From contig NZ_JADOER010000002.1 of assembly GCF_018739865.1 (NCBI RefSeq), forward strand, positions 84,859 to 148,858: a DNA stretch of 64,000 bases, written 5' to 3'. Position 1 is the stretch's first letter. Every line of letters starts with the position of its first letter. This DNA comes from Leptothoe kymatousa TAU-MAC 1615. Its GTDB lineage: Bacteria > Cyanobacteriota > Cyanobacteriia > Phormidesmidales > Phormidesmidaceae. Of this stretch, positions 1 to 64,000 are shown in pieces. A program made the position numbers and the translations under genes. The notes under the pieces were generated by a model that was not told where the DNA came from, made no database searches, and saw only the letters and a program-made list of their open reading frames with translations.

Positions 1-1296
1 ACTTAAATTAATAGCATTGGCGTGAATGCTCACAAAGAAATCCGCATCGGCCCGTTCTGCAATTTGTACCCTAGGTGCCAGGTCTAGTTCAATGTCTCTG
101 TTGCGCGTCATGATCACCTCTACACCCTGTTGGCGCAAGATACTCGCAACTTGCTGAGAAATGGGAAAAATGACCTGTTTCTCTTGCAGCCCACCAATCC
201 CAACAGCGCCCGGATCGCGTCCCCCATGGCCAGGATCAATGGCAACGACTATCCGCTGTTGACTCACTCGCGGCAGTTGCCCTGATGACGCATCCTCCCC
301 ACGGGGTCGGATGGCTTCTTCTTCTCGGCGAGGAATCGGTCGAGTTGGCCGTCGGGGAGTGGGGTCTGGGGTAACGGCAACGCTATTATTGTTCGGTTTC
401 GTATCAGGAATAGTCCCAATCGAGACACCATCGGGGAGGACAGAAATACCGCGTAAATTGCTGCTAACGTCGGTGACAATCGTGCGCCAATCGGGGCTAT
501 CGTCCCCAAGCTGCATGGTAATAAATACCCTGGAGTCCTCTTGATTGATTTCCCAGCGTTCAATGCTGTATCGATTGTTGGGTAAAGACGTCACCGTGAG
601 TCCAGGCGCAATGGAGCTATCCTCTAACTCCAGGGTAATGGTGCGTTCTGGATCACGCCGCCGAGACCGCCGTAACTCCACTTCTGGTGCTTGGCCACTG
701 ACACGAATAAAAAAGCCATCGGCGGTTGCTCGAATGCCTTCCACCTGAGTGGAGCTGCGGTTGGTAGAACTGTTGCCAGTGACTTGATTGTTTGTTTCTG
801 GTGCGTCTGGTGTTTCTGGTGTTTCCGGTGTTTCTGCTGAGACAGAACGGCGACCGTCATCGCCGGTGAGCTCAGGTAGCTGAACAAACCAACGACGATC
901 CGTTTCTCCACGCACCTGTACCTGTTGCGGATCCAGGGTGTAGCCTGGCTCTAGCTCAATAACAATGCGAGCGGTTTGGTCATCTAACTGACCAACGCGA
1001 ATTTCCTTGATACCTGACTGTAGCCGTTGGCGGGTGGTGGAGCTAGTAACCTGGGTGTCTGGCAGGTCAATAACTAAGCGTGTAGGGTCAAAGATGAGCT
1101 GCGCTTTGGGTTGTACCTGGGTATCGGTGGTAAACGTGAGCCGGTTTTGTTGTGGGTCAAAGCGCCAGAATTGGAGATTTGCTGCATCCACTGGCAGGGC
1201 TACCAAAATTGACCCCAAAATACCCAAGACCCCAGACCTGAGTCCAACATGTCTGGGAGACAACATTGTATGGGGCAGTAGAGGCTTCCAATGCAC
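1..1296 (-). CDS. AMIN-domain N-acetylmuramoyl-L-alanine amidase (3' end cut by window)
   Basis: Periplasmic zinc amidase that cleaves the bond between N-acetylmuramic acid and the stem peptide of peptidoglycan, used in cell separation or septal pore formation in filamentous cyanobacteria. The 432 codons seen read as a signal peptide, an AMIN-type beta region (about residues 35-135), a Pro/Thr-rich linker, a second beta-rich segment, and the start of an Amidase_3 domain. The amidase part shows the zinc motif DPGHGGRDPGA, the acidic ligand in GGLQEK, and the second histidine in SIHANA right at the window edge. I chose GTG at 1296 because AAAGGA stands about nine bases upstream; ATG at 1266 has no such site. 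The C-terminal part lies outside the window. Family assignment is secure; which paralogue (AmiC1 or AmiC2-like) cannot be told. Confidence 0.9.
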   Translation of the reverse strand, partial: MHWKPLLPHTMLSPRHVGLRSGVLGILGSILVALPVDAANLQFWRFDPQQNRLTFTTDTQVQPKAQLIFDPTRLVIDLPDTQVTSSTTRQRLQSGIKEIRVGQLDDQTARIVIELEPGYTLDPQQVQVRGETDRRWFVQLPELTGDDGRRSVSAETPETPETPDAPETNNQVTGNSSTNRSSTQVEGIRATADGFFIRVSGQAPEVELRRSRRRDPERTITLELEDSSIAPGLTVTSLPNNRYSIERWEINQEDSRVFITMQLGDDSPDWRTIVTDVSSNLRGISVLPDGVSIGTIPDTKPNNNSVAVTPDPTPRRPTRPIPRREEEAIRPRGEDASSGQLPRVSQQRIVVAIDPGHGGRDPGAVGIGGLQEKQVIFPISQQVASILRQQGVEVIMTRNRDIELDLAPRVQIAERADADFFVSIHANAINLS

Positions 1297-1714
1297 AGTT
1301 TCAGTTCCTTTCAACAGTTGTCCAGCAGGTTAGTTGTATTGACTAATGCTGGGAGCTAATAGGGGGGCAAGATTTAGGGTAACCGCATTTGTGCCATGTT
1401 TGGGGGAATGAACATTGAACACTGCGATGGGTGAGTTGTCTGTATTTTGATTCGCCAGATTTATGTTGTTTCAGTCAAGAATGGCTGTCAGATTGCTAAA
1501 AAGCATGGATTAGGAGTTGAATCAGCCAATCATGTCTAATTGATAGGTATGTTTCTAGAGTGTGCCCCCAACAAGGGTATTTGTTACAAAGCCATTGATT
1601 TTAGAGCGATTTTCTAGGGTGGTTAGCCGTGGGGCATGCCTGAGGAAAGGGGGGCTCTGACTGCCCATGGAGGGGAAGACGTGATGTTGATCTAAGGTCA
1701 ACGTCGAGGTGTTT
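1297..1714. other. Intergenic region without recognised gene
   Basis: About 420 bases between the end of pepP and the start of the amidase gene, both on the minus strand. It should hold the amidase promoter and the pepP terminator, but I see no strong hairpin with a T-run and no convincing open frame. A short reading frame across 1555-1779 runs into the pepP 3' end in another frame and looks accidental. Confidence 0.5.
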
Positions 1715-3037
1715 TTATTGCTGCCTGCGGTTTTCCATCGCAGATAGCTGTTTGGGGACGGCGGCTGTGAGTACCTCATTGCCCGTGGAGGTAACTAGGA
1801 CATCATCTTCAATGCGAATACCAATTCCCCGCCATCTTGGTTCCACCTCGGGTTGACCCTCGACCGGTTCATAGTTGGGGGCAATATAAATGCCCGGTTC
1901 GACGGTGACAACATTCCCAGCTACAAACGACTGCCAAGTTTTGTCTGGATTTCTGAGCGTACCGCTGTCGTGGACGTCTAAGCCTAGGAAATGACCAGTC
2001 CCGTGCATAAAGAAGGCCTTGTGTTTTTTCTCTTCAATGAGAGTGTCAACGTCGCCCTTCAATAGACCTAGCTCTACTAGACCTGCTGTGATAGTGCGGG
2101 TTGCGGCATCGTGGAACTCGTTAAAGGGGCGTCCCGGCGCAACCGCGTCAATGGCCTTGAGCTGGGCTTCTAGCACGAGCTCATATAAGGTGCGCTGTTC
2201 TGCCGTGAACTGGTCGCCGACGGGAAATGTTCGGGTGATATCGGCGTTGTAATAGTTGTAGGTGCAGCCGGCATCAATCAGGAGCAAATCGTCAGTCTGC
2301 ATTTGGCGATTATTTTCGATGTAATGCAAAATGCAGGCATTGGCACCAGACGCGACAATGGAGGGGTAGGCCGGTCCCAAAGCACCGTCTAGTCTAAAAA
2401 TATGCTCCATTTCCGCCTGAATTTGGTATTCATAACGGCCGGGTTCTGTGATGGCCATTGCGTGGTTATGGGCTTTGGCCGAAATGGCAATGGCCCGCCG
2501 CATTTGGTCTAGTTCGCTGTTGCTTTTGATCCGGCGAAACTGCTGCATGAGCAGACGGCCATCTTCGATGGCAACGGGGCCACGACCACGTTTGGGATAC
2601 TTATTTAAAATGCGGCGCCATAGGTTGAGGATGTGTTGGTCTAGGCGACCGTCATCGCCAAATCGATAGTAGAGGCGCTCTGCGTTCTCTACATATTGGG
2701 GGAGTTTTTCTGCTAATTCTTCTATGGGATAGGCTTCCTGGGCTCCATATTTTTCCTTGGCCAGGTCTACACCTGTGCGATAGCCCGACCAGGTTTCTTT
2801 GTCTTTGTCCTTGGGCCTAACAAATAGAACAAACTGGTGTTCTTCATGGTGGGGGGCTAAAACTGCGATCGCATCCGGCTCATTAAATCCTGTCAGATAG
2901 AAAAAATCGCTATTCTGACGAAACGGATGTTCCACATCATTGTGCATAACGGCGGTAGGCGCACTACCAAAAATGGCCGTTCCCTGGCCAATGGCGTCCA
3001 TCACGGCCTGCCGTCGCTGTTGATATTCTGGATTCAT
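1715..3037 (-). CDS. pepP: Xaa-Pro aminopeptidase (aminopeptidase P, M24B)
   Basis: Cytoplasmic dinuclear-metal peptidase that removes an N-terminal residue followed by proline. The N-terminal creatinase-like domain includes the FRQNSDFFYLTGF motif that matches bacterial PepP. The C-terminal pita-bread domain keeps all five metal ligands: Asp in LLIDAG, Asp in NADITRTF, His in HGTGHFLGL, Glu in VEPGIYI and Glu in IRIEDD. Length (about 440 residues) fits the family. The frame stays open to a TTG at 3070, two bases after the stop of the gene upstream. I prefer ATG at 3037, which gives the usual PepP start just before QQRRQAV, but no good ribosome site decides between them. It probably sits in one transcript with the upstream MBL-fold gene. 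Confidence 0.93.
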   Translation of the reverse strand: MNPEYQQRRQAVMDAIGQGTAIFGSAPTAVMHNDVEHPFRQNSDFFYLTGFNEPDAIAVLAPHHEEHQFVLFVRPKDKDKETWSGYRTGVDLAKEKYGAQEAYPIEELAEKLPQYVENAERLYYRFGDDGRLDQHILNLWRRILNKYPKRGRGPVAIEDGRLLMQQFRRIKSNSELDQMRRAIAISAKAHNHAMAITEPGRYEYQIQAEMEHIFRLDGALGPAYPSIVASGANACILHYIENNRQMQTDDLLLIDAGCTYNYYNADITRTFPVGDQFTAEQRTLYELVLEAQLKAIDAVAPGRPFNEFHDAATRTITAGLVELGLLKGDVDTLIEEKKHKAFFMHGTGHFLGLDVHDSGTLRNPDKTWQSFVAGNVVTVEPGIYIAPNYEPVEGQPEVEPRWRGIGIRIEDDVLVTSTGNEVLTAAVPKQLSAMENRRQQ

Positions 3038-3071
3038 GGGCATTTGGGGTGGGTAGTTGCAGGGGCTCAAG

Positions 3072-3833
3072 TTAGGACAAAACCTTAATGCGCATGCCGC
3101 TGGCGGGTAAGCTGCTCCCCTGGAGAGTTAGGGTGTTACCTACGCGATCCACTGGGGTGCCCGCCATCACATTTAGGAAGGCCTCAACCGCTTCCAATTC
3201 GCAGCTGCTGCTGGCGGCGCTGGTGCGAAACTGGGTGGGAATAACGAGTTTGGGTTGTAAACTCTCGATGGTGGCCGCGGCTTCTGCCGGGGTATAGGCC
3301 TTGGGGCCACCGCCCACGGGCACTAGGAGTACATCCGGGCGACCAATCAAAATTTTATCTTCTAGCTCAATGGGCGCTGCGGCACCCCCTAGATGGACGA
3401 CATTGATGCCTGCCTGGGCCCAGAGCCAAGCCGTGTTAATGCCAAAGCGTCTACCCCCTTCTCGATCGTGGGGCATGCCGACACCTTGAATATTCAGGCC
3501 GTTGACTTCATAGGCACCTGGTTCATCTAACAAGTTAGCGACGGACGCCCCTTCAGGAATAAATCCTTCATCTAGTAAGCGACTGCTCACTAGAACTAAA
3601 TCTGCGCTACCCAGGGAGGGTCTGGCATAGTTCTCAGTGCATCCTCGCGCATCAAACGGATTGGTGATGATGGTTGTCCCACTGCCACTGAACTGGAAAC
3701 ACATATGGCCTAGGGACGTAATCCGTAGCGCACCAGTTTGGGCTTGATAGGTTTGCCAATTAGAGGCAATTCCCAGACCCAGAGTACCGACGAATGCTGC
3801 ACTCGCATTCCGAAGCAATTGCCGCCGTTTCAT
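3072..3833 (-). CDS. Tat-exported metallo-beta-lactamase-fold protein, metal motif degenerate
   Basis: Resembles the UlaG-like (COG2220) branch of the metallo-beta-lactamase fold: LGHMCFQF near the N-terminus, ITNPFD, VVHLGG and a final VIPTQFRT strand. The N-terminus KRRQLLR followed by a hydrophobic stretch looks like a twin-arginine signal, so the protein is probably exported. The HxHxDH metal motif expected after DLVLVS is replaced by SRLLDEGF, and the histidine usual in the last IPMH-like motif is glutamine. Metal-dependent hydrolysis is therefore doubtful. ATG at 3833 is chosen because GAGGA precedes it by five bases and the Tat motif then starts at residue 2; the frame extends to 3851. 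The gene ends two bases before the longest pepP frame. Confidence 0.8.
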   Translation of the reverse strand: MKRRQLLRNASAAFVGTLGLGIASNWQTYQAQTGALRITSLGHMCFQFSGSGTTIITNPFDARGCTENYARPSLGSADLVLVSSRLLDEGFIPEGASVANLLDEPGAYEVNGLNIQGVGMPHDREGGRRFGINTAWLWAQAGINVVHLGGAAAPIELEDKILIGRPDVLLVPVGGGPKAYTPAEAAATIESLQPKLVIPTQFRTSAASSSCELEAVEAFLNVMAGTPVDRVGNTLTLQGSSLPASGMRIKVLS

Positions 3834-3985
3834 ACCGTCCTCACATCCCATTAAGATTAACTATCCATGACTTGTTATAGTGCCATAGCCTCGGAACACT
3901 CGTGTACCGAGATAGACAGTTTTCTTGGTTTGGTTCTGAAGTGAATACAAGCAGAACGGTCACCGCCGGTTCATTGCGTGCGCGC

Positions 3986-4597
3986 CTAAGCCGCTGCGAT
4001 CGCTTTGGTGGGGATGGCGCTCAAAAAATTGTGTAGTAGCTGTTTGCCCGAATCGGTAAGGACACTTTCGGGGTGGAACTGCACCCCTTGGATATGGGGA
4101 TACTGACGATGCCGCAGACCCATAATTGTGCCGTCGTCAATCCAGGCTGTAATTTCGAGGCATTCGGGGCAGCTGGCTCGCTCCACAATTAAGCTGTGGT
4201 ATCGAGTGGCGGTGAATGGATTCGATAATCCCGCAAATACGCCTTGGTTGTTGTGGGTCACAGGGGATGTTTTCCCATGCATAAGCTCAGCGGCGGCTGT
4301 GACAGTGCCGCCAAATATTTGGCCAATGCTTTGGTGCCCTAAACACACCCCCAGGATGGGAATCGTAGGTCCCAGTTCTTGAATGACGGCTAATGAAATC
4401 CCAGCATCATCCGGTGTGCCAGGACCGGGTGAGATTAAAATCCCATCGGGTTCGAGACGGCGGATGGCTTCGATGGATATTTGATCGTTGCGAAATACTT
4501 GAATATCCGATGCGACCGTTAGGGTTTGGCCTAACTCACCTAGGTATTGCACCAGGTTGTAGGTAAAACTGTCGTAGTTATCAATGACTAAAATCAT
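3986..4597 (-). CDS. trpG: Anthranilate/aminodeoxychorismate synthase, glutamine amidotransferase subunit
   Basis: Class I glutamine amidotransferase that hydrolyses glutamine and passes ammonia to a chorismate-using partner (TrpE or PabB), feeding tryptophan or folate synthesis. The sequence opens with [19 protein letters not shown], typical of TrpG/PabA, carries the nucleophile elbow GVCLGHQ (Cys about residue 84), and ends with the HPES His-Glu pair near residue 176. At 203 residues it is the normal stand-alone size. No synthase large subunit is adjacent. In cyanobacteria one subunit may serve both pathways, so TrpG and PabA cannot be told apart here. It follows dgkA and ybeY on the same strand, a linkage I recall as common in the phylum. 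Confidence 0.94.
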
Positions 4598-4728
4598 GCC
4601 GCTGCTGATTCAGGGTATGACCTGATCTTAAACCCTACCAGCGCTCACGTTTAGCGCTCATCGTTAATTAGGGTAGCCATTGGCTTTTTATTAATCCAGC
4701 CAGTGCCTAGCAACGCGTTTTGATATTG

Positions 4729-5172
4729 CTATGCGATGCCTGGGTGTAATAACTCGAGGCATGGGGGTAAATAGACAAAAACGGCAACTAGTAGCGCCGC
4801 GATCGCAGATATGAGTACAGCCCCAGCCGCACAATCCTTCGCGATCTTGGCCAGTTCGTGATACGTTTGCCCGACGGTAAGATCTACCACAGACTCAAGG
4901 GCGGTGTTCATCAGCTCCATCACCAACACCGCGCTGATGGTAACAGTCACAACGGCGGCTTCCAGTGCCTGAATATGGAGCACTACGCCCAAAGATAGGG
5001 CTACCAAGCCAATCACCAAATGAATCCGAAAGTTTCGTTGGGTTTTAGTGGCATAAAGAATGCCTGCCCAGGCGTAGCGGAAACTTGTAAATAGGTTAGG
5101 TGCAACCTGCCAGGCAGTTTTGCTTTCCTTTTTACTCTTAGGTGTGGATTGAAGGTTAGACGAAATAGACAT
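4729..5172 (-). CDS. dgkA: Diacylglycerol kinase family protein (DgkA-like)
   Basis: Small integral-membrane lipid kinase. In bacteria this family phosphorylates diacylglycerol or undecaprenol, recycling lipid carriers. The sequence has a soluble N-terminal tail of about 25 residues, three hydrophobic helices, and the family signature around MELMNTALESVVDL, which contains the catalytic Glu and the metal-binding ExxNTAxE pattern. Length (147) is slightly above the E. coli enzyme because of the tail. In Gram-positives and probably cyanobacteria the substrate is more likely undecaprenol; the sequence alone does not decide. It lies between ybeY and trpG, all on the minus strand. Confidence 0.9.
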   Translation of the reverse strand: MSISSNLQSTPKSKKESKTAWQVAPNLFTSFRYAWAGILYATKTQRNFRIHLVIGLVALSLGVVLHIQALEAAVVTVTISAVLVMELMNTALESVVDLTVGQTYHELAKIAKDCAAGAVLISAIAALLVAVFVYLPPCLELLHPGIA

Positions 5173-5443
5173 GTACGAACCTAATGGTGATGTTGGTCAG
5201 TTAGTACAAGAGCGTAAAACTGATGACTTGAGTTGGCTTCTGTTTTACCAGGTAGCTGGATTGAATGTATTTAGCCATGGACAAGCCCCATAATTCTTCG
5301 GGCCTAAATTAATCGAAGCCTGAAACCATTGAATAGGTTCCCGAAATAATTACCTTTCTGCAGTCTATGTTAACCTTCATCAAAATCTATGATCGTATAT
5401 TACCTATTCTGATCTGAGAATTAACAGGTGACCTACGAAAAAG

Positions 5444-5938
5444 CTAGGCTATTAGGCCTAAAAGATCGGTCTGCTTATCTAGCATGTTTTTGAGGCTGGC
5501 ATCGTCTGGATGATCCCAGCCAAGCAAATGAAGTAGACCGTGGGCCGCTAGCCAAGTCAGTTCTTGAGTTAACGAATAGGCTGCATCATGGCGTTGTCGC
5601 TGGGCTGTTTCCACAGAGATAATTAGGTCTCCGAGGGGCATGGGGACTGTTTGGTAGATCACTTGAGCCCCGGGCATATGGGTTTCCTGGGCAGCGAAGG
5701 CTAGGACGTCAGTGGCCTTGTCCTGGTGACGATAGGTGGAGTTTAGCTGCTGGATGGTGGCGTCGTTAGTCAGTAAGAGACTAACTTCGTACTGGTTAAT
5801 GGGGGACGCGGTGGGCTTCAGCTCGCGTAGCCATCGGCTAAACCAGGTTTCCCAACTTGCAGACGTAGGTAAATCAATCGTCTCTATGGCCGAGGTTTCA
5901 ACCCATAAATTCACGTCAGGATGAGCGTTTGATGCCAT
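5444..5938 (-). CDS. ybeY: Endoribonuclease YbeY (16S rRNA 3'-end maturation, ribosome quality control)
   Basis: Single-strand-specific zinc endoribonuclease of the UPF0054 family, acting in 16S rRNA 3' processing and late ribosome quality control. The hallmark H-x3-H-x5-H is present as HGLLHLLGWDH near residues 134-144, and the conserved ATDVLAF motif precedes it. ATG at 5938 shares its A with the TGA stop of the small upstream gene (TGATG), which points to translational coupling; a GTG three bases earlier is also in frame. At 164 residues it is normal length. Confidence 0.95.
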   Translation of the reverse strand: MASNAHPDVNLWVETSAIETIDLPTSASWETWFSRWLRELKPTASPINQYEVSLLLTNDATIQQLNSTYRHQDKATDVLAFAAQETHMPGAQVIYQTVPMPLGDLIISVETAQRQRHDAAYSLTQELTWLAAHGLLHLLGWDHPDDASLKNMLDKQTDLLGLIA

Positions 5939-6114
5939 CACCGGGTGAGATAGGCTAAACCCACTAATACTCCCAATAAACCAATGGTGGTCAGGAAAAA
6001 ATGGAATAGAGATTTGCTGCCTTTCTTAACCATGTTGCGCATGGCTAATTTGACATAGCTAGGTGGAGCTTCAGAGGTGGCCCCATCTTGAATCGGGGAT
6101 TGTGGTTCAGACAT
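5938..6114 (-). CDS. 58-residue single-pass membrane protein, DUF3285-like
   Basis: A short gene between prfB and ybeY, coding for a 58-residue protein. The N-terminal 20 residues are polar and Pro/Ser-rich, followed by a basic segment (MRNMVKKGSKS) and one transmembrane helix ending in LAYLTR. The stop codon overlaps the ybeY start, so the two are very likely co-translated. I recall a cyanobacteria-only family, DUF3285, of this size and position upstream of ybeY; the match is from memory. Function is unknown. A membrane anchor with a positive face next to a ribosome-maturation gene is all that can be said. Confidence 0.8.
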   Translation of the reverse strand: MSEPQSPIQDGATSEAPPSYVKLAMRNMVKKGSKSLFHFFLTTIGLLGVLVGLAYLTR

Positions 6115-6202
6115 GGCTATATGGATATTTCTCTAGTTTAAAAACATTCCCCTAGGGAGTATTCCGCAATATTAAGTAATGTATCAGGTCGTTGGGGGCT
6201 GG

Positions 6203-7328
6203 CTACACCGTCGTTTCTTGGGTAATTTGATTTTCTTTCTGGAGCAGCGCTTCGATAAACGGGTCGAGGTCGCCGTTCATGACGTCGTCAACGGCGGTGG
6301 TTTCCACATTGGTGCGCAGGTCCTTCACCATCTGGTAAGGGTGGAAGACGTAGTTACGAATTTGGTTGCCCCAGGCGGCCTCCACCATGTCGCCGCGAAT
6401 GTCGGCCACGGCCTGGGCCTGTTGTTCCTGGGCAATGACTAATAGCTTGGCCTTGAGCAGGGCCATGGCTTTTTCTCGGTTTTGTAGCTGCGATCGCTCC
6501 TGGGTACAGCGCACCGATAGCCCCGTGGGCAAGTGGGTAATGCGCACCGCCGTTTCCACCTTGTTCACATTTTGCCCACCGGCCCCGCCAGAACGCGAAG
6601 TCTTAATTTCCAGTTCCTTATCCGGGATATCCAGTTCAATGGTGTCATCTAGCACCGGCATCACCTCCACCCCCGCAAAGCTCGTTTGCCGTTTGCCGTT
6701 GGCATTAAAGGGCGAAATACGCACCAGGCGGTGGGTGCCTTTCTCGGCCTTTAAATAGCCATAGGCATAGCGCCCGTCGATTTCCAGGGTGGCCGATTTC
6801 AGCCCGGCTTCATCCCCCTTAGATTCCTCCACCAGCTTCAGACCGTAGCCATGTTGCTCACACCAGCGGGTGTACATGCGCAACAGCATTTCCGCCCAGT
6901 CCTGGGCGTCGGTGCCCCCAGCCCCGGCATTAATGGTGACCACGGCGCTGTTTTTGTCGTAGGGACCCGAAAGCAGCTGTTGTAATTCCCACTGGTCTAG
7001 GGATTTAGCTAGATTTTGGGCCGTTTCCTGGGCTTCGCTCAGCAGGGCCGGATCCGATTCCATTTCCAGCAGTTCTGCAATGGTTTGAATATCCCCTAGC
7101 TGGGTGGTCCAGGTGTTGAGCTGCTCCAGGTAGGACTTATATTCGTTTAGGGTTTGTAGCGTTTTTTGCGCCTGTTCCTGGTTGTCCCAAAAGTCAGGTT
7201 GGGCCGCCACCTGCTCTAGATCGTCGATTTTGGCTTGAATAGCAGGTAAGTCAAAGATACTCCTGGGCTTTGCCCAGGCGATTAGTGAGCAAATCGCTTT
7301 CGCGTTTAAGATCGGACAGGTCTAACAT
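6203..7328 (-). CDS. prfB: Peptide chain release factor 2, +1 programmed frameshift
   Basis: Class I release factor reading UAA and UGA. The coding sequence is in two frames. A 25-codon first part starts at ATG 7328 ([12 protein letters not shown]) and ends in CTT TGA at 7256-7251. Moving one base forward at CTT-T-GAC continues as [15 protein letters not shown] into the long frame, giving about 374 residues in total. The slip site is preceded by the Shine-Dalgarno-like AGGAG at 7260-7264, as in the E. coli autoregulatory signal. The main part has the RF2 tripeptide SPF ([10 protein letters not shown]) and the GGQ peptidyl-hydrolysis motif ([11 protein letters not shown]). Low RF2 should favour the frameshift at the in-frame UGA, so synthesis is self-regulated. 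A caller that ignores the shift would start at GTG 7210. Confidence 0.95.
7250..7264 (-). promoter_or_regulatory. RF2 recoding site (AGGAG...CUU UGA C)
   Basis: The stimulator AGGAG, the slippery CTT and the in-frame TGA followed by C are arranged as in the E. coli prfB recoding signal, where the UGA C context is a weak stop. The E. coli stimulator is AGGGGG; here it is AGGAG at almost the same distance. Seen directly in sequence; function inferred from the well-studied homologue. Confidence 0.93.
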
Positions 7329-7398
7329 TGAGCGCCGGTGGGATTAATGCCTATTAATTCTATAATGTCACCCGCAATCCGATTTTGACCGGTACCCC

Positions 7399-8022
7399 AT
7401 GGCCCTTTCTTCTAAGCTTTGGCAGCAACATCTAGACTTGGCCCATGAGAGCCTGGCCCATCCCTTTGTCCAAGGCATTGGCGATGGCACCCTACCCAAG
7501 GCCACCTTTGCCTACTACGTGGGCCAGGATGCCTTTTTCCTAGAAGCCTTTGCGCGGGCCTACAGCATTGCGGCGGCTAAGGCCCCCACCTGGCAAAGTT
7601 TTAACGTGTTCCACGACCTAGCTGCCGGAGTGCTGGCGGAACTCAACCTGCACCAGGGCTATGCCCAAACCTGGCAGGTGGATTTATCCCAGGTCACCCC
7701 CGGCACCGCCACCCGGCAGTATACGGATTTTTTGCTGGCCACCGCCTGGAGCCAGCCCATTGGTGTCACCGCCGTGGCCATGTCCCCCTGCATGCGGCTA
7801 TATGCCTATCTGGGGCAGCAGCTGGCCCAGATAGGCATTCCGGAGCACGGCTACAAGGATTGGATTGCCACCTACAGCAGCGATGAATTTGAACCCCTGG
7901 CCGCCCAGTTGGAGGCGATTGTGGATGACTATGCTGAGGATAGCGAGCTAACTCGGTCCACCTATCGGTATGCCATGGTGTGTGAACGGGACTTTTTCCA
8001 GGCGGCGTGGCAGCATCAGTGA
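7399..8022 (+). CDS. tenA: TenA family protein (thiaminase II / aminopyrimidine aminohydrolase)
   Basis: Cytosolic helical enzyme of thiamin salvage; TenA hydrolyses 4-amino-5-aminomethyl-2-methylpyrimidine (a thiamin breakdown product) to the hydroxymethyl form reused for thiamin. The nucleophilic cysteine of the TenA_C subgroup is present in MSPCMRLYAYLG near residue 131, and the C-terminal catalytic Glu is in MVCERDFFQAAW. Length 207 is slightly short of typical (about 220). There is no TPP-riboswitch-like fold visible in the 70 bases upstream. It is divergent from prfB and lies 73 bases before the first nucleoside-hydrolase-like gene on the same strand. Confidence 0.9.
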   Translation: MALSSKLWQQHLDLAHESLAHPFVQGIGDGTLPKATFAYYVGQDAFFLEAFARAYSIAAAKAPTWQSFNVFHDLAAGVLAELNLHQGYAQTWQVDLSQVTPGTATRQYTDFLLATAWSQPIGVTAVAMSPCMRLYAYLGQQLAQIGIPEHGYKDWIATYSSDEFEPLAAQLEAIVDDYAEDSELTRSTYRYAMVCERDFFQAAWQHQ

Positions 8023-8081
8023 AGATAGGTAAGGGGTGCGCGTAGTTTGCACTGCGCTTCAATTATTCGTTTCCACAATTT

Positions 8082-8086
8082 AGGAG
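8082..8086 (+). promoter_or_regulatory. Ribosome binding site shared by the DUF1593 trio (copy 1)
   Basis: AGGAG stands nine bases before ATG 8096. The same TTAGGAGA-type leader, followed by an A/C-rich spacer and CCCATGGAT, precedes all three paralogues (AGGAG at 8082, 9876 and 13250), so the duplicated unit included the translation start region. Confidence 0.8.
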
Positions 8087-8095
8087 AGTCACCCC

Positions 8096-9208
8096 ATGGA
8101 TCGGCGAGCGTTTTTAAGGACCTCGCTCATAGGTCTGGCTATGGGCTCGTGTAATAAAAGTAACCTGAGATCTGTTGCCCAAACGGATGCCCAAACGACA
8201 GATCCGGGACCCTCGATCCTCAGCGATAAACCACGGATTATTGTCATTTCCGATATTCAGGTAGGCAAGGGGGATCCGGATGACCGACAGTCCATGGCCC
8301 ACCTGATGATGTATGCCAATGAGGTGGATATCCGTGGCATTTGGCCCGATAACTTGGATATTGGCCTAGAGGGTACCGAGATCGTATTGGACCATTACGA
8401 CGAGGATTACAACAATCCGGCCTACCAGTTTCAGTCCTTGAACTATCCGTCCCCGGAATACATCCGTTCCAAGGTGTTTTCGGACCATGACCAAGCCATT
8501 GCGGCCGTTCGGTCAGAAGCCCAGGCGGATGATCCTCGCCCCTTATATATGTTGGTTTGGGGCGGCACCCATCGGGTGGTTCAGAGTTTGGAAAAACTTA
8601 CCCCTGAGGAACAAGGCAAGATCCGGCTAATTTCCATTGGCACCTATCTGCGGGATAACGCCTTCGCCGATGGCGACGGTCAAAAATATAACTGGAATGC
8701 CTGGGGGGAATCTCGCATGGATATTTGGAATCGGTTTCCAGAGGTGTGGTGGCTGGAAATGGACTGGTCCTGGAATGGCATGGCGTTTAATCAAGATTTA
8801 AGCATTGCCAATGCAGCTAAGGAGCTGAATCAGCTGCTGGCTGAAAATGCGGGTGCCCTGGGGGGCCATATTCAGGAGGTATTTCCTAAGTATTTTCGAT
8901 CCCTAGATACCAATTCGTTGCTGTACTTGCTGGATCCCGCTAACGATTTGGATGATCCCACCGGTGGTTCCTGGGCGGGGCAGTACCATCGTCCCTTTGC
9001 GGACAGGCCGAACTACTACACGGGCATCGATGGCGGCTATGACTGGGCCTATGACAATCCGGCCAGTACCTGGCAAAATGCTCGGGATGTTTTCGTGGCC
9101 CGGATGCAAACCTGCATCGATCAACGCAGCGCATGGCATCAATCCTTTCAGCAAAAGGTGGTGCAGCTGTATGGCCATGACGCCGTGGAGTCGGCTCCGG
9201 AGACATAG
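8096..9208 (+). CDS. Exported nucleoside-hydrolase-like protein (DUF1593/Sde182), short paralogue 1
   Basis: Matches the DUF1593/Sde182 family, a branch of the nucleoside hydrolase fold: an N-terminal strand ending IVISD, then the metal-site-like cluster GDPDDRQSMAHLMMYANEVDIRGIWPD. The signal starts DRRAFLR (twin-arginine) with a hydrophobic stretch. A cysteine in LAMGSC, absent from the two longer paralogues, could be a Tat-lipoprotein attachment site, though the lipobox is imperfect. The protein is only the catalytic-fold domain (370 residues). Family knowledge suggests hydrolysis of a nucleoside or glycoside-like substrate outside the cytoplasm; the substrate is unknown. It converges with the 2H phosphoesterase gene, leaving six bases between them. 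Confidence 0.82.
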   Translation: MDRRAFLRTSLIGLAMGSCNKSNLRSVAQTDAQTTDPGPSILSDKPRIIVISDIQVGKGDPDDRQSMAHLMMYANEVDIRGIWPDNLDIGLEGTEIVLDHYDEDYNNPAYQFQSLNYPSPEYIRSKVFSDHDQAIAAVRSEAQADDPRPLYMLVWGGTHRVVQSLEKLTPEEQGKIRLISIGTYLRDNAFADGDGQKYNWNAWGESRMDIWNRFPEVWWLEMDWSWNGMAFNQDLSIANAAKELNQLLAENAGALGGHIQEVFPKYFRSLDTNSLLYLLDPANDLDDPTGGSWAGQYHRPFADRPNYYTGIDGGYDWAYDNPASTWQNARDVFVARMQTCIDQRSAWHQSFQQKVVQLYGHDAVESAPET

Positions 9209-9214
9209 TTCTGG

Positions 9215-9775
9215 TTAGGGAGTGGGGGCAGGTTGACCTAACGGATACTCCTGGTGAATTTGCCACCGCTGACCATCGTGGCGCAATAGGGTGACCTGCT
9301 GGGCGGTGAAGTCAACCGCTAGAGGTTTGTGCTGAAATTCTGGCCAGGCTTGGTGAAAGGCGGCTGGGGTGAGATCGCGAAACGCCACGGTCATGTGGGG
9401 ACAAAAGCTGCGGTAATGGCGTTCGGTAATGCCGTGCTGGTGGGTCATTAATTGGGCTAGGTCGCTTTGTAGACTCATTAACCCTGGACTTTGTACCACA
9501 TCCACATAGATCACCTTGGGGGGGAAGGCGGCGAAATTGCGGAGGGCGATCGCAATTTTTTCTCTCTCCATAACAAAAATTCTTAATCCATCCGTGAGTA
9601 CGGTCAGCTGACGTGGGCTAGACAACTCAAACGGTGCCTGCAGAGTGATATGCGGTGGCGAATTAAACGCCTTACGCGAGCCATAGTGCTCCGCAAAATA
9701 CTCCTTAATTTGATGGATGGATGTCTGAACTTCCGGAGGAGGTAAAAGAGCGATGAAGAATTTCTGCGGATACAT
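9215..9775 (-). CDS. 2H phosphoesterase (2'-5' RNA ligase / cyclic phosphodiesterase family)
   Basis: Two-histidine phosphoesterase. Both HxTx motifs are present: HITL at residue 42 and HMTV at residue 127, the spacing expected for the ThpR/LigT group. Members hydrolyse 2',3'-cyclic phosphates on RNA ends or nucleotides, or act in reverse on 2'-5' links in vitro; the physiological substrate is rarely known. Length 186 is normal. The gene is on the minus strand, wedged between paralogues 1 and 2 of the nucleoside-hydrolase-like family and divergent from paralogue 2 with a 114-base gap. Confidence 0.88.
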   Translation of the reverse strand: MYPQKFFIALLPPPEVQTSIHQIKEYFAEHYGSRKAFNSPPHITLQAPFELSSPRQLTVLTDGLRIFVMEREKIAIALRNFAAFPPKVIYVDVVQSPGLMSLQSDLAQLMTHQHGITERHYRSFCPHMTVAFRDLTPAAFHQAWPEFQHKPLAVDFTAQQVTLLRHDGQRWQIHQEYPLGQPAPTP

Positions 9776-9889
9776 GAGCTAACGATGAAGCATTGCTAGA
9801 CCCCCGCAATCTAGCAGCTATTTTCCCCGCTCGTGGTTTGTCTTTCCCTGTAGCACGTCTGTGTCAATCAGTATTAGGAGAACAAACCC

Positions 9890-12874
9890 ATGGATAGGCG
9901 AGCTTTTTTAAGAAACTCCCTCCTAGGTGTTGCAGCAGGTTCTTTGGGTAAAAACGGTTTAATATCCATTGCCAGAGCTGCTGATGGTCAGATTACACCG
10001 CTAGGCCAGCGACCACGTGTTGTGGTTATTTCTGATATTAAAGCCGGCAGTGGAGACCCCGACGATCGGCAATCCATGGCCCATCTGATGATGTATGCCA
10101 ATGAAGTCGATATTCGTGGCATTTGGCCCGACGATATGAGCAGTGGGGGAACCGCCACCCGCATTGCAATAGATAATTACGAGAAAGATTACAACAACTC
10201 TTCCTACAACTTTAAAAAATTAGACTATCCCACCCCAGCGCAAGTTCGTACAAAACTATTTACCAGCCATAACCAAGCCATTTCGGCCATCAAAACGGAA
10301 GCAGGGCGGGCAGATTCCCGTCCCATCTATATGCTGGTTTGGGGCGGTACCCATCGCGTTCCTCAAAGTTTGGAACGCCTGACCGCGCAAGAACGGAGTA
10401 AAATCCGTCTGATTTCCATTGGTACCTATCTGCTCGATAATGCCCTGGCTAGCGGAGACGGTCGCCGCTACAACTGGAATGCCTGGGGTGAGGCCCGCAA
10501 CAACATCTGGAAACGGTTTCCAGATGTGTGGTGGCTGGAAATGGATTGGACCTGGATGGGGATGGTTTTCAACGAGAACCTACGGGTCTCGAACGAAGCC
10601 ATTGTACTGAACGATCGACTCGCCAGAGATGCGGGCGCTTTAGGCGCTCATATCAAAGCAGTCTTTCCTAGATATTTTCGAGCTTTAGATACTAACTCAT
10701 TGCTCTACGTACTGGACCCTGCCAATAATCTAAATGATCCCACCAAGGGGTCTTGGGCCGGACGGTATGTCAGACCCTTTTCAGAAAGACCCAATTACTA
10801 CATTGGCATTGACGGTGGCCACAACTGGAACTATGGAAATCCTGCCAGTACATGGTCCAACGCCAGAAGCGTCTTTAATTCCCGCATTCGTACCACCATT
10901 TCTCAGCGAAATGCTTGGCATCAGGCATTTATTCAAAAGGTTCAGCAGCTCTATGGCCACGAGCCGATTAGCGATCGGCCTACCGTGACCGCAGGGGCAG
11001 ATACCTCTATCCAACTGCCGGCAGATTCCATTACCCTGACCGGCTCTATCGGTAGCCTCGGATGTGCCGTTGCTACCTATCAATGGAGTCAGGTAAGTGG
11101 CCCCGCCAATGTGGCCTTAAATGGGGCTACATCGCCGCAACTGAGGGTGAATAATTTGACGGTGGCCGGTACCTATGTCTTTCGCCTAACGGTGACTGAT
11201 GTTTGTGGAGCCCGGGCCACAGACGATGTCCAAGTGACCGTATTGCCGCCCAACAATGGCCCTGTCGCTAATGCTGGACCCGATCAAACCTTGAATGATA
11301 GTGATGGGGATGGTGAAGCCCGTGTCGTGCTGAACGGTACTGGCTCAGTGGATGGGACTGGCACTATCGTCTCCTATGTGTGGAAGGAAGGCAGTCGGGT
11401 CTTAGCAACGGCTGACACTGGTTCAGTGGCTATTGACTTGCCCGTGGGTGTGCACACCCTCACATTGACGGTCACTGACGATAAACGCATGACCGCTAGT
11501 GACAGTGTCAAAATTACGGTGAATGGTGAGTCGCCTTCTCCTAATGAGGATGACGGTGGTGGAGAGTCACCCCCCTCATCGAATACGGGGCTATATCGCG
11601 CCATTAATCTAAACGGTGCTGCTGTGACGGTGGATGGTGTTTCCTTTGAAGGGAAAAATGCCGGCAACTATTCCACGGTGGGACGTACCCATGTCAGTCG
11701 TACAGCGCCCCAATCGGTGGTGAATAATGGGCAACGCTCCATGCTTCAAAGCTTTATTTGGGGCAGACCTGTGAGTGTGACCATGACGAGTATTCCTACC
11801 GGTGTATATCAGGTTTATCTCTGGGTATTTGAAGATAACAACAGCGTTACCTATTCTGTAAAGCTAAATAGCAGAGTGGTGCTCATGAATCAGCGCTCTG
11901 GCAGTGCTGGGTCCTGGAAGCGCTTGGATTTGGGAACAACGACCATTACCAATGGTCGCTTGGCCGTACAGGGAGATCTCTCTAGGGACGCCCTGAATAT
12001 GTGTGCGATCGAGGTGTGGCGTGAAGGGGGTAGTGCGCCTGCTAATCAGGGACCGACAGCAGATGCTGGTGCCAATCAAACCGTGACGGACAGTGATGGA
12101 GACGGCACTGAACGGGTAACGTTGAATGGCTCAAATTCTAGCGATCGCGACGGCCGCATTGCCTCCTATCGTTGGCAGGAAGGCAGTGCTACATTAGCTA
12201 CCACCGCAACCGCTGCGGTTAACCTGTCAGTGGGGGTACATACACTGACCTTGACGGTTACCGATGATAATGGCAGTACCGATAATGACACAGTCACCAT
12301 TACCGTAAACCAGAGGCCCGCTGCCCCAGAACCAGAGGAACCCCCATCTCCAGAACCAGAGGAACCCCCATCCCCAGAGGAACCTGAGCCCAATCAACCG
12401 TCGCCGCCTGAGGGCGATACCCCCCTGACTGGAACGCTGTATCGTGCCATTAACCTTAATGGGAGTGCCACCGTAGTAGATGGCGTTTCCTTTGAAGGCC
12501 AAAATGCGGCCAACTATTCCACAGTAGGTCGTACCCATGTCAGTCGTACGGTGCCCAAACCCGCTGTAGATAGGGCGAAACAGTCTATGCTACAGCGCTT
12601 TATCTGGAATCGTTCCGCAAGAGTGACGATGACCAGTATTCCCCGTGGTTCTTATCAAGTCTATCTGTGGGTGTTTGAAGATAACCACAGCGTTAACTTC
12701 TCAGTCAAAGTGAATGGTAGAACTGCGCTAGCCAATCAGCGCTCGGGTGTTGCGGGCAGTTGGAAGCGTCTAGATTTAGGCACGGCTAACATCAGCAATG
12801 GTCAGTTGGTAGTGCAAGGAGAGCTCTCTCGGGATGCCCTCAATATGTGTGCAATCGAAGTGTGGAGGGAGTAA
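9890..12874 (+). CDS. Exported multidomain DUF1593-PKD-malectin protein, paralogue 2
   Basis: 994 residues. Order: Tat signal (DRRAFLR, cleavage probably after ARA-A); nucleoside-hydrolase-like DUF1593/Sde182 domain, about 40-358; PKD-like domain with two cysteines, 362-454; a second PKD-like domain opening with DSDGDG, 455-545; Asp/Gly-rich linker; malectin-like carbohydrate-binding domain, 567-711; third PKD with DSDGDG, 715-808; Pro/Glu linker with repeated PEPEEPPSP, 809-842; a second malectin-like domain, 846-994. PKD modules are extracellular spacers; malectin-like modules bind sugars. A surface or periplasmic enzyme tethered to polysaccharide fits. AGGAG precedes ATG by nine bases. The catalytic substrate is unknown, and I infer carbohydrate binding only from fold resemblance. 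Confidence 0.83.
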   Translation: MDRRAFLRNSLLGVAAGSLGKNGLISIARAADGQITPLGQRPRVVVISDIKAGSGDPDDRQSMAHLMMYANEVDIRGIWPDDMSSGGTATRIAIDNYEKDYNNSSYNFKKLDYPTPAQVRTKLFTSHNQAISAIKTEAGRADSRPIYMLVWGGTHRVPQSLERLTAQERSKIRLISIGTYLLDNALASGDGRRYNWNAWGEARNNIWKRFPDVWWLEMDWTWMGMVFNENLRVSNEAIVLNDRLARDAGALGAHIKAVFPRYFRALDTNSLLYVLDPANNLNDPTKGSWAGRYVRPFSERPNYYIGIDGGHNWNYGNPASTWSNARSVFNSRIRTTISQRNAWHQAFIQKVQQLYGHEPISDRPTVTAGADTSIQLPADSITLTGSIGSLGCAVATYQWSQVSGPANVALNGATSPQLRVNNLTVAGTYVFRLTVTDVCGARATDDVQVTVLPPNNGPVANAGPDQTLNDSDGDGEARVVLNGTGSVDGTGTIVSYVWKEGSRVLATADTGSVAIDLPVGVHTLTLTVTDDKRMTASDSVKITVNGESPSPNEDDGGGESPPSSNTGLYRAINLNGAAVTVDGVSFEGKNAGNYSTVGRTHVSRTAPQSVVNNGQRSMLQSFIWGRPVSVTMTSIPTGVYQVYLWVFEDNNSVTYSVKLNSRVVLMNQRSGSAGSWKRLDLGTTTITNGRLAVQGDLSRDALNMCAIEVWREGGSAPANQGPTADAGANQTVTDSDGDGTERVTLNGSNSSDRDGRIASYRWQEGSATLATTATAAVNLSVGVHTLTLTVTDDNGSTDNDTVTITVNQRPAAPEPEEPPSPEPEEPPSPEEPEPNQPSPPEGDTPLTGTLYRAINLNGSATVVDGVSFEGQNAANYSTVGRTHVSRTVPKPAVDRAKQSMLQRFIWNRSARVTMTSIPRGSYQVYLWVFEDNHSVNFSVKVNGRTALANQRSGVAGSWKRLDLGTANISNGQLVVQGELSRDALNMCAIEVWRE

Positions 12875-13263
12875 AAAGACATTTCTGGGCTAAGAGAATC
12901 TAGAGTTCTAAAAGGGCAATACGCGCCATACTCATGCAGAGATAGCCTTAGATAAAGATTCTAAAATGCTACGGTTATGTGGGAGAAAATCTATCATGAG
13001 ATGTCTCTTACTAACCGTAGCCCCTTGTTAGAATAGTCATTCTCTTTCCCTGTGAAAATACGCTGCATTAGGGGTTGTATAGGGCTAAAGAGTGTCAGAA
13101 AAAAAGAGAAGAATAAAGCAATTACTACGGAACCATGAGTTGCTAATGAAGAGTTGGGATTAGGCCCTGCGATTTGGCTTTTTTTCTACCTAAAATGCTT
13201 GTGGGCTCTACTCCAAATTCAATATTTCTTTGCTTTTAAACTAAATCTTAGGAGAATCAGCCC
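12875..13263 (+). other. Intergenic region between paralogues 2 and 3 with a long-loop inverted repeat
   Basis: 389 bases without an open frame I can support. A perfect 10-base inverted repeat GCTACGGTTA (12968-12977) / TAACCGTAGC (13012-13021) encloses 34 bases. No T-run follows, so it is not a standard terminator. The 3' half is AT-rich and probably holds the promoter of paralogue 3. Confidence 0.45.
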
Positions 13264-16197
13264 ATGGATAGGCGAGCTTTTCTGAGAAACTCACTTTTGG
13301 GTTTTGCTGCAGGTTCCTTGGGAAGGGACGGTTTCCTTTCTATGGCAAGTGCCGCAAGTCAGGGCTCAACCCCACTGGGGCAACGCCCCCGAGTTGTTAT
13401 TATTTCTGATATTAAAGTGGGGACCGGTGACCCCGATGACCGTCAATCGATGGCGCATCTGATGATGTATGCCAATGAAGTTGACATATGTGGAATTTGG
13501 CCTGACTCTCTTCAGAGCGGTTCTGATGCAACAAAAATTGTCTTTGATAAGTATGAAGCAGACTACAACAACCCGGACTATAACTTTCAAAAGTTAAATT
13601 ACCCTACACCTGCTTATCTTCGTACCAAGTTATACACCAGCCATAGTGAGGCAATTGCGTCGATCAAAGAAGAAGCGGGGTTATCGGATCCTCGTCCTAT
13701 CTATATGCTGATTTGGGGGGGGACCCAACGTGCACCTCAAAGTTTAGAGCAGATGACGGCGGCAGAGCGGAGTAAAATTCGTCTTATTTCCATTGGTACG
13801 CATCTGCGGGATAACAGTCTCTCTACTGGTGATGGTCGCCTTTATAACTGGAATGCTTGGGGAGAGTCCCGGAATGATATTTGGCGAAGATTTCCGGATG
13901 TTTGGTGGCTGGAAATGGACTGGTCTTGGAATGGAATGGCCTTTAATGAGAATTTGCGGACCGCGTCAGAAGCCATAGACCTGAATAACTTATTGGCGCG
14001 TGATGCCGGCGCGCTGGGGGCTCACATTCAAGAAGTCTTTCCGAGATATTTTCGAGCCCTGGATACTAATTCCCTACTGTATTTGCTCGATCCTGCCAAT
14101 GATCTCGACGATCCAACTAAAGGGTCTTGGGCCGGACGATATGTCAGCCCATTTCCTGACAGACCAAATTACTACATTGGTATCGATGGTGGTTTTGAAT
14201 GGGATTATGCAAATCCTGTTAATACTTGGAACAATGCTAAAAATGTGTTCTCAGCCCGGATTAGAACTTGTATAGATCAAAGGAATGCGTGGCATCAGGC
14301 GTATATTCAGAAGTTTAGGCAGCTTTATGGCCTTGACCCGATTGATGATCCTCCGACTGTAAGTGCAGGGGATGATGTCTCGATTAAGCTTTCGGCAGGT
14401 GCATTTACATTGACAGGTTCGGTTTCGCAGTTAACCTGTGCTATTGCCTCATACCAGTGGACGCAGGTGAGTGGCCCGTCCACCGTATCCTTAAACAACG
14501 CTACTACAGCGGAAGTGACGGTAGATAATGTGTTGGTGGCCGGTCTCTACGTTTTCCGACTAACCGTTACTGACGTGTGTGGAGCCCAGGCAACGGATGA
14601 TGTTCAGGTTAATGTTTTACCAGCCAATGGAGGGCCAACCGCTGATGCTGGGCCAGATCAGACTGTTATTGACAGTGATGGTGATGGTGTTGCACGTATT
14701 GACCTGAATGCAACGGGGTCTACAGATGGTGATGGCACCATTGTCTCCTATGTATGGAAAGAAGGTGGTACTACGGTTGCGATCGCGGATTCTGCAATCA
14801 TTTCTGTCAACTTGGATGTCGGTGTCCACACCATTACGTTGACAGTGACCGACGACAATGGAGCAACGTCCAGTGATAGCGTGACCATCACAGTCGAAGC
14901 CGGGACATCACCACCAGATGATGGCGGCGGGGATGATGGTGGTGGTGAGCCATCATCTGGGACGTTATATCGAGCGATTAACCTAAATGGAGATGCTGTT
15001 TCTGTAGATGGCGTGTCATTTGAAGGTAAAAATGCCTCGAACTATTCCACCCGTGGTTTCACTCAAGTGTCGACTACTGTTCCTACACCGGCTGTGGCTT
15101 CGAGCCAACAGGCGTTGCTTCAAAGCTTTATCTCGAGCCGGTTGAGTACAGTGACTTTAACCAGCGTTCCTGATGACGAGTACCAGGTTTATCTTTGGGT
15201 ATTCGAAGATCGGAAGAAAAGTGTCACTTTTGCGGTGAACATGAATGGAACAGCTGGTCTGAGCAACCAAGTTTCTGCTAATACTGCTGGGGCCTGGCAA
15301 CGTTTGAATTTGGGCCGAGTGGTTGTTAGTAATGGCGTGTTAGCTATTCAGGCAGATATGCCACGAGGCACCCTGAATATGTCTGCCATTGAAGTGTGGC
15401 GTATTGAGGATGCACTACCCCAGAACCAAATTCCTGTGGCTGATGCTGGCTCTAATCAGACAGTAACTGACAGTGACGGAGATGGCTTGGAGTCAGTTAC
15501 CCTAAATGGTAGCGGCTCATCGGATAGCGATGGAAGCATCGTGTCCTATGAGTGGAAAGAAGGCAGTACTACGCTAGCGACGACGGCTACAGCTGCAGTA
15601 AATCTTACCGTTGGTGTCCATACCATTGCGTTGACGGTGACCGACGACAATGGAGCAACGTCCAGCGATAGCGTGACCATCACGGTCGAAGCCGGGACAT
15701 CGCCACCGGATGATGGCGGCGGCGGTGACGACGGTGGCGGTGACCCATTGGCTGGGACGTTATATCGAGCTATTAACCTGAATGGTAATTCTGTCTCGGT
15801 AGATGGCGTGTCATTTGAAGGTAAGAATGCCGCCAACTATTCCACGGTAGGGCGTACCTTTGTCAGCCCCACGGTCCCTAGTCCAACGGTGGATGCCTCC
15901 ACACGTTCGTTGCTCCAGAGCTTTATTTGGGGTAGACCGGTCAGCGTAACCATGACCAATATTCCCAACGGTTCTTTCAAGGTGTATTTGTGGGTGTTTG
16001 AGGATAACAATACGGTTACATTTTCCTTAAAGGTTAACGGTAGCGCTGTATTGACGAATCAACGCTCTGGCTCAGCCGGTACCTGGAAACGTCTGGATCT
16101 CGGCACCGTGACCATCAGTAACGGTCAGCTAGTGGTTCAAGGAGACCTGTCTCGGGATGCATTGAATATGTGTGCCCTTGAGGTGTGGCGAGGCTAG
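13264..16197 (+). CDS. Exported multidomain DUF1593-PKD-malectin protein, paralogue 3
   Basis: 977 residues with the same order as paralogue 2: Tat signal DRRAFLR; DUF1593/Sde182 domain about 40-358; PKD with a cysteine pair 363-455; PKD with DSDGDG 458-545; Gly/Asp linker; malectin-like 564-716; PKD with DSDGDG 722-810; Gly/Asp linker; malectin-like 833-977. The linkers are Gly/Asp-rich (DDGGG) instead of the Pro/Glu linker of paralogue 2. The second PKD end, linker and malectin start are duplicated almost exactly at DNA level (14840-15040 and 15635-15835). The catalytic-fold cluster GDPDDRQSMAHLMMYANEVD is unchanged, but the arginine of DIRGIWPD is cysteine here (DICGIWPD). Function as for paralogue 2; exported, sugar-binding, substrate unknown. 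Confidence 0.83.
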   Translation: MDRRAFLRNSLLGFAAGSLGRDGFLSMASAASQGSTPLGQRPRVVIISDIKVGTGDPDDRQSMAHLMMYANEVDICGIWPDSLQSGSDATKIVFDKYEADYNNPDYNFQKLNYPTPAYLRTKLYTSHSEAIASIKEEAGLSDPRPIYMLIWGGTQRAPQSLEQMTAAERSKIRLISIGTHLRDNSLSTGDGRLYNWNAWGESRNDIWRRFPDVWWLEMDWSWNGMAFNENLRTASEAIDLNNLLARDAGALGAHIQEVFPRYFRALDTNSLLYLLDPANDLDDPTKGSWAGRYVSPFPDRPNYYIGIDGGFEWDYANPVNTWNNAKNVFSARIRTCIDQRNAWHQAYIQKFRQLYGLDPIDDPPTVSAGDDVSIKLSAGAFTLTGSVSQLTCAIASYQWTQVSGPSTVSLNNATTAEVTVDNVLVAGLYVFRLTVTDVCGAQATDDVQVNVLPANGGPTADAGPDQTVIDSDGDGVARIDLNATGSTDGDGTIVSYVWKEGGTTVAIADSAIISVNLDVGVHTITLTVTDDNGATSSDSVTITVEAGTSPPDDGGGDDGGGEPSSGTLYRAINLNGDAVSVDGVSFEGKNASNYSTRGFTQVSTTVPTPAVASSQQALLQSFISSRLSTVTLTSVPDDEYQVYLWVFEDRKKSVTFAVNMNGTAGLSNQVSANTAGAWQRLNLGRVVVSNGVLAIQADMPRGTLNMSAIEVWRIEDALPQNQIPVADAGSNQTVTDSDGDGLESVTLNGSGSSDSDGSIVSYEWKEGSTTLATTATAAVNLTVGVHTIALTVTDDNGATSSDSVTITVEAGTSPPDDGGGGDDGGGDPLAGTLYRAINLNGNSVSVDGVSFEGKNAANYSTVGRTFVSPTVPSPTVDASTRSLLQSFIWGRPVSVTMTNIPNGSFKVYLWVFEDNNTVTFSLKVNGSAVLTNQRSGSAGTWKRLDLGTVTISNGQLVVQGDLSRDALNMCALEVWRG
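14840..15835 (+). repeat. Intragenic near-identical direct repeat in paralogue 3 (two copies)
   Basis: The segment covering the end of a PKD domain, the Asp/Gly linker and the first part of a malectin-like domain occurs twice, near 14840-15040 and 15635-15835. Stretches such as the CGACAATGGAGCAACGTCCAG word and GATGGCGTGTCATTTGAAGG are identical, and differences are mostly at third positions. This suggests recent duplication or gene conversion. Confidence 0.75.
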
Positions 16198-16267
16198 ATG
16201 CCGGGCTTTGGGGGGAGAACTGGGATTACCCCCCCCCCTTACACTTCTAGATAATTAAAGTTCTCTT

Positions 16268-16305
16268 AACAAGGCAGGCTGGTGTATAAACTAGCTTGCC
16301 TTGTT
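16268..16305 (+). terminator. Intrinsic terminator after paralogue 3
   Basis: A 15-base-pair stem with two G-T pairs, AACAAGGCAGGCTGG (16268-16282) against CTAGCTTGCCTTGTT (16291-16305), with an eight-base loop and followed by TCGTTTTG. It ends the plus-strand transcript about 70 bases after the stop. Confidence 0.75.
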
Positions 16306-16437
16306 TCGTTTTGTGCACACCATCATTAGACCGATGAAGAATCTCTGCAAGTTTGCTAAATGATAAATTAATCTCTCTAAGATGTATTTTGTAAGGCAGT
16401 TCCTTACGATTAGGACCGCTCTCTCAATCACTTTTCT

Positions 16438-16704
16438 ATGGCGTGGTTTATAAAACTTGAGCGTGGCATTGTCGATAAGCCTACATTTGACCAGTTTGTT
16501 CCAGCCCATGTGGCCTATGTCAAAGAGCTGGTGGCGAAAGGTCATCAGGCCAAGACCGGGTATTGGAAGGAGCGGGGTGGGGGCATGCTGCTATTTCAAG
16601 CCTCGTCTTTGGATGAGGCGAAGGCGATTGTCCAGGCAGATCCGTTGATTCAAAATGGCTGCGTTAGCTACGAGCTCCATGAATGGTGCGTGGTGGTGGA
16701 ATAG
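16438..16704 (+). CDS. YciI-like small protein
   Basis: 88-residue protein of the YciI/dimeric ferredoxin-like alpha-beta barrel type: FVPAHVAYVKELVAKGH, a glycine-rich GGGMLLFQASSLDEAKAIVQADP middle and a hydrophobic C-terminal strand with ELHEW. The AHVAY His and the DP pair are conserved features of the family. Function is generally unknown; some members catalyse dehydration or dechlorination steps. It starts with ATG and lies 35 bases before smpB on the same strand, so the two may share a transcript. Confidence 0.8.
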   Translation: MAWFIKLERGIVDKPTFDQFVPAHVAYVKELVAKGHQAKTGYWKERGGGMLLFQASSLDEAKAIVQADPLIQNGCVSYELHEWCVVVE

Positions 16705-16739
16705 CTCGCTACAATAGCAAACCTAGGTAAAAGGTGCGT

Positions 16740-17225
16740 ATGGCCAAAACAAATAAGAAATCCCAGCCCAGTGACGGTTTTAAGGTCATGGCCGATAATC
16801 GCCAGGCTCGGTTTACCTATGAAATTTTAGATAGCTATGAAGCTGGTATCGAGCTGAAAGGTACTGAGGTAAAGTCCATTAGGGCGGGCAAAGTTAATCT
16901 TCGGGATGGCTATGCCCAGGTGAAAAATGGCGAAGTATGGCTGCTCAATGTGCATATTTCCCCCCATAATATGACGAACCAGGTTTATAACCATGAGCCC
17001 CGTCGCCCTCGGCGATTACTGCTTCATAAGGCGGAAATTCGTAAACTCGTTGGTAAAGTTGAGGAAAAAGGACTGACCATTGTTCCTTTGAAGCTTTATT
17101 TAAAGAAAGGTCGTGTGAAGGTGAATATTGCCATTGGGCGGGGTAAAAAGCTCCACGATAAGCGAGATTCTCTTAAGAAAAAACAGGAAAAACGCGATAT
17201 TGCGCGCATGATGAAAAATCGCTAG
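16740..17225 (+). CDS. smpB: SsrA-binding protein SmpB
   Basis: Partner of tmRNA in trans-translation: it binds tmRNA, takes it to stalled ribosomes and occupies the decoding centre. The OB-fold core has the signature NRQARFTYEILDSYEAGIEL and GTEVKSIRAGKVNLRDGYAQ; the basic tail ends DIARMMKNR. Length about 161 is typical. ATG at 16740 has AAGG five bases upstream; a GTG at 16734 is in frame but overlaps that site. The last codons overlap the convergent ATP-grasp gene by four bases. The tmRNA gene is not in the window. Confidence 0.96.
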   Translation: MAKTNKKSQPSDGFKVMADNRQARFTYEILDSYEAGIELKGTEVKSIRAGKVNLRDGYAQVKNGEVWLLNVHISPHNMTNQVYNHEPRRPRRLLLHKAEIRKLVGKVEEKGLTIVPLKLYLKKGRVKVNIAIGRGKKLHDKRDSLKKKQEKRDIARMMKNR

Positions 17226-18844
17226 CGGGTTTCCTGGTCTAGGGCGCTGACTACGCGTTCATAAATTTGTTCGGCTTCTTCTGGGGTGTTACCAATGCAG
17301 GTAAGACCTAGTTTTCCGTATTCTGACAGGCATCCCATGAGATGAAAGGCAGCACCTGTTCCGGCAATGGAGTTGAAGTGTAACTGTTCCACCATAATGA
17401 TGTCCATTAGATCGTTGGGGAGCAATCCTTTGTACTGTTCTTTTTGGAGGTTATCAGAGGCCCGGTAGTATTTTGCTTGGCCCTGGGGAGTATAAAAAAG
17501 TCCGTCGTCTATGTTGTAGTGACCATTGGTGAGGAGCTGCAACGCCATAAATGGATGGGTGGTGCCGCCTTTTCTTAAGTTGATTTCGATCGCGTTGAGT
17601 TCCCAGCTATGGGGGCTAGTTTTTACGGCAATAAAGTCTACGCTATAGCGCTCTAGGGCACCTTGTTTGGCTAAGGCCATGCCCACTTGCTGCCCCATGG
17701 TTTGCAGTTCTAACCTGTAGGCGGCATCTGCTGGGAACCGGCAGCCTAGGAAGATTTGACCATCGGGTCCGCCAAGAATTTGGTCATGGGTGGAGAGAAT
17801 TTCTACTTCTCCAGACGGATTGATGTGACCTTGTACGCTAGGTGAGCGTTTGATGTCGCCTTCGATAAAGGATTCTGCGATCGCACCTAATTCATGAATT
17901 TTACGACTGAAGTGTGCCCACGTTTCATGGTCACACTGAAAATCCATCGTCTCGAATGCTTTGGCGATCGCCTTCCTACAGGACTCATCAGAATGTTCAC
18001 TCGGGTTGATGAGTGCCAAATCGTCTAGTCTCAAAAGGGCATTTCCCTCACCCGAAAACCCCTCATTGAGCTTAATTACAATCCGTTCTAAAGATGGCTG
18101 CCGTTGCCAAAGCCGAGCCGTAGCTTGAGCTAAATCGTTGATATCGTGATGTAGTTGGCTGCCCTGAGGATGGGGTAGACCACAATCCGCAAAAATTTTT
18201 CGGCTGCCTGCCTTAGTGCCCAAATCCAGTAAATTTGGCGGTACCGCCATGAGTGGAATATTTAGCTTTAGGGCTAGCTGTTTTTCCCACACCGTGGAGT
18301 TGAAACACACCATGTAGGCTTCCGATGGCACCAAGCATTGACGAATTCGTTCGATTAATCGAGGCCGATTTAAAACCTTCTCAGTCAGAGGGCGTTGTGA
18401 GCCATCATAGGTTGCAAATAAACTCAGACGGTTTTGCGCATGGGAGCTAGGAATGCCTGGCAGTAATTCCAAATAGTAGTCCACAATACTCGGATGCAGT
18501 GGCTGCGATGTCACATAAATCAGAGCCGTATTGGGATTTCGTAAATGAAGCAACGAAAATAATAGTCTTTCTTCGTAGTGATGGACGCCTTTGATCTTGA
18601 TTAATTCTTCTTGATCAAGACTTAGGGACGGGACCACTAAAATTTGTCTAGGCGCACGATCAAAGCAATTAATGGGTTGCCAGCGCGTTGCCAGTTCTGC
18701 CTGCAACGTACAAAATTGTGCCTCATTCAGTTGCCATTCAGTTGCTTCAGACGCCAAAACTAATCCCTCACCAACGCAACTGTCCAATGATTCTATTACA
18801 TAAAATCTAGACGATGGCTGATGGACTTTGGGCAAAAATAACAA
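17222..18844 (-). CDS. ATP-grasp protein resembling peptide ligase PGM1
   Basis: 540-residue protein with an ATP-grasp fold in its C-terminal two thirds: a lid and Lys region (ERIVIKLNEGFSGEGNALLRL), AESFIEGDIKRSPSVQGHINPSGEV, and the metal-site end ELNAIEINLRKGGTTHPF. This arrangement is found in proteins annotated as PGM1-related peptide ligases; PGM1 itself joins guanidino-acyl groups to peptides in pheganomycin synthesis. No peptide precursor or other biosynthetic gene lies next to it, so the substrate is unknown and it may be a housekeeping carboxylate-amine ligase of cyanobacteria. The longest frame starts with TTG at 18844, inside the arm of a strong hairpin, so the true start is probably a few codons later. 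It overlaps smpB by four bases. Confidence 0.8.
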   Translation of the reverse strand: MLFLPKVHQPSSRFYVIESLDSCVGEGLVLASEATEWQLNEAQFCTLQAELATRWQPINCFDRAPRQILVVPSLSLDQEELIKIKGVHHYEERLLFSLLHLRNPNTALIYVTSQPLHPSIVDYYLELLPGIPSSHAQNRLSLFATYDGSQRPLTEKVLNRPRLIERIRQCLVPSEAYMVCFNSTVWEKQLALKLNIPLMAVPPNLLDLGTKAGSRKIFADCGLPHPQGSQLHHDINDLAQATARLWQRQPSLERIVIKLNEGFSGEGNALLRLDDLALINPSEHSDESCRKAIAKAFETMDFQCDHETWAHFSRKIHELGAIAESFIEGDIKRSPSVQGHINPSGEVEILSTHDQILGGPDGQIFLGCRFPADAAYRLELQTMGQQVGMALAKQGALERYSVDFIAVKTSPHSWELNAIEINLRKGGTTHPFMALQLLTNGHYNIDDGLFYTPQGQAKYYRASDNLQKEQYKGLLPNDLMDIIMVEQLHFNSIAGTGAAFHLMGCLSEYGKLGLTCIGNTPEEAEQIYERVVSALDQETR

Positions 18845-18881
18845 TAGCGACGTGAGTATTCAGACTCACGTCGCTATTGTT
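18840..18881 (-). terminator. Perfect 18-bp hairpin after sigF, overlapping the next gene's start
   Basis: Arms at 18840-18857 and 18864-18881 are perfectly complementary with the six-base loop ATTCAG. Read on the minus strand the stem is followed by TATTTTTGCC, so it can act as an intrinsic terminator about 85 bases after the sigF stop. Its distal arm covers the most upstream start codon (TTG 18844) of the ATP-grasp gene, so it could also restrict translation of that gene if transcription reads through. Confidence 0.75.
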
Positions 18882-18966
18882 GATCCAATTACTTCAGCTA
18901 AGGCTAAAACTATACAGAGCCCAATATCATGTGCACGATACTTAGCCGAGAAGACCCAATATCGGT

Positions 18967-19830
18967 TTAAGGATCGGTTTGAAGCGTTTGAGGGTGCAAA
19001 TAAGTAATCATTTGGTCAACGCCCCGCTGGATCCGTCGAGTGACAGTCATCGGACTAACACCAATTCTTTCAGCTACCTCTTTACGGGATAGTCCCTTAA
19101 AGAAGACAAACTCAATAGCAGAGCGAGTTTTATCTTCTAGTTGACTTAGCGCTCGCTGTAGCTGCTGACGATCCTCTTCCAGCGCCTGTAGCAGTTGGTA
19201 ATGCATGTCAGGTAGCGTGTCGCCTAACGTAATAGTGGAATCTGTCTGATGACAGACAGTAGCATCCAAACTCAGTGGCATCCGATTCTTGTTCGCCATC
19301 TTCACTTGGCGCCACTCCTTCACAGAAATTGAAAGTGCTTCGGCCATCTCATGGTCCGAAGGTTGACGCCCATACTGGCGCAGAAGGCTAGACTGCAATT
19401 TCTGACTAGCTTTTTGCAAATCTTGCCAACGACGGGGAATCTTAACAGTGGAGCCTCGGTCTCTCAGAAAATGAAGCATTTCGCCCCGAATGTAGGGGAC
19501 CGCAAAGGAACTAAATGCACATCCTTGGCTAGGATCAAATCTTTCAATGGCGCGAATTAAGCCCAGGTATCCAATCTGCTCTAGATCTTCGTAGGGCTCT
19601 GCACATTGGTGACTAACCCGATGTGCAATTTTGCGGACTAAACCTGCATTTAAACGGACTAAATCATTACGTAATTTGATTGATGGCTTTTGCTTATATG
19701 CCATCAGCATTTCCATCCCGCGAGATCGAAGTGACGAGGTTTGAGTAGCCATAGTGTGCTGAATATCCTGTGACAGGGAGTTAAATCGTGATTTAAGTCC
19801 ATTGTCGGGATGTTGACTTAAGCTCACCAT
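18967..19830 (-). CDS. sigF: Group 3 RNA polymerase sigma factor, SigF type
   Basis: Alternative sigma factor of the SigB/SigF/SigG family. Cyanobacterial SigF controls pilus and motility genes and surface properties. Region 2 (NAGLVRKIAHRVSH, EDLEQIGYLGLIRAIERFDPSQG, FSSFAVPYIRGEMLHFLRDRGS), region 3 (RQPSDHEMAEALSISVKEW) and region 4 (FVFFKGLSRKEVAERIGVSPMTVTRRIQRGV) are all present. The frame opens at ATG 19830 (287 residues); a second in-frame ATG (MATQTSS) about 26 codons later would give a more usual N-terminus. The upstream 500 bases are very AT-rich. I see no anti-sigma gene beside it. Confidence 0.93.
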   Translation of the reverse strand: MVSLSQHPDNGLKSRFNSLSQDIQHTMATQTSSLRSRGMEMLMAYKQKPSIKLRNDLVRLNAGLVRKIAHRVSHQCAEPYEDLEQIGYLGLIRAIERFDPSQGCAFSSFAVPYIRGEMLHFLRDRGSTVKIPRRWQDLQKASQKLQSSLLRQYGRQPSDHEMAEALSISVKEWRQVKMANKNRMPLSLDATVCHQTDSTITLGDTLPDMHYQLLQALEEDRQQLQRALSQLEDKTRSAIEFVFFKGLSRKEVAERIGVSPMTVTRRIQRGVDQMITYLHPQTLQTDP

Positions 19831-20332
19831 CGTTGGATTACGGGACTCAGTCTATAAATTTTCTGAGAGAGTCCGTATATTCACTCTAGCTGTTGTAAAC
19901 AACACTTTTGAGTCAATTCTTCAACTACTTGTGTGACCTTGCTTTGAGTATAGTTATTCCGTAGATTTTCTGAAAAAATATTACCTTTCAAAAAAATATT
20001 GGTCCTCCTTTCTTATAGATAAAAAATATTTTTTTGAAGAGTATATGGATTAACTAAAAGACCCTAACTGCAAGTTTTAAAGAACAAGAAAACTTATTTT
20101 TAAGGAAAAAGAAAAAACAAATTTATGATGAATAGGCTCAGTGGTAAAGTTATGATGTCTATTTTCTGTGACTTTAGAGTTCCCTATGAACGTTGGTATA
20201 TAGAGTTTTTTTGATAAAAGAAATAGATGAGTATTTCTTTTATCAAAAAAATAGATGAGCACCAGACTTCTTAAAACGCTGTAGATAGCGGCATACTCTA
20301 CAGCCAATCAGTATGTATGGGGCAAAGGTGCC
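19831..20332. other. AT-rich intergenic region with a perfect long palindrome
   Basis: 502 bases upstream of sigF and downstream of the hydrolase gene, markedly richer in A and T than its neighbours. It holds no reading frame I trust; a 76-codon frame at 20077-20307 has low-complexity composition. The main feature is the 19-base-pair inverted repeat at 20206-20251. The sigF promoter must lie here. Confidence 0.5.
20206..20251. repeat. 19-bp perfect inverted repeat, AT-rich
   Basis: Arms 20206-20224 and 20233-20251 are exactly complementary around the loop AGATGAGT. The 5' arm begins with seven T and the 3' arm ends with seven A, the reverse of a standard terminator, so termination is not the obvious role. 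The word ATAGATGAG is repeated just after the right arm. Confidence 0.75.
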
Positions 20333-21169
20333 TTATTTTAGAAGAAACTGGTTAATAACTGACTCATAGGTTGCAGTATCTTCCAGCATAGGAAAATGAC
20401 CGGTGCCAGCGACTTCGTGGTACTCAATGCGGTTATTCAGTTCTGCGGCTTGGCGCCCTAAATCAGCCGGGGTTATTTTGTCGTACTGTCCCGATATTAA
20501 GAGCGTTGGTACGTCTACAGAGGCAAAAGCCTGGGGCATGCTTTCTGTGGCATGTTTACTGACTGACGCTTTTAAGGTTGCTATTGCTGTGTCTTTGTCG
20601 GCCTGTAGAAAGTCCCGTAAAAAAACTTTCTTATCCGCATAGGGAATAGGCTTTTTCAGAAAACGCGACATGAATAGTTGGGGCGCTAATGGAATCTTTT
20701 CTAGCCATGCAGGTCTAAATAGGACAACATAGCTGCCAAATCGTTGAAACGCCTCAAATGCGCGCTTGTCGTATTCAAATGTGCCATTACAGGTCAAAAC
20801 GGCACGATGGACTCTACTGGAAAAACGCTCTAAAAAATAAAGTGCGACAGAAGCCCCCATGGAATGTGCGCAGATATACACACGTTCCAACTGGAGTTTA
20901 TCTAGGAGCAACGCTAAGTCATCGGCAAAACTTTCGAGTTTGCCAGACTCAGACGTTATTGTCGTTGCGGCTTTAGAACGTCCAAACCCCCGTAGGTCGT
21001 ACAACAAGCAGTTAAATTGATGCTTAAGTGAATTGGCTGTATTTTCCCAATAACGAGCGGAGCCCCCCCAGCCGTGTAAAAACACTAAAGTAGGACGTTG
21101 GTTGTCTGCCTCATCCGTGCAGATCCACTCATAATAGTGTTCGACTCCATTTAGGGACACATAAGACAT
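20333..21169 (-). CDS. Alpha/beta hydrolase
   Basis: 278-residue soluble alpha/beta-hydrolase-fold enzyme. It shows the oxyanion region FLHGWGGSARYW, the DLRGFGRS strand, the nucleophile elbow AHSMGAS (Ser near residue 114), the acid segment ISGQYDKITP and the catalytic His in AGTGHFPMLED. This set is typical of esterase or haloperoxidase-like members; substrate cannot be inferred. ATG at 21169. It follows clpX on the same strand with a gap above 70 bases, but in the minus direction it lies downstream of clpX. Confidence 0.85.
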   Translation of the reverse strand: MSYVSLNGVEHYYEWICTDEADNQRPTLVFLHGWGGSARYWENTANSLKHQFNCLLYDLRGFGRSKAATTITSESGKLESFADDLALLLDKLQLERVYICAHSMGASVALYFLERFSSRVHRAVLTCNGTFEYDKRAFEAFQRFGSYVVLFRPAWLEKIPLAPQLFMSRFLKKPIPYADKKVFLRDFLQADKDTAIATLKASVSKHATESMPQAFASVDVPTLLISGQYDKITPADLGRQAAELNNRIEYHEVAGTGHFPMLEDTATYESVINQFLLK

Positions 21170-21246
21170 AGGCGTTTATACATTGCTCAACGTCCTATCT
21201 AGCTTGCCATTGGAATCAACTAGGAATAAATAATCGTTGGTTTTAC

Positions 21247-22593
21247 TTAAGCCGATTCTGGTTTCGGTAATGAGGAAGGATGTAGCAATAACTCTGCGGT
21301 TGATCGCTTTTCTACCATCTCGCGAGTGATCTGAAACCGCTTCATATCTTTCCTGGATGGTAACTCATACATAACGTCCAGCATGATTTCCTCAATGATG
21401 CTGCGCAACGCCCGTGCCCCAGTTTTGCGACGATACCCTTCCTGTGCGATCGCACGGATTGCATCTGGTTTGAATTCCAAGCTGACATTATCCATCAGCA
21501 TGAGCTTCTGAAACTGCTTGACCAAAGCATTTTTCGGCTCCGTCAAAATAGCCATCAAAGCTTCTTCATCCAGCGGTTTCAGGACTGATATTGCTGGAAT
21601 TCGCCCAATAAATTCAGGAATCATCCCAAACTTAACGATGTCATCGGCTTCCAATTCCTTCAAGACATCAGCTGTGCGCTTGTCACGATTAAATTGATTC
21701 TGAGTTTCCCCGGACCCTTGGACGAATCCCATTGACTTTTTGCCAATACGCTGATCAACAATTTTGTCTAAGCCAACAAAGGCACCACCACAAATAAACA
21801 AAATATTACTGGTATCAATCTGAATGCAATCTTGGTAAGGGTGCTTTCGTCCACCTTGGGGGGGCACATTGGCGACGGTTCCCTCTAGCATCTTTAGAAG
21901 CGCTTGCTGAACCCCTTCACCAGATACATCGCGGGTAATAGATGGGTTCTCACTTTTACGTGCAATCTTATCGATTTCATCGATATATATGATTCCACGC
22001 TGAGCTTCCTCAACATCAAGATCGGCCACTTGCAACAGTCGCAACAAAATATTTTCGACATCTTCCCCAACGTAGCCGGCTTCTGTGAGGGTGGTGGCGT
22101 CAGCGACAGCAAATGGGACGTCTAGAATTTTAGCTAAGGTCTGGGCAAGTAATGTTTTTCCTGACCCAGTAGGGCCAATCAGCAATATGTTCGACTTTTG
22201 TAGTTCTACGTGGTCATCCCCTGGATCTCCACCCGACTGCACATAGCTAAGCCGCTTATAGTGGTTATAAACGGCTACAGACAGTACCTTTTTTGCCTCA
22301 TTCTGACCAATGACATGCTCATCCAAATAGGCCTTGATATCACGGGGCTTGGGTATCTGATTCAGTGATATGTGGGAAGGTGCTTTGCGTCCACGTTCAG
22401 GGGGCTGTTCTCGCCTGGGTGTAGGAGGCGTAACCGCAGAGCTTGAGTCAAACAGCTCCTCATCTAATATTTCGTTACATAGATCGACACATTCATCACA
22501 GATATAAACCCCTGGACCTGCGATTAGCTTGCGCACCTGCTCCTGCGACTTGCCGCAAAAGGAACATTTAAGATGGGAGTCATATTTAGACAT
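21247..22593 (-). CDS. clpX: ATP-dependent Clp protease ATP-binding subunit ClpX
   Basis: AAA+ unfoldase that feeds substrates to ClpP. Zinc-binding C4 domain with cysteines 10, 13, 32 and 35; Walker A GPTGSGKT at 140-147; Walker [10 protein letters not shown]; pore loop [11 protein letters not shown] loop GGRKHP; sensor 2 in KTGARALR near the C-terminus. Between the zinc domain and the AAA+ core is a Pro/Arg-rich linker. Length 448 is usual for cyanobacteria. Thirteen bases separate it from clpP, giving a tig-clpP-clpX unit. Confidence 0.97.
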
Positions 22594-22605
22594 ATCAGCC
22601 CTAAC

Positions 22606-23301
22606 CTAGTGCGTTGACATTAAATCAGCAGTGGCATCACGAGAAATGACAGTGTCAATCAATCCATATTCAGCGGCTTCAGCTGCTGACATGAAAAAGT
22701 CTCGTTCTGTATCTTCTGCAATCCTCTCCAAAGGCTGCCCAGTATGGTCAGCGAGTAACTCATTGAGTCTTTGCTTAAGGTAAAGGATTTCCCTAGCTTG
22801 AATCTCAATATCGACGGCTTGGCCTTGAGCTCCACCTAGAGGTTGGTGAATCATAATACGTGAACTTGGGAGAGCCATCCGCTTTCCTTTGGCACCGCCA
22901 GAGAGTAAAAACGCTCCCATGCTGGCGGCTAGACCGAAACAAATCGTCACAACATCTGGTCTGATTTGCTGCATCGTGTCATAGATGGCCATACCTGCCG
23001 TAATAGAACCTCCCGGAGAATTAATGTAAATCTGTACATCTTTCTCCGGATCTTCGGCATCTAAATAAAGGAGCTGCGCAACAATCGAGTCGGCTAAGGT
23101 GTCATCGACTCCACTACCTAGAAAAACAATGCGTTCCCTAAGTAAGCGTGAATAAATATCGAATGCCCGTTCCCCTCGACCAGATTGCTCAAGCACAACG
23201 GGAAGCATACTAGTGCTTTCCCCAGAGAGCATAGGCATACGGTGACCAGTTAAACCTGTTACCGATGTACTGTGATAGGGGTGAGACATTGATGAATACA
23301 T
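22606..23301 (-). CDS. clpP: ATP-dependent Clp protease proteolytic subunit ClpP
   Basis: Tetradecameric serine protease core. The catalytic triad reads as Ser127 (LAASMGA), His152 (MIHQPLGG) and Asp201 (DTERDFF). The N-terminus has about 30 extra residues before the mature-like [20 protein letters not shown], so it may be processed. Cyanobacteria have several ClpP paralogues plus ClpR; linkage to clpX suggests this is the ClpP2-type partner of ClpX, from memory of other cyanobacteria. The complete triad excludes ClpR. Confidence 0.96.
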
Positions 23302-23589
23302 AAATTATCAAGACTTTCCTATAGATTATGCCCTACGTATCTGCCGAGAGGTTTATAAAGGACAGTCCCCATACTCTAGCGAAAACCGACCAATTTCAAC
23401 AGCGACAAGCAGAGGATTTTTATAATCCATATTTGCTTAAGGAAAAAAACGGGAATGCAATCCCTGACCTAAAGACTTGCCGCTGTTGCCATCTACCTTT
23501 TAGATTGCAAAGGATTTTGGGTGGTTAGCCTATCTATTTGGCCAGAAGTTATAACCCTGAATAAATAGGCTGCGTCGGTGGAGTAGGCG

Positions 23590-24969
23590 TTATTCGGCTT
23601 CTTCTTCTTTGGCATCGCCATTGTCTGGAGCTTCAGCTTCATCATCGCTAAGACTACCCTCTGGCACAAGCTCTACGGTGGCACTTTCAGCTAACCACCC
23701 TAATATCTTTTCCTTAAGCAGATCTTCATTTACAACTTGCTTCAAGCGATCTGGATCGATTTTAGTCGGATCATCGACCTCTGCCATCATTTCACCCATG
23801 CGAGCTGCGACAGCTTCGTCATCCACGCTGATGGACTCTTGCTTGGCGACTTCACCCAACGCTAATGTTCGGCGTAAACGGTCGGTGGCTTCTGGTTTTG
23901 CGTTTTCACGCATATTTTCGACCAATTCTTTAGTCAAAAACTTATTGATGTCGATACCCTGGTTAGACAGCTGCATGACTGTTTGGGTAACGATATGGTC
24001 TACTTCCCTGAGCAAGAGCGTTTTGGGGATTTCAACATCCAAGTAAGTGACCAGTTCATCTAACAGTGCTTTTTCCGTATTAGCCCGTGTCGCATCCTGT
24101 GCTTCTTTCTGGAAGCGCTCTTCCAACGATTTCTTGAGCTCATCTAAAGTTTCGAACTCACTGACTTCTTGTGCCAAGTCATCATCTAAGTCAGGTAGCT
24201 CACGCTCCTTTAGATCGTTGAGGGTAATACTGAAAATAGCGGGTTTTCCGGCTAATTCGTCTTGAGGATATTCCTCTGGAAACGTGACTTCTACATCCTT
24301 AGTTTGGCCTAGTTCCATGCCAACGATGCCTTCAACGAAGCCTGGAATAAAGCGGCCTTCCTTAATTTCAACTTGGAACTCTTTAGCGCTGCCCCCTTCA
24401 AATTCTTCAGGCTCTTTGCCTTCCTCGGCCACTTTGCCAACAAAGTCAACAATTGCGACATCGTTTTCTTGTGCTGCTCGATCTTCAATGGGGACTAAGC
24501 TGGCTAAATTTTGCTGATAGCCCTCCAGTGTTTCTGTAATGCGTGCAGCATCGTAAAGGATTTCTTCAGCTTTTACTGATAGTTCTTTGTATTGTTTCAG
24601 GCTAGCTTCAGGTGGCACATCGACCGAGGCTGAAATCGTTAAAACTTTACCGGGCTCAAATGTTTCAATCAGGTTTTCAAATTGTGATATGAGCTGATAG
24701 TTGCCAAGGGCGTCAATTTTTTCCTGGGCAATGGCTTTATCAATAGCTGTTTGGACTAGCTCCTCTAACGCTGCGGCTTTGAGTCTAGTGGCCCCTAGCT
24801 GCTGAATCAAAATTTGGCGAGGCACCTTCCCTTTTCGAAACCCAGGAATGTTTGCTGTTTTCATGTACTTGCGCAGCGTTTGCTCGTAAGTCTGTTTAGA
24901 GATGTCTCCGGGAACTTCAATTTCTAAACCGACCTGACTATCGGGCAATCTTTCCTGAGTAACTTTCAT
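23590..24969 (-). CDS. tig: Trigger factor (ribosome-associated chaperone, PPIase)
   Basis: Chaperone that binds at the ribosome exit tunnel via the GFRKGKVPR loop, seen near residue 44 of the N-terminal domain. The central FKBP-like prolyl isomerase domain contains DFVGKVAEEGKEPEEFEGG and FIPGFVEGIVGM. The C-terminal helical domain ends in an acidic tail (EAEAPDNGDAKEEEAE), common in cyanobacterial trigger factors. At 459 residues it is typical. The gap to clpP is 288 bases, so clpP may also have its own promoter. Confidence 0.96.
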   Translation of the reverse strand: MKVTQERLPDSQVGLEIEVPGDISKQTYEQTLRKYMKTANIPGFRKGKVPRQILIQQLGATRLKAAALEELVQTAIDKAIAQEKIDALGNYQLISQFENLIETFEPGKVLTISASVDVPPEASLKQYKELSVKAEEILYDAARITETLEGYQQNLASLVPIEDRAAQENDVAIVDFVGKVAEEGKEPEEFEGGSAKEFQVEIKEGRFIPGFVEGIVGMELGQTKDVEVTFPEEYPQDELAGKPAIFSITLNDLKERELPDLDDDLAQEVSEFETLDELKKSLEERFQKEAQDATRANTEKALLDELVTYLDVEIPKTLLLREVDHIVTQTVMQLSNQGIDINKFLTKELVENMRENAKPEATDRLRRTLALGEVAKQESISVDDEAVAARMGEMMAEVDDPTKIDPDRLKQVVNEDLLKEKILGWLAESATVELVPEGSLSDDEAEAPDNGDAKEEEAE

Positions 24970-25866
24970 TTGGGATTTCTGTTCTAATTAGTTAGGTGCG
25001 CAAACAAAAAAGGTTCTTACCATACATTCGACCTTCTACTCCACTATGGATGGCCACATAGCATTTCTAGAAGCTTAGTTGAGTTTTGGTTAGGATGAAC
25101 GCATGGTGCTGCTTTTGGTATGCAAATGAGTTGTGATGTGCAAGGAATATGAGGGAGAGTCTAGCGCACTAAATTCACTAAGCACGGCGAGCGCAATTAG
25201 CTATGTTACCTGATTATTCGTATATGGAACTGTAGAGTCATCAATATTCAGCGGGTTAATGGGGTAATGGAGCCTTCGTTTGCGCATTTTGATAATAGAT
25301 GTGTGGCGATCATTTTTGCGGTCTTGGGACGGTGTAGTAATATAGTTAGATACCTTAAATCGTTGATTAACGTTTCTTCGGCTTTGGAGTTTGGTTAGAA
25401 TTACTGACATTCCTACTTATTAAGGATTGTTTAGTTGATGTCTTCTTAACCATTGCTGCTTTTTGTGTCTCAGAAATTCGATGTTGATTTCAACTTGCTG
25501 GTCGTTCGATGGTTAAAAGGCACGTTGGGTCATACTGTTTCTGAATTTGCGTTGAGCTTTAAGTCTGGTTTTGCTGCAGAAAGTTTAATGTTTTGAACTG
25601 ATCAAGAAATATTACGCGCATGATTATTTATGGCTACCAGCTTTGTTACATTGTGCTTTAGCTAAGCAGTTTATGGCTGGTTTTGTGTTGCGCTTTTTAA
25701 TGGTCATTCAATTTTTTGCTAGCACTTTATTCGATTAAAGTATTTTTGCTCTTATTTAAGTTGTGGTCATGCTAGCCAGGGTTAGCAGTCTGTGTATTTA
25801 GTTTCAAGTTAGGTCGCGATAGATTTATGTTTATCCAATTTTTCGAAATGAGGGAGGTTAAAGCTT
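24970..25866. other. 897-base divergent intergenic region (tig / asd)
   Basis: The largest gene-free stretch of the window, between divergent tig and asd. It becomes T-rich on the plus strand toward asd. A 69-codon frame at 25201-25410 (minus) has ATG but no spaced ribosome site and no recognisable motif. I find no tRNA or hairpin terminator. It must hold both promoters and probably a long asd leader. Confidence 0.5.
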
Positions 25867-26901
25867 TTGCCTGAAACGTATCGTGTAGCAATTATGGGTG
25901 CTACAGGTGCCGTTGGTACCGAGTTGCTAGACCTGCTAGCGGAGCGTAATTTCCCGGTTGAGGAGCTTGTCTTGTTGGCGTCTCCGCGTTCCGTTGGTCG
26001 GGAGCTAACATTTAAGGGTCAGTCAATTAAAGTTCAAGATATTAATCAGATTGATTTTTCTGACATTGATTTAGTGTTAGCGTCTGCCGGTGGTTCGGTG
26101 TCTAAGGAATGGGCACCCAAGGCCGCTGCTGCAGGGGCAATAGTGGTCGATAATTCCAGCGCCTTCCGCATGGATCCTACTGTTCCATTGATTGTGCCAG
26201 AGGTGAATCCTGAGGCTGTTTTGGAGCATAAGGGGATTATTGCCAACCCTAATTGCACCACTATTTTAATGGGGGTCGCCCTGTGGCCTTTGCATCAATA
26301 TCAACCTATTGAGCGAGTGGTTGTGTCCACGTATCAATCTGCCAGTGGTGCAGGTGCTCGTGCGATGGAAGAGGTGAAGCAGCAGGCTCAAGCGATTTTA
26401 CGTGATGAGAAACCTGTAACTGAGGCGTTCCCTTATCCTTTGGCCTTCAATTTATTTCCGCACAATTCGCCACTTGACGATCGGGGCTACTGTCAGGAAG
26501 AAATGAAAATGGTGAATGAAACCCGAAAAATATTTGGGGTTTCTGATTTGCGATTAAGTGCTACCTGTGTTCGGGTTCCTGTTTTGCGGGCTCATTCGGA
26601 GGCAATTAATATCGAGTTTCAGCAGCCTTTAGCAGTGGCTAAGGCTCTAGAACTTTTACATGCAGCTCCTGGTATTAAAGTGGTTGAAGATTGGGATGCC
26701 AATTACTTTCCTATGCCTATGGAGGCTAGTGGGCAGGATGATGTCCTGGTGGGTAGGGTTCGTACGGATTTGTCCCACAAGTGCGGTTTAGAGCTTTGGC
26801 TCAGTGGTGACCAGATTCGCAAGGGGGCTGCCCTTAATGCTGTTCAGATTGCTGAGCTTCTGGTGAAAAAGCAACTTTTGAAGTCTAAGACTGTTGCTTG
26901 A
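25867..26901 (+). CDS. asd: Aspartate-semialdehyde dehydrogenase
   Basis: NADP-dependent enzyme converting aspartyl phosphate to aspartate semialdehyde, the branch point to lysine/diaminopimelate, methionine and threonine. N-terminal Rossmann motif GATGAVGTELL; catalytic Cys130 in NPNCTT; His in LRAHSEAI. The start is TTG at 25867, backed by GGGAGG about ten bases upstream; no in-frame ATG precedes the Rossmann fold. Length 344 is normal. First gene of asd-dapA-rnj. Confidence 0.96.
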   Translation: MPETYRVAIMGATGAVGTELLDLLAERNFPVEELVLLASPRSVGRELTFKGQSIKVQDINQIDFSDIDLVLASAGGSVSKEWAPKAAAAGAIVVDNSSAFRMDPTVPLIVPEVNPEAVLEHKGIIANPNCTTILMGVALWPLHQYQPIERVVVSTYQSASGAGARAMEEVKQQAQAILRDEKPVTEAFPYPLAFNLFPHNSPLDDRGYCQEEMKMVNETRKIFGVSDLRLSATCVRVPVLRAHSEAINIEFQQPLAVAKALELLHAAPGIKVVEDWDANYFPMPMEASGQDDVLVGRVRTDLSHKCGLELWLSGDQIRKGAALNAVQIAELLVKKQLLKSKTVA

Positions 26902-27084
26902 TCTGGATTATTTTAGTGACCGTTCTTAGCTCATTTTTTAAGAGAACGATTTTGAATACTTTTGGCTGACTGACTGCTTTGGTAAAAGTAGTTGCCTGTC
27001 TAAGTTAAATGTTTTGCTAGTTTCCGTATATTTCAGGATTGGTAGGAAGCAGCATGTTTTTTAATGTAGTGAGGATGATAAAAC

Positions 27085-27984
27085 GTGACATATTTTGGGC
27101 GAGTTCTCACGGCTATGATCACTCCATTTGATCAATCTGGAGCCGTTGATTATGAGTCTGCTCGGCGTTTAGCGTCGCATTTGGTTAATAATGGTACAGA
27201 TACTATTGTGGTATGTGGCACCACGGGTGAGTCGCCTACACTGACCTGGTCGGAAGAATATGAGCTTTTTCAAGTGGTAAAGGCGGCTATTGATGGTCGT
27301 GGCAAGCTTATTGCTGGAACCGGCTCCAACAGTACTCAGGAGGCAATCTCGGCTACTCAAAAAGCTTTTGAATTGGGGGTAGATGGCACACTTCAGGTGG
27401 TGCCGTATTATAATAAGCCGCCTCAATCGGGGTTAGAAGGGCATTTTCGTGCGATCGCAACGGCTGTCCCTGATATGCCAATTATGCTGTATAACGTTCC
27501 AGGGCGTACAGGACGTAACCTAGAGCCATCTACTGTCGCAAAGCTAGCTAAGGTTTCAAATATTATTGCCATTAAAGAAGCCAGTGGTGATCTTGATCAA
27601 GTCAGTGAAATTCGCCGCTTGACCTCTGCCGATTTTCATATCTATTCAGGTGACGACTCCCTAACGCTGCCCATGCTTTCGGTCGGGGCTGTCGGGGTCG
27701 TTAGTGTGGCGAGTCATTTAGTTGGTGATTTGCAGCAGCAAATGATCAACGCTTATGAATCAGGGCAAATAAGTCATGCTAGGGAACTCCATCTAAAACT
27801 TTTGCCTCTATGCAAAGCATTGTTTGCCACAACAAACCCAATTTTGATTAAGGCTGCATTACGTCTACAGGGGTGGTCAGTAGGCACATGCCGTCTGCCT
27901 CTAAGTGAACCTTCCACCGAGCTAGTCGAGCAGCTCAGAGTATTAATGAATGAACTCGAAATACTACCTGTACCAGTTGCCTAG
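27085..27984 (+). CDS. dapA: 4-hydroxy-tetrahydrodipicolinate synthase
   Basis: Condenses pyruvate with aspartate semialdehyde, the next step after Asd toward diaminopimelate for peptidoglycan and lysine. TIM barrel with the GTTGES phosphate-like motif, Tyr136 in LYNVPGRTG and the Schiff-base Lys164 in [12 protein letters not shown] start at 27085 with GAGGAT upstream. The 183-base gap from asd and same strand suggest one transcript or a shared internal promoter. Confidence 0.96.
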
Positions 27985-28115
27985 GTAGTTGTTTTACTGG
28001 CTGTCCACAAAAAGGATCACCCCCTTATCCCGCATCGCACTTGGGCGTGTTTCACAGCCTTGAAGATTTCAGTTATCCAGATTCACACTTTTTTTGATCT
28101 TTCATAAAGGAACTT

Positions 28116-29984
28116 ATGCGTCAGCGATCTAGAACCAGAACAACTGCAAAAAATAACGGTCAGAGTGATATTCCTAAGCCTCGGAGTAAAGCTGCTAAAA
28201 GTGCACCTAAAGTTGCTAGCAAAATTGATAAAAGTACCCTCAAAATAATTCCCCTAGGTGGTTTACACGAAATTGGCAAAAACACCTGTGTTTTTGAGAT
28301 TAACGATGAAATTATTCTGGTAGATGCAGGCTTAGCATTTCCATCGGATGAAATGCACGGTGTAAACATCGTTTTGCCAGATGTTACCTACCTGCGTGAG
28401 AACCACCACAAAATCAAGGGCATGATCGTCACCCATGGTCATGAAGATCACATTGGTGGTATTGCCTTTCACCTGAAACAATTTGACATTCCTATTATCC
28501 ATGGGCCTAGGCTGGCCATGGCTTTGCTGGCAGATAAGCTAGAGGAAGCGGGGGTGTCTGGTCGCACAGAGCTCAAAACAGTGCAACCACGAGATATCGT
28601 TCGGTTGGGACAGTCCTTTGAGGTGGAATATATCCGCAATACCCACTCGATGGCCGATAGTTTTACGGTCGCTATTCGCACGCCTGCCGGTGTGGTGATT
28701 CACACAGGCGACTTCAAAATTGACCATACGCCAGTGGATGGTGAGTTTTTTGATTTCGCCCGTTTGGCCTCCTATGGTGAGGAGGGAGTGCTGTGTTTGG
28801 TCAGTGATTCTACAAATGCTGAAGTCCCCGGACATACTCCATCCGAACGTTCCGTATTTCCCAATTTAGATCGAGCATTTGGCCAAGCAAAAGGTCGCCT
28901 GATGGTCACTACGTTTGCTTCTTCAGTGCATCGCGTCAATATGCTGCTGGAGTTAGCTCAAAAACATCAACGTTCCGTCTTCGTTGTGGGCCGTTCCATG
29001 TTGAATGTGATTGCCCATGCGCGCAGTCTTGGGTATATCAAATGTCCGGATGATCTATTCAAACCGTTAAATACTCTGAATAGTTGCCCTGATGACCGAG
29101 CAATGATTTTAACCACAGGTTCTCAAGGTGAACCTATGGCGGCCCTTACACGCATTTCTAATGGCTCCCATCGTCAAATCAAGGTGCGTGCTGGAGATAC
29201 TATTATCTTTTCAGCCAATCCGATTCCTGGTAATACGATTGCGGTCGTGAACACAATCGATAGATTGATGGCTCAAGGGGCCCATGTTATTTACGGTAAG
29301 CGCCAAGGATTACATGTTTCTGGGCACGGTGCTCAAGAAGATCAAAAGCTGATGCTGGCGTTAACGCGTCCCAAATACTTTCTTCCTGTCCATGGCGAGC
29401 ATCGGATGTTAGTTAAGCATGCGGCAACGGCTCAAAGTATGGGCATTCCTGAAGATAATATGGTTGTAATTCAAAACGGTGACATTGTCGCCGTTGATGA
29501 CAATCAAGGAATTCGCATTGCTGGTAAAGTATCCTCGGGCATAGAACTCGTTGATTCCTCCCGCAATGGCATTGTAGGCCGTACAGTCTTAAAGGAGCGC
29601 CAGCAACTAGCTGAAGATGGCATCATAACCATCTCTGCCACAGTAGATCTCAACGGTAAATTGCTAGCTCCTCCGGCCGTTCATTTAAGGGGCGTAGTCA
29701 CCAAGCTATCTCAAGCAGATTGGGAAGAGAAAGCTCATAAGGTGGTTGCCTCTGGGCTGCGTAGTCGCTGGCGCGAAGTCGTGGATACCGCAGATGATCA
29801 GACCAACGTTCGGTGGGATGGTTTGCGCTCTCGTCTAGAAGAAGAGGTTCGCTATTTTATCCGCAGAGAATTACCCAAACGCTATCCGCTGCTCGTATTT
29901 TTATTGCAATCTGTTGATGCAGTTGACGCAGAGCCAGCCAGTAAGCCAGCTAATCCAGTGAAGAAAAAGGTTGTCACTGTGTAG
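28116..29984 (+). CDS. rnj: Ribonuclease J
   Basis: Metallo-beta-lactamase/beta-CASP ribonuclease with 5' exonuclease and endonuclease activity in mRNA decay and rRNA processing. Basic N-terminal extension of about 40 residues, then PLGGLHEIGKN, the metal motif THGHEDHIGG (His107, His109, Asp111, His112), HTGDFK, and beta-CASP motifs including SDSTNAE and FSANPIPGN, with PVHGEHRM late. The C-terminal domain ends in a short basic tail. Length 622 fits cyanobacterial RNase J. It is followed by a long gap and rne. Confidence 0.96.
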   Translation: MRQRSRTRTTAKNNGQSDIPKPRSKAAKSAPKVASKIDKSTLKIIPLGGLHEIGKNTCVFEINDEIILVDAGLAFPSDEMHGVNIVLPDVTYLRENHHKIKGMIVTHGHEDHIGGIAFHLKQFDIPIIHGPRLAMALLADKLEEAGVSGRTELKTVQPRDIVRLGQSFEVEYIRNTHSMADSFTVAIRTPAGVVIHTGDFKIDHTPVDGEFFDFARLASYGEEGVLCLVSDSTNAEVPGHTPSERSVFPNLDRAFGQAKGRLMVTTFASSVHRVNMLLELAQKHQRSVFVVGRSMLNVIAHARSLGYIKCPDDLFKPLNTLNSCPDDRAMILTTGSQGEPMAALTRISNGSHRQIKVRAGDTIIFSANPIPGNTIAVVNTIDRLMAQGAHVIYGKRQGLHVSGHGAQEDQKLMLALTRPKYFLPVHGEHRMLVKHAATAQSMGIPEDNMVVIQNGDIVAVDDNQGIRIAGKVSSGIELVDSSRNGIVGRTVLKERQQLAEDGIITISATVDLNGKLLAPPAVHLRGVVTKLSQADWEEKAHKVVASGLRSRWREVVDTADDQTNVRWDGLRSRLEEEVRYFIRRELPKRYPLLVFLLQSVDAVDAEPASKPANPVKKKVVTV

Positions 29985-30729
29985 CGTATTGGTGAATTTT
30001 AGCTAGGGCCAGCTTGTCTGCTGTGAAAAAAAATAGTGTCTACTCTGACAGCTGGCCTCGGCTAAATACTAAGGACATTCTGGTGTTTATTACCCAATGT
30101 CCACAATGTCCGTTGAGTTTAGACTCAAAGGCTGCATCAGTGATACTTTAATTTGACCAAAAAATTGAATACGCATTTTCTAAGCGTGTGTTGAAATCTT
30201 TGGCCCTCAGCCGTGTCTGTGGGAGCTAAACTTCCAAGCTTTTGAGGTTTAATCTGTGTCGGTCTTTCAGGTTACTTCCTTAGAAAATAAAATAAAAGAA
30301 TTAAAACTCTGGTCATATGGACAAGCTCAAGCTATAATCCATTGCAACTGAAGCTGCCGTAGGATAACTACAGAGTTTGTTAACTGCAGCTCAACCAACG
30401 GCGAGTACTGACCTATTCCGCTTCTGTCAGAGCACGTGCTGCGATTGCAAAGTATTGGCGACGCTTACGGTCTGTCTTGAGGCCTCGGTACTCTTAATCG
30501 AATTTATCTAAACGTCACTTCTAGCTGCTCAGCAGCGAAGTTTTTGGATTCCTGCGGTTTTCTCTGTACCCTGCCCGTTACCTTAGCGGAGTCTGGTCAC
30601 CTTGGTTTTGAGGGGCCACAAGTTTAGGTCTGGGCAGCTGTTTTGGATTTAAAAGGATTAATCGTTGAGCTTGTGTGTATCAGCCCCCGTAACAGTTGGG
30701 TTGGTGACGCGGGTTTTTGAGGAAATTGG
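29985..30729 (+). other. Long leader region upstream of rne
   Basis: 745 bases between rnj and rne with no supported gene. Just after rnj, GGCCAGC-t-TGTC (30007-30018) pairs with GACAGCTGGCC (30047-30057) as a bulged stem without a U-run. GGACATT (30073-30079) can pair with either of two AATGTCC copies (30096-30102, 30105-30111). The rest is rich in short imperfect stems. Long, RNase-E-sensitive leaders of rne are known in E. coli and reported in cyanobacteria; that this is one is inferred. Confidence 0.5.
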
Positions 30730-32775
30730 ATGCCTAAGCAGATCATTATTGCGGAGCAGCATCGAACTGCCGCCGTATTTTCAGAAGATCAGATTCAAGA
30801 GTTGATTGTGGCTACCGGTAGTCACCAAGTTGGCGATATTTACGTGGGTACGGTCGAAAACGTCCTATCCGGAATTGATGCCGCCTTTATCAATATCGGC
30901 GACAGTGAGCGTAATGGCTTTATGCATGTGTCCGATTTAGGACCCTTAAAGCTCAAGCGTGCCCCAGGCCCGATTACTGAACTGGTTGCACCCAAGCAAA
31001 AAGTGCTAGTGCAAATCATGAAAGAGCCGACAGGGAATAAAGGCCCCAGGCTCACGGGCAAAATTACTTTGCCGGGCCGATATCTGGTGCTTATGCCCTA
31101 CGGTCGGGGCGTGAATTTGTCCCGGAGAATTCGTAATGAAGCCGAGCGTCATCGGCTGCGTGCTTTAGGTATTTTGACCAAGCCACCGGGAATGGGGCTG
31201 TTAGTGCGTACTGAAGCTGAAAGTGTTTCTGAAGAAGCAATTATTGAAGATTTAGAAGCATTGCAAAAGCGTTGGGAAATGGTTCAGCAAGAGGCGATGG
31301 CGACTCGCCCACCGGCATTGCTGAATCGTGATGACGACTTTATTCAGCGCGTTCTTCGTGATGTTTACAATGCCGATGTGAATCGCATTGTTACTGACTC
31401 TGATATCGGTATGCAGCGGGTGAAACAACACCTGTCGAGTTGGAGTGATGGTCGTTTGCCATCGGGTGTTTTGGTCGATCATCATCGCTCTGAGTCGCCT
31501 CCAATTTTAGAGTATTTCAGAGTTAATGCGGCTATTCGAGAGGCATTGAAGCCTAGGGTAGATCTGCCTTCTGGCGGTTATATCATTATTGAGCCTACCG
31601 AGGCTTTGACGGTAATTGATGTTAACTCAGGCTCATTTACTCGTTCTGCAACGGCACGGGAGACAGTGCTGTGGACGAATTGTGAGGCTGCCGTTGAAAT
31701 TGCTCGCCAGCTACGGCTGAGGAATGTTGCGGGTGTGATTGTGGTTGACTTCATTGATATGGAGTCTCGCCGTGATCAGATGCAGGTTTTAGAGAACTTT
31801 GGTAAGGCGTTGCAGGCGGATAAGGCGCGTCCTCAGATTTCGCAGCTGTCTGAGCTAGGGCTCATAGAGTTAACTCGCAAGCGTCAAGGTCAAAATATTT
31901 ATGAGCTATTTGGTCGTCCTTGTGCGGCTTGTGGTGGCCTAGGCCATTTGGTTCAATTGCCGGGTGAAGCACCGGTGGAAGTGCAGCAGTCGGCTGTGGC
32001 TAATCGCGTTATCCCCATGCCTACGCCTAGGGCCCTACGCCATCAAGAGCGTACAGAAAGTCTAGAGCCGGATCAAAATCTGAAGACGCTTGACCTAATG
32101 AATCATCCTGATTATCAGGACAAGACAAATGGTCGTGGCAGTCGCCGTCGCCGTCGTCGTGGTGATTCTCCGCCGCCGAGTAGTAGTACTCGGGGAGGCC
32201 GGTCAGCGGCTGCTCCACCTAAGCTAGTGAGTAATGGTGGCAGCAGCAGCAATGTTAGTCCTATTGTGAGTTCTGCTGCTCCTGGTTTGGGCTCAGAACC
32301 TGTTCGTGATGAAGGCTTGGCTGATAGTCCAGGACGTGGAAAGCGTTCTCGTGGCCGTGGCCGCAAGCCAGAAATTCCTCCTAAGGTGGTGACTGTTGCA
32401 TTAACGCCGGATGAGCAGCGTATCTATGCTGAAATGGGCGTCTCACCGCTTGTTTTGAGTCAAGCAGATTTGAAAGAAACTAAGAACGTTGTGGTTTCCG
32501 TCGTTTTGCCAGGGGAAGAACCACCAGCGGTCGATGAGATTTCAGATGTGAAAGCTGCTAATGCCTCCCCTGAAGATGCTTCAGGCTCCGACATGAATAT
32601 TGAGGTTAAGGAGACTGCTGAGGTCGAATTTGCCTCTCAGGTCACGCCTATTACCTCGGTTGATGAGGATGAGGGGGCAGAGCCGCAAGGTACCGATGAT
32701 GAGGATGCTGTGCCAGCACCGAACACTCGCCGCCGCCGCCGCCGCCGTTCTTCTGCTACGACAGTGCGCGGTTAA
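30730..32775 (+). CDS. rne: Ribonuclease E/G (RNase E)
   Basis: Endoribonuclease starting mRNA decay and processing rRNA/tRNA precursors. S1 domain near residues 35-120 (VGDIYVGTVENVLSGIDAAFINIG), 5'-sensor/RNase H-like region, catalytic acids in VIDVNSGSF (about 297) and VVDFIDM (about 340), and the zinc-link CAACGG (about 398). The non-catalytic tail is disordered and charged, with Arg patches (RRRRRR) and the extreme C-terminal RRRRRRRSS, which matches the cyanobacterial poly-Arg motif known to bind polynucleotide phosphorylase. rnhB begins a few bases after the stop. Confidence 0.96.
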   Translation: MPKQIIIAEQHRTAAVFSEDQIQELIVATGSHQVGDIYVGTVENVLSGIDAAFINIGDSERNGFMHVSDLGPLKLKRAPGPITELVAPKQKVLVQIMKEPTGNKGPRLTGKITLPGRYLVLMPYGRGVNLSRRIRNEAERHRLRALGILTKPPGMGLLVRTEAESVSEEAIIEDLEALQKRWEMVQQEAMATRPPALLNRDDDFIQRVLRDVYNADVNRIVTDSDIGMQRVKQHLSSWSDGRLPSGVLVDHHRSESPPILEYFRVNAAIREALKPRVDLPSGGYIIIEPTEALTVIDVNSGSFTRSATARETVLWTNCEAAVEIARQLRLRNVAGVIVVDFIDMESRRDQMQVLENFGKALQADKARPQISQLSELGLIELTRKRQGQNIYELFGRPCAACGGLGHLVQLPGEAPVEVQQSAVANRVIPMPTPRALRHQERTESLEPDQNLKTLDLMNHPDYQDKTNGRGSRRRRRRGDSPPPSSSTRGGRSAAAPPKLVSNGGSSSNVSPIVSSAAPGLGSEPVRDEGLADSPGRGKRSRGRGRKPEIPPKVVTVALTPDEQRIYAEMGVSPLVLSQADLKETKNVVVSVVLPGEEPPAVDEISDVKAANASPEDASGSDMNIEVKETAEVEFASQVTPITSVDEDEGAEPQGTDDEDAVPAPNTRRRRRRRSSATTVRG

Positions 32776-32787
32776 GCGGCCTTGTGC

Positions 32788-33372
32788 ATGACGTTGACTG
32801 CTGGTGTTGATGAGGTTGGGCGCGGTGCGTTATTTGGTCCTGTAGTTGCTGCGGCTGTCATTATTCAGCCTGATAAAGAGCGGTGGTTACAGGATCAAGG
32901 TGTGGCTGATAGTAAAGCACTCACACCTAGGAAGCGCGAAAAGTTGGTTCCGATTATTCACGCATCGGTGATTGATGCTCAAGTTGCATGGGTGTCGGTC
33001 TTTGAGATTGATCGGATCAATATTTTGCAGGCTTCTTTGCGGGCAATGGCAAAGGCTATTGCCCGTCTGTCGCCCTGTCCTGATAAATGTTTGGTTGACG
33101 GTAATCAGTTAATTCCTGGTTTAGGTATTGCGCAGGAGACGGTGGTGAAAGGGGATCAGCATGTGCTTGCGATCGCGGCCGCTAGTATTATCGCTAAAGT
33201 ATGGCGAGATCAACTGATCATCCGACTGTCCCATCGATATCCGGGATATGATCTTGCCTCAAATAAAGGATACGGTAGCCCTAAACATTTAGCCGGACTG
33301 CGAACTTTAGGCCCCACCAGGTATCATCGCCGTTCATTTAAGAGTTGCCAGCCGCTCTCTTTAATAAAGTAA
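32788..33372 (+). CDS. rnhB: Ribonuclease HII
   Basis: Removes ribonucleotides and RNA primers from DNA. The active-site GVDEVGRGALFGP gives Asp8 and Glu9 counting from ATG 32788; Asp in LVDGNQ and the LAIAAASIIAKVWRD helix complete the site. The frame extends to TTG 32782, but the ATG gives the normal short N-terminus. It is 12 bases after rne, so the two are almost certainly cotranscribed. Confidence 0.95.
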   Translation: MTLTAGVDEVGRGALFGPVVAAAVIIQPDKERWLQDQGVADSKALTPRKREKLVPIIHASVIDAQVAWVSVFEIDRINILQASLRAMAKAIARLSPCPDKCLVDGNQLIPGLGIAQETVVKGDQHVLAIAAASIIAKVWRDQLIIRLSHRYPGYDLASNKGYGSPKHLAGLRTLGPTRYHRRSFKSCQPLSLIK

Positions 33373-33419
33373 TATAAGGACACTAAATTACATGTATCGA
33401 TAACTTAAAGCCTAAGTAT

Positions 33420-33962
33420 TTAGTGCACTTTTGAAGCCGCTAAAATGCCGTTTGCCCATCCCTTATATTCGTGGACTAAACGATGTTGTAAACGATATTT
33501 AATCGTGCTCAAAATACCGCTCACAATTGTATTCCCGCTGGATTCAAGGAGTGGTCTGGGTGTTAATCGAAATGCTGATGGCAGATTAATATCAATGCTT
33601 AATTCTGCATTACCTGAAACGCCAGAGTTATCTGAACGAGCTGCTAACCAACCCTGCAGCTGAAATGAGAATCTGCGATTGAGAGAAGATTGATGTCGTA
33701 AACGACATGAATCCGAATAAATAATAATTTCATCAGATTCATTGGGATAAATCTCAACGTCAGCCACTGGTTCTAGGGTGAGCATCAAAAACTTAATGGG
33801 ACGCATACTGAACTCAAACTTTTGATTCCCAATGGCCTTAATTTGACTCGGATCGGCCAGGGAATAAACCAAGCGGTCAGTATTTTTTAGATACTGATGT
33901 ATGGGAATCGGAGCAGGAGCAATATCAATTTCTACAGATTGCGACGCATGCAAATGAACCAT
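33420..33962 (-). CDS. DUF1997 family protein
   Basis: 180-residue soluble beta-rich protein of a family found in cyanobacteria and plastids of plants (DUF1997). It has LADPSQIKAIGNQKFEFSMRPI and a central LTLEPVADVEI strand; no catalytic motif stands out. It converges with rnhB over a 47-base gap and lies divergent from pheA. Function is unknown; the fold family suggests a lipid- or hydrophobic-ligand-binding START-like shape, but I cannot confirm this. Confidence 0.8.
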   Translation of the reverse strand: MVHLHASQSVEIDIAPAPIPIHQYLKNTDRLVYSLADPSQIKAIGNQKFEFSMRPIKFLMLTLEPVADVEIYPNESDEIIIYSDSCRLRHQSSLNRRFSFQLQGWLAARSDNSGVSGNAELSIDINLPSAFRLTPRPLLESSGNTIVSGILSTIKYRLQHRLVHEYKGWANGILAASKVH

Positions 33963-34072
33963 TCACTCAATTTCACCCCAAGGTCGCATCATGTCCCAGT
34001 CCTTTACCCATAAAATACCCGTATACCGAGTTATTTTCAGCCATTATAGAGCTTAGCTTTTATCACTGGATT

Positions 34073-34150
34073 GTGCGATGGCTAAAACCCATTAAGCTAA
34101 CTCTAACACCTTTATTTCTATGGTTACTGGTAGCCTTTATATATTGCTAA
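34073..34150 (+). CDS. Possible 25-residue hydrophobic leader ORF before pheA
   Basis: GTG at 34073 opens a frame of 25 codons whose TAA (34148-34150) directly abuts the pheA ATG. The peptide RWLKPIKLTLTPLFLW... is basic then strongly hydrophobic, with two Phe, one Tyr and two Trp. It could be a coupled leader peptide or a tiny membrane protein. No ribosome site is visible before the GTG, so this is tentative. Confidence 0.3.
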   Translation: MRWLKPIKLTLTPLFLWLLVAFIYC

Positions 34151-34996
34151 ATGATTTCTATTGCCCACTTAGGACCTTCTGGTAGCTACTCAGAATTCGC
34201 AGCTACCAACTATGCTCAATGGCTTCAGAGATATCAGGCTCAAACTTCTCAACTGAAGCCATACAATACTATTTCTAAAGCTATTCAGGCAGCCGCAACA
34301 GGTGAATCAGATATTGCTGTAGTACCTATTGAAAATTCGATTGGCGGTAGTGTCCCAGACACCTTGGATATGCTGTGGGAGTTAGATAGTCTCAAAATTC
34401 AAAATAATCTAGTTATTCCAATCCACCATGCCTTGCTATCTCGGGCAGATTGCTTAGATGCCATTACAACGGTGTACTCCCATCCCCAAGCCCTCAGTCA
34501 ATGCCAGAAGTGGTTGTCCAGCAATTTACCTGATGCCACGCAGATAGCGACTAGTTCCACTACAGAAGCGCTGCCACGCGTCTCAAATGATGCAACATTC
34601 GCTGCAATTTCTCCTTTGTGGGCGGCTAAGCTCTACGATTTACCAACGCTCGCCGACCCGATTAACGATAATCCTGATAATTCCACACGGTTTTGGGTTC
34701 TGAGTCAACAATTAAGCCACTGCGGTAGTCACACCTCTATTGCGTTTCAACTACCCGACAATACTCCGGGTGCGCTATTAAAGCCTTTACAGCTATTCGC
34801 AACTCAAGGCATTAATATGAGTCGCATTGAATCACGCCCGACAAAGCTTGCCCTTGGCGACTATCGTTTTTTTATTGATATTGAAGCCAGCTTGGATAAT
34901 ACCAATACCCAAGCCGCACTGCAGCTTCTAAAAAATTGTACAAAAAGCCTGAAAGTCTTTGGCACCTACGAACAAATACCCACTCAAGTTCCTTAA
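34151..34996 (+). CDS. pheA: Prephenate dehydratase
   Basis: Converts prephenate to phenylpyruvate in phenylalanine synthesis. The catalytic domain shows AHLGPSGSYSEFAA, VVPIENSIGGSVPDTLD and NSTRFWVLS; the C-terminal ACT regulatory domain carries the phenylalanine-binding ESRP (MSRIESRPTK). Mono-functional (no chorismate mutase), 281 residues, as usual in cyanobacteria. It converges with the LON-domain gene, leaving 17 bases. Confidence 0.95.
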   Translation: MISIAHLGPSGSYSEFAATNYAQWLQRYQAQTSQLKPYNTISKAIQAAATGESDIAVVPIENSIGGSVPDTLDMLWELDSLKIQNNLVIPIHHALLSRADCLDAITTVYSHPQALSQCQKWLSSNLPDATQIATSSTTEALPRVSNDATFAAISPLWAAKLYDLPTLADPINDNPDNSTRFWVLSQQLSHCGSHTSIAFQLPDNTPGALLKPLQLFATQGINMSRIESRPTKLALGDYRFFIDIEASLDNTNTQAALQLLKNCTKSLKVFGTYEQIPTQVP

Positions 34997-35013
34997 GCAG
35001 CGTTCTGCATCGC

Positions 35014-35670
35014 TTACGAAGGGCTATCTTCAGGTAAGACATCTTTAAGAGCCGTGCGTGCGGCAAGATGATTGCGTGTAGAGGTTAAAATATCGGCTTC
35101 CCGCTCTAGACGCTGAGCGGTATTTTGCATTTCTAATAGAAGCTGTTGTTCTTTTGCCACACCGTGTAGGGTGCTAGCAATCCAGTAAGAAAGATCTAAA
35201 GGTAGTTCAGGAATACTTTCTGGAAACTCAATTTCTTGACTTGTCAATTTAGACGAGAGATGAACCACGTCTCGAAGTAGCTGGTCTACCTCAGAAGCTA
35301 ACGGGGTTAAATTTTTCTCTGCTTCACTATCTTCGATCCACTCGACTAAACCAACGCGATATGGCTTTTCTCTGACATAGTCCAGGACGCGAAACCGTTG
35401 CTGACCAACCGTCAGCATTTTCATGCGATCGTCGGGTAGCCGCTGAAAATGAACAACCTCTGCACAGCAACCTACCTTCGCAATGTCGCCACTATCTGGG
35501 TCAATCATGAGGACCCCAAAGCGACGGTCCGCTTGGAGTATGGTGTTCATCATGATGCGGTAGCGAAACTCAAAAATATGAAGCGGTAATTGCCTACCAG
35601 GAAAGAGAACTAGCTCAGGTAACGGAAATAGGGGAAGTTCTCGAACAGCAACTGATGAAACAGAATCCAT
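35014..35670 (-). CDS. Stand-alone LON substrate-binding domain protein
   Basis: 218 residues corresponding to the N-terminal LAN/LON domain of Lon protease, without AAA+ or protease parts. Motifs: LPLFPLPELVLFPGRQLPLHIFEFRYR and FGVLMIDPDSGDIAKVGCCAEV. A C-terminal helix-rich segment (ADILTSTRNHLAARTALKD) follows. Family members are common in cyanobacteria and plastids; function is unknown, possibly a protein-binding adaptor. It lies downstream of the str operon but after a strong terminator. Confidence 0.88.
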   Translation of the reverse strand: MDSVSSVAVRELPLFPLPELVLFPGRQLPLHIFEFRYRIMMNTILQADRRFGVLMIDPDSGDIAKVGCCAEVVHFQRLPDDRMKMLTVGQQRFRVLDYVREKPYRVGLVEWIEDSEAEKNLTPLASEVDQLLRDVVHLSSKLTSQEIEFPESIPELPLDLSYWIASTLHGVAKEQQLLLEMQNTAQRLEREADILTSTRNHLAARTALKDVLPEDSPS

Positions 35671-35793
35671 TAGGGTAGGTGGGAAGTACTTATAAATACA
35701 CAGCCCAATAACGAAAGCGCCTATGGATGTGCATAATTATTCTAACCCATCCACTAGAAGCCAAACAGAATCTAGTCGTAAGACCTGTAATAA

Positions 35794-35829
35794 GAAAACG
35801 TGAGGCACTCCACAGCGCCTCACATTTTC
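35794..35829 (-). terminator. Terminator of the str operon
   Basis: Minus-strand hairpin: GTGAGGC arms (35800-35806 / 35817-35823) with outer AAAA/TTTT pairing around one mismatch, followed on the minus strand by GTTTTCTT. It lies about 65 bases after the rpsJ stop and before the LON gene. Confidence 0.8.
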
Positions 35830-35893
35830 CTATATCAAGTTCTGGCAGTCTATAGACAATGCCGGCTACCTAGTATGAACCAGCTTGAATTAT

Positions 35894-36211
35894 CTACAGC
35901 TTGACCTCAATATCTACACCAGCAGGAAGATCTAACTTCATCAGGGCATCAATTGTTTTAGATGTGGGTTGATAAATATCAATAATGCGGCGGTGTGTAC
36001 GAGTTTCAAAATGCTCTCTTGAATCTTTATTCACGTGGGGAGAACGGAGCACACAGTAAATCTTGCGCTTGGTTGGTAGTGGAATGGGGCCAATAGCGGT
36101 TGCATTGGTGCGATTGGCAGTATCTACAATTTTTTCGCAAGAAGTATCAAGCAGACGGCGATCAAATGCCTTCAAGCGAATACGAATTTTTTGCTGCTGA
36201 ATGGTAGCCAT
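35894..36211 (-). CDS. rpsJ: 30S ribosomal protein S10
   Basis: Component of the 30S head and, as NusE, of antitermination complexes. The sequence [57 protein letters not shown] and [13 protein letters not shown] is diagnostic. 105 residues is normal. It is the last gene of the str operon here, following tuf, the usual cyanobacterial placement. Confidence 0.98.
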
Positions 36212-36263
36212 AATGACTCAAAAGGTTCTTCAATTATCGAGGTTCAAAAGCCCGAAGGCTTAA

Positions 36264-36297
36264 GTAACGGGAAGATGTATCATCACCTTCCCGTTAC
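36264..36297 (-). other. Hairpin between tuf and rpsJ
   Basis: GTAACGGGAAG (36264-36274) pairs with CTTCCCGTTAC (36287-36297), and the inner GATG/CATC can pair too. No clean T-run follows in the minus direction, so it may be a processing or attenuation structure that tunes rpsJ relative to tuf; a role is inferred only. Confidence 0.5.
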
Positions 36298-36325
36298 GAG
36301 TTCAAAACGAATTACTCAGTAAAAA

Positions 36326-37555
36326 TTACTCAGTAATCTTAGAAACTACACCCGCACCAACGGTACGACCACCTTCACGAATCGCAAAGCGCATACCTTG
36401 TTCAACGGCTACAGGGTTAATCAGCTCTACATTCATCTTGATGCGATCGCCAGGCATAACCATTTCAGCGGCACTGCCGTCATCAGCGGTGAAGCTAGCA
36501 ATGGAGCCTGTTACATCAGTAGTTCGCACATAGAACTGGGGCTTATAACCAGGAAAGAAAGGAGTATGACGACCACCTTCTTCCTTCTTAAGTACATAAA
36601 CCTCTGCCTCAAACTTAGTGTGAGGTGTGATGCTCTTAGGCTTGGACAAAACCATGCCGCGCAAGATATCTTCCTTCTGGATACCCCGTAAAAGAACACC
36701 AACATTGTCGCCAGCCATACCCTCATCAAGGGTCTTCTGGAACATCTCTACACCCGTTACAGTGCTTTCAACAGTGTCGCGAATACCGACGATTTCAATC
36801 GTCTCACCAACGGTGACTTTTCCACGCTCAATACGACCAGTGGCTACGGTACCACGACCAGTAATAGAGAAAACGTCCTCAACAGCCATGAGGAAGGGCT
36901 TATCTACATCACGCTCAGGCGTAGGGATGTATTTATCAACCTCGTCCATCAGCGCATGGATTTTATCAACCCAGTCATCTTCACCACGACCGATATCGCC
37001 TTTAGCCTGAAGGGCCTCAACCGCCATCAGTGCAGAACCTGCAACAATGGGAATATCATCACCGGGGAAATCATAGGAACTCAGTAGTTCACGAACTTCT
37101 AGCTCAACCAACTCGAGCAGTTCTTCGTCGTCTACCTGGTCTTCTTTGTTTAAGAAAACAACGATGTGAGGTACGCCAACCTGCTTCGCTAGAAGAATGT
37201 GCTCACGAGTTTGAGGCATAGGGCCATCAGCTGCTGAGCAAACCAGGATCGCACCATCCATTTGGGCGGCACCTGTAATCATGTTCTTCACATAGTCTGC
37301 GTGTCCGGGGCAGTCTACGTGAGCATAGTGGCGAGTATCTGTCTCATACTCAACGTGAGCTGTGTTGATAGTGATACCACGCGCCTTTTCCTCAGGAGCA
37401 GCATCAATATCTTCATAGTTGCGAGCCTTAGCGCCACCAGCTGCCGCCAAAGTCATGGTGATAGCTGCTGTCAGAGTGGTTTTGCCGTGGTCAACGTGGC
37501 CGATGGTGCCAATATTAACGTGGGGCTTACTTCTTTCAAACTTTTCGCGTGCCAT
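36326..37555 (-). CDS. tuf: Elongation factor Tu
   Basis: GTPase delivering aminoacyl-tRNA. G1 [11 protein letters not shown]3 DCPGHADY, G4 NKED and the domain II/III regions ([27 protein letters not shown]) are intact. 409 residues, typical of cyanobacteria and plastids. 25 bases after fusA. Confidence 0.98.
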
Positions 37556-37580
37556 GTATTTACTGTGTCCCTAAAATTAC

Positions 37581-39656
37581 TTATGCGTTCCCTTTGTTTC
37601 TAGCGATAACCGCATCAGCCACATTACGCGGAACATCCGCATAGTGGCTAAACTCCATAGAGAATATGCCTCGACCCTGGGTTTTTGAACGGATATCAGT
37701 GGCATAGCCAAACATCTCCGCTAAGGGGACATTTGCACTTACCTTGGCAAGTCCGTCATCAGACCCCATACCCTCAATCTGGCCTCGACGAGAGTTCAGG
37801 TCTCCCATAATGTCACCGAGAAACTCCTCGGGAGCTTCAACCTCGATTTTCATCATGGGCTCCAGTAAGACTGGAGAAGCCTTTGTGACTGCATCCTGAA
37901 TAGCCATCGATCCAGCGATCTTAAAGGCCATTTCGGATGAGTCTACATCGTGGTAAGAACCATCTACCAGTGTGACTTTAAGGTCGATCACGGGATACCC
38001 AGCTAGGATACCAGATTCGCACTTCTCTTTCATGCCTGCTTGCGCGGGACCAATGTATTCCCTTGGAACCGTGCCGCCAGCAATCTTAGATTCAAATTCA
38101 AATCCGGAGCCTTCTTCCCCTGGTTCAACCTCAATCACTACATGGCCATATTGGCCCTTACCGCCGCTTTGACGCACGAACTTACCTTCAGTGGTAATCG
38201 CCTTGCGAATAGTTTCGCGATAGGCAACCTGGGGTGCGCCAATATTTGCCTCCACCTTGAATTCCCGCTTCATACGATCCACGAGAATATCTAAGTGAAG
38301 CTCCCCCATTCCTGCAATCACTGTCTGATTAGTTTCCGGGTTAGTGGAGACCCTAAACGTTGGATCTTCCTCAGACAACGACTGTAAAGCTTTGGCCAGC
38401 TTCTCCATATCCTGCTTAGTTTTAGGTTCCACAGCAACGGATATAACAGGTTCTGGCACGAACAAAGACTCTAGCACAATTGGGTCATCTGTTGTGCAGA
38501 TGGTGTCGCCTGTTGTAGTGTCTTTGAGTCCTAAAACGGCGCCAAGGTCCCCAGCCCTTAGTTCGTCGACTTCAATGCGATCATCTGCCTTTAAGATAAT
38601 TAATCGCGATATACGCTCTTTTTTATCTTTGGTCGCATTGTAGACATAGCTACCTTTGGCTAACACACCAGAGTACATGCGAATAAAGGTAAGCCTGCCG
38701 TAGGGGTCAGACATGATCTTGAAGGCAAGGGCCGACAGAGGTCCATCATCTTCAGGGGGTCTATAGCCAACATCACCGTTAGGAAGTGTGCCCTGAATTG
38801 CAGGAACTTCCAATGGCGATGGCAGGTAATCCACTACCGCATCTAGCAGTGTTTGCACCCCTTTATTTTTAAAGGCAGAGCCACAGAGCATCGGTACCAG
38901 ACCACCATCGGTTACGCCCTTGCGTATCGCACCCATTACCTCTTGTTCGCTGATGTCTTCACCCTCAAGGTATTTCTCCATGAGGGCATCGTCGGTCTCA
39001 ACGATGGCTTCAAGTAATAAAGTGCGATATTCCTCTGCTTGGGCCTGTAACTCCGTCGGAATGTCGGTGATTTCGATATCAGTTCCCAAATCATTTGCGT
39101 AGATATGGGCCTGCATCTTTACTAAATCAACCACACCCTGGAATTCATCTTCAGCCCCAATGGGGATCTGAATAGGCACGGCATTAGCCTTCAGTCGGTC
39201 ACGAACTTGTTCATATACCCGGAAAAAACTGGCACCAGTGCGGTCCATTTTATTCACAAAGGCAATGCGTGGCACGCTGTAGCGATCGGCTTGTCGCCAA
39301 ACGGTTTCTGACTGAGGCTGCACACCACCCACAGAACAGAACACGGCAATAACACCATCAAGAACGCGCATTGAGCGTTCTACCTCGATGGTGAAATCGA
39401 CGTGACCAGGAGTATCAATAATATTGACCTGATGATCGCGCCAACTTGTACTGATGGCCGCAGCAGTAATGGTGATGCCCCGTTCCTGCTCCTGTTCCAT
39501 CCAGTCAGTAACTGCGTTACCGTCGTGGACCTCTCCGATTTTATGGACAACGCCAGAATAGAAGAGGATCCGTTCAGTCGTAGTAGTTTTGCCCGCGTCA
39601 ATATGAGCGGCAATACCGATATTTCTAACCTTGTCTAGCGGAGAAGTACGCGCCAT
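37581..39656 (-). CDS. fusA: Elongation factor G
   Basis: Translocase GTPase. G1 [15 protein letters not shown], switch [24 protein letters not shown]4 NKMDR; domain IV loop [15 protein letters not shown] and C-terminal SRRGQIEGM are as in bacterial EF-G. 691 residues. It lies 65 bases after rpsG in the str operon. Confidence 0.98.
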
Positions 39657-39721
39657 GGATGCTACCTGTCAACGACAAAACAGTCGTGTTGCTAACACTA
39701 ATGCCAAGATGATGTTGGAAA

Positions 39722-40192
39722 TTAATAGCGGTAATGGGCAAAGGCTTTGTTAGCTTCTGCCATGCGATGGGTCTCTTCCCGCTTGCGGACAGCACCACCG
39801 GTTTCATTAGCCGCATCCATCAGCTCATTGGCTAACTTCATAGCCATGGTCTTGCCTGCGCGGTTACGGGCGAACTGAGAAATCCAACGAAGGGAAAGGG
39901 CAGTTCCACGATCGGTGCGGACTTCCATGGGGACCTGATAGGTAGCACCACCTACACGTCTTGCCTTCACTTCTACTAGGGGGGTAGTGTTGCGAACAGC
40001 TTGTTCAAATACTTCTAACGGCTCATTGCCCGTGCGCTCTTCAATAATTTTGAAAGCACCATAGACAATTTTCAACGCCAATGATTTTTTGCCGCTAACC
40101 ATGATGCGACGCACCATCATGCTTACTAAGCGACTACTGTATACAGAATCAGGTGGAACAGGACGCTTTTGAGCGCTTGAACGACGAGACAT
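39722..40192 (-). CDS. rpsG: 30S ribosomal protein S7
   Basis: Primary binder of the 16S 3' domain. Sequence [34 protein letters not shown] and [11 protein letters not shown]...RWI are diagnostic; 156 residues. The gene follows rpsL with a gap of about 160 bases that may hold a second promoter or a regulatory hairpin; S7 is the operon repressor in E. coli. Confidence 0.98.
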
Positions 40193-40355
40193 AGGATTTC
40201 TTGAATGTAGGTATGAGTTGAGTGCTAAGAGTTAAAACAAATTAACTCCACTTAGCTAGAAAATTTGTGGCGCACATACTAGCAAACGCACTGCAACTAC
40301 ACGAAAGTTTGGGGCCACACCTACCCGTCTCTCGTAGTGCGCTGCCGAAGAATCG

Positions 40356-40730
40356 CTATTCCTTAGGACGCTTAGCGCCGTATTTGGAACGACCTTGGCG
40401 ACGATCTTTTACCCCAGCAGTGTCAAGGGTGCCACGAATAATGTGGTAACGCACACCAGGTAGGTCTTTTACACGACCACCGCGAATCATTACGACAGAG
40501 TGTTCTTGTAAATTGTGACCAATGCCTGGAATGTAAGCCGTTACCTCAAAACCAGACGTTAAACGAACCCTAGCTACTTTCCTCAGAGCCGAGTTGGGTT
40601 TTTTCGGCGTTGTGGTGTAAACACGGGTACATACTCCTCGGCGCTGAGGGCAACTCTTCAGGGCTGGGGATTTAGTCTTCTTTTGAGCGTTGCTGCGCTC
40701 ACTTCGAATGAGCTGTTGAATGGTTGGCAT
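40356..40730 (-). CDS. rpsL: 30S ribosomal protein S12
   Basis: Decoding-centre protein. [13 protein letters not shown], the streptomycin-site segment [20 protein letters not shown] and the [29 protein letters not shown] stretch are conserved; the lysine in TPKKPNS is the wild-type sensitive residue. First gene of the str operon; its promoter should lie upstream of 40730. Confidence 0.98.
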
Positions 40731-40923
40731 ACTAAGAAAGGCAAATGCCTATTGCTTCCAAGTTTTCACAAGACCCCATCGTATCGATTTCAGGGTAGCC
40801 TTGTCAATTTATTTTTGATGTTTAGTTTGCCAAGAGAGGCAACGGTGTTTTGCGGTTTTGCATTTGGCCTAGGGGCAGAACGTGATCGTGTTTGATTTGT
40901 GAGCGGATTTCCCATGTGAAAAA

Positions 40924-40951
40924 TGCTCAGGCAGTATGCGCTGCCTGAGCA
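40924..40951 (-). terminator. Intrinsic terminator of the cupin gene
   Basis: An 11-base-pair stem, TGCTCAGGCAG (40924-40934) with CTGCCTGAGCA (40941-40951), loop TATGCG. On the minus strand it is followed by TTTTTC. It lies about 77 bases after the cupin stop and insulates it from the str operon promoter. Confidence 0.85.
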
Positions 40952-41027
40952 AAATTTTCTTGCATAAAGGTTTAGTGCTCTGCCGGTTTAGCTAGCAAAA
41001 TGCAGGGCACACATGACGCTGCAAAGT

Positions 41028-41453
41028 CTATTTGTTGGTGCGAGCGTAGTCATCTTGGTAACGGATGATGTCATCCTCTCCAAGATATTCGCCGTTTTGA
41101 ACTTCGATTAAAATAAGAGGGATAACGCCTGAGTTTTCTAGGCGGTGGGCTGTGCAAGCAGGAACGTAGGTGGACTGATTAGTGCACAATAGAATTTCCT
41201 GATCGCCACACACAACTTTAGCTGTGCCAGAAACTACAATCCAATGCTCACTACGATGGTGATGCATTTGTAGACTTAGGCGATGGCCAGGCTTCACTTC
41301 GATCCGCTTGATTTTGTAGCCTTTGCCTTCTTCGAGAACTGTGAAAGACCCCCAAGGGCGTGTGTCGAATGTAGGCGAAGTGTCCTTAACGTTAGGTGCG
41401 CTATCTTTGTTATCTTGATTGGAAGACTTGGGGCGCTCTTGAGTTTGGACCAT
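41028..41453 (-). CDS. Mannose-6-phosphate isomerase-type cupin, stand-alone
   Basis: 141-residue cupin corresponding to the C-terminal isomerase domain of bifunctional ManC-type enzymes. RPWGSFTVLEEGKGYKIKRIEVKPGHRLSLQMHHHRSEHWIVVSGTA holds the metal histidines, and PACTAHRLENSG completes the second cupin motif. Such proteins interconvert mannose- and fructose-6-phosphate or bind a sugar; without the guanylyltransferase domain the role is uncertain. The first 30 residues are polar and disordered. The gene stands alone. Confidence 0.88.
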   Translation of the reverse strand: MVQTQERPKSSNQDNKDSAPNVKDTSPTFDTRPWGSFTVLEEGKGYKIKRIEVKPGHRLSLQMHHHRSEHWIVVSGTAKVVCGDQEILLCTNQSTYVPACTAHRLENSGVIPLILIEVQNGEYLGEDDIIRYQDDYARTNK

Positions 41454-41853
41454 GGTTAATAATTCCTATGGAAAAAGTACAGATGCTGATAGTGACTGTT
41501 TGCTGATAGTGGCTGCTCTGTAAGCATTGCTAATACTTAAGGGCGTCTGACTTCAACAGGCAAAAGTAGGCGATATATTTTGTGTTGACCTAAAGCAACA
41601 CAAGCTTAAATAACGGTTTATTGGCCGTAATAGATTTGAATTATGAGGGTTTAATTTTATCCTTAGGCTCAATGAATTTATATGGGTCGAAATCAAGTCC
41701 ATGGCAGCGCAAAGCCACCTGTCTCTGATTCAGGTTTTATCATAGCAGTGGCCAATGGCGAGGCGTCACGGGTAAGCCCACGGAAAGGATTAATTAAACG
41801 GAGTCTTTAATTAATCGGAATTACTTTAAAGGTTGCTTCAATCACGGGTGCTT
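41454..41853. other. Intergenic region between cupin and glycosidase genes
   Basis: 400 bases. The part near 41854 carries an AT-rich 11-base-pair hairpin, GATTAATTAAA (41788-41798) / TTTAATTAATC (41806-41816), that could help end the glycosidase transcript, though its pairing is weak. A near-repeat GCTGATAGTG occurs twice just upstream of the cupin. No open frame is credible. Confidence 0.45.
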
Positions 41854-43695
41854 TTAGGGATGATTTGCTAATGGAGTTGGTGTAACAAAGATGCCCAAGC
41901 CATTATTAATACGGGCAGCTGTTTGGGGATGGCGATTGGTTAGACGTCCTCCCAGATACAGACTCGATGAACTCCCCCCATCCAGATTTAACGCTGTATT
42001 GCACCCTAGTTTCTGTAAAATTTGAGCCGTTTCCCTCAGGTTTGGTCCACGCCCACCGACACGATCTTGGATGGCGACTAGTTTGATGTCGCCTTTGGGG
42101 GTAAGGCCTAGGACGCTTCGGGGGGCTCTGCCTGTAATGAAGTTGTTGCTAAATCCTTCTTGCTGAGCATTGAGAACGATTTTGCTATTGGAGATCAGTA
42201 GAGGACCGGCTCCGAGAATGTGGGGAAACTGTTCGAATGTGTTGGGTAATGGTTGTTGGTTGAGGGTGATGTCTGCCCCCACGGTGAAAGCTGTAGCGGC
42301 AGAGCTGAAAGCTCGAAACGTTAAGAGATAGCCTCCGGCGGGGATGGGCAGGGTATTTTGACCGGCTGTGCCCAGGGTTCGCTTTTGGGTAACTTTTCCG
42401 TTTTGGATGGTGACGACAATTTCATTGTCTACCAGCGTGGTGTAGGTGGGGCCCCAGGCATCCGTGTAGTGACCAATGCCAGCTTTGACGTAACCGCTAT
42501 TAAGGGTGTCTACGGCAAAGGTTTGATTGTTGGCCGTGACGCTGGTGCTCAATGTGAGGCGGTCGACGATGACTTCTCCTTGGTCATTCCAGGCAATGGC
42601 TCCGCGTCCTAAAATAGGGCCTGAAATCCAACGGTTATTGGCCCGTAAGGCGCCCAGCGGTAGTTGATTATTGCGATTGAAAAAACCGCCGTTGATTAAG
42701 GCGATTGTTTCTTCCTGGGCTGCGAGGTCGGCCGGGGGTTTGATGCCGGAAGCTTTGTTTGGAAAGGCTCCGAGGGGCAGTAGGGAAAACTGGGGATTTT
42801 GTGGGGCTAGGGTGATGGTGTAAACCGGGAACCGTTGACGGGCAAGGTTAATGTAGCGTTGCTGGAATTGTAATCCGTCTGCCCAGAGAATTTCTTTGGG
42901 TTTGAGGGCATCGGGACGAATATCGATGATGAGTCGGTGGGGCTGAGACAAACTCCAAATGTTGGCATGTAAATGGTCAGCGACCGATATGGTGAGGGTG
43001 GTGCGCTGATTGCTGGAGGTAATGTTGAGGTTTTTGATGCCCGGTGTGGAGGTGAGCTTGAATTGAGCGATCGCAGCCTTTGCCATGGCCGCATCTACAG
43101 TTACCGTAATCCGATTAGCCGCTGGGCTCATTTGCCAGGCGGTGGCATTACTGAGATCCAACACCAGACGATCGCCCCAAGGCTGTCGTCCCTGACGGAG
43201 CGCTGCAATATTGCTTTGGGGCAATTTGAGATCGAGTACTGTCCCCTGGGGAGTTACTTGCCAACCATGCTGACGAATCAGCGGTTCGATGTCGACATAA
43301 CGATTGTGGTCGTAGTGCCATGCGGGTAATTCCAGCAGCCCTTGGTTGGCACCTTGAAACCATGCAACGGGCTGCTGTTTAGGGTTGCCCGTGCTCCTCA
43401 AATCAACCCCAAGCTGAGTGGCGATTGCCCCATCTGAAATGCCAACCAGGTTGCGACGCTTTTGCCAGTCACCGGGGACTAGACGCCCGTTAATGCGCAG
43501 TTGAGTCCCACTGGCGGTTGGTTCTGCCGCTTTTACCAAAGCAAGTTGGCCAATGGATGATGAAATCACCTGGGTGATAGCAGGTTGTGAATTTATCTGG
43601 GCGCCTCCCAGTACAAATCCACAGGTGCACAGCATGAGGAAAAAGTATTTGAGAGATGTTTTGAGTTGGGAAGACCAATAACCTGGCATTGACAT
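41854..43695 (-). CDS. Exported phosphodiester glycosidase (NAGPA) family protein
   Basis: About 613 residues. A signal peptide (YFFLMLCTCGFVLGGA) is followed by a proline-poor beta-rich region with AMIN-like strands (WGDRLVLDLSNATAW, HRLIIDIRP), then a C-terminal NAGPA/DUF2233 domain: INGGFFNRNNQLPLGALR, GRAPRSVLGLTPKGDIKLV and the active-site-like ALNLDGGSSSSLYLGG. NAGPA enzymes remove N-acetylglucosamine from phosphodiester-linked sugars; bacterial members are thought to act on cell-wall or exopolysaccharide. The AMIN-like part would target peptidoglycan or the envelope. The longest frame starts TTG 43701; I use ATG 43695 (another ATG is at 43689). Confidence 0.85.
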   Translation of the reverse strand: MSMPGYWSSQLKTSLKYFFLMLCTCGFVLGGAQINSQPAITQVISSSIGQLALVKAAEPTASGTQLRINGRLVPGDWQKRRNLVGISDGAIATQLGVDLRSTGNPKQQPVAWFQGANQGLLELPAWHYDHNRYVDIEPLIRQHGWQVTPQGTVLDLKLPQSNIAALRQGRQPWGDRLVLDLSNATAWQMSPAANRITVTVDAAMAKAAIAQFKLTSTPGIKNLNITSSNQRTTLTISVADHLHANIWSLSQPHRLIIDIRPDALKPKEILWADGLQFQQRYINLARQRFPVYTITLAPQNPQFSLLPLGAFPNKASGIKPPADLAAQEETIALINGGFFNRNNQLPLGALRANNRWISGPILGRGAIAWNDQGEVIVDRLTLSTSVTANNQTFAVDTLNSGYVKAGIGHYTDAWGPTYTTLVDNEIVVTIQNGKVTQKRTLGTAGQNTLPIPAGGYLLTFRAFSSAATAFTVGADITLNQQPLPNTFEQFPHILGAGPLLISNSKIVLNAQQEGFSNNFITGRAPRSVLGLTPKGDIKLVAIQDRVGGRGPNLRETAQILQKLGCNTALNLDGGSSSSLYLGGRLTNRHPQTAARINNGLGIFVTPTPLANHP

Positions 43696-43701
43696 CGGCA
43701 A

Positions 43702-44219
43702 TGGTTTGCAAAAACGTCTAGGCGTGCGAATAATTTTTTGGGTGACTGCTACAGCAGCTGAGGTAATGATTGAAACCGGGGGCTCAGATCCTACATACTT
43801 GAAAACACGTAGCTATTCTTGACGGATCTGGGGCGCTCGCTTAATAATATCTATCCCTAGTCTTTGTCAGAGATTGCGCTACATAGTTTGTCAGCTTCTG
43901 TGAAGGATGACTAAATTTGATTTACTTTTAAAAAGTAAAGATAGTGTGATCACCGTCATAGCAGTCAAAGCATTGTGAGTATTTGCAAACAGCTGTCTGC
44001 TGCTGAAAAGTGACCCTAGGTGTGACTTTATCGGTATCAATCTATACAAAACAGCGCTGTTTGGCGATGTTGACTGATCGTATAGCCCTTGATTGCAGCT
44101 TTTGGGTTACGGGCTACCAATTCTAATAACAGCGTCAGTATGACCTCTTTCCTCTGGAAAAAAATCCGAGAGGAGACTCTTTAGGCACTGTCAACTTAAT
44201 CTATTGGCGATATTAGTCG
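43702..44219 (+). other. Intergenic region upstream of glsF
   Basis: About 520 bases between the divergent glycosidase gene and glsF. It includes the NtcA-type box at 44034-44047, a 14-base palindrome beside it and a small hairpin (CCTCTGGA / TCC-g-AGAGG near 44151-44172). No additional gene is seen. Confidence 0.5.
44034..44047 (+). promoter_or_regulatory. NtcA-type binding box GTA-N8-TAC
   Basis: GTATCAATCTATAC is an exact GTA-N8-TAC palindrome, the target of NtcA, the nitrogen regulator of cyanobacteria. It lies about 190-240 bases before glsF. The next TATA-like hexamer (TATAGC) is about 34 bases downstream, farther than the usual 22, so classical activation spacing is not met. The perfect palindrome AAACAGCGCTGTTT (44049-44062) follows immediately. 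By chance such a box occurs about once per 4 kb. Confidence 0.5.
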
Positions 44220-44270
44220 ATGATTGAGTGCTCACTCCGTTTCTTTCTCTTTTCTTTTTGCGACTGGCTC

Positions 44271-47200
44271 ATGGTTAACAATCGTGTGGATAATCTTCAA
44301 GCAAATCAGCACTCTCAGGGTTTGCCAACCTTGGGTCCCAAATCATTAGTGGAGGAACGGGATGCCTGTGGAGTTGGATTTATTGCTGATCAGCAAGGGC
44401 GGGCCAGTCATCGTTTAGTGACTGATGCCCTCCATGCTCTTACATGTATGGAGCATCGGGGTGGATGTTGTGCCGATCAAGACTCCGGTGACGGGGCTGG
44501 CATCATGACGGCGATTCCTTGGAAGATTTTGCAACGTTGGGCGGGGGATAAGACCCTGAAGGCTGGCCAAGTAGGCGTTGGTATGGCGTTTTTGCCTCGT
44601 CATGATGACGCTGTAGAGATTGCTAAAACGGCGTTTTCTAAAGTGGCACAGGACGCCGGAGTGAGGGTGCTCGGGTGGCGCCCTGTGCCTGTGGCGTCTA
44701 AAGCTTTGGGCGCCCTGGCCAAAGAGTATGAGCCTCGGATTGAGCAGGTGTTAGTTGAGGCGGATGCCCATGGGGATGAGCTAGAGCGTCAGCTATTTTT
44801 GCTGCGTCGGGCTTGGGTGCGCACGTTGGAGGCTGTTGCCGGTGCAGATGCGCTCAAATCGACGCTGAAAGAGGCTTATATGTGTTCTTTCTCGAGTCGG
44901 ACCGTTGTGTATAAGGGCATGGTCCGGAGCGAAGTGCTGGGGCAGTTTTACTTGGATTTGCAAGACAGCGAATATGAGAGCGCCTTTGCTGTTTATCATC
45001 GGCGCTTTAGCACCAACACCATGCCCAAGTGGCCCTTGGCCCATCCCATGCGTTTGCTTGGCCATAACGGTGAAATTAATACCCTGATTGGCAACATCAA
45101 CTGGATGATGGCGCGGGAGGCTGACTTAGCCAGCCCTGTTTGGGGAGAAAATATTCAGCAATTGAAGCCGATTGTGAATGCTGACAACAGCGATTCGGCG
45201 AACCTGGATAATGTTATGGAGCTGCTAGTGCGTTCGGGGCGCACTCCCGCTCAGGCGTTGATGATGATGGTGCCTGAAGCGTATTTGAACCAGCCGGAGC
45301 TGCTGAACTACCCTGAAATTACAGACTTTTATGAGTACTACAGCGGTGTTCAGGAGCCTTGGGATGGCCCCGCCCTAGTGGTATTTAGTGACGGTAAACA
45401 GGTGGGGGCAACCCTGGACCGCAACGGTTTGCGTCCGGCCCGCTATGCCATTACCCGTAGCGGCTATTTGGTGGTTTCATCGGAGGCGGGGGTGGTCGAT
45501 CTGCCTATGGAAGATGTGGTGGAAAAGGGCCGTTTAGGTCCGGGGCAGATGATTGCCATTGATTTTGAAACCCATGAAATTTTGAAAAATTGGGACATTA
45601 AGCAGCGGGTGGCTCAATCCCAGCCCTATGGTGAGTGGCTGCGTAACCATCGCCAGGATATTTCGCCCCAGTTATTCCGTGGGCAACCCCAGCTGGATGG
45701 CAAGGTGTTGTTAACTCAGCAAACTGCATTTGGTTACACCGCGGAAGACCTGGATATGATCATTCAGGACATGGCGGCCCAGGGGAAAGAGCCCACCTAC
45801 TGCATGGGGAATGATGCCCCCTTGGCGGTGCTGTCTGATAAGCCTCACCTGCTATATAACTACTTCAAACAGCGGTTTGCCCAGGTAACGAATCCTCCTA
45901 TTGATCCGCTGCGGGAGCGGTTGGTGATGTCTTTGCAGATGCAGTTGGGGCAGCGCTCTAACTTATTGGATGAGCGGCCGAGTCGGTTAATTAAACTGGA
46001 TTCTCCGGTGGTGAACGACAATGAGCTGGAGATGATTCGCCAGGGGAGTTTGCCGACGGCGACTGTGTCTACTCTTTATGCCGTTGAGGGCGGTCCTGAG
46101 GGCTTGAAGCAGGCTTTGGACTCCCTTTGTGAACAGGCGGATGCAGCGGTGAAAGCGGGGGCGGAAGTTTTAATTCTGAGCGATCGCATCGATGCCCAGG
46201 GCAATCCCGCTACCCTCTCCGAAAACCAGACCTATATTTCGCCACTGCTGGCGGTAGGTGCTGTGCACCATCATCTGATTGGTAATGGTTTGCGCATGCG
46301 GGCTTCGCTGCTAGTAGATACGGCCCAGTGTTGGAGCACCCATCATGTTGCCTGTTTGATTGGCTATGGCGCCAGCGCGGTGTGCCCCTATCTGGCCCTA
46401 GAAAGTGTGCGTCACTGGTGGGCCAATAGCAGGACCCAGAAATTTATGAAGTCCGGTAAGCTGCCGGTGACTACATTGAATGGCGCTCAGGCTAACTATC
46501 GGAAAGCGGTGGAAGCCGGTTTGCTCAAGATTCTTTCTAAAATGGGCATTTCGCTGCTGTCTAGCTACCAGGGGGCTCAGATTTTTGAAGCCATTGGTAT
46601 TGGACCCGAGCTATTGGCGGCTGGTTTTAAGGGCAGTATTTCTCGACTGGGTGGTTTAACCTTGTCGGAGCTGGCCCAGGAAACTATGCGGTTCCACAGT
46701 AAGGCATTTCCTGAACTCACCGGCAAGCGTTTGGAGCACATGGGCTTTGTCCAGGCTCGGCCCAAGGGGGAATATCACAGCAATAGCCCCCAAATGACCA
46801 AGCTGCTGCACAAGGCGGTGAAGTCGAACCAATACGATCACTACGCCGTATATAAGGAGCATCTGCAGGGAAGTCCGGTGGCCGCTCTGCGGGATCTGTT
46901 GGACTTTAAGAGCGATCGCACCGCCATTGCCATCGACGAAGTGGAACCCGTTGCCGATATCATGAAACGCTTTTGCACCGGGGGCATGTCCCTGGGGGCC
47001 CTATCGCGGGAAGCCCATGAAACCCTGGCGATCGCAATGAACCGCATTGGCGGCAAGTCCAACTCCGGTGAAGGGGGGGAAGATACGGTGCGTTTTGCCC
47101 CCATCAACGACGTGGATGACCATGGCCTTTCTGCCACATTGCCCCATCTGAAGGGGCTGAAGCCAGGGGATACGGCTTGCTCTGCCATTAAACAGGTGGC

Positions 47201-48917
47201 CTCGGGCCGCTTTGGGGTAACGCCTGAGTACCTGATGAGCGCGAAGCAAATTGAAATCAAGATGGCCCAAGGGGCAAAACCGGGTGAAGGGGGGCAGCTG
47301 CCTGGCCGTAAGGTGAGTGACTACATTGCCTCGCTGCGTCGTTCTAAGCCCGGTGTTACCCTGATTTCCCCACCGCCCCACCACGATATCTACTCCATTG
47401 AGGATCTGGCTCAGCTGATCTACGATCTGCATCAAATCAACCCTGGGGCAGGTGTTTCGGTGAAGCTAGTGTCTGAAATTGGTATCGGCACCATTGCCGC
47501 GGGTGTGGCTAAGGCCAATGCCGACGTGATTCAAGTCTCTGGCCACGATGGCGGTACCGGTGCTTCGCCCCTAAGTTCCATTAAGCATGCTGGGGTGCCC
47601 TGGGAATTGGGGCTGACCGAAGTGCACCGTGTGCTGCTGGAAAACCAGCTGCGGGATCGGGTGCTGCTGCGGGTAGACGGCGGTATTAAGACTGGTTGGG
47701 ATGTGATTATGGGGGCCCTGATGGGGGCGGAAGAGTATGGCTTTGGCACCATCGCCATGATTGCTGAAGGCTGTATCATGGCTCGCGTTTGCCACACTAA
47801 TAGCTGCCCCGTTGGTGTGACTACCCAGCGGGAGGAACTGCGCAAACGCTTTACGGGGATTCCTGAGCATGTGGTTAACTTCTTCCACTTTGTGGCTGAA
47901 GAAGTGCGGGCGCTGCTGGCTCATTTGGGCTATCGCTCATTGTCTGAGGTGATTGGCCGGGCCGATTTGCTAACGGCTCGGGCCGAGGCTAGTTTGGCGA
48001 AGACCCAGGGGTTGGTGCTGGATATTCTGACTCATTTGCCAGATACCCGTAGCGATCGCAGCTGGCTAAACCATGGCGATATCCACAGTAATGGCCCTGT
48101 GCTAGACGATCAGCTGTTGGCCGATGCTGAGGTTCAACGGGCCATTGGCGACCAGGGGCTGGTGGAGAAAACCATGGATGTCATCAATACCGACAGGTCG
48201 GTGGGCGCCCGCGTATCCGGTGCGATCGCTAAACAATACGGCAATACCGGTTTTGCGGGCACCTTAAACCTCACGTTCAAGGGCAGCATTGGCCAAAGCT
48301 TTGGTTCCTTTAACCTACCGGGCATGAACCTACGTCTGGTGGGCGAAGCCAATGACTATGTTGGCAAAGGCATGCACGGCGGTGAGCTGATCATTACCCC
48401 CTATGAAGGTGTGCAATACGACCCCTCTGAGAATGTGATCGTCGGGAATACTTGCCTCTATGGCGCCACCGGCGGCACCCTGTATGCGTTCGGCAAAGCC
48501 GGTGAACGCTTTGCCGTCCGCAACTCCAAAGGTGAAGCCGTCATCGAAGGCGCCGGAGACCACTGTTGTGAATATATGACCGGTGGTGTCGTGGTTTGTC
48601 TTGGCGGTGTGGGGCGTAATGTAGGCGCTGGTATGACCGGCGGCTTGGGCTATTTCCTAGACGAAAAGGGCGACTTCCCCACCCGTGTGAATCCTGAAAT
48701 TGTGAAGGTGCAGCGGGTAATCACCGATGAGGGCGCAACCCAGCTCAAAGAAATGATTGCGCGTCATGCTGAGCGTACTGGCAGTACTAAAGCGGCCCGT
48801 ATTTTGGCCGATTGGCAAACCTATTTGCCTAAGTTCTGGCAGGTGGTTCCCCCTTCCGAGGCGGAGCGTCCTGAGACCCTGGCAAGTTCCGAAACAGTCG
48901 CCGCTTCGGTGGGCTAG
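44271..48917 (+). CDS. glsF: Ferredoxin-dependent glutamate synthase
   Basis: Converts 2-oxoglutarate and glutamine to two glutamates with reduced ferredoxin, the second step of GS-GOGAT ammonium assimilation. The propeptide ends before the Ntn nucleophile Cys in [17 protein letters not shown], residue 33 from ATG 44271. It is followed by the glutaminase domain, central domain, FMN/synthase domain ([19 protein letters not shown]) with the iron-sulfur cysteines [15 protein letters not shown], and the C-terminal beta-helix ([23 protein letters not shown]). No NADPH small subunit (GltD) is adjacent, as expected for the ferredoxin type. The frame extends 17 codons upstream to ATG 44220; neither start has a good ribosome site. 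Confidence 0.96.
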
Positions 48918-48956
48918 GGCTGCTAGTGGGCCATTAACCAGGGTTTTGTAGCTTAA

Positions 48957-48991
48957 AAAGCCGTTGTCCTAGTCCTTAGGGCAGCGGCTTT
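48957..48991 (+). terminator. Terminator of glsF
   Basis: A 15-base-pair stem with two G-T pairs, 48957-48971 against 48977-48991, loop GTCCT, followed by TGGGTTTAAAT. About 40 bases after the glsF stop. It covers the most upstream start (TTG 48990) of the DUF1802 frame, which makes that start unlikely. Confidence 0.75.
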
Positions 48992-49055
48992 GGGTTTAAA
49001 TGGGTCGCTCCTCGGGATGATTTCATTTGCCATAGGACAAAATATTGGCACTACT

Positions 49056-49661
49056 ATGGGCAAATATCTTGCTGGTATATCTATGTTGTTAAGCCAAGCC
49101 CTCAAAGAATGGTCTGTTGCCGTCGATGCCCTGATGCAGGGCCAAACAATTCTTTTGTTGCGCAAAGGTGGAATTCGCGAAGTTGGTAAACAGTTTCAGG
49201 TGCCCCATCGGCATGTGTGGTTATACCCCACCTATGAACACCAAAAAAACCATTTGCTTAAATCTGATTGGGCTGAGCGGGTCACTCCCGTAGCCCCAGG
49301 CTGGCATCCCAACCAGGTGACTTTGCAGGCTTGGGCCGAGGTGGTTCATGTTTGGACCGTGGATACGTTAGACGCAGTGAATGCCCTGTTGCCATTTCAC
49401 ATTTGGAATGATCAGTTTGTGGCAGAACGCTTTCGTTGGCAGCCCACCCAGCCCCTGCACTTACTTTTGTTGCGGACATATCGTTTAATGGCGCCTATTT
49501 CCATGGACTGGCAATCCAGCTACGGGGGCTGTCGTTCTTGGCTCACATTAGAAAATGCCCTAGAAACCATGCCATCAACCCCGGTATTGGACGACTCCAT
49601 GTTTACCCAGGCCGTGCAGCAAATTCAGCGCCAGCTGCCAGATATTTCCCTTGGTTTATAG
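49056..49661 (+). CDS. DUF1802 family protein
   Basis: Cyanobacterial family DUF1802: LLSQALKEWSVAVDALMQGQTILLLRKGGIRE, PHRHVWLYPTYEHQKNHLLK, VHVWTVDTLDAVNALLPFHIWND. Function unknown; a small beta-strand core and helical C-terminus. The open frame reaches 48990, but that lies inside the terminator. ATG at 49056 (MGKYLAG) or 49083 (MLLSQALKEW) are more likely; I give 49056. Plus strand after glsF, with its own promoter likely. Confidence 0.8.
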   Translation: MGKYLAGISMLLSQALKEWSVAVDALMQGQTILLLRKGGIREVGKQFQVPHRHVWLYPTYEHQKNHLLKSDWAERVTPVAPGWHPNQVTLQAWAEVVHVWTVDTLDAVNALLPFHIWNDQFVAERFRWQPTQPLHLLLLRTYRLMAPISMDWQSSYGGCRSWLTLENALETMPSTPVLDDSMFTQAVQQIQRQLPDISLGL

Positions 49662-49868
49662 CTGGGGAAATATATCAAAGATATTTAAAGCTTCCATTGC
49701 GAATGATGTCGATTCAGTCATGTTCGCCTATGTTTTGAAACCCTTGTTCACGTAGCGGGTTGCAACTCTAAAGGAAAACCGATGATCCCCATGTACTAGA
49801 CTGAATCAGCCATAAACAGGTACAAGCTGCTCGCCGATTGAAGCAGTCATTTTGTACACCTTCTATGA

Positions 49869-50945
<1,077 letters not shown>

Positions 50946-50972
50946 GAAACAGGCTTAACTGACGTCATAAAA

Positions 50973-51006
50973 AATATGGGGGCGTTGTAGTCAACGCCCC
51001 CATATT
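50973..51006 (+). terminator. Terminator between convergent gap1 and psb32
   Basis: A 15-base-pair perfect stem (50973-50987 / 50992-51006) with a tetraloop TAGT, very GC-rich in its centre (GGGGGCG), A-rich before and T-containing after on both strands. It can stop transcripts from both convergent genes. Confidence 0.85.
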
Positions 51007-51045
51007 CTTGTTCTGTGGAAAATATTTCTGTTTTAGTGCTGTGTG

Positions 51046-51756
51046 CTAGCCTCCCATGGACTGGTACCAGTAATAGGTGGCCATGGGAATAACGGTGGAT
51101 AAAATCAATAGGACAACAACAATCCAGGTGGAACTGGTGCGGTTCGCTTCCGTTTCTTCGGCAGTGGCGAAGGTGCCTTCTACGTTGATGGTTTCTGCGA
51201 TGATGGGGGGGCCTGGGTCTGCCTCGCCAGCTAGCACTGCTGCGAGGCGAGTGGTGGCGTCGTCAAAGGCACGGTTGTAGCTATTGCTTTTGATCAGTGG
51301 CGCTTTCATGGTTTCTTCGGTGATGCTCTCAGCGATGTCACTGGAGAGTAACGCCGCCGTTTCTTCGCCTGATTTGAGGCCGATAGTATTGGTGACATCA
51401 TCTAGAACAACGACTGTCTGGTTGGCACCCGCTTCTGGTGTGGGAAACCAACGGGCGAATAGCTGTTCGGCAAAGCTCTGGGCTGTTTCGCCATAGTCTA
51501 GGCGATGGATGGTAACGTAGCGAACTTCTTGGCCGGTGGCTGCGGCTAGCTTTTGGAGATCTTTGTTGAGGTTGCTTTCGTTTAACCGGGTGATTTGGTT
51601 AGCGTCATCTAAAACCCAGTTTTCACTATTGGGTGTGATGGGCATGTCGTACACACCGGTAGCGTTCGCAGGGGGCGTGATGATGAGATTGATAGTTAGT
51701 GCGATCGCAACCGCAACAATCCAGCGGCAGCGATGAAAGATCGAACTCAGGCGCAT
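51046..51756 (-). CDS. psb32: Photosystem II repair protein Psb32 (TPM domain)
   Basis: Membrane-associated TPM-domain protein that in Synechocystis protects photosystem II from photodamage and speeds its repair. A signal peptide ends at PPANA; the TPM domain starts VYDMPITPNSENWVLDDANQITRLNE and includes VRYVTIHRLDYGETAQSFAEQLFARWFP and TVVVLDDVTNTIGLKSGEE. A C-terminal transmembrane helix (WIVVVLLILSTVIPMATYYW) anchors it. 236 residues fits the family. Confidence 0.92.
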   Translation of the reverse strand: MRLSSIFHRCRWIVAVAIALTINLIITPPANATGVYDMPITPNSENWVLDDANQITRLNESNLNKDLQKLAAATGQEVRYVTIHRLDYGETAQSFAEQLFARWFPTPEAGANQTVVVLDDVTNTIGLKSGEETAALLSSDIAESITEETMKAPLIKSNSYNRAFDDATTRLAAVLAGEADPGPPIIAETINVEGTFATAEETEANRTSSTWIVVVLLILSTVIPMATYYWYQSMGG

Positions 51757-51872
51757 GATGTTTCAAGAAGCAGCAATTGAGTAGCCAAAAAGCCACCCAC
51801 ATTGATTACTATAAATGACTTAATGCCCCGACTATCTATCGAGTCGTCTTTCTGCGGCCGATTTAACGGAAA

Positions 51873-51900
51873 AACGACATCGTTGCGAAGCGATGCCGTT
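51873..51900 (-). terminator. Probable terminator of the small gene at 51964
   Basis: AACGACATCG (51873-51882) pairs with CGATGCCGTT (51891-51900) with one mismatch; on the minus strand a run of five T follows. It lies about 65 bases after the stop of the small upstream gene. Confidence 0.6.
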
Positions 51901-51963
51901 CCATAATCGTTTTCATTCGTAGTTTGCTAAGCCAGGGTTTACTCCGAGGGGGCGAAGGGTAAA

Positions 51964-52203
51964 CTATGCACGCATAATAGGCACGATGCAACCATCGGCA
52001 ATGGCACTGTCTAAAATAGCGAGCTGACGCTCCTCGGCATTGGTGAGTTGAGGCTTAACTCGATATGTTTTAATGGCAGCTGCAACACCTGGGGACAATT
52101 CTCTGTGGGTTAAGGCAATACGCACCAAACCTTCTAGATTTTTACCAGTGAATTGATTGGTGTTAAACATGTTGTCGGTTTTGCGAGTGACTACTTGGTA
52201 CAT
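51964..52203 (-). CDS. Small conserved-looking protein of unknown function
   Basis: About 79 residues from ATG 52203 (MYQVVTRKTDN), or 68 from ATG 52170 (MFNTNQFTGKN). The C-terminal part LEGLVRIALTHRELSPGVAAAIKTYR and NAEERQLAILDSAIADGCIVPI looks like a compact helical domain. The frame extends to 52359, but the first 50 residues are irregular and overlap the purN intergenic space. I do not recognise the family. It follows purN on the same strand and ends with its own terminator. Confidence 0.6.
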   Translation of the reverse strand: MYQVVTRKTDNMFNTNQFTGKNLEGLVRIALTHRELSPGVAAAIKTYRVKPQLTNAEERQLAILDSAIADGCIVPIMRA

Positions 52204-52377
52204 TCGCGTTTCATGGACCGACTTCCGGATTAAATGTTGAGAAAAACAGACAAGATTGGGCGTAGATAGATACTGAGAAGCGTGAGTGAACGCGGTATCA
52301 AAATTGACAAAAATAGGTGCTTGGCATTGCTGAGCCTTGGGGTGATTGCATCTGCGCAAGGTCGATGGATCGCACCA

Positions 52378-53064
52378 TTAGCAGAGTGGTTCCCCGGCCA
52401 AATCAGCAACGGCATTTTTTCGGCTGTCGCCATGGGCGGCGAGGGCGATCGCAGCAGGATAAATGTGATGCTCTTGCACTTGAATCCTGGCCTGGAGCTG
52501 CTCGACGGTGTCCCCCGCTAAAACCGGCACTGCGGCTTGCATGATGATCGGACCACTGTCCACGGCCAGTTCGACGTGGTGCACGGTGCACCCTGCCAGG
52601 GTGACGCCAGCATCCAGCGCCTGTTGCACGGCATGTAGCCCCGGAAAGCTGGGTAATAAACTGGGGTGAATATTGAGCACACGGTCAGGAAAGGCGTCGA
52701 TCAGCTGTTGGGTCACCCGCCGCATCCAGCCAGCCATGGCCACCCAGGTAACATCGTGTTGATTCAACGTGCGGATAATGGCTTGGTCTAACGCTTCTCG
52801 AGATGTAAACTCGCGGTGGTTAAGCAAAACCCTAGGGATTTGCCAGCGTTCAGCTCGTTCCATGACCTTTGCCCCAGGATTATTGCAGATCACGACATTG
52901 ACCTGGGCCTTTAGGGCGGAACGTTCAATGGCCGTCATGATCGCTTCGAAATTGCTACCGTTGCCAGATGCCAGGACACCTAGACTGAGCGGGGGATAGT
53001 CAAGGTTTTCCCAATTGGTGGCAGGGGCAAGCAAAGTAGTTGTGGGGCTGGCGTTGGGACCCAT
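52378..53064 (-). CDS. purN: Phosphoribosylglycinamide formyltransferase (GAR transformylase)
   Basis: Transfers formyl from 10-formyltetrahydrofolate to GAR in purine synthesis. Core start LGVLASGNGSNFEAIM, then ICNNPGAKVMERA, the active-site NIHPSLLPSFPGLHAVQQAL with the catalytic Asn-His, and the downstream Asp in VDSGPIIMQAAVPV. The mature-like part begins near residue 30, so there is an N-terminal extension. ATG 53064 is preferred to TTG 53082. Confidence 0.95.
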   Translation of the reverse strand: MGPNASPTTTLLAPATNWENLDYPPLSLGVLASGNGSNFEAIMTAIERSALKAQVNVVICNNPGAKVMERAERWQIPRVLLNHREFTSREALDQAIIRTLNQHDVTWVAMAGWMRRVTQQLIDAFPDRVLNIHPSLLPSFPGLHAVQQALDAGVTLAGCTVHHVELAVDSGPIIMQAAVPVLAGDTVEQLQARIQVQEHHIYPAAIALAAHGDSRKNAVADLAGEPLC

Positions 53065-53225
53065 GGGCTGCACAATAAACAAACTTTAGAATTGTACAGG
53101 GGACGGGCTAAAAGACTGGGTTAGAGTTGGTCGAAGCTATTAAAATTTAAGTAGTTCCACGGAATCTGGCCGTAAAAATACGTGGGGTGATACACTGTTA
53201 ACCTTTTCGGGAAAACCAGGGCATA

Positions 53226-54947
53226 GTGGAGAAAGCCCATCACTATCACTCTTGTTCCCCAACCATGAGTCCACCCATTGCTGCCCGTAATATTCATGAG
53301 TCTATCGATGTAATTACTAGGTCGCTTAATGCGGTGGCGGCGCCAATCTATGTGAAGGGGCAAGACCATAGATGGTTGTTTGCTAATGTGGCCTGCTGTC
53401 AGCTATTGAATAGTTCCCTGGAGCAGTTGGTGGGATGTTTAGACCAAGATGTGCCAGCGTTGGTAGATGCAGGCACATTGGGGGCTCAGGACGAGGGCTT
53501 TTTTCAATCGGGAGAAACCCCTGATCCACAGCCCATAACCATTGCTACAGCCTCTGGTCGGCACCAGGTAACCTGTTCGCGTACCAGGTTAGAGACGGCT
53601 AGCGGGCCGATTTTGATCAATACCTTGCAGGTGGTGGGCGAACTGGCCCAGGTGCGGCAAACCAACTATGAACTGCGTCAACAATTAGAAGAGCGCAACG
53701 GTGCCCTAGAGAAGTTAATTGAGTTTGAAGCGACACTCAAACGGATTACGGACCGAGTGCGAGATAGCTTGGATGAAAAACAAATTTTGCAGACGGCGGT
53801 CCAGGAAATTACAGAGGCTTTGAATGTACGTGGTTCTAATACGTCCCTGTACGATCTAGAGCAGGGCACCTCCACCATTTACTACGAGTTCACCACCTTG
53901 CCGTCCGACCGTGGCCGTGTGTCTCAAATGGAGGCTTTTCCTGAGGTTTATCATCAGCTGCTAGAAGGGCAATATCTACAGTTTTGCTCCATTGCCCCCA
54001 ACCCAGTACGGGGCTTGGTGTCCATGCTAGCGTGCTCAATTTTTGATGATCGCGGTGTGCTGGGCGACCTGTGGTTGATTAATGATAAGGACCATGGCTT
54101 TAGCGAGTATGAAATTCGGCTAGTGCAGCAGGTGGCGAACCAATGTGCGATCGCTATCCGCCAAGCCCGGCTGTACCAAGAATCCCAGTCCCAGGTGCGG
54201 GAGCTAGAGCAGGTCAATAACCTGAAGGACGACTTTTTGAGCACCGTCTCCCACGAATTGCGCACACCGGTCACCAGTATGCGGGTGGCGCTGCAGCTAT
54301 TGGGCGTAACCCTGAGCCAAGAACTCGGCATGGAGCAGGAACTCACCAGCCCCGATGCCCAACAAAGTCGCATCGCCCGCTACTATCGCATCCTCAAAGA
54401 AGAATGTGAGCGAGAAATTAGTTTAATTAACGACCTGCTAGATCTGCAGCGTCTGGATGTGGGTAACCACGACTTAGCATTGCAAACCATTCAACTGGAT
54501 GAATGGCTACCGGCCCTAGTCAATAGTTTTCAAGAACGGGCCACCAGCCGACAGCAGCAGCTCGAAATTGTGTTGAATGACAATCTGTCGGTGATACGGT
54601 CAGATTTGTCTAGCCTCGATCGCATTTGGGCGGAACTGTTGAATAATGCCTGCAAATATACTCCCCCAGGTGGACAAATCACCCTATCTGTTTTGCCGGG
54701 GCAGGAGGATATGGCCAAATTTGATCTGATCAATACCGGTGTGGAAATCCCCCAGGATGAATTGCCACGCATTTTTGATAAGTTTTATCGCGTACCCAGT
54801 GCCGACCCTTGGAAGCAAGGGGGGACTGGGTTGGGCTTAGCCCTAGTGCAAAAGCTGGTGCAGCATATTGGTGGTGTAATTAACGTAGAGAGTGGTAACA
54901 ACCAGACCTGCTTTACCATTGAACTACCGCTATCTTTAGAAAAGTGA
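53226..54947 (+). CDS. Sensor histidine kinase (PAS-GAF-HisKA-HATPase)
   Basis: 573-residue soluble kinase. A PAS-like domain at about 25-125 (NAVAAPIYVKGQDHRWLFAN), a coiled coil around 135-160, a GAF domain at about 165-325 that follows RVRDSLDEKQILQTAVQEI, then HisKA with the phospho-accepting histidine in FLSTVSHELRTPV (about 343) and HATPase with ELLNNACKYTPPGG, IFDKFYRVPS and GGTGLGLALVQ. No response regulator is adjacent, so it is an orphan. GTG 53226 has AGGG a few bases upstream; ATG 53265 is an alternative. DUF2301 starts 15 bases after its stop. Confidence 0.88.
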   Translation: MEKAHHYHSCSPTMSPPIAARNIHESIDVITRSLNAVAAPIYVKGQDHRWLFANVACCQLLNSSLEQLVGCLDQDVPALVDAGTLGAQDEGFFQSGETPDPQPITIATASGRHQVTCSRTRLETASGPILINTLQVVGELAQVRQTNYELRQQLEERNGALEKLIEFEATLKRITDRVRDSLDEKQILQTAVQEITEALNVRGSNTSLYDLEQGTSTIYYEFTTLPSDRGRVSQMEAFPEVYHQLLEGQYLQFCSIAPNPVRGLVSMLACSIFDDRGVLGDLWLINDKDHGFSEYEIRLVQQVANQCAIAIRQARLYQESQSQVRELEQVNNLKDDFLSTVSHELRTPVTSMRVALQLLGVTLSQELGMEQELTSPDAQQSRIARYYRILKEECEREISLINDLLDLQRLDVGNHDLALQTIQLDEWLPALVNSFQERATSRQQQLEIVLNDNLSVIRSDLSSLDRIWAELLNNACKYTPPGGQITLSVLPGQEDMAKFDLINTGVEIPQDELPRIFDKFYRVPSADPWKQGGTGLGLALVQKLVQHIGGVINVESGNNQTCFTIELPLSLEK

Positions 54948-54962
54948 TGAGGTTGGGAGATC

Positions 54963-55622
54963 ATGGTAGTGACAGCACAGGTGCCCTTGCCAGAAGCCTA
55001 TGAAGGGCAGTTTGGCACGTTTGTAATTACCCCCGAAGATCGGCGGGAGGTGGTTATCTATCGCAGTGGTTTGGGCATTGCGGCCTTGAGTTTTGCGTTG
55101 GGGGTAACCCTGTTGGGAGTCTTCGGCCCCACCCCTGCCATCCTTTGGACTATTTCTGGTTTGTATGGCTTGCTGTGGGCGGGCTTGGGCATTAGCCTTT
55201 GGTATATCCACATTTACCTGCGGCCACTGCACCTGGCGCTACAAGTTTTTTGGGCGATTGGTGGTTTGGCTAGCCTGGGGCTGGCGGTGGCGTTGCCTGG
55301 TCCCTTGGCATTGACCATCTATCAATACCCCTTATCCATCTTGGGCATAGGGTTTACCTTTGCGGCACTCACCGGCATCTTCTTCAAAGAAGCCTTTTGC
55401 TTTAATCGATTAGAAACTAAATTTCTCACCTTTTTGGTGCCAGCCTTTTTGTTGACCCATATGGTAGGGGCGCTGCCCATCGGTCTGGGCCGTCAGCTTT
55501 TGGGAGTTTGGGCAATTTTGTTTGGGGTGTTTGCGTTGCGCAAAGTTATTCAACCCATCCCGCCAGATATTGGCGATAAAAGTGTTTTTGACTATCTAAA
55601 GCAGCAGCGAGCGGACGTTTGA
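54963..55622 (+). CDS. DUF2301 integral membrane protein
   Basis: 219 residues with about seven hydrophobic helices. Cyanobacterial DUF2301 family: YEGQFGTFVITPEDRREVVIYRSGLG before the first helix, IFFKEAFCFNRLETKFLTFLVPAFLLTHM in the second half. Function unknown. Close spacing behind the kinase suggests one transcript, possibly with the kinase sensing something handled by this membrane protein. The stop codon lies in the first unit of a 14-base tandem repeat. Confidence 0.85.
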   Translation: MVVTAQVPLPEAYEGQFGTFVITPEDRREVVIYRSGLGIAALSFALGVTLLGVFGPTPAILWTISGLYGLLWAGLGISLWYIHIYLRPLHLALQVFWAIGGLASLGLAVALPGPLALTIYQYPLSILGIGFTFAALTGIFFKEAFCFNRLETKFLTFLVPAFLLTHMVGALPIGLGRQLLGVWAILFGVFALRKVIQPIPPDIGDKSVFDYLKQQRADV

Positions 55623-55648
55623 CGGCGGACGTTTGACGGCGGACGTCT
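55611..55648. repeat. 14-bp tandem repeat, about 2.7 units, across the DUF2301 stop
   Basis: GCGGACGTTTGACG occurs at 55611 and 55625, and a partial third unit with a T-to-C change starts at 55639. The first unit contains the TGA stop, so the repeat is frame-changing (14 is not a multiple of 3) but falls after the stop. It looks like slippage. Confidence 0.85.
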
Positions 55649-55737
55649 ACGCCTTTGTTCCTAATTCCGAACGCTTATCTCCGAATTCTGGCGTTGCCTG
55701 GGCATCCTAAGGCCGTTGGACTGAGGGGGAATTCGGC

Positions 55738-56895
55738 TTGGAACGGGCATATTGGCTGGCTTGGTCGCAAATTAAAGATGTAGGGCCCATTTTAATCAAG
55801 CGGCTGCATGAATACTTCGGTTCTCTGGATCTGGCCTGGCAGGCAGATGCCGCGAGTTTGCTCAGCGTTGATGGCATTGGGCTAGTGACAGCGGATCAGA
55901 TTGTCCGGCTGCGATCGCGACTAAAACCACAGCAGCTACTCGAGCAGCACGAAGCCCAATACCCCCAATTTTGGACCCCGGCCGATCCAGACTACCCCAG
56001 GTTGCTTTGGGAAATCCCCGATCCACCACCGGTGCTTTACTACCGAGGACCCTGGCGGCCCAATCAGGCACCCTCCGCCATGACCGTCGGCATTGTCGGC
56101 ACTCGGCGGCCCAGTCCCTATGGTCGACGCTGGACCCAACGATTAAGTCGTTGCCTGAGTCAGCGGCAGGTGGTTGTCGTTTCAGGTCTGGCTGCGGGCA
56201 TTGATGCCTATGCTCACCAAAGCTGCCTAGATAGCGACGGTCAAACCATCGCCGTATTGGGCACCGGGGTGGACGTCATCTATCCCCGCAATAATGATCA
56301 GCTATACCAGCGCATTGAAGAAACGGGGCTCATTGTGAGCGAATATCCCGATGGCACCCCTCCCGATCGCGGCCATTTCCCTCGCCGTAATCGGATTATT
56401 GCCGGCCTCAGTGATGCCATCTTAGTGACCGAAGCCCCAGAACGATCGGGGGCGCTGATCACGGCCTATTTAGCCAATGACTATGGTCGTCATGTGTATG
56501 CCTTGCCCGCCGGTTTGGATAATCCGACCGCCCGTGGGTGCCTAAACTTAATCAATACGGGGGCGGCCATGGTGATGGGAGAGACTCATTTCGTCACCGA
56601 TCTAATCAATACGATTGGGGCCACAGTTTCCCACCATGAACGCGCTCCAGACGCTTCCTCGGCTACCCCTGACGTAGAAGAGACAGCCCAAAAACAAGAG
56701 GTGGCGGCCATTGAGGTTGAATTGGAAGCACCGCTCAAACAGCTATTAGCCCAGGTGCCAGATGTACCCACCAGCTTGGACAAATTAGTAGAGGCCACCC
56801 AGCAAGACACCAGTGTCTTGCTAAGTGGCCTTTTACAGTTAGAACTAGCGGGGGTGGTGACCCAGTTGCCCGGTGGCCAATATCAACGAACCTAA
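55738..56895 (+). CDS. dprA: DNA processing protein DprA
   Basis: Loads RecA on incoming single-stranded DNA in natural transformation. An N-terminal helical SAM-like region (VGPILIKRLHEYFGSLDLAW) precedes the Rossmann domain with VGTRRPSPYGRRWTQ, SGLAAGIDAYAHQ, AVLGTGVDVIYPRNN and RNRIIAGLSDAILVTEAPERSGALITA. The C-terminal winged-helix (DMLVE-type) domain is present (LDKLVEATQQDTSVLLSGLLQLELAG). TTG start at 55738; no better start is visible. Confidence 0.93.
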   Translation: MERAYWLAWSQIKDVGPILIKRLHEYFGSLDLAWQADAASLLSVDGIGLVTADQIVRLRSRLKPQQLLEQHEAQYPQFWTPADPDYPRLLWEIPDPPPVLYYRGPWRPNQAPSAMTVGIVGTRRPSPYGRRWTQRLSRCLSQRQVVVVSGLAAGIDAYAHQSCLDSDGQTIAVLGTGVDVIYPRNNDQLYQRIEETGLIVSEYPDGTPPDRGHFPRRNRIIAGLSDAILVTEAPERSGALITAYLANDYGRHVYALPAGLDNPTARGCLNLINTGAAMVMGETHFVTDLINTIGATVSHHERAPDASSATPDVEETAQKQEVAAIEVELEAPLKQLLAQVPDVPTSLDKLVEATQQDTSVLLSGLLQLELAGVVTQLPGGQYQRT

Positions 56896-56910
56896 CGCAA
56901 TGAAAGATTG

Positions 56911-57510
56911 TTAGTAAGATATTTCGTACCCTGTGTAGGTAATCTCGTGGTTATCTGCTGGAAAATCGGATGGATTTTCTAACGGATCAAAATTGTCCAC
57001 GAAAAATTCCACAGTCAAATCACCCAGTTCGATCATGTCTCCATCTCGCAGGGGCTGTCGTTTTTGTGGGCTTAAACGACGGCGATTGACATAGGTGCCT
57101 GTTTGACTGCCCACGTCAGCGATAAAAAATCCGGCGTCAGGGGTATACCGAATGACAGCATGACAAGGAGCAACGGCGGCATCTTCCAGCGGAAGTGCAC
57201 AGGTGAGCGATTTTCCCAAGAGCCAACATGCGCCTGCTTGGGTGAGGTTCAAAGTATCAGAACTGCCTGTATTAGAAACTAAAAATACAGAAGAATTAGC
57301 AATGATAGCTTGAACATAAAAAGGAGTAACTTGACAGCGATTTTTAGCTGTTAATAGTGAATCAATGATTGAATTTGCAGTATCAAAATCGTTTTTTATA
57401 TTTTGAAAAAAAGCATCCCAAGGGAGTGATAATGCATTGATGATGTCTGCATCAATAGACATTTTCTGAACTTCTGGGTTGCTAGGACGGAAAGCTCTAA
57501 GCGTTGACAT
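56911..57510 (-). CDS. FHA-domain protein
   Basis: About 199 residues. The N-terminal 95 residues are helical without a recognised domain (DADIINALSLPWDAFFQNIKND); the FHA domain covers roughly residues 95-185 (LLGKSLTCALPLEDAAVAPCHAVIRY, DVGSQTGTYVNRRRLSP, RDGDMIELGDLTVEFFV). FHA binds phosphothreonine peptides. The usual RS-H-S pattern is altered (CHAVI), so the phospho-binding is uncertain. No Ser/Thr kinase lies nearby. ATG 57510. Confidence 0.82.
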   Translation of the reverse strand: MSTLRAFRPSNPEVQKMSIDADIINALSLPWDAFFQNIKNDFDTANSIIDSLLTAKNRCQVTPFYVQAIIANSSVFLVSNTGSSDTLNLTQAGACWLLGKSLTCALPLEDAAVAPCHAVIRYTPDAGFFIADVGSQTGTYVNRRRLSPQKRQPLRDGDMIELGDLTVEFFVDNFDPLENPSDFPADNHEITYTGYEISY

Positions 57511-58100
57511 GGACAATGACGAAACAACTTAACAGCAACAGGCTATAAGTGCGGTCGATTGTCACCCTAATTCACTAGATTCACAGGTAGTTGCTCAGTA
57601 TTTCAGGAAGGGGACACTCAGTAAGATCGTAAAATTTTAGATAATTACGTGATACAAACCCTGCTTCCCACTGGCGTGATCTCTGCTGTTTAAGATCAAG
57701 AAACCGTTTGGAAAATCTTTGTATTAACGGTAGTTGGCTTGATGCTAATCCCTAATAAATTTAGATATTTTCTACGAATGTTGAGCAATCTAGGTAGGAT
57801 GTGAATCTATCCAAGGTAGTGCGGTATTTATATCTTTTTTATTAAAGCTTGCTTGTTCAAAATCAGTGATTAGGTGAATTGCCTTTTATCGAAGCTTTAA
57901 AAGCCGTGAGTAAATATTAAAATCGCCCAAGGTTGGTAACCGATATCCTGAATCCTTAAAGCAGGACCCACAGGTGTTTCAGTGCCTTTGAGGGTAGACG
58001 GCTCAGAAATTAGCACAGCCCCATTGCCGTTGTCATGATGGAATTTAGAGCAGTTGTAGTTTTAAGTATTCGTTAAGCTGCTGGTTGGAGAATTTATCCG
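57511..58100. other. Intergenic region before the acyltransferase
   Basis: 590 bases, divergent between the FHA gene and the acyltransferase. AT-rich around 57780-57930. I see no credible gene, RNA or strong hairpin; the promoters of both genes are expected here. Confidence 0.45.
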
Positions 58101-59489
58101 GTGACCAATGCCATTATTCGGGCTCAGCCTCCCCTAGATTTTATCCCTGAGCAATTTAGTCCGTGGGTACGGCGATTGCTCAAAGTTATCGTGCCTGGGT
58201 GGATGCGTTGGCACACGGATTTAGTGGATATTCGGGTGAAAAATCCTGAGGTGTTGGCCCAGAAGTATGGTGAATTTTGGGCAGGGCAGGGGCGATTATT
58301 GTTGGCATTTCGCCATCCAGCCCCAGAGGATGCCTATTGTTTAGCCCATTTGTTGTGGCGGGCGGTGCCTCAAGCTGGCCAGCAGCAGGGGCTATCGTTG
58401 CAGCCTGTCCATAGTCATTTTATTTATGACCGGGGGATACCCCTGTGGGCCGGTCGGTGGATGGGGTGGCTATGCTCCCGGTTGGGGGGCGTTTCGATTC
58501 AACGGGGCAAGTTGGATTTAGTGGCGCTGAAGGCGGCCCGTAAGTTGTTGGTCAGTGGTGAATTTCCGTTGGCGGCGGCCCCAGAGGGGGGCAACAATGG
58601 CCACAATGAAATTGTCAGTCCCCTGGAACCTGGCGTGCCTCAGTTGGCGTTTTGGTGCGTTGAAGATCTCAATAAGGCCGATCGATCGGAGCCGGTCTAT
58701 GTGGTGCCCCTAGGGATTCAATATCGCTATATTGATCCGCCTTGGGCTGCGATCTCGCAGCTGCTAACTCAGTTAGAAGACCGTAGTGGCATTTCCGGTG
58801 AGCTGCCCAAGCTGCCTGAGCTGCCCAGTGCCGAACTCGCTAACCTCTATGGGCGGCTGTATCGCCTCGCTGAGCATTTGCTTACCCTAATGGAGTCCTA
58901 TTACCACCAAATTTATGACCTGGAACCACCGGCCGATAGGGATGACGATGCCAACGCCCAACTAGCCACCCGGTTAAAGCATTTGCTCGATGGGGCCCTA
59001 TCGGTGGCAGAAACGTACTTTAAGCTAAAGCCCAAAGGATCTGTTATTGATCGGTGCAGACGCTTAGAGCAGGCCGGTTGGGAACGTATTTTCCGAGAAG
59101 ATTTGCGAGATGAAGCCGCCCTATCGTCAGTGGAGCGCGGTTTGGCCGATCGGGTGGCGGAAGAAGCAGACCTGCGCATGTGGCACATGCGTTTGGTCGA
59201 GAGTTTTGTGGCCGTCACTGGCCGCTATGTTTTAGAAAAACCCACCGCCGATCGGTTTGCTGAAACGGTGTTGTTATTGGCCGATATGGTCGCTCGCATT
59301 GAGGGCAAAAATCCGTTCCCTCGCCCATCCTTAGGCAAGCGAGAGGCCCTGGTGACGGTGGGCGAGCCGATTAATGTGAGAGACCGGTGGAGTGACTATA
59401 AAGCCAGTCGTCGAAAAGCAGTAGCCGCCCTGACAAAAGACTTGCAGGGCAATCTGGAAGCTTTGATTGTAGATAGTTCTGAGTTCTAG
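58101..59489 (+). CDS. PlsC-like 1-acylglycerol-3-phosphate acyltransferase family protein
   Basis: 462-residue protein with the HxxxxD acyltransferase motif in LLLAFRHPAPEDAYC and a PEGG block (AAAPEGGNNGHNEI) that fits the PlsC glycerolipid acyltransferase fold; PlsC transfers an acyl group to lysophosphatidate in membrane lipid synthesis. It is longer than E. coli PlsC (about 245), with a large helical C-terminal extension (ADRDDDANAQLATRLKHLL, ALSSVERGLADRVAEEADL). No transmembrane helix is clear, so it may be peripheral. GTG start with GGAG about 11 bases upstream. Confidence 0.82.
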   Translation: MTNAIIRAQPPLDFIPEQFSPWVRRLLKVIVPGWMRWHTDLVDIRVKNPEVLAQKYGEFWAGQGRLLLAFRHPAPEDAYCLAHLLWRAVPQAGQQQGLSLQPVHSHFIYDRGIPLWAGRWMGWLCSRLGGVSIQRGKLDLVALKAARKLLVSGEFPLAAAPEGGNNGHNEIVSPLEPGVPQLAFWCVEDLNKADRSEPVYVVPLGIQYRYIDPPWAAISQLLTQLEDRSGISGELPKLPELPSAELANLYGRLYRLAEHLLTLMESYYHQIYDLEPPADRDDDANAQLATRLKHLLDGALSVAETYFKLKPKGSVIDRCRRLEQAGWERIFREDLRDEAALSSVERGLADRVAEEADLRMWHMRLVESFVAVTGRYVLEKPTADRFAETVLLLADMVARIEGKNPFPRPSLGKREALVTVGEPINVRDRWSDYKASRRKAVAALTKDLQGNLEALIVDSSEF

Positions 59490-59536
59490 GGGAGCTATCA
59501 GCTTTCAGGGGTGGTCTAGGACTATGTGAGAGGGAG

Positions 59537-60334
59537 CTAACGACTTTTGCGTTGGTTTGACCGCTGGGCCAGACTGCCCCGTAGCCCTAGCCTGTAGAGT
59601 GCAGCGCCTTTGTTTTCAATAATTTCCTGTACATCTGTTTCCTGTACATCTGTTTTAAGGGCTAGGGCCATGTTGTATAGGGTCAGTGCTGCCTGATAGC
59701 GGCGTAGCTTGTACAGAGCATTACCTTTGTTATTTAGGACCTCATAGATGTGGGGATTGATGGCCAGCGCCTTGTCATAGGTGGTAATGGCCTCTTGGTA
59801 ATACCCCAACCCATATAGGGCATTCCCTTTGTTGTTGAGGGCTTCGCATGAGTCAGGCCTAATCTTGAGCGCTGCCTCATAAGCGGCAATGGCATCCTCC
59901 CGACGCCCCAACTTTTGGAGCGCTAGGCCTTTGTTGTTGAGTAGCGTATATTTTTTCTCTGACTCAAGGTGCAGCGCTGCATCGTAAACAACAATGGCCT
60001 CTTCGTAGCAGCCGTGGAGATATAGGGTGTTGGCTTTAGTTAACCATTCTGTAATGGTCCAGCTTTTGGTCGGGTCAATGGCTAAAGCGTTGCGGCCAGA
60101 CTGATATAGGCGTATGGCGGTGGCATTGGCGGCCATGGCTTCGCCATAGCGGTCTAGCTTTTGCAACACAGCGCTATATTTTTCCCAAGCGTTAGGAATA
60201 TTAGGGTTGAGGGCGACAATCTGCTCGAATATTGGTAGCGCAGCTGCGTGATCTTCCACACTGATTTTTTGTAACCCTTTTTCAAATAGGGCGATCACGT
60301 CGTCTGAAACAGTGGTTTGTGTAGTAGAAATCAT
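59537..60334 (-). CDS. TPR-repeat protein, short paralogue
   Basis: 265 residues. The N-terminal 100 residues (DVIALFEKGLQKISVEDHAAALPIFEQIVALNPNIPNAWEKYSAVLQ) match the N-terminus of the next gene, followed by about five TPR units (AIVVYDAALHLESEKKYTLLNNKG, AITTYDKALAINPHIYEVLNNKG). TPR stacks bind proteins; the partner is unknown. Basic C-terminal tail (SLAQRSNQRKSR). Probably arose by duplication of the neighbour and loss of repeats. Confidence 0.87.
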   Translation of the reverse strand: MISTTQTTVSDDVIALFEKGLQKISVEDHAAALPIFEQIVALNPNIPNAWEKYSAVLQKLDRYGEAMAANATAIRLYQSGRNALAIDPTKSWTITEWLTKANTLYLHGCYEEAIVVYDAALHLESEKKYTLLNNKGLALQKLGRREDAIAAYEAALKIRPDSCEALNNKGNALYGLGYYQEAITTYDKALAINPHIYEVLNNKGNALYKLRRYQAALTLYNMALALKTDVQETDVQEIIENKGAALYRLGLRGSLAQRSNQRKSR

Positions 60335-60512
60335 CCCTTTTGGGGCCGCGGTTTAAGGCTGTTGCATGGGCTGATTTTAGGCCCTATGCTTCCGTTCCTT
60401 GAGGATTTTTCTCTCGATTTTATGATTCGCGGTTTTTTCGTTTTGTGGTTGGGGGCACGGTTGTGTCGAGAGCCGCTGTGGGCTGGGCCGATTTCTTTTG
60501 CCTAATGGGACG

Positions 60513-62081
60513 TTAGAAACGTTGATGGCGTCTCTGGAGCGATAATTTAAACTGGGTGGCCTCTTTGCTTTGAATGGCTGTTTGGAAATCTGGCTTAATG
60601 GCGAGGGCCGCATCGAAGGCTGCGATCGCACTTGCGTAACGCTCTGCCCCATGGAGCACCACGCCTTTGCGGTAGAGTGCCAGATAATTTTGGGGTTGCA
60701 TGGAGAGGATGGCCTCATAGGCGGCGATGGCTTCTTCATAGCGCCGCAGGTTCAGCAGGACAATCCCCTTGCTGTAGAGCACATCTGGCAAGTTGGGCTT
60801 AAGTTTTAAGGCATCGTCATAGACCGTTAGGGCCTCGTGAAAACGACCTGCCTTCAGTAGGGCATTGCCTTTTTTGCCCAGGGCTTTGTAATGGTCGGGT
60901 TGACTGTGGAGCGCGGCATCGTAGGCGGCAATGGCCCCTGGGTAGTTGCCTAGGTCGTGGAGGGCTAAGCCTTTTTGGTAGAGCACATGGGCATTGTCGG
61001 GCTGGGTTTCCAGAATCAGGTCATAGGTGGCCAGGGCCTGCTGGCTATGGCCTAAGGCATATTGCGATAGTCCTTTGTGGAAACTTTCATCGTAGAGATT
61101 GGGCTTGGTCGCAAGCGATGCATCATAGGCGGCGATGGCCTCGCCATGGCGGTCTAGTTTGGCTAGGGCTCGCCCCTTGTTGTACAACGCGTTGTTGAGG
61201 TTGGGTCTGAGGCTGAGGGCGGCATCGTAGGCGGCGATGGCGGCTTCGTATTGGCCTAGTTTTGCTAGGGCTACGCCTTTGTTGTGCAGCGTACTGTGCT
61301 TGTGGGGGGTGAGCTCAAGGGCGGCATCATAGGCGGCGATGGCGTCTTGGTAACGCTCTAGTTTGGCCAGGGCTAGGCCTTTGTTATTGAAGGTTTGGTG
61401 TAGGCCTGGATCAATGGCTAGGGCGGCATCATACGCTGCGATCGCAGGCTCCAGTTGCCCCAGCTTGGCCAGGGCAAAGCCCTTGTTGTGGAGGGCTTTA
61501 TGGAGGTTGGGGGCCAGCTCTAATGCCGCATCATAGGCGGTGATGGCCTCTGCCAATCGACCTAGGTTGAATAGGGATACGCCTTTGTTGTAAAGCGTGT
61601 TAGATAAGTCTGGTTTGAGCCTAAGGGCCGCATCATAGGCGGCAATGGACTCTTCGTAGTGGCGGTTAAAAAATAAGCGTTCTCCTTCGCTCACCCACTG
61701 TTCCGCCGTCCACCCTTGGGTCACATCCACCGCTAAGGCTTGGGCTCCAGCTTGGTAGAGCTCTACAGCCTTGGCATTGCTATCAACGGCTTCGCTATAG
61801 CGGCCTAGGGTTTGTAATATGGCACTGCGTTTTTCCCACACATTGGGAATATCGGGCTGGATCGCCAAAATTTGTTCTAGTAGAGACAGGGCGGCTTCGT
61901 TGTCACCCACACTCATTTTTTGTAGCCCTAGGTTAAATAGGGCGACGGTTTCGTCTGCTGATTTCCCGGTCAGTTGCCGATCATTGGCACTGACTGTCGC
62001 CGACGAGGGGGCGGCTATATTGACCGCTGTCGGGTCTTTTTCCAGCAGGGGGGACTGATTATTAAAGGGACGATTGAGCAT
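60513..62081 (-). CDS. TPR-repeat protein, long paralogue
   Basis: 522 residues. A Ser/Ala-rich N-terminus is followed by the module ETVALFNLGLQKMSVGDNEAALSLLEQILAIQPDIPNVWEKRSAIL shared with the short paralogue. Then about a dozen tandem TPR units follow, built on AIAAYDAAL...NKG with 34-residue spacing. The 102-base units are repetitive at DNA level too. Likely a cytosolic scaffold; no enzymatic domain. It is upstream (in transcription) of the short paralogue by about 180 bases. Confidence 0.87.
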   Translation of the reverse strand: MLNRPFNNQSPLLEKDPTAVNIAAPSSATVSANDRQLTGKSADETVALFNLGLQKMSVGDNEAALSLLEQILAIQPDIPNVWEKRSAILQTLGRYSEAVDSNAKAVELYQAGAQALAVDVTQGWTAEQWVSEGERLFFNRHYEESIAAYDAALRLKPDLSNTLYNKGVSLFNLGRLAEAITAYDAALELAPNLHKALHNKGFALAKLGQLEPAIAAYDAALAIDPGLHQTFNNKGLALAKLERYQDAIAAYDAALELTPHKHSTLHNKGVALAKLGQYEAAIAAYDAALSLRPNLNNALYNKGRALAKLDRHGEAIAAYDASLATKPNLYDESFHKGLSQYALGHSQQALATYDLILETQPDNAHVLYQKGLALHDLGNYPGAIAAYDAALHSQPDHYKALGKKGNALLKAGRFHEALTVYDDALKLKPNLPDVLYSKGIVLLNLRRYEEAIAAYEAILSMQPQNYLALYRKGVVLHGAERYASAIAAFDAALAIKPDFQTAIQSKEATQFKLSLQRRHQRF

Positions 62082-62228
62082 TGGGGGGAATGCACTATAC
62101 AGGAACTTAATGGTTGCTAATTATGAAAGGGTGAATCGATCTGCAAATACACCGCTGCAGGCTGGTTCGAATCAGCACCACTTAGAGTTTTATCTTAGGT
62201 GGAAGTACCCCGTATAAAAAGAGGCTAC

Positions 62229-64000
62229 TCATCGATTGCCAGTAGTTTGGGCGTCGTGGGAGTCGCCTTTTATGGCCGTAACTACGGCAATACTGGTTTT
62301 CCAAGCGATGTTCGTGCTTAATGCCCGTGTGTACGCTTGTTGAATAACCGCTAGTTCCTTGGTAGCAAATGTTTGGGCCAGATGCTGCATATACTGAGAA
62401 TCTTCACCAAACCATCGTGATTTAAGTTGCCGTGTGACTGCCAGGGTATTGGGCACTTGCATCAGTTCGATATCGGCGACCAAGCCGGTGCCTTTGAACC
62501 AGCCAGGAATAGCCTCCACATCCCAGTATTTTTCCGGGTTGCTGGTGTAGAGGCCATCCTCGGCCTGCTGTAGCTGATGCAATATGGGTGGCGGCAGGGT
62601 GTGCGGTGGCAGCAGGGTGTAGAGGCGTAGGGTGCGAAAAGGAATGGTTTCGGCCAAGACCATGCGGCCTTTGGGGGCCAGATGATGGGCCAGTTTTTTC
62701 AACAGTTTTGGATGCCCTGAGCCGGATTGGAAGGCATTGCGGCCAACGATGCCATCGAATGTAACGTCGGGGGCTTGAGCTTTTAGGGTTTTGGGTAATG
62801 CGGCCAGGGGCGTAGTCAAAAAAATGGGCCGGGCTAGGTCCGATAGTGTGTGGGCTTGTGCGGTTAGGGTTCGATGTATGTCTGCGGTGGGGGTGCGGGC
62901 ATAGACGCCGCCTTCGGGGACCTGGCGCAGGGCTTCCCAGGTGAGTAGTCCGGCGTTGAGGTCGAGTAAAACGTGGTGCCGTTGGGGATTTAGGGTGGCG
63001 TAGATGAGATCGCACACCTGCCTGAGCCGCTCCCCCGCATTGCCTAAGGTGCGCTGTATCCATTGTTCCTGGGCCTGATCTGTGGGGCCGAATGTCAGTA
63101 CTTCGGGTAAATCCGCTGCCATGACAGCGGCGAGCTGGGCCTCGCGTTTACGGGCGACCTCAATCCGAATGGTGTCTTCATAGCCCTGGTTTGAGGGCTG
63201 GTAAAACACTTTGCCCTGGAGTCCGGTGGGTAAATATTGCTGCTCCACCCAGTGGTCTCGGTAGGCATGGGGATATAGATAGCCCTGTCCGTGGCCGAAT
63301 TCTTCCTTGTCTCGATTGGCATCCCGCAGGGGATTGGGGACATCGGCTTCCCGTTCTTTTTCCACCGTGTTGAGGGCATCGAAAAATCCCATGACACTGT
63401 TGGACTTGGGGCAGGTGGCGAGGTATAGGGCGGCCTGGGCTAGCGGGTAGCGCCCTTCGGGCATGCCCACGCGGTCAAAGGCCTGGGCACAGCCATTGGC
63501 CACCACCACGGCATTGGGATCCGCCAGACCAATATCTTCCCCGGCGAAAATTACCATGCGCCGAAAAATGTAGCGGGGGTCTTCGCCGGCGTACACCATG
63601 CGGGCCAGCCAGTATAGGGTGGCGTCAGGGTCCGAGCCCCGCATGCTTTTGATGAAGGCGCTGATGGTGTCGAAGTGGGCGTCGCCTTCTTTGTCGTACA
63701 GCACCGCCCGTTGCTGAATCGATTCTTCGGCTACGGCTAGCGAAATATGGGCATCGGGAGTGGTTTCTACGGCTAGTTCTAGGGCATTTAGCAGGGCACG
63801 GGCGTCGCCGTTGGCCACATTGACCAAATGGTCTAGGGCCTCGTCATCGATGTGGACGGCGCGTTTGCCATAGCCCCGGACCGGGTCGCTCAGCGTTTGC
63901 TGCACAATTTGGCGCAGGTCATCGGGCCCCAGGGGTTTGAGTTGAAACACCCGCGACCGACTCACCAGGGCTTTATTCACTTCAAAGTAGGGGTTTTCGG
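62229..64000 (-). CDS. rarA: RarA/MgsA-type AAA+ ATPase fused to a methyltransferase-like domain (5' end cut)
   Basis: The N-terminal part with Walker A/B lies beyond the window. Seen first is the sensor/lid region ENPYFEVNKALVSRSRVFQLKPL, then RarA lid and C-terminal domain (GSDPDATLYWLARMVYAGEDPRYIFRRMVIFAGEDIGLADPNAV, YLATCPKSNSVM), HGQGYLYPHAYRDHWVEQQYLP, and after about 300 residues a SAM-methyltransferase-like fold (HHVLLDLNAGLLTWEALRQVPEGG, FDGIVGRNAF). RarA acts at stalled replication forks. The fusion is one I recall in cyanobacteria. The methyltransferase signature DLNAGLL departs from the usual GxGxG, so SAM use is uncertain. Confidence 0.9.
   Translation of the reverse strand, partial: ENPYFEVNKALVSRSRVFQLKPLGPDDLRQIVQQTLSDPVRGYGKRAVHIDDEALDHLVNVANGDARALLNALELAVETTPDAHISLAVAEESIQQRAVLYDKEGDAHFDTISAFIKSMRGSDPDATLYWLARMVYAGEDPRYIFRRMVIFAGEDIGLADPNAVVVANGCAQAFDRVGMPEGRYPLAQAALYLATCPKSNSVMGFFDALNTVEKEREADVPNPLRDANRDKEEFGHGQGYLYPHAYRDHWVEQQYLPTGLQGKVFYQPSNQGYEDTIRIEVARKREAQLAAVMAADLPEVLTFGPTDQAQEQWIQRTLGNAGERLRQVCDLIYATLNPQRHHVLLDLNAGLLTWEALRQVPEGGVYARTPTADIHRTLTAQAHTLSDLARPIFLTTPLAALPKTLKAQAPDVTFDGIVGRNAFQSGSGHPKLLKKLAHHLAPKGRMVLAETIPFRTLRLYTLLPPHTLPPPILHQLQQAEDGLYTSNPEKYWDVEAIPGWFKGTGLVADIELMQVPNTLAVTRQLKSRWFGEDSQYMQHLAQTFATKELAVIQQAYTRALSTNIAWKTSIAVVTAIKGDSHDAQTTGNR

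Follow-up and report, generated by a model that had tools for sequence, protein, structure and literature searches.

What is the role of three neighbouring genes for exported proteins with a nucleoside-hydrolase-like (NH-like) head in a cyanobacterium? The genes, which we call A, B and C, lie in Leptothoe kymatousa TAU-MAC 1615, within a stretch of 64,000 nucleotides (the window) that was analysed as a whole. A first-pass annotation had described them as a tandem trio sharing strand, Tat signal, ribosome-site leader and core sequence. Inspection of the open reading frames and upstream regions confirms these common elements. All three proteins begin MDRRAFLR, with a Tat-type RR, and the core GDPDDRQSMAHLMMYANEVD is identical in A, B and C. 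The 17 bases directly 5′ of the ATG are 71–82% alike among the three, while the 83 bases beyond this leader are only 25–33% alike, i.e. at chance level. The heads have pairwise identities of 64–76%, and full-length B and C share 69% identity. The three genes do run on the same strand, but they are not an unbroken tandem array, as a 2′-5′ RNA ligase-like gene on the minus strand lies between A and B. The order is thus tenA-A-ligase-B-C-smpB. The tenA-like gene directly upstream of A is on the same strand and separated from it by 73 bases, and this adjacency is kept in three genomes. The genes around the trio are of the housekeeping kind (tenA, RNA ligase-like, smpB), with no polysaccharide-degradation partners that might hint at a substrate. 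We claim no functional link to tenA (thiamin salvage), since sister genomes that lack the NH-like genes have tenA at this site too.

Table 1. Features of the locus; positions are numbered from the first base of the window.
Feature	Position	Strand	Basis
tenA-like gene	7399..8022	+	
Leader of A with ribosome site TTAGGAGA	8079..8095	+	
Gene A, short form of 370 aa with Sde182_NH-like head; putative Tat lipoprotein with lipobox ...LAMGSC19	8096..9208	+	ORF, Pfam, pattern
NH-like domain of A, residues 47-297; Asp53, Asp60/62/63, Asp271, Leu270	8234..8986	+	Pfam
2′-5′ RNA ligase-like gene	9215..9775	-	
Leader of B with ribosome site	9873..9889	+	
Gene B, long form of 994 aa; Tat-type signal followed by NH-like, PKD, PKD, malectin-like, PKD, malectin-like	9890..12874	+	
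NH-like domain of B, residues 43-293	10016..10768	+	Pfam
PKD 1 of B, residues 368-451	10991..11242	+	Pfam
PKD 2 of B, approximate extent residues 455-546	11252..11527	+	
Malectin-like unit 1 of B	11582..12025	+	
PKD 3 of B, approximate extent residues 719-808	12044..12313	+	Pfam
Malectin-like unit 2 of B	12428..12871	+	
Leader of C with ribosome site	13247..13263	+	
Gene C, long protein, 977 aa, domain order as in B	13264..16197	+	
NH-like domain of C, residues 43-293; Asp49, Asp56/58/59, Asp267, Leu266; AF2 model covers residues 37-360	13390..14142	+	
PKD 1 of C, residues 368-451	14365..14616	+	Pfam
PKD 2 of C, approximate extent residues 457-546	14632..14901	+	
Malectin-like unit 1 of C, the more divergent one	14956..15405	+	
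PKD 3 of C, residues 721-808	15424..15687	+	Pfam
Malectin-like unit 2 of C, the one modelled	15751..16194	+	

The heads of A, B and C all match the Pfam family PF07632 (Sde182_NH-like, formerly DUF1593), with E values of 1e-20 to 7e-22 and scores of 74.6–78.7 bits against a gathering score of 26.8, the profile being covered in full. An AF2 model of the head of C has a pLDDT of 75.8 and a pTM of 0.81. Its top match in Foldseek is 2yhg, the structure of Sde_0182 (2.9e-9), and this is also the best match in VIA-align, with Z 23.4 over 252 aligned residues at 2.9 Å; true nucleoside hydrolases and XopQ score lower, at Z of about 15–17. Judged from this model, the head has the nucleoside-hydrolase fold that had been proposed for it, and is closest to Sde_0182.

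In nucleoside hydrolases the metal-site aspartates and the catalytic histidine have established roles. In Pfam none of the three proteins matches the IU nucleoside hydrolase family PF01156 at E values up to 0.1, and hhalign of the head against one single nucleoside hydrolase was uninformative; a profile of 21 cyanobacterial nucleoside hydrolases was therefore used. With this profile the head aligns co-linearly (global P 4e-6), beginning at the first strand and running through to the end. Asp49, Asp58/59 and Asp267 of C fall on the metal-site aspartates, while Leu266, adjoining the last of these, sits at the position of the general-acid histidine. The position is leucine in all seven cyanobacterial relatives and glycine in the two Bacteroidota members. 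Neither the metal-site aspartates nor the core around them vary in the same seven relatives. The heads have the fold and the metal-site alignment in common with the IU nucleoside hydrolases, and differ from them in the lack of a family match, the absent histidine, an altered DxDPGxDD motif, and the existence of exported multidomain forms.

B and C each add a tail of three PKD and two malectin-like domains, as first described; the order in both is PKD-PKD-malectin-PKD-malectin. Three K319L-like PKD domains are identified in each by Pfam (PF22352 / PF18911), and two repeats of 148–150 amino acids (LYRAINLNG...EVWR) follow PKD 2 and PKD 3. The assignment of these repeats as malectin-like holds at the level of homology. 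None of the four units of B and C has a Pfam match even at E 10, PF11721 included, and a sequence search of the PDB with the units gave no match. Yet a profile of nine units is co-linear with the classical malectin profile over 138 of 148 columns, with hhalign P values of 8e-8 to 1e-7 and scores of 49–50, where the best of 100 column-shuffled controls reached 21; the same units do not match the PKD or NH profiles. Homology to malectin is therefore well supported by profile comparison. The structural side of the assignment is weaker. The AF2 model of the second unit of C has a pLDDT of 59.7, with the N-terminal half under 50, and this low-confidence model gives Z 9.2 to Xenopus malectin in VIA-align, tied with CBM35-type folds; the fold is common to many carbohydrate-binding and some non-sugar domains. 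Compared with malectin / CBM57 (PF11721), the window units have in common the co-linear profile and, at the low confidence of the model, a beta-sandwich, but their loop is shorter at the site of the aromatic ligand residues of malectin. By computation, the tail is composed of PKD modules and putative malectin-like beta-sandwiches.

The proposed export of the trio finds support, since a Tat-type motif (DRRAFL/DRRVFL, by pattern match) is present in 7/7 relatives and TatC is encoded in the genome (E 5e-65). The two forms differ in one further respect. A lipobox cysteine at position 19 is found by a PROSITE-like pattern in all three short forms, and in none of the four long forms. On this basis the short form is predicted to be anchored in the membrane, and the long form to be released.

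How widely is this arrangement distributed? Of 386 cyanobacterial genomes, three carry PF07632, one of them with a score below the cut-off. Among the genomes searched, close relatives of the window type are restricted to four genomes of one genus, and the malectin-like unit is absent from all others of the 386, so that the restricted distribution is upheld; outside the cyanobacteria the range of the unit was taken from one motif-based head scan and a plasmid collection. Leptothoe kymatousa has A, B and C; Leptolyngbya sp. Heron Island J has A only; Leptolyngbyaceae MAG.088 has A together with a 1303-aa long form carrying four PKD modules and three malectin-like units. In MAG R4_Bin_126 there is just a long form, and its contig has different neighbouring genes. 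Genome G000 is 75% complete, so that the number of copies counted in it is a lower bound. Three sister genomes have the tenA-smpB interval without NH-like genes. In the sister genome G397 (L081 2293-2946), an unrelated ORF of 217 aa lies at the position of gene A, so the interval seems to take up different genes. In another genus of the same family (L009 in G170 and L022 in G388) there are canonical PF07632 proteins (271 bits in G170), and since these are only remotely related to the window type they suggest a separate acquisition.

The copies at the locus are not the product of recent tandem amplification, which is ruled out by saturated synonymous sites. Among the copies dN is 0.15–0.25 while synonymous sites are near or at saturation, a pattern indicating that they are old and under purifying selection. 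In a tree the heads of the short forms cluster apart from those of the long forms (support 81/99). Moreover, the locus in MAG.088 has the order tenA-A-B-ligase-smpB, unlike that of the window. The first-pass annotation had the trio expanding locally and growing its PKD and malectin modules; saturation and differing gene order point instead to old duplicates rather than a fresh array, and the tail may have been either gained or lost. Malectin-like units 1 and 3 of the long protein of MAG.088 (L004 9669-13580) are nearly identical, and reflect a recent duplication within the gene.

The locus was also put forward as an undescribed system, which is too strong, because a crystal structure exists for PF07632, and fusions of NH-like heads with carbohydrate-binding modules are already on record. 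Sde_0182 of Saccharophagus degradans (2yhg) likewise has the NH-like fold, with an aspartate motif DPDD and a second conserved aspartate in a DT motif, and as here it unites head, beta-sandwich and carbohydrate-binding modules in one chain. The structural alignment gives only about 24% identity to the window head, however, and the modules of Sde_0182 precede the NH domain (PMC8910321), where the PKD and malectin-like units of B and C follow it. Other PF07632 heads are joined to CBM60 (Skermanella) or to a CBM13-like stretch and an esterase domain (Indioceanicola). Hymenobacter proteins (for example WP_245126038, plasmid NZ_CP095062) alternate K319L-like PKD and malectin as in the window, but with classical malectin domains and a Kelch propeller in place of the NH-like head. 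What is new is the rare NH-PKD-malectin combination, its restriction to one genus in our sample, the divergence of the heads (75–79 bits, against 143–271 for the canonical PF07632 members met in the analysis), and the difference in anchoring between short and long forms.

What, then, might these proteins do? The reading that we favour, at roughly even odds, is that they are lineage-restricted, Tat-exported Sde182-type proteins in which a metal-holding head acts on a furanosyl glycan and the tail tethers the protein to polysaccharide. The head would hold a divalent metal, Ca2+, and use it to bind, and possibly to hydrolyse, a non-nucleoside furanosyl sugar of an extracellular glycan. The PKD modules would serve as spacers, and the malectin-like modules would hold the long forms to the polysaccharide of sheath or capsule. 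The short paralogue would be a lipoprotein fixed to the membrane and working near the cell, with the long forms released into the sheath. A bolder version, which we regard as doubtful, is a division of labour between membrane-held and sheath-released forms of a metal-dependent furanosidase with a new substrate; this would make it an unrecognised glycoside-hydrolase family in the turnover of the cyanobacterial sheath.

The alternative that survives best, although we think it rather unlikely, is that the head is dead or purely binding, and the whole protein a structural or adhesive component of the extracellular matrix. The catalytic histidine is indeed absent, PKD and malectin-like modules make up the bulk of B and C, and Sde_0182 is reported to be inactive on nucleosides (PMC8910321). 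Yet the invariance of the metal-site aspartates and core in seven relatives, together with the retention of the tail-less A under purifying selection, argues that the head matters on its own.

Could the head instead be a true nucleoside hydrolase, exported to scavenge extracellular nucleosides? The fold, the aspartates in their places and the export signal would fit, as would the conserved position of A beside a vitamin-salvage gene. Against this, the histidine is replaced by leucine, the DxDPGxDD motif is altered, PF01156 gives no match, and an ordinary nucleoside hydrolase is already encoded in the same genome. The nearest solved relative, Sde_0182, is reportedly inactive on purine and pyrimidine nucleosides (reviewed in PMC8910321, where a furanose-module hypothesis for the protein is quoted). 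With the general acid missing and this relative inactive, ordinary nucleosidase activity of the heads is unlikely, and the scavenging role is improbable. The earlier suggestion of a nucleoside-like substrate is weakened accordingly, and by analogy with Sde_0182 the more probable target is a non-nucleoside furanosyl glycan. It is very improbable that the head recognises not a polysaccharide sugar but ADP-ribose or some related nucleotide sugar, in the manner of XopQ, an NH-fold protein reported to bind ADP-ribose without nucleosidase activity (PMC8910321). The fold comparison does recover XopQ structures (Z 16.4) and the aspartate motif here, too, is unlike the classical one, but the similarity is not above that to ordinary nucleoside hydrolases, there is no sequence match, and carbohydrate modules in the same chain favour glycans.

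PF07632 is a family with a solved structure and no activity reported in the literature searched, in which we found no paper mentioning DUF1593 or PF07632. A clade with tailed and tail-less forms, a conserved difference in anchoring, and presence or absence among sister genomes provides a compact set with which to probe the extracellular role of this fold.

Elsewhere in the window, on the minus strand at 41854-43701, there is a protein of 615 aa in which a long N-terminal part without assignment precedes a C-terminal phosphodiester glycosidase (NAGPA) domain.
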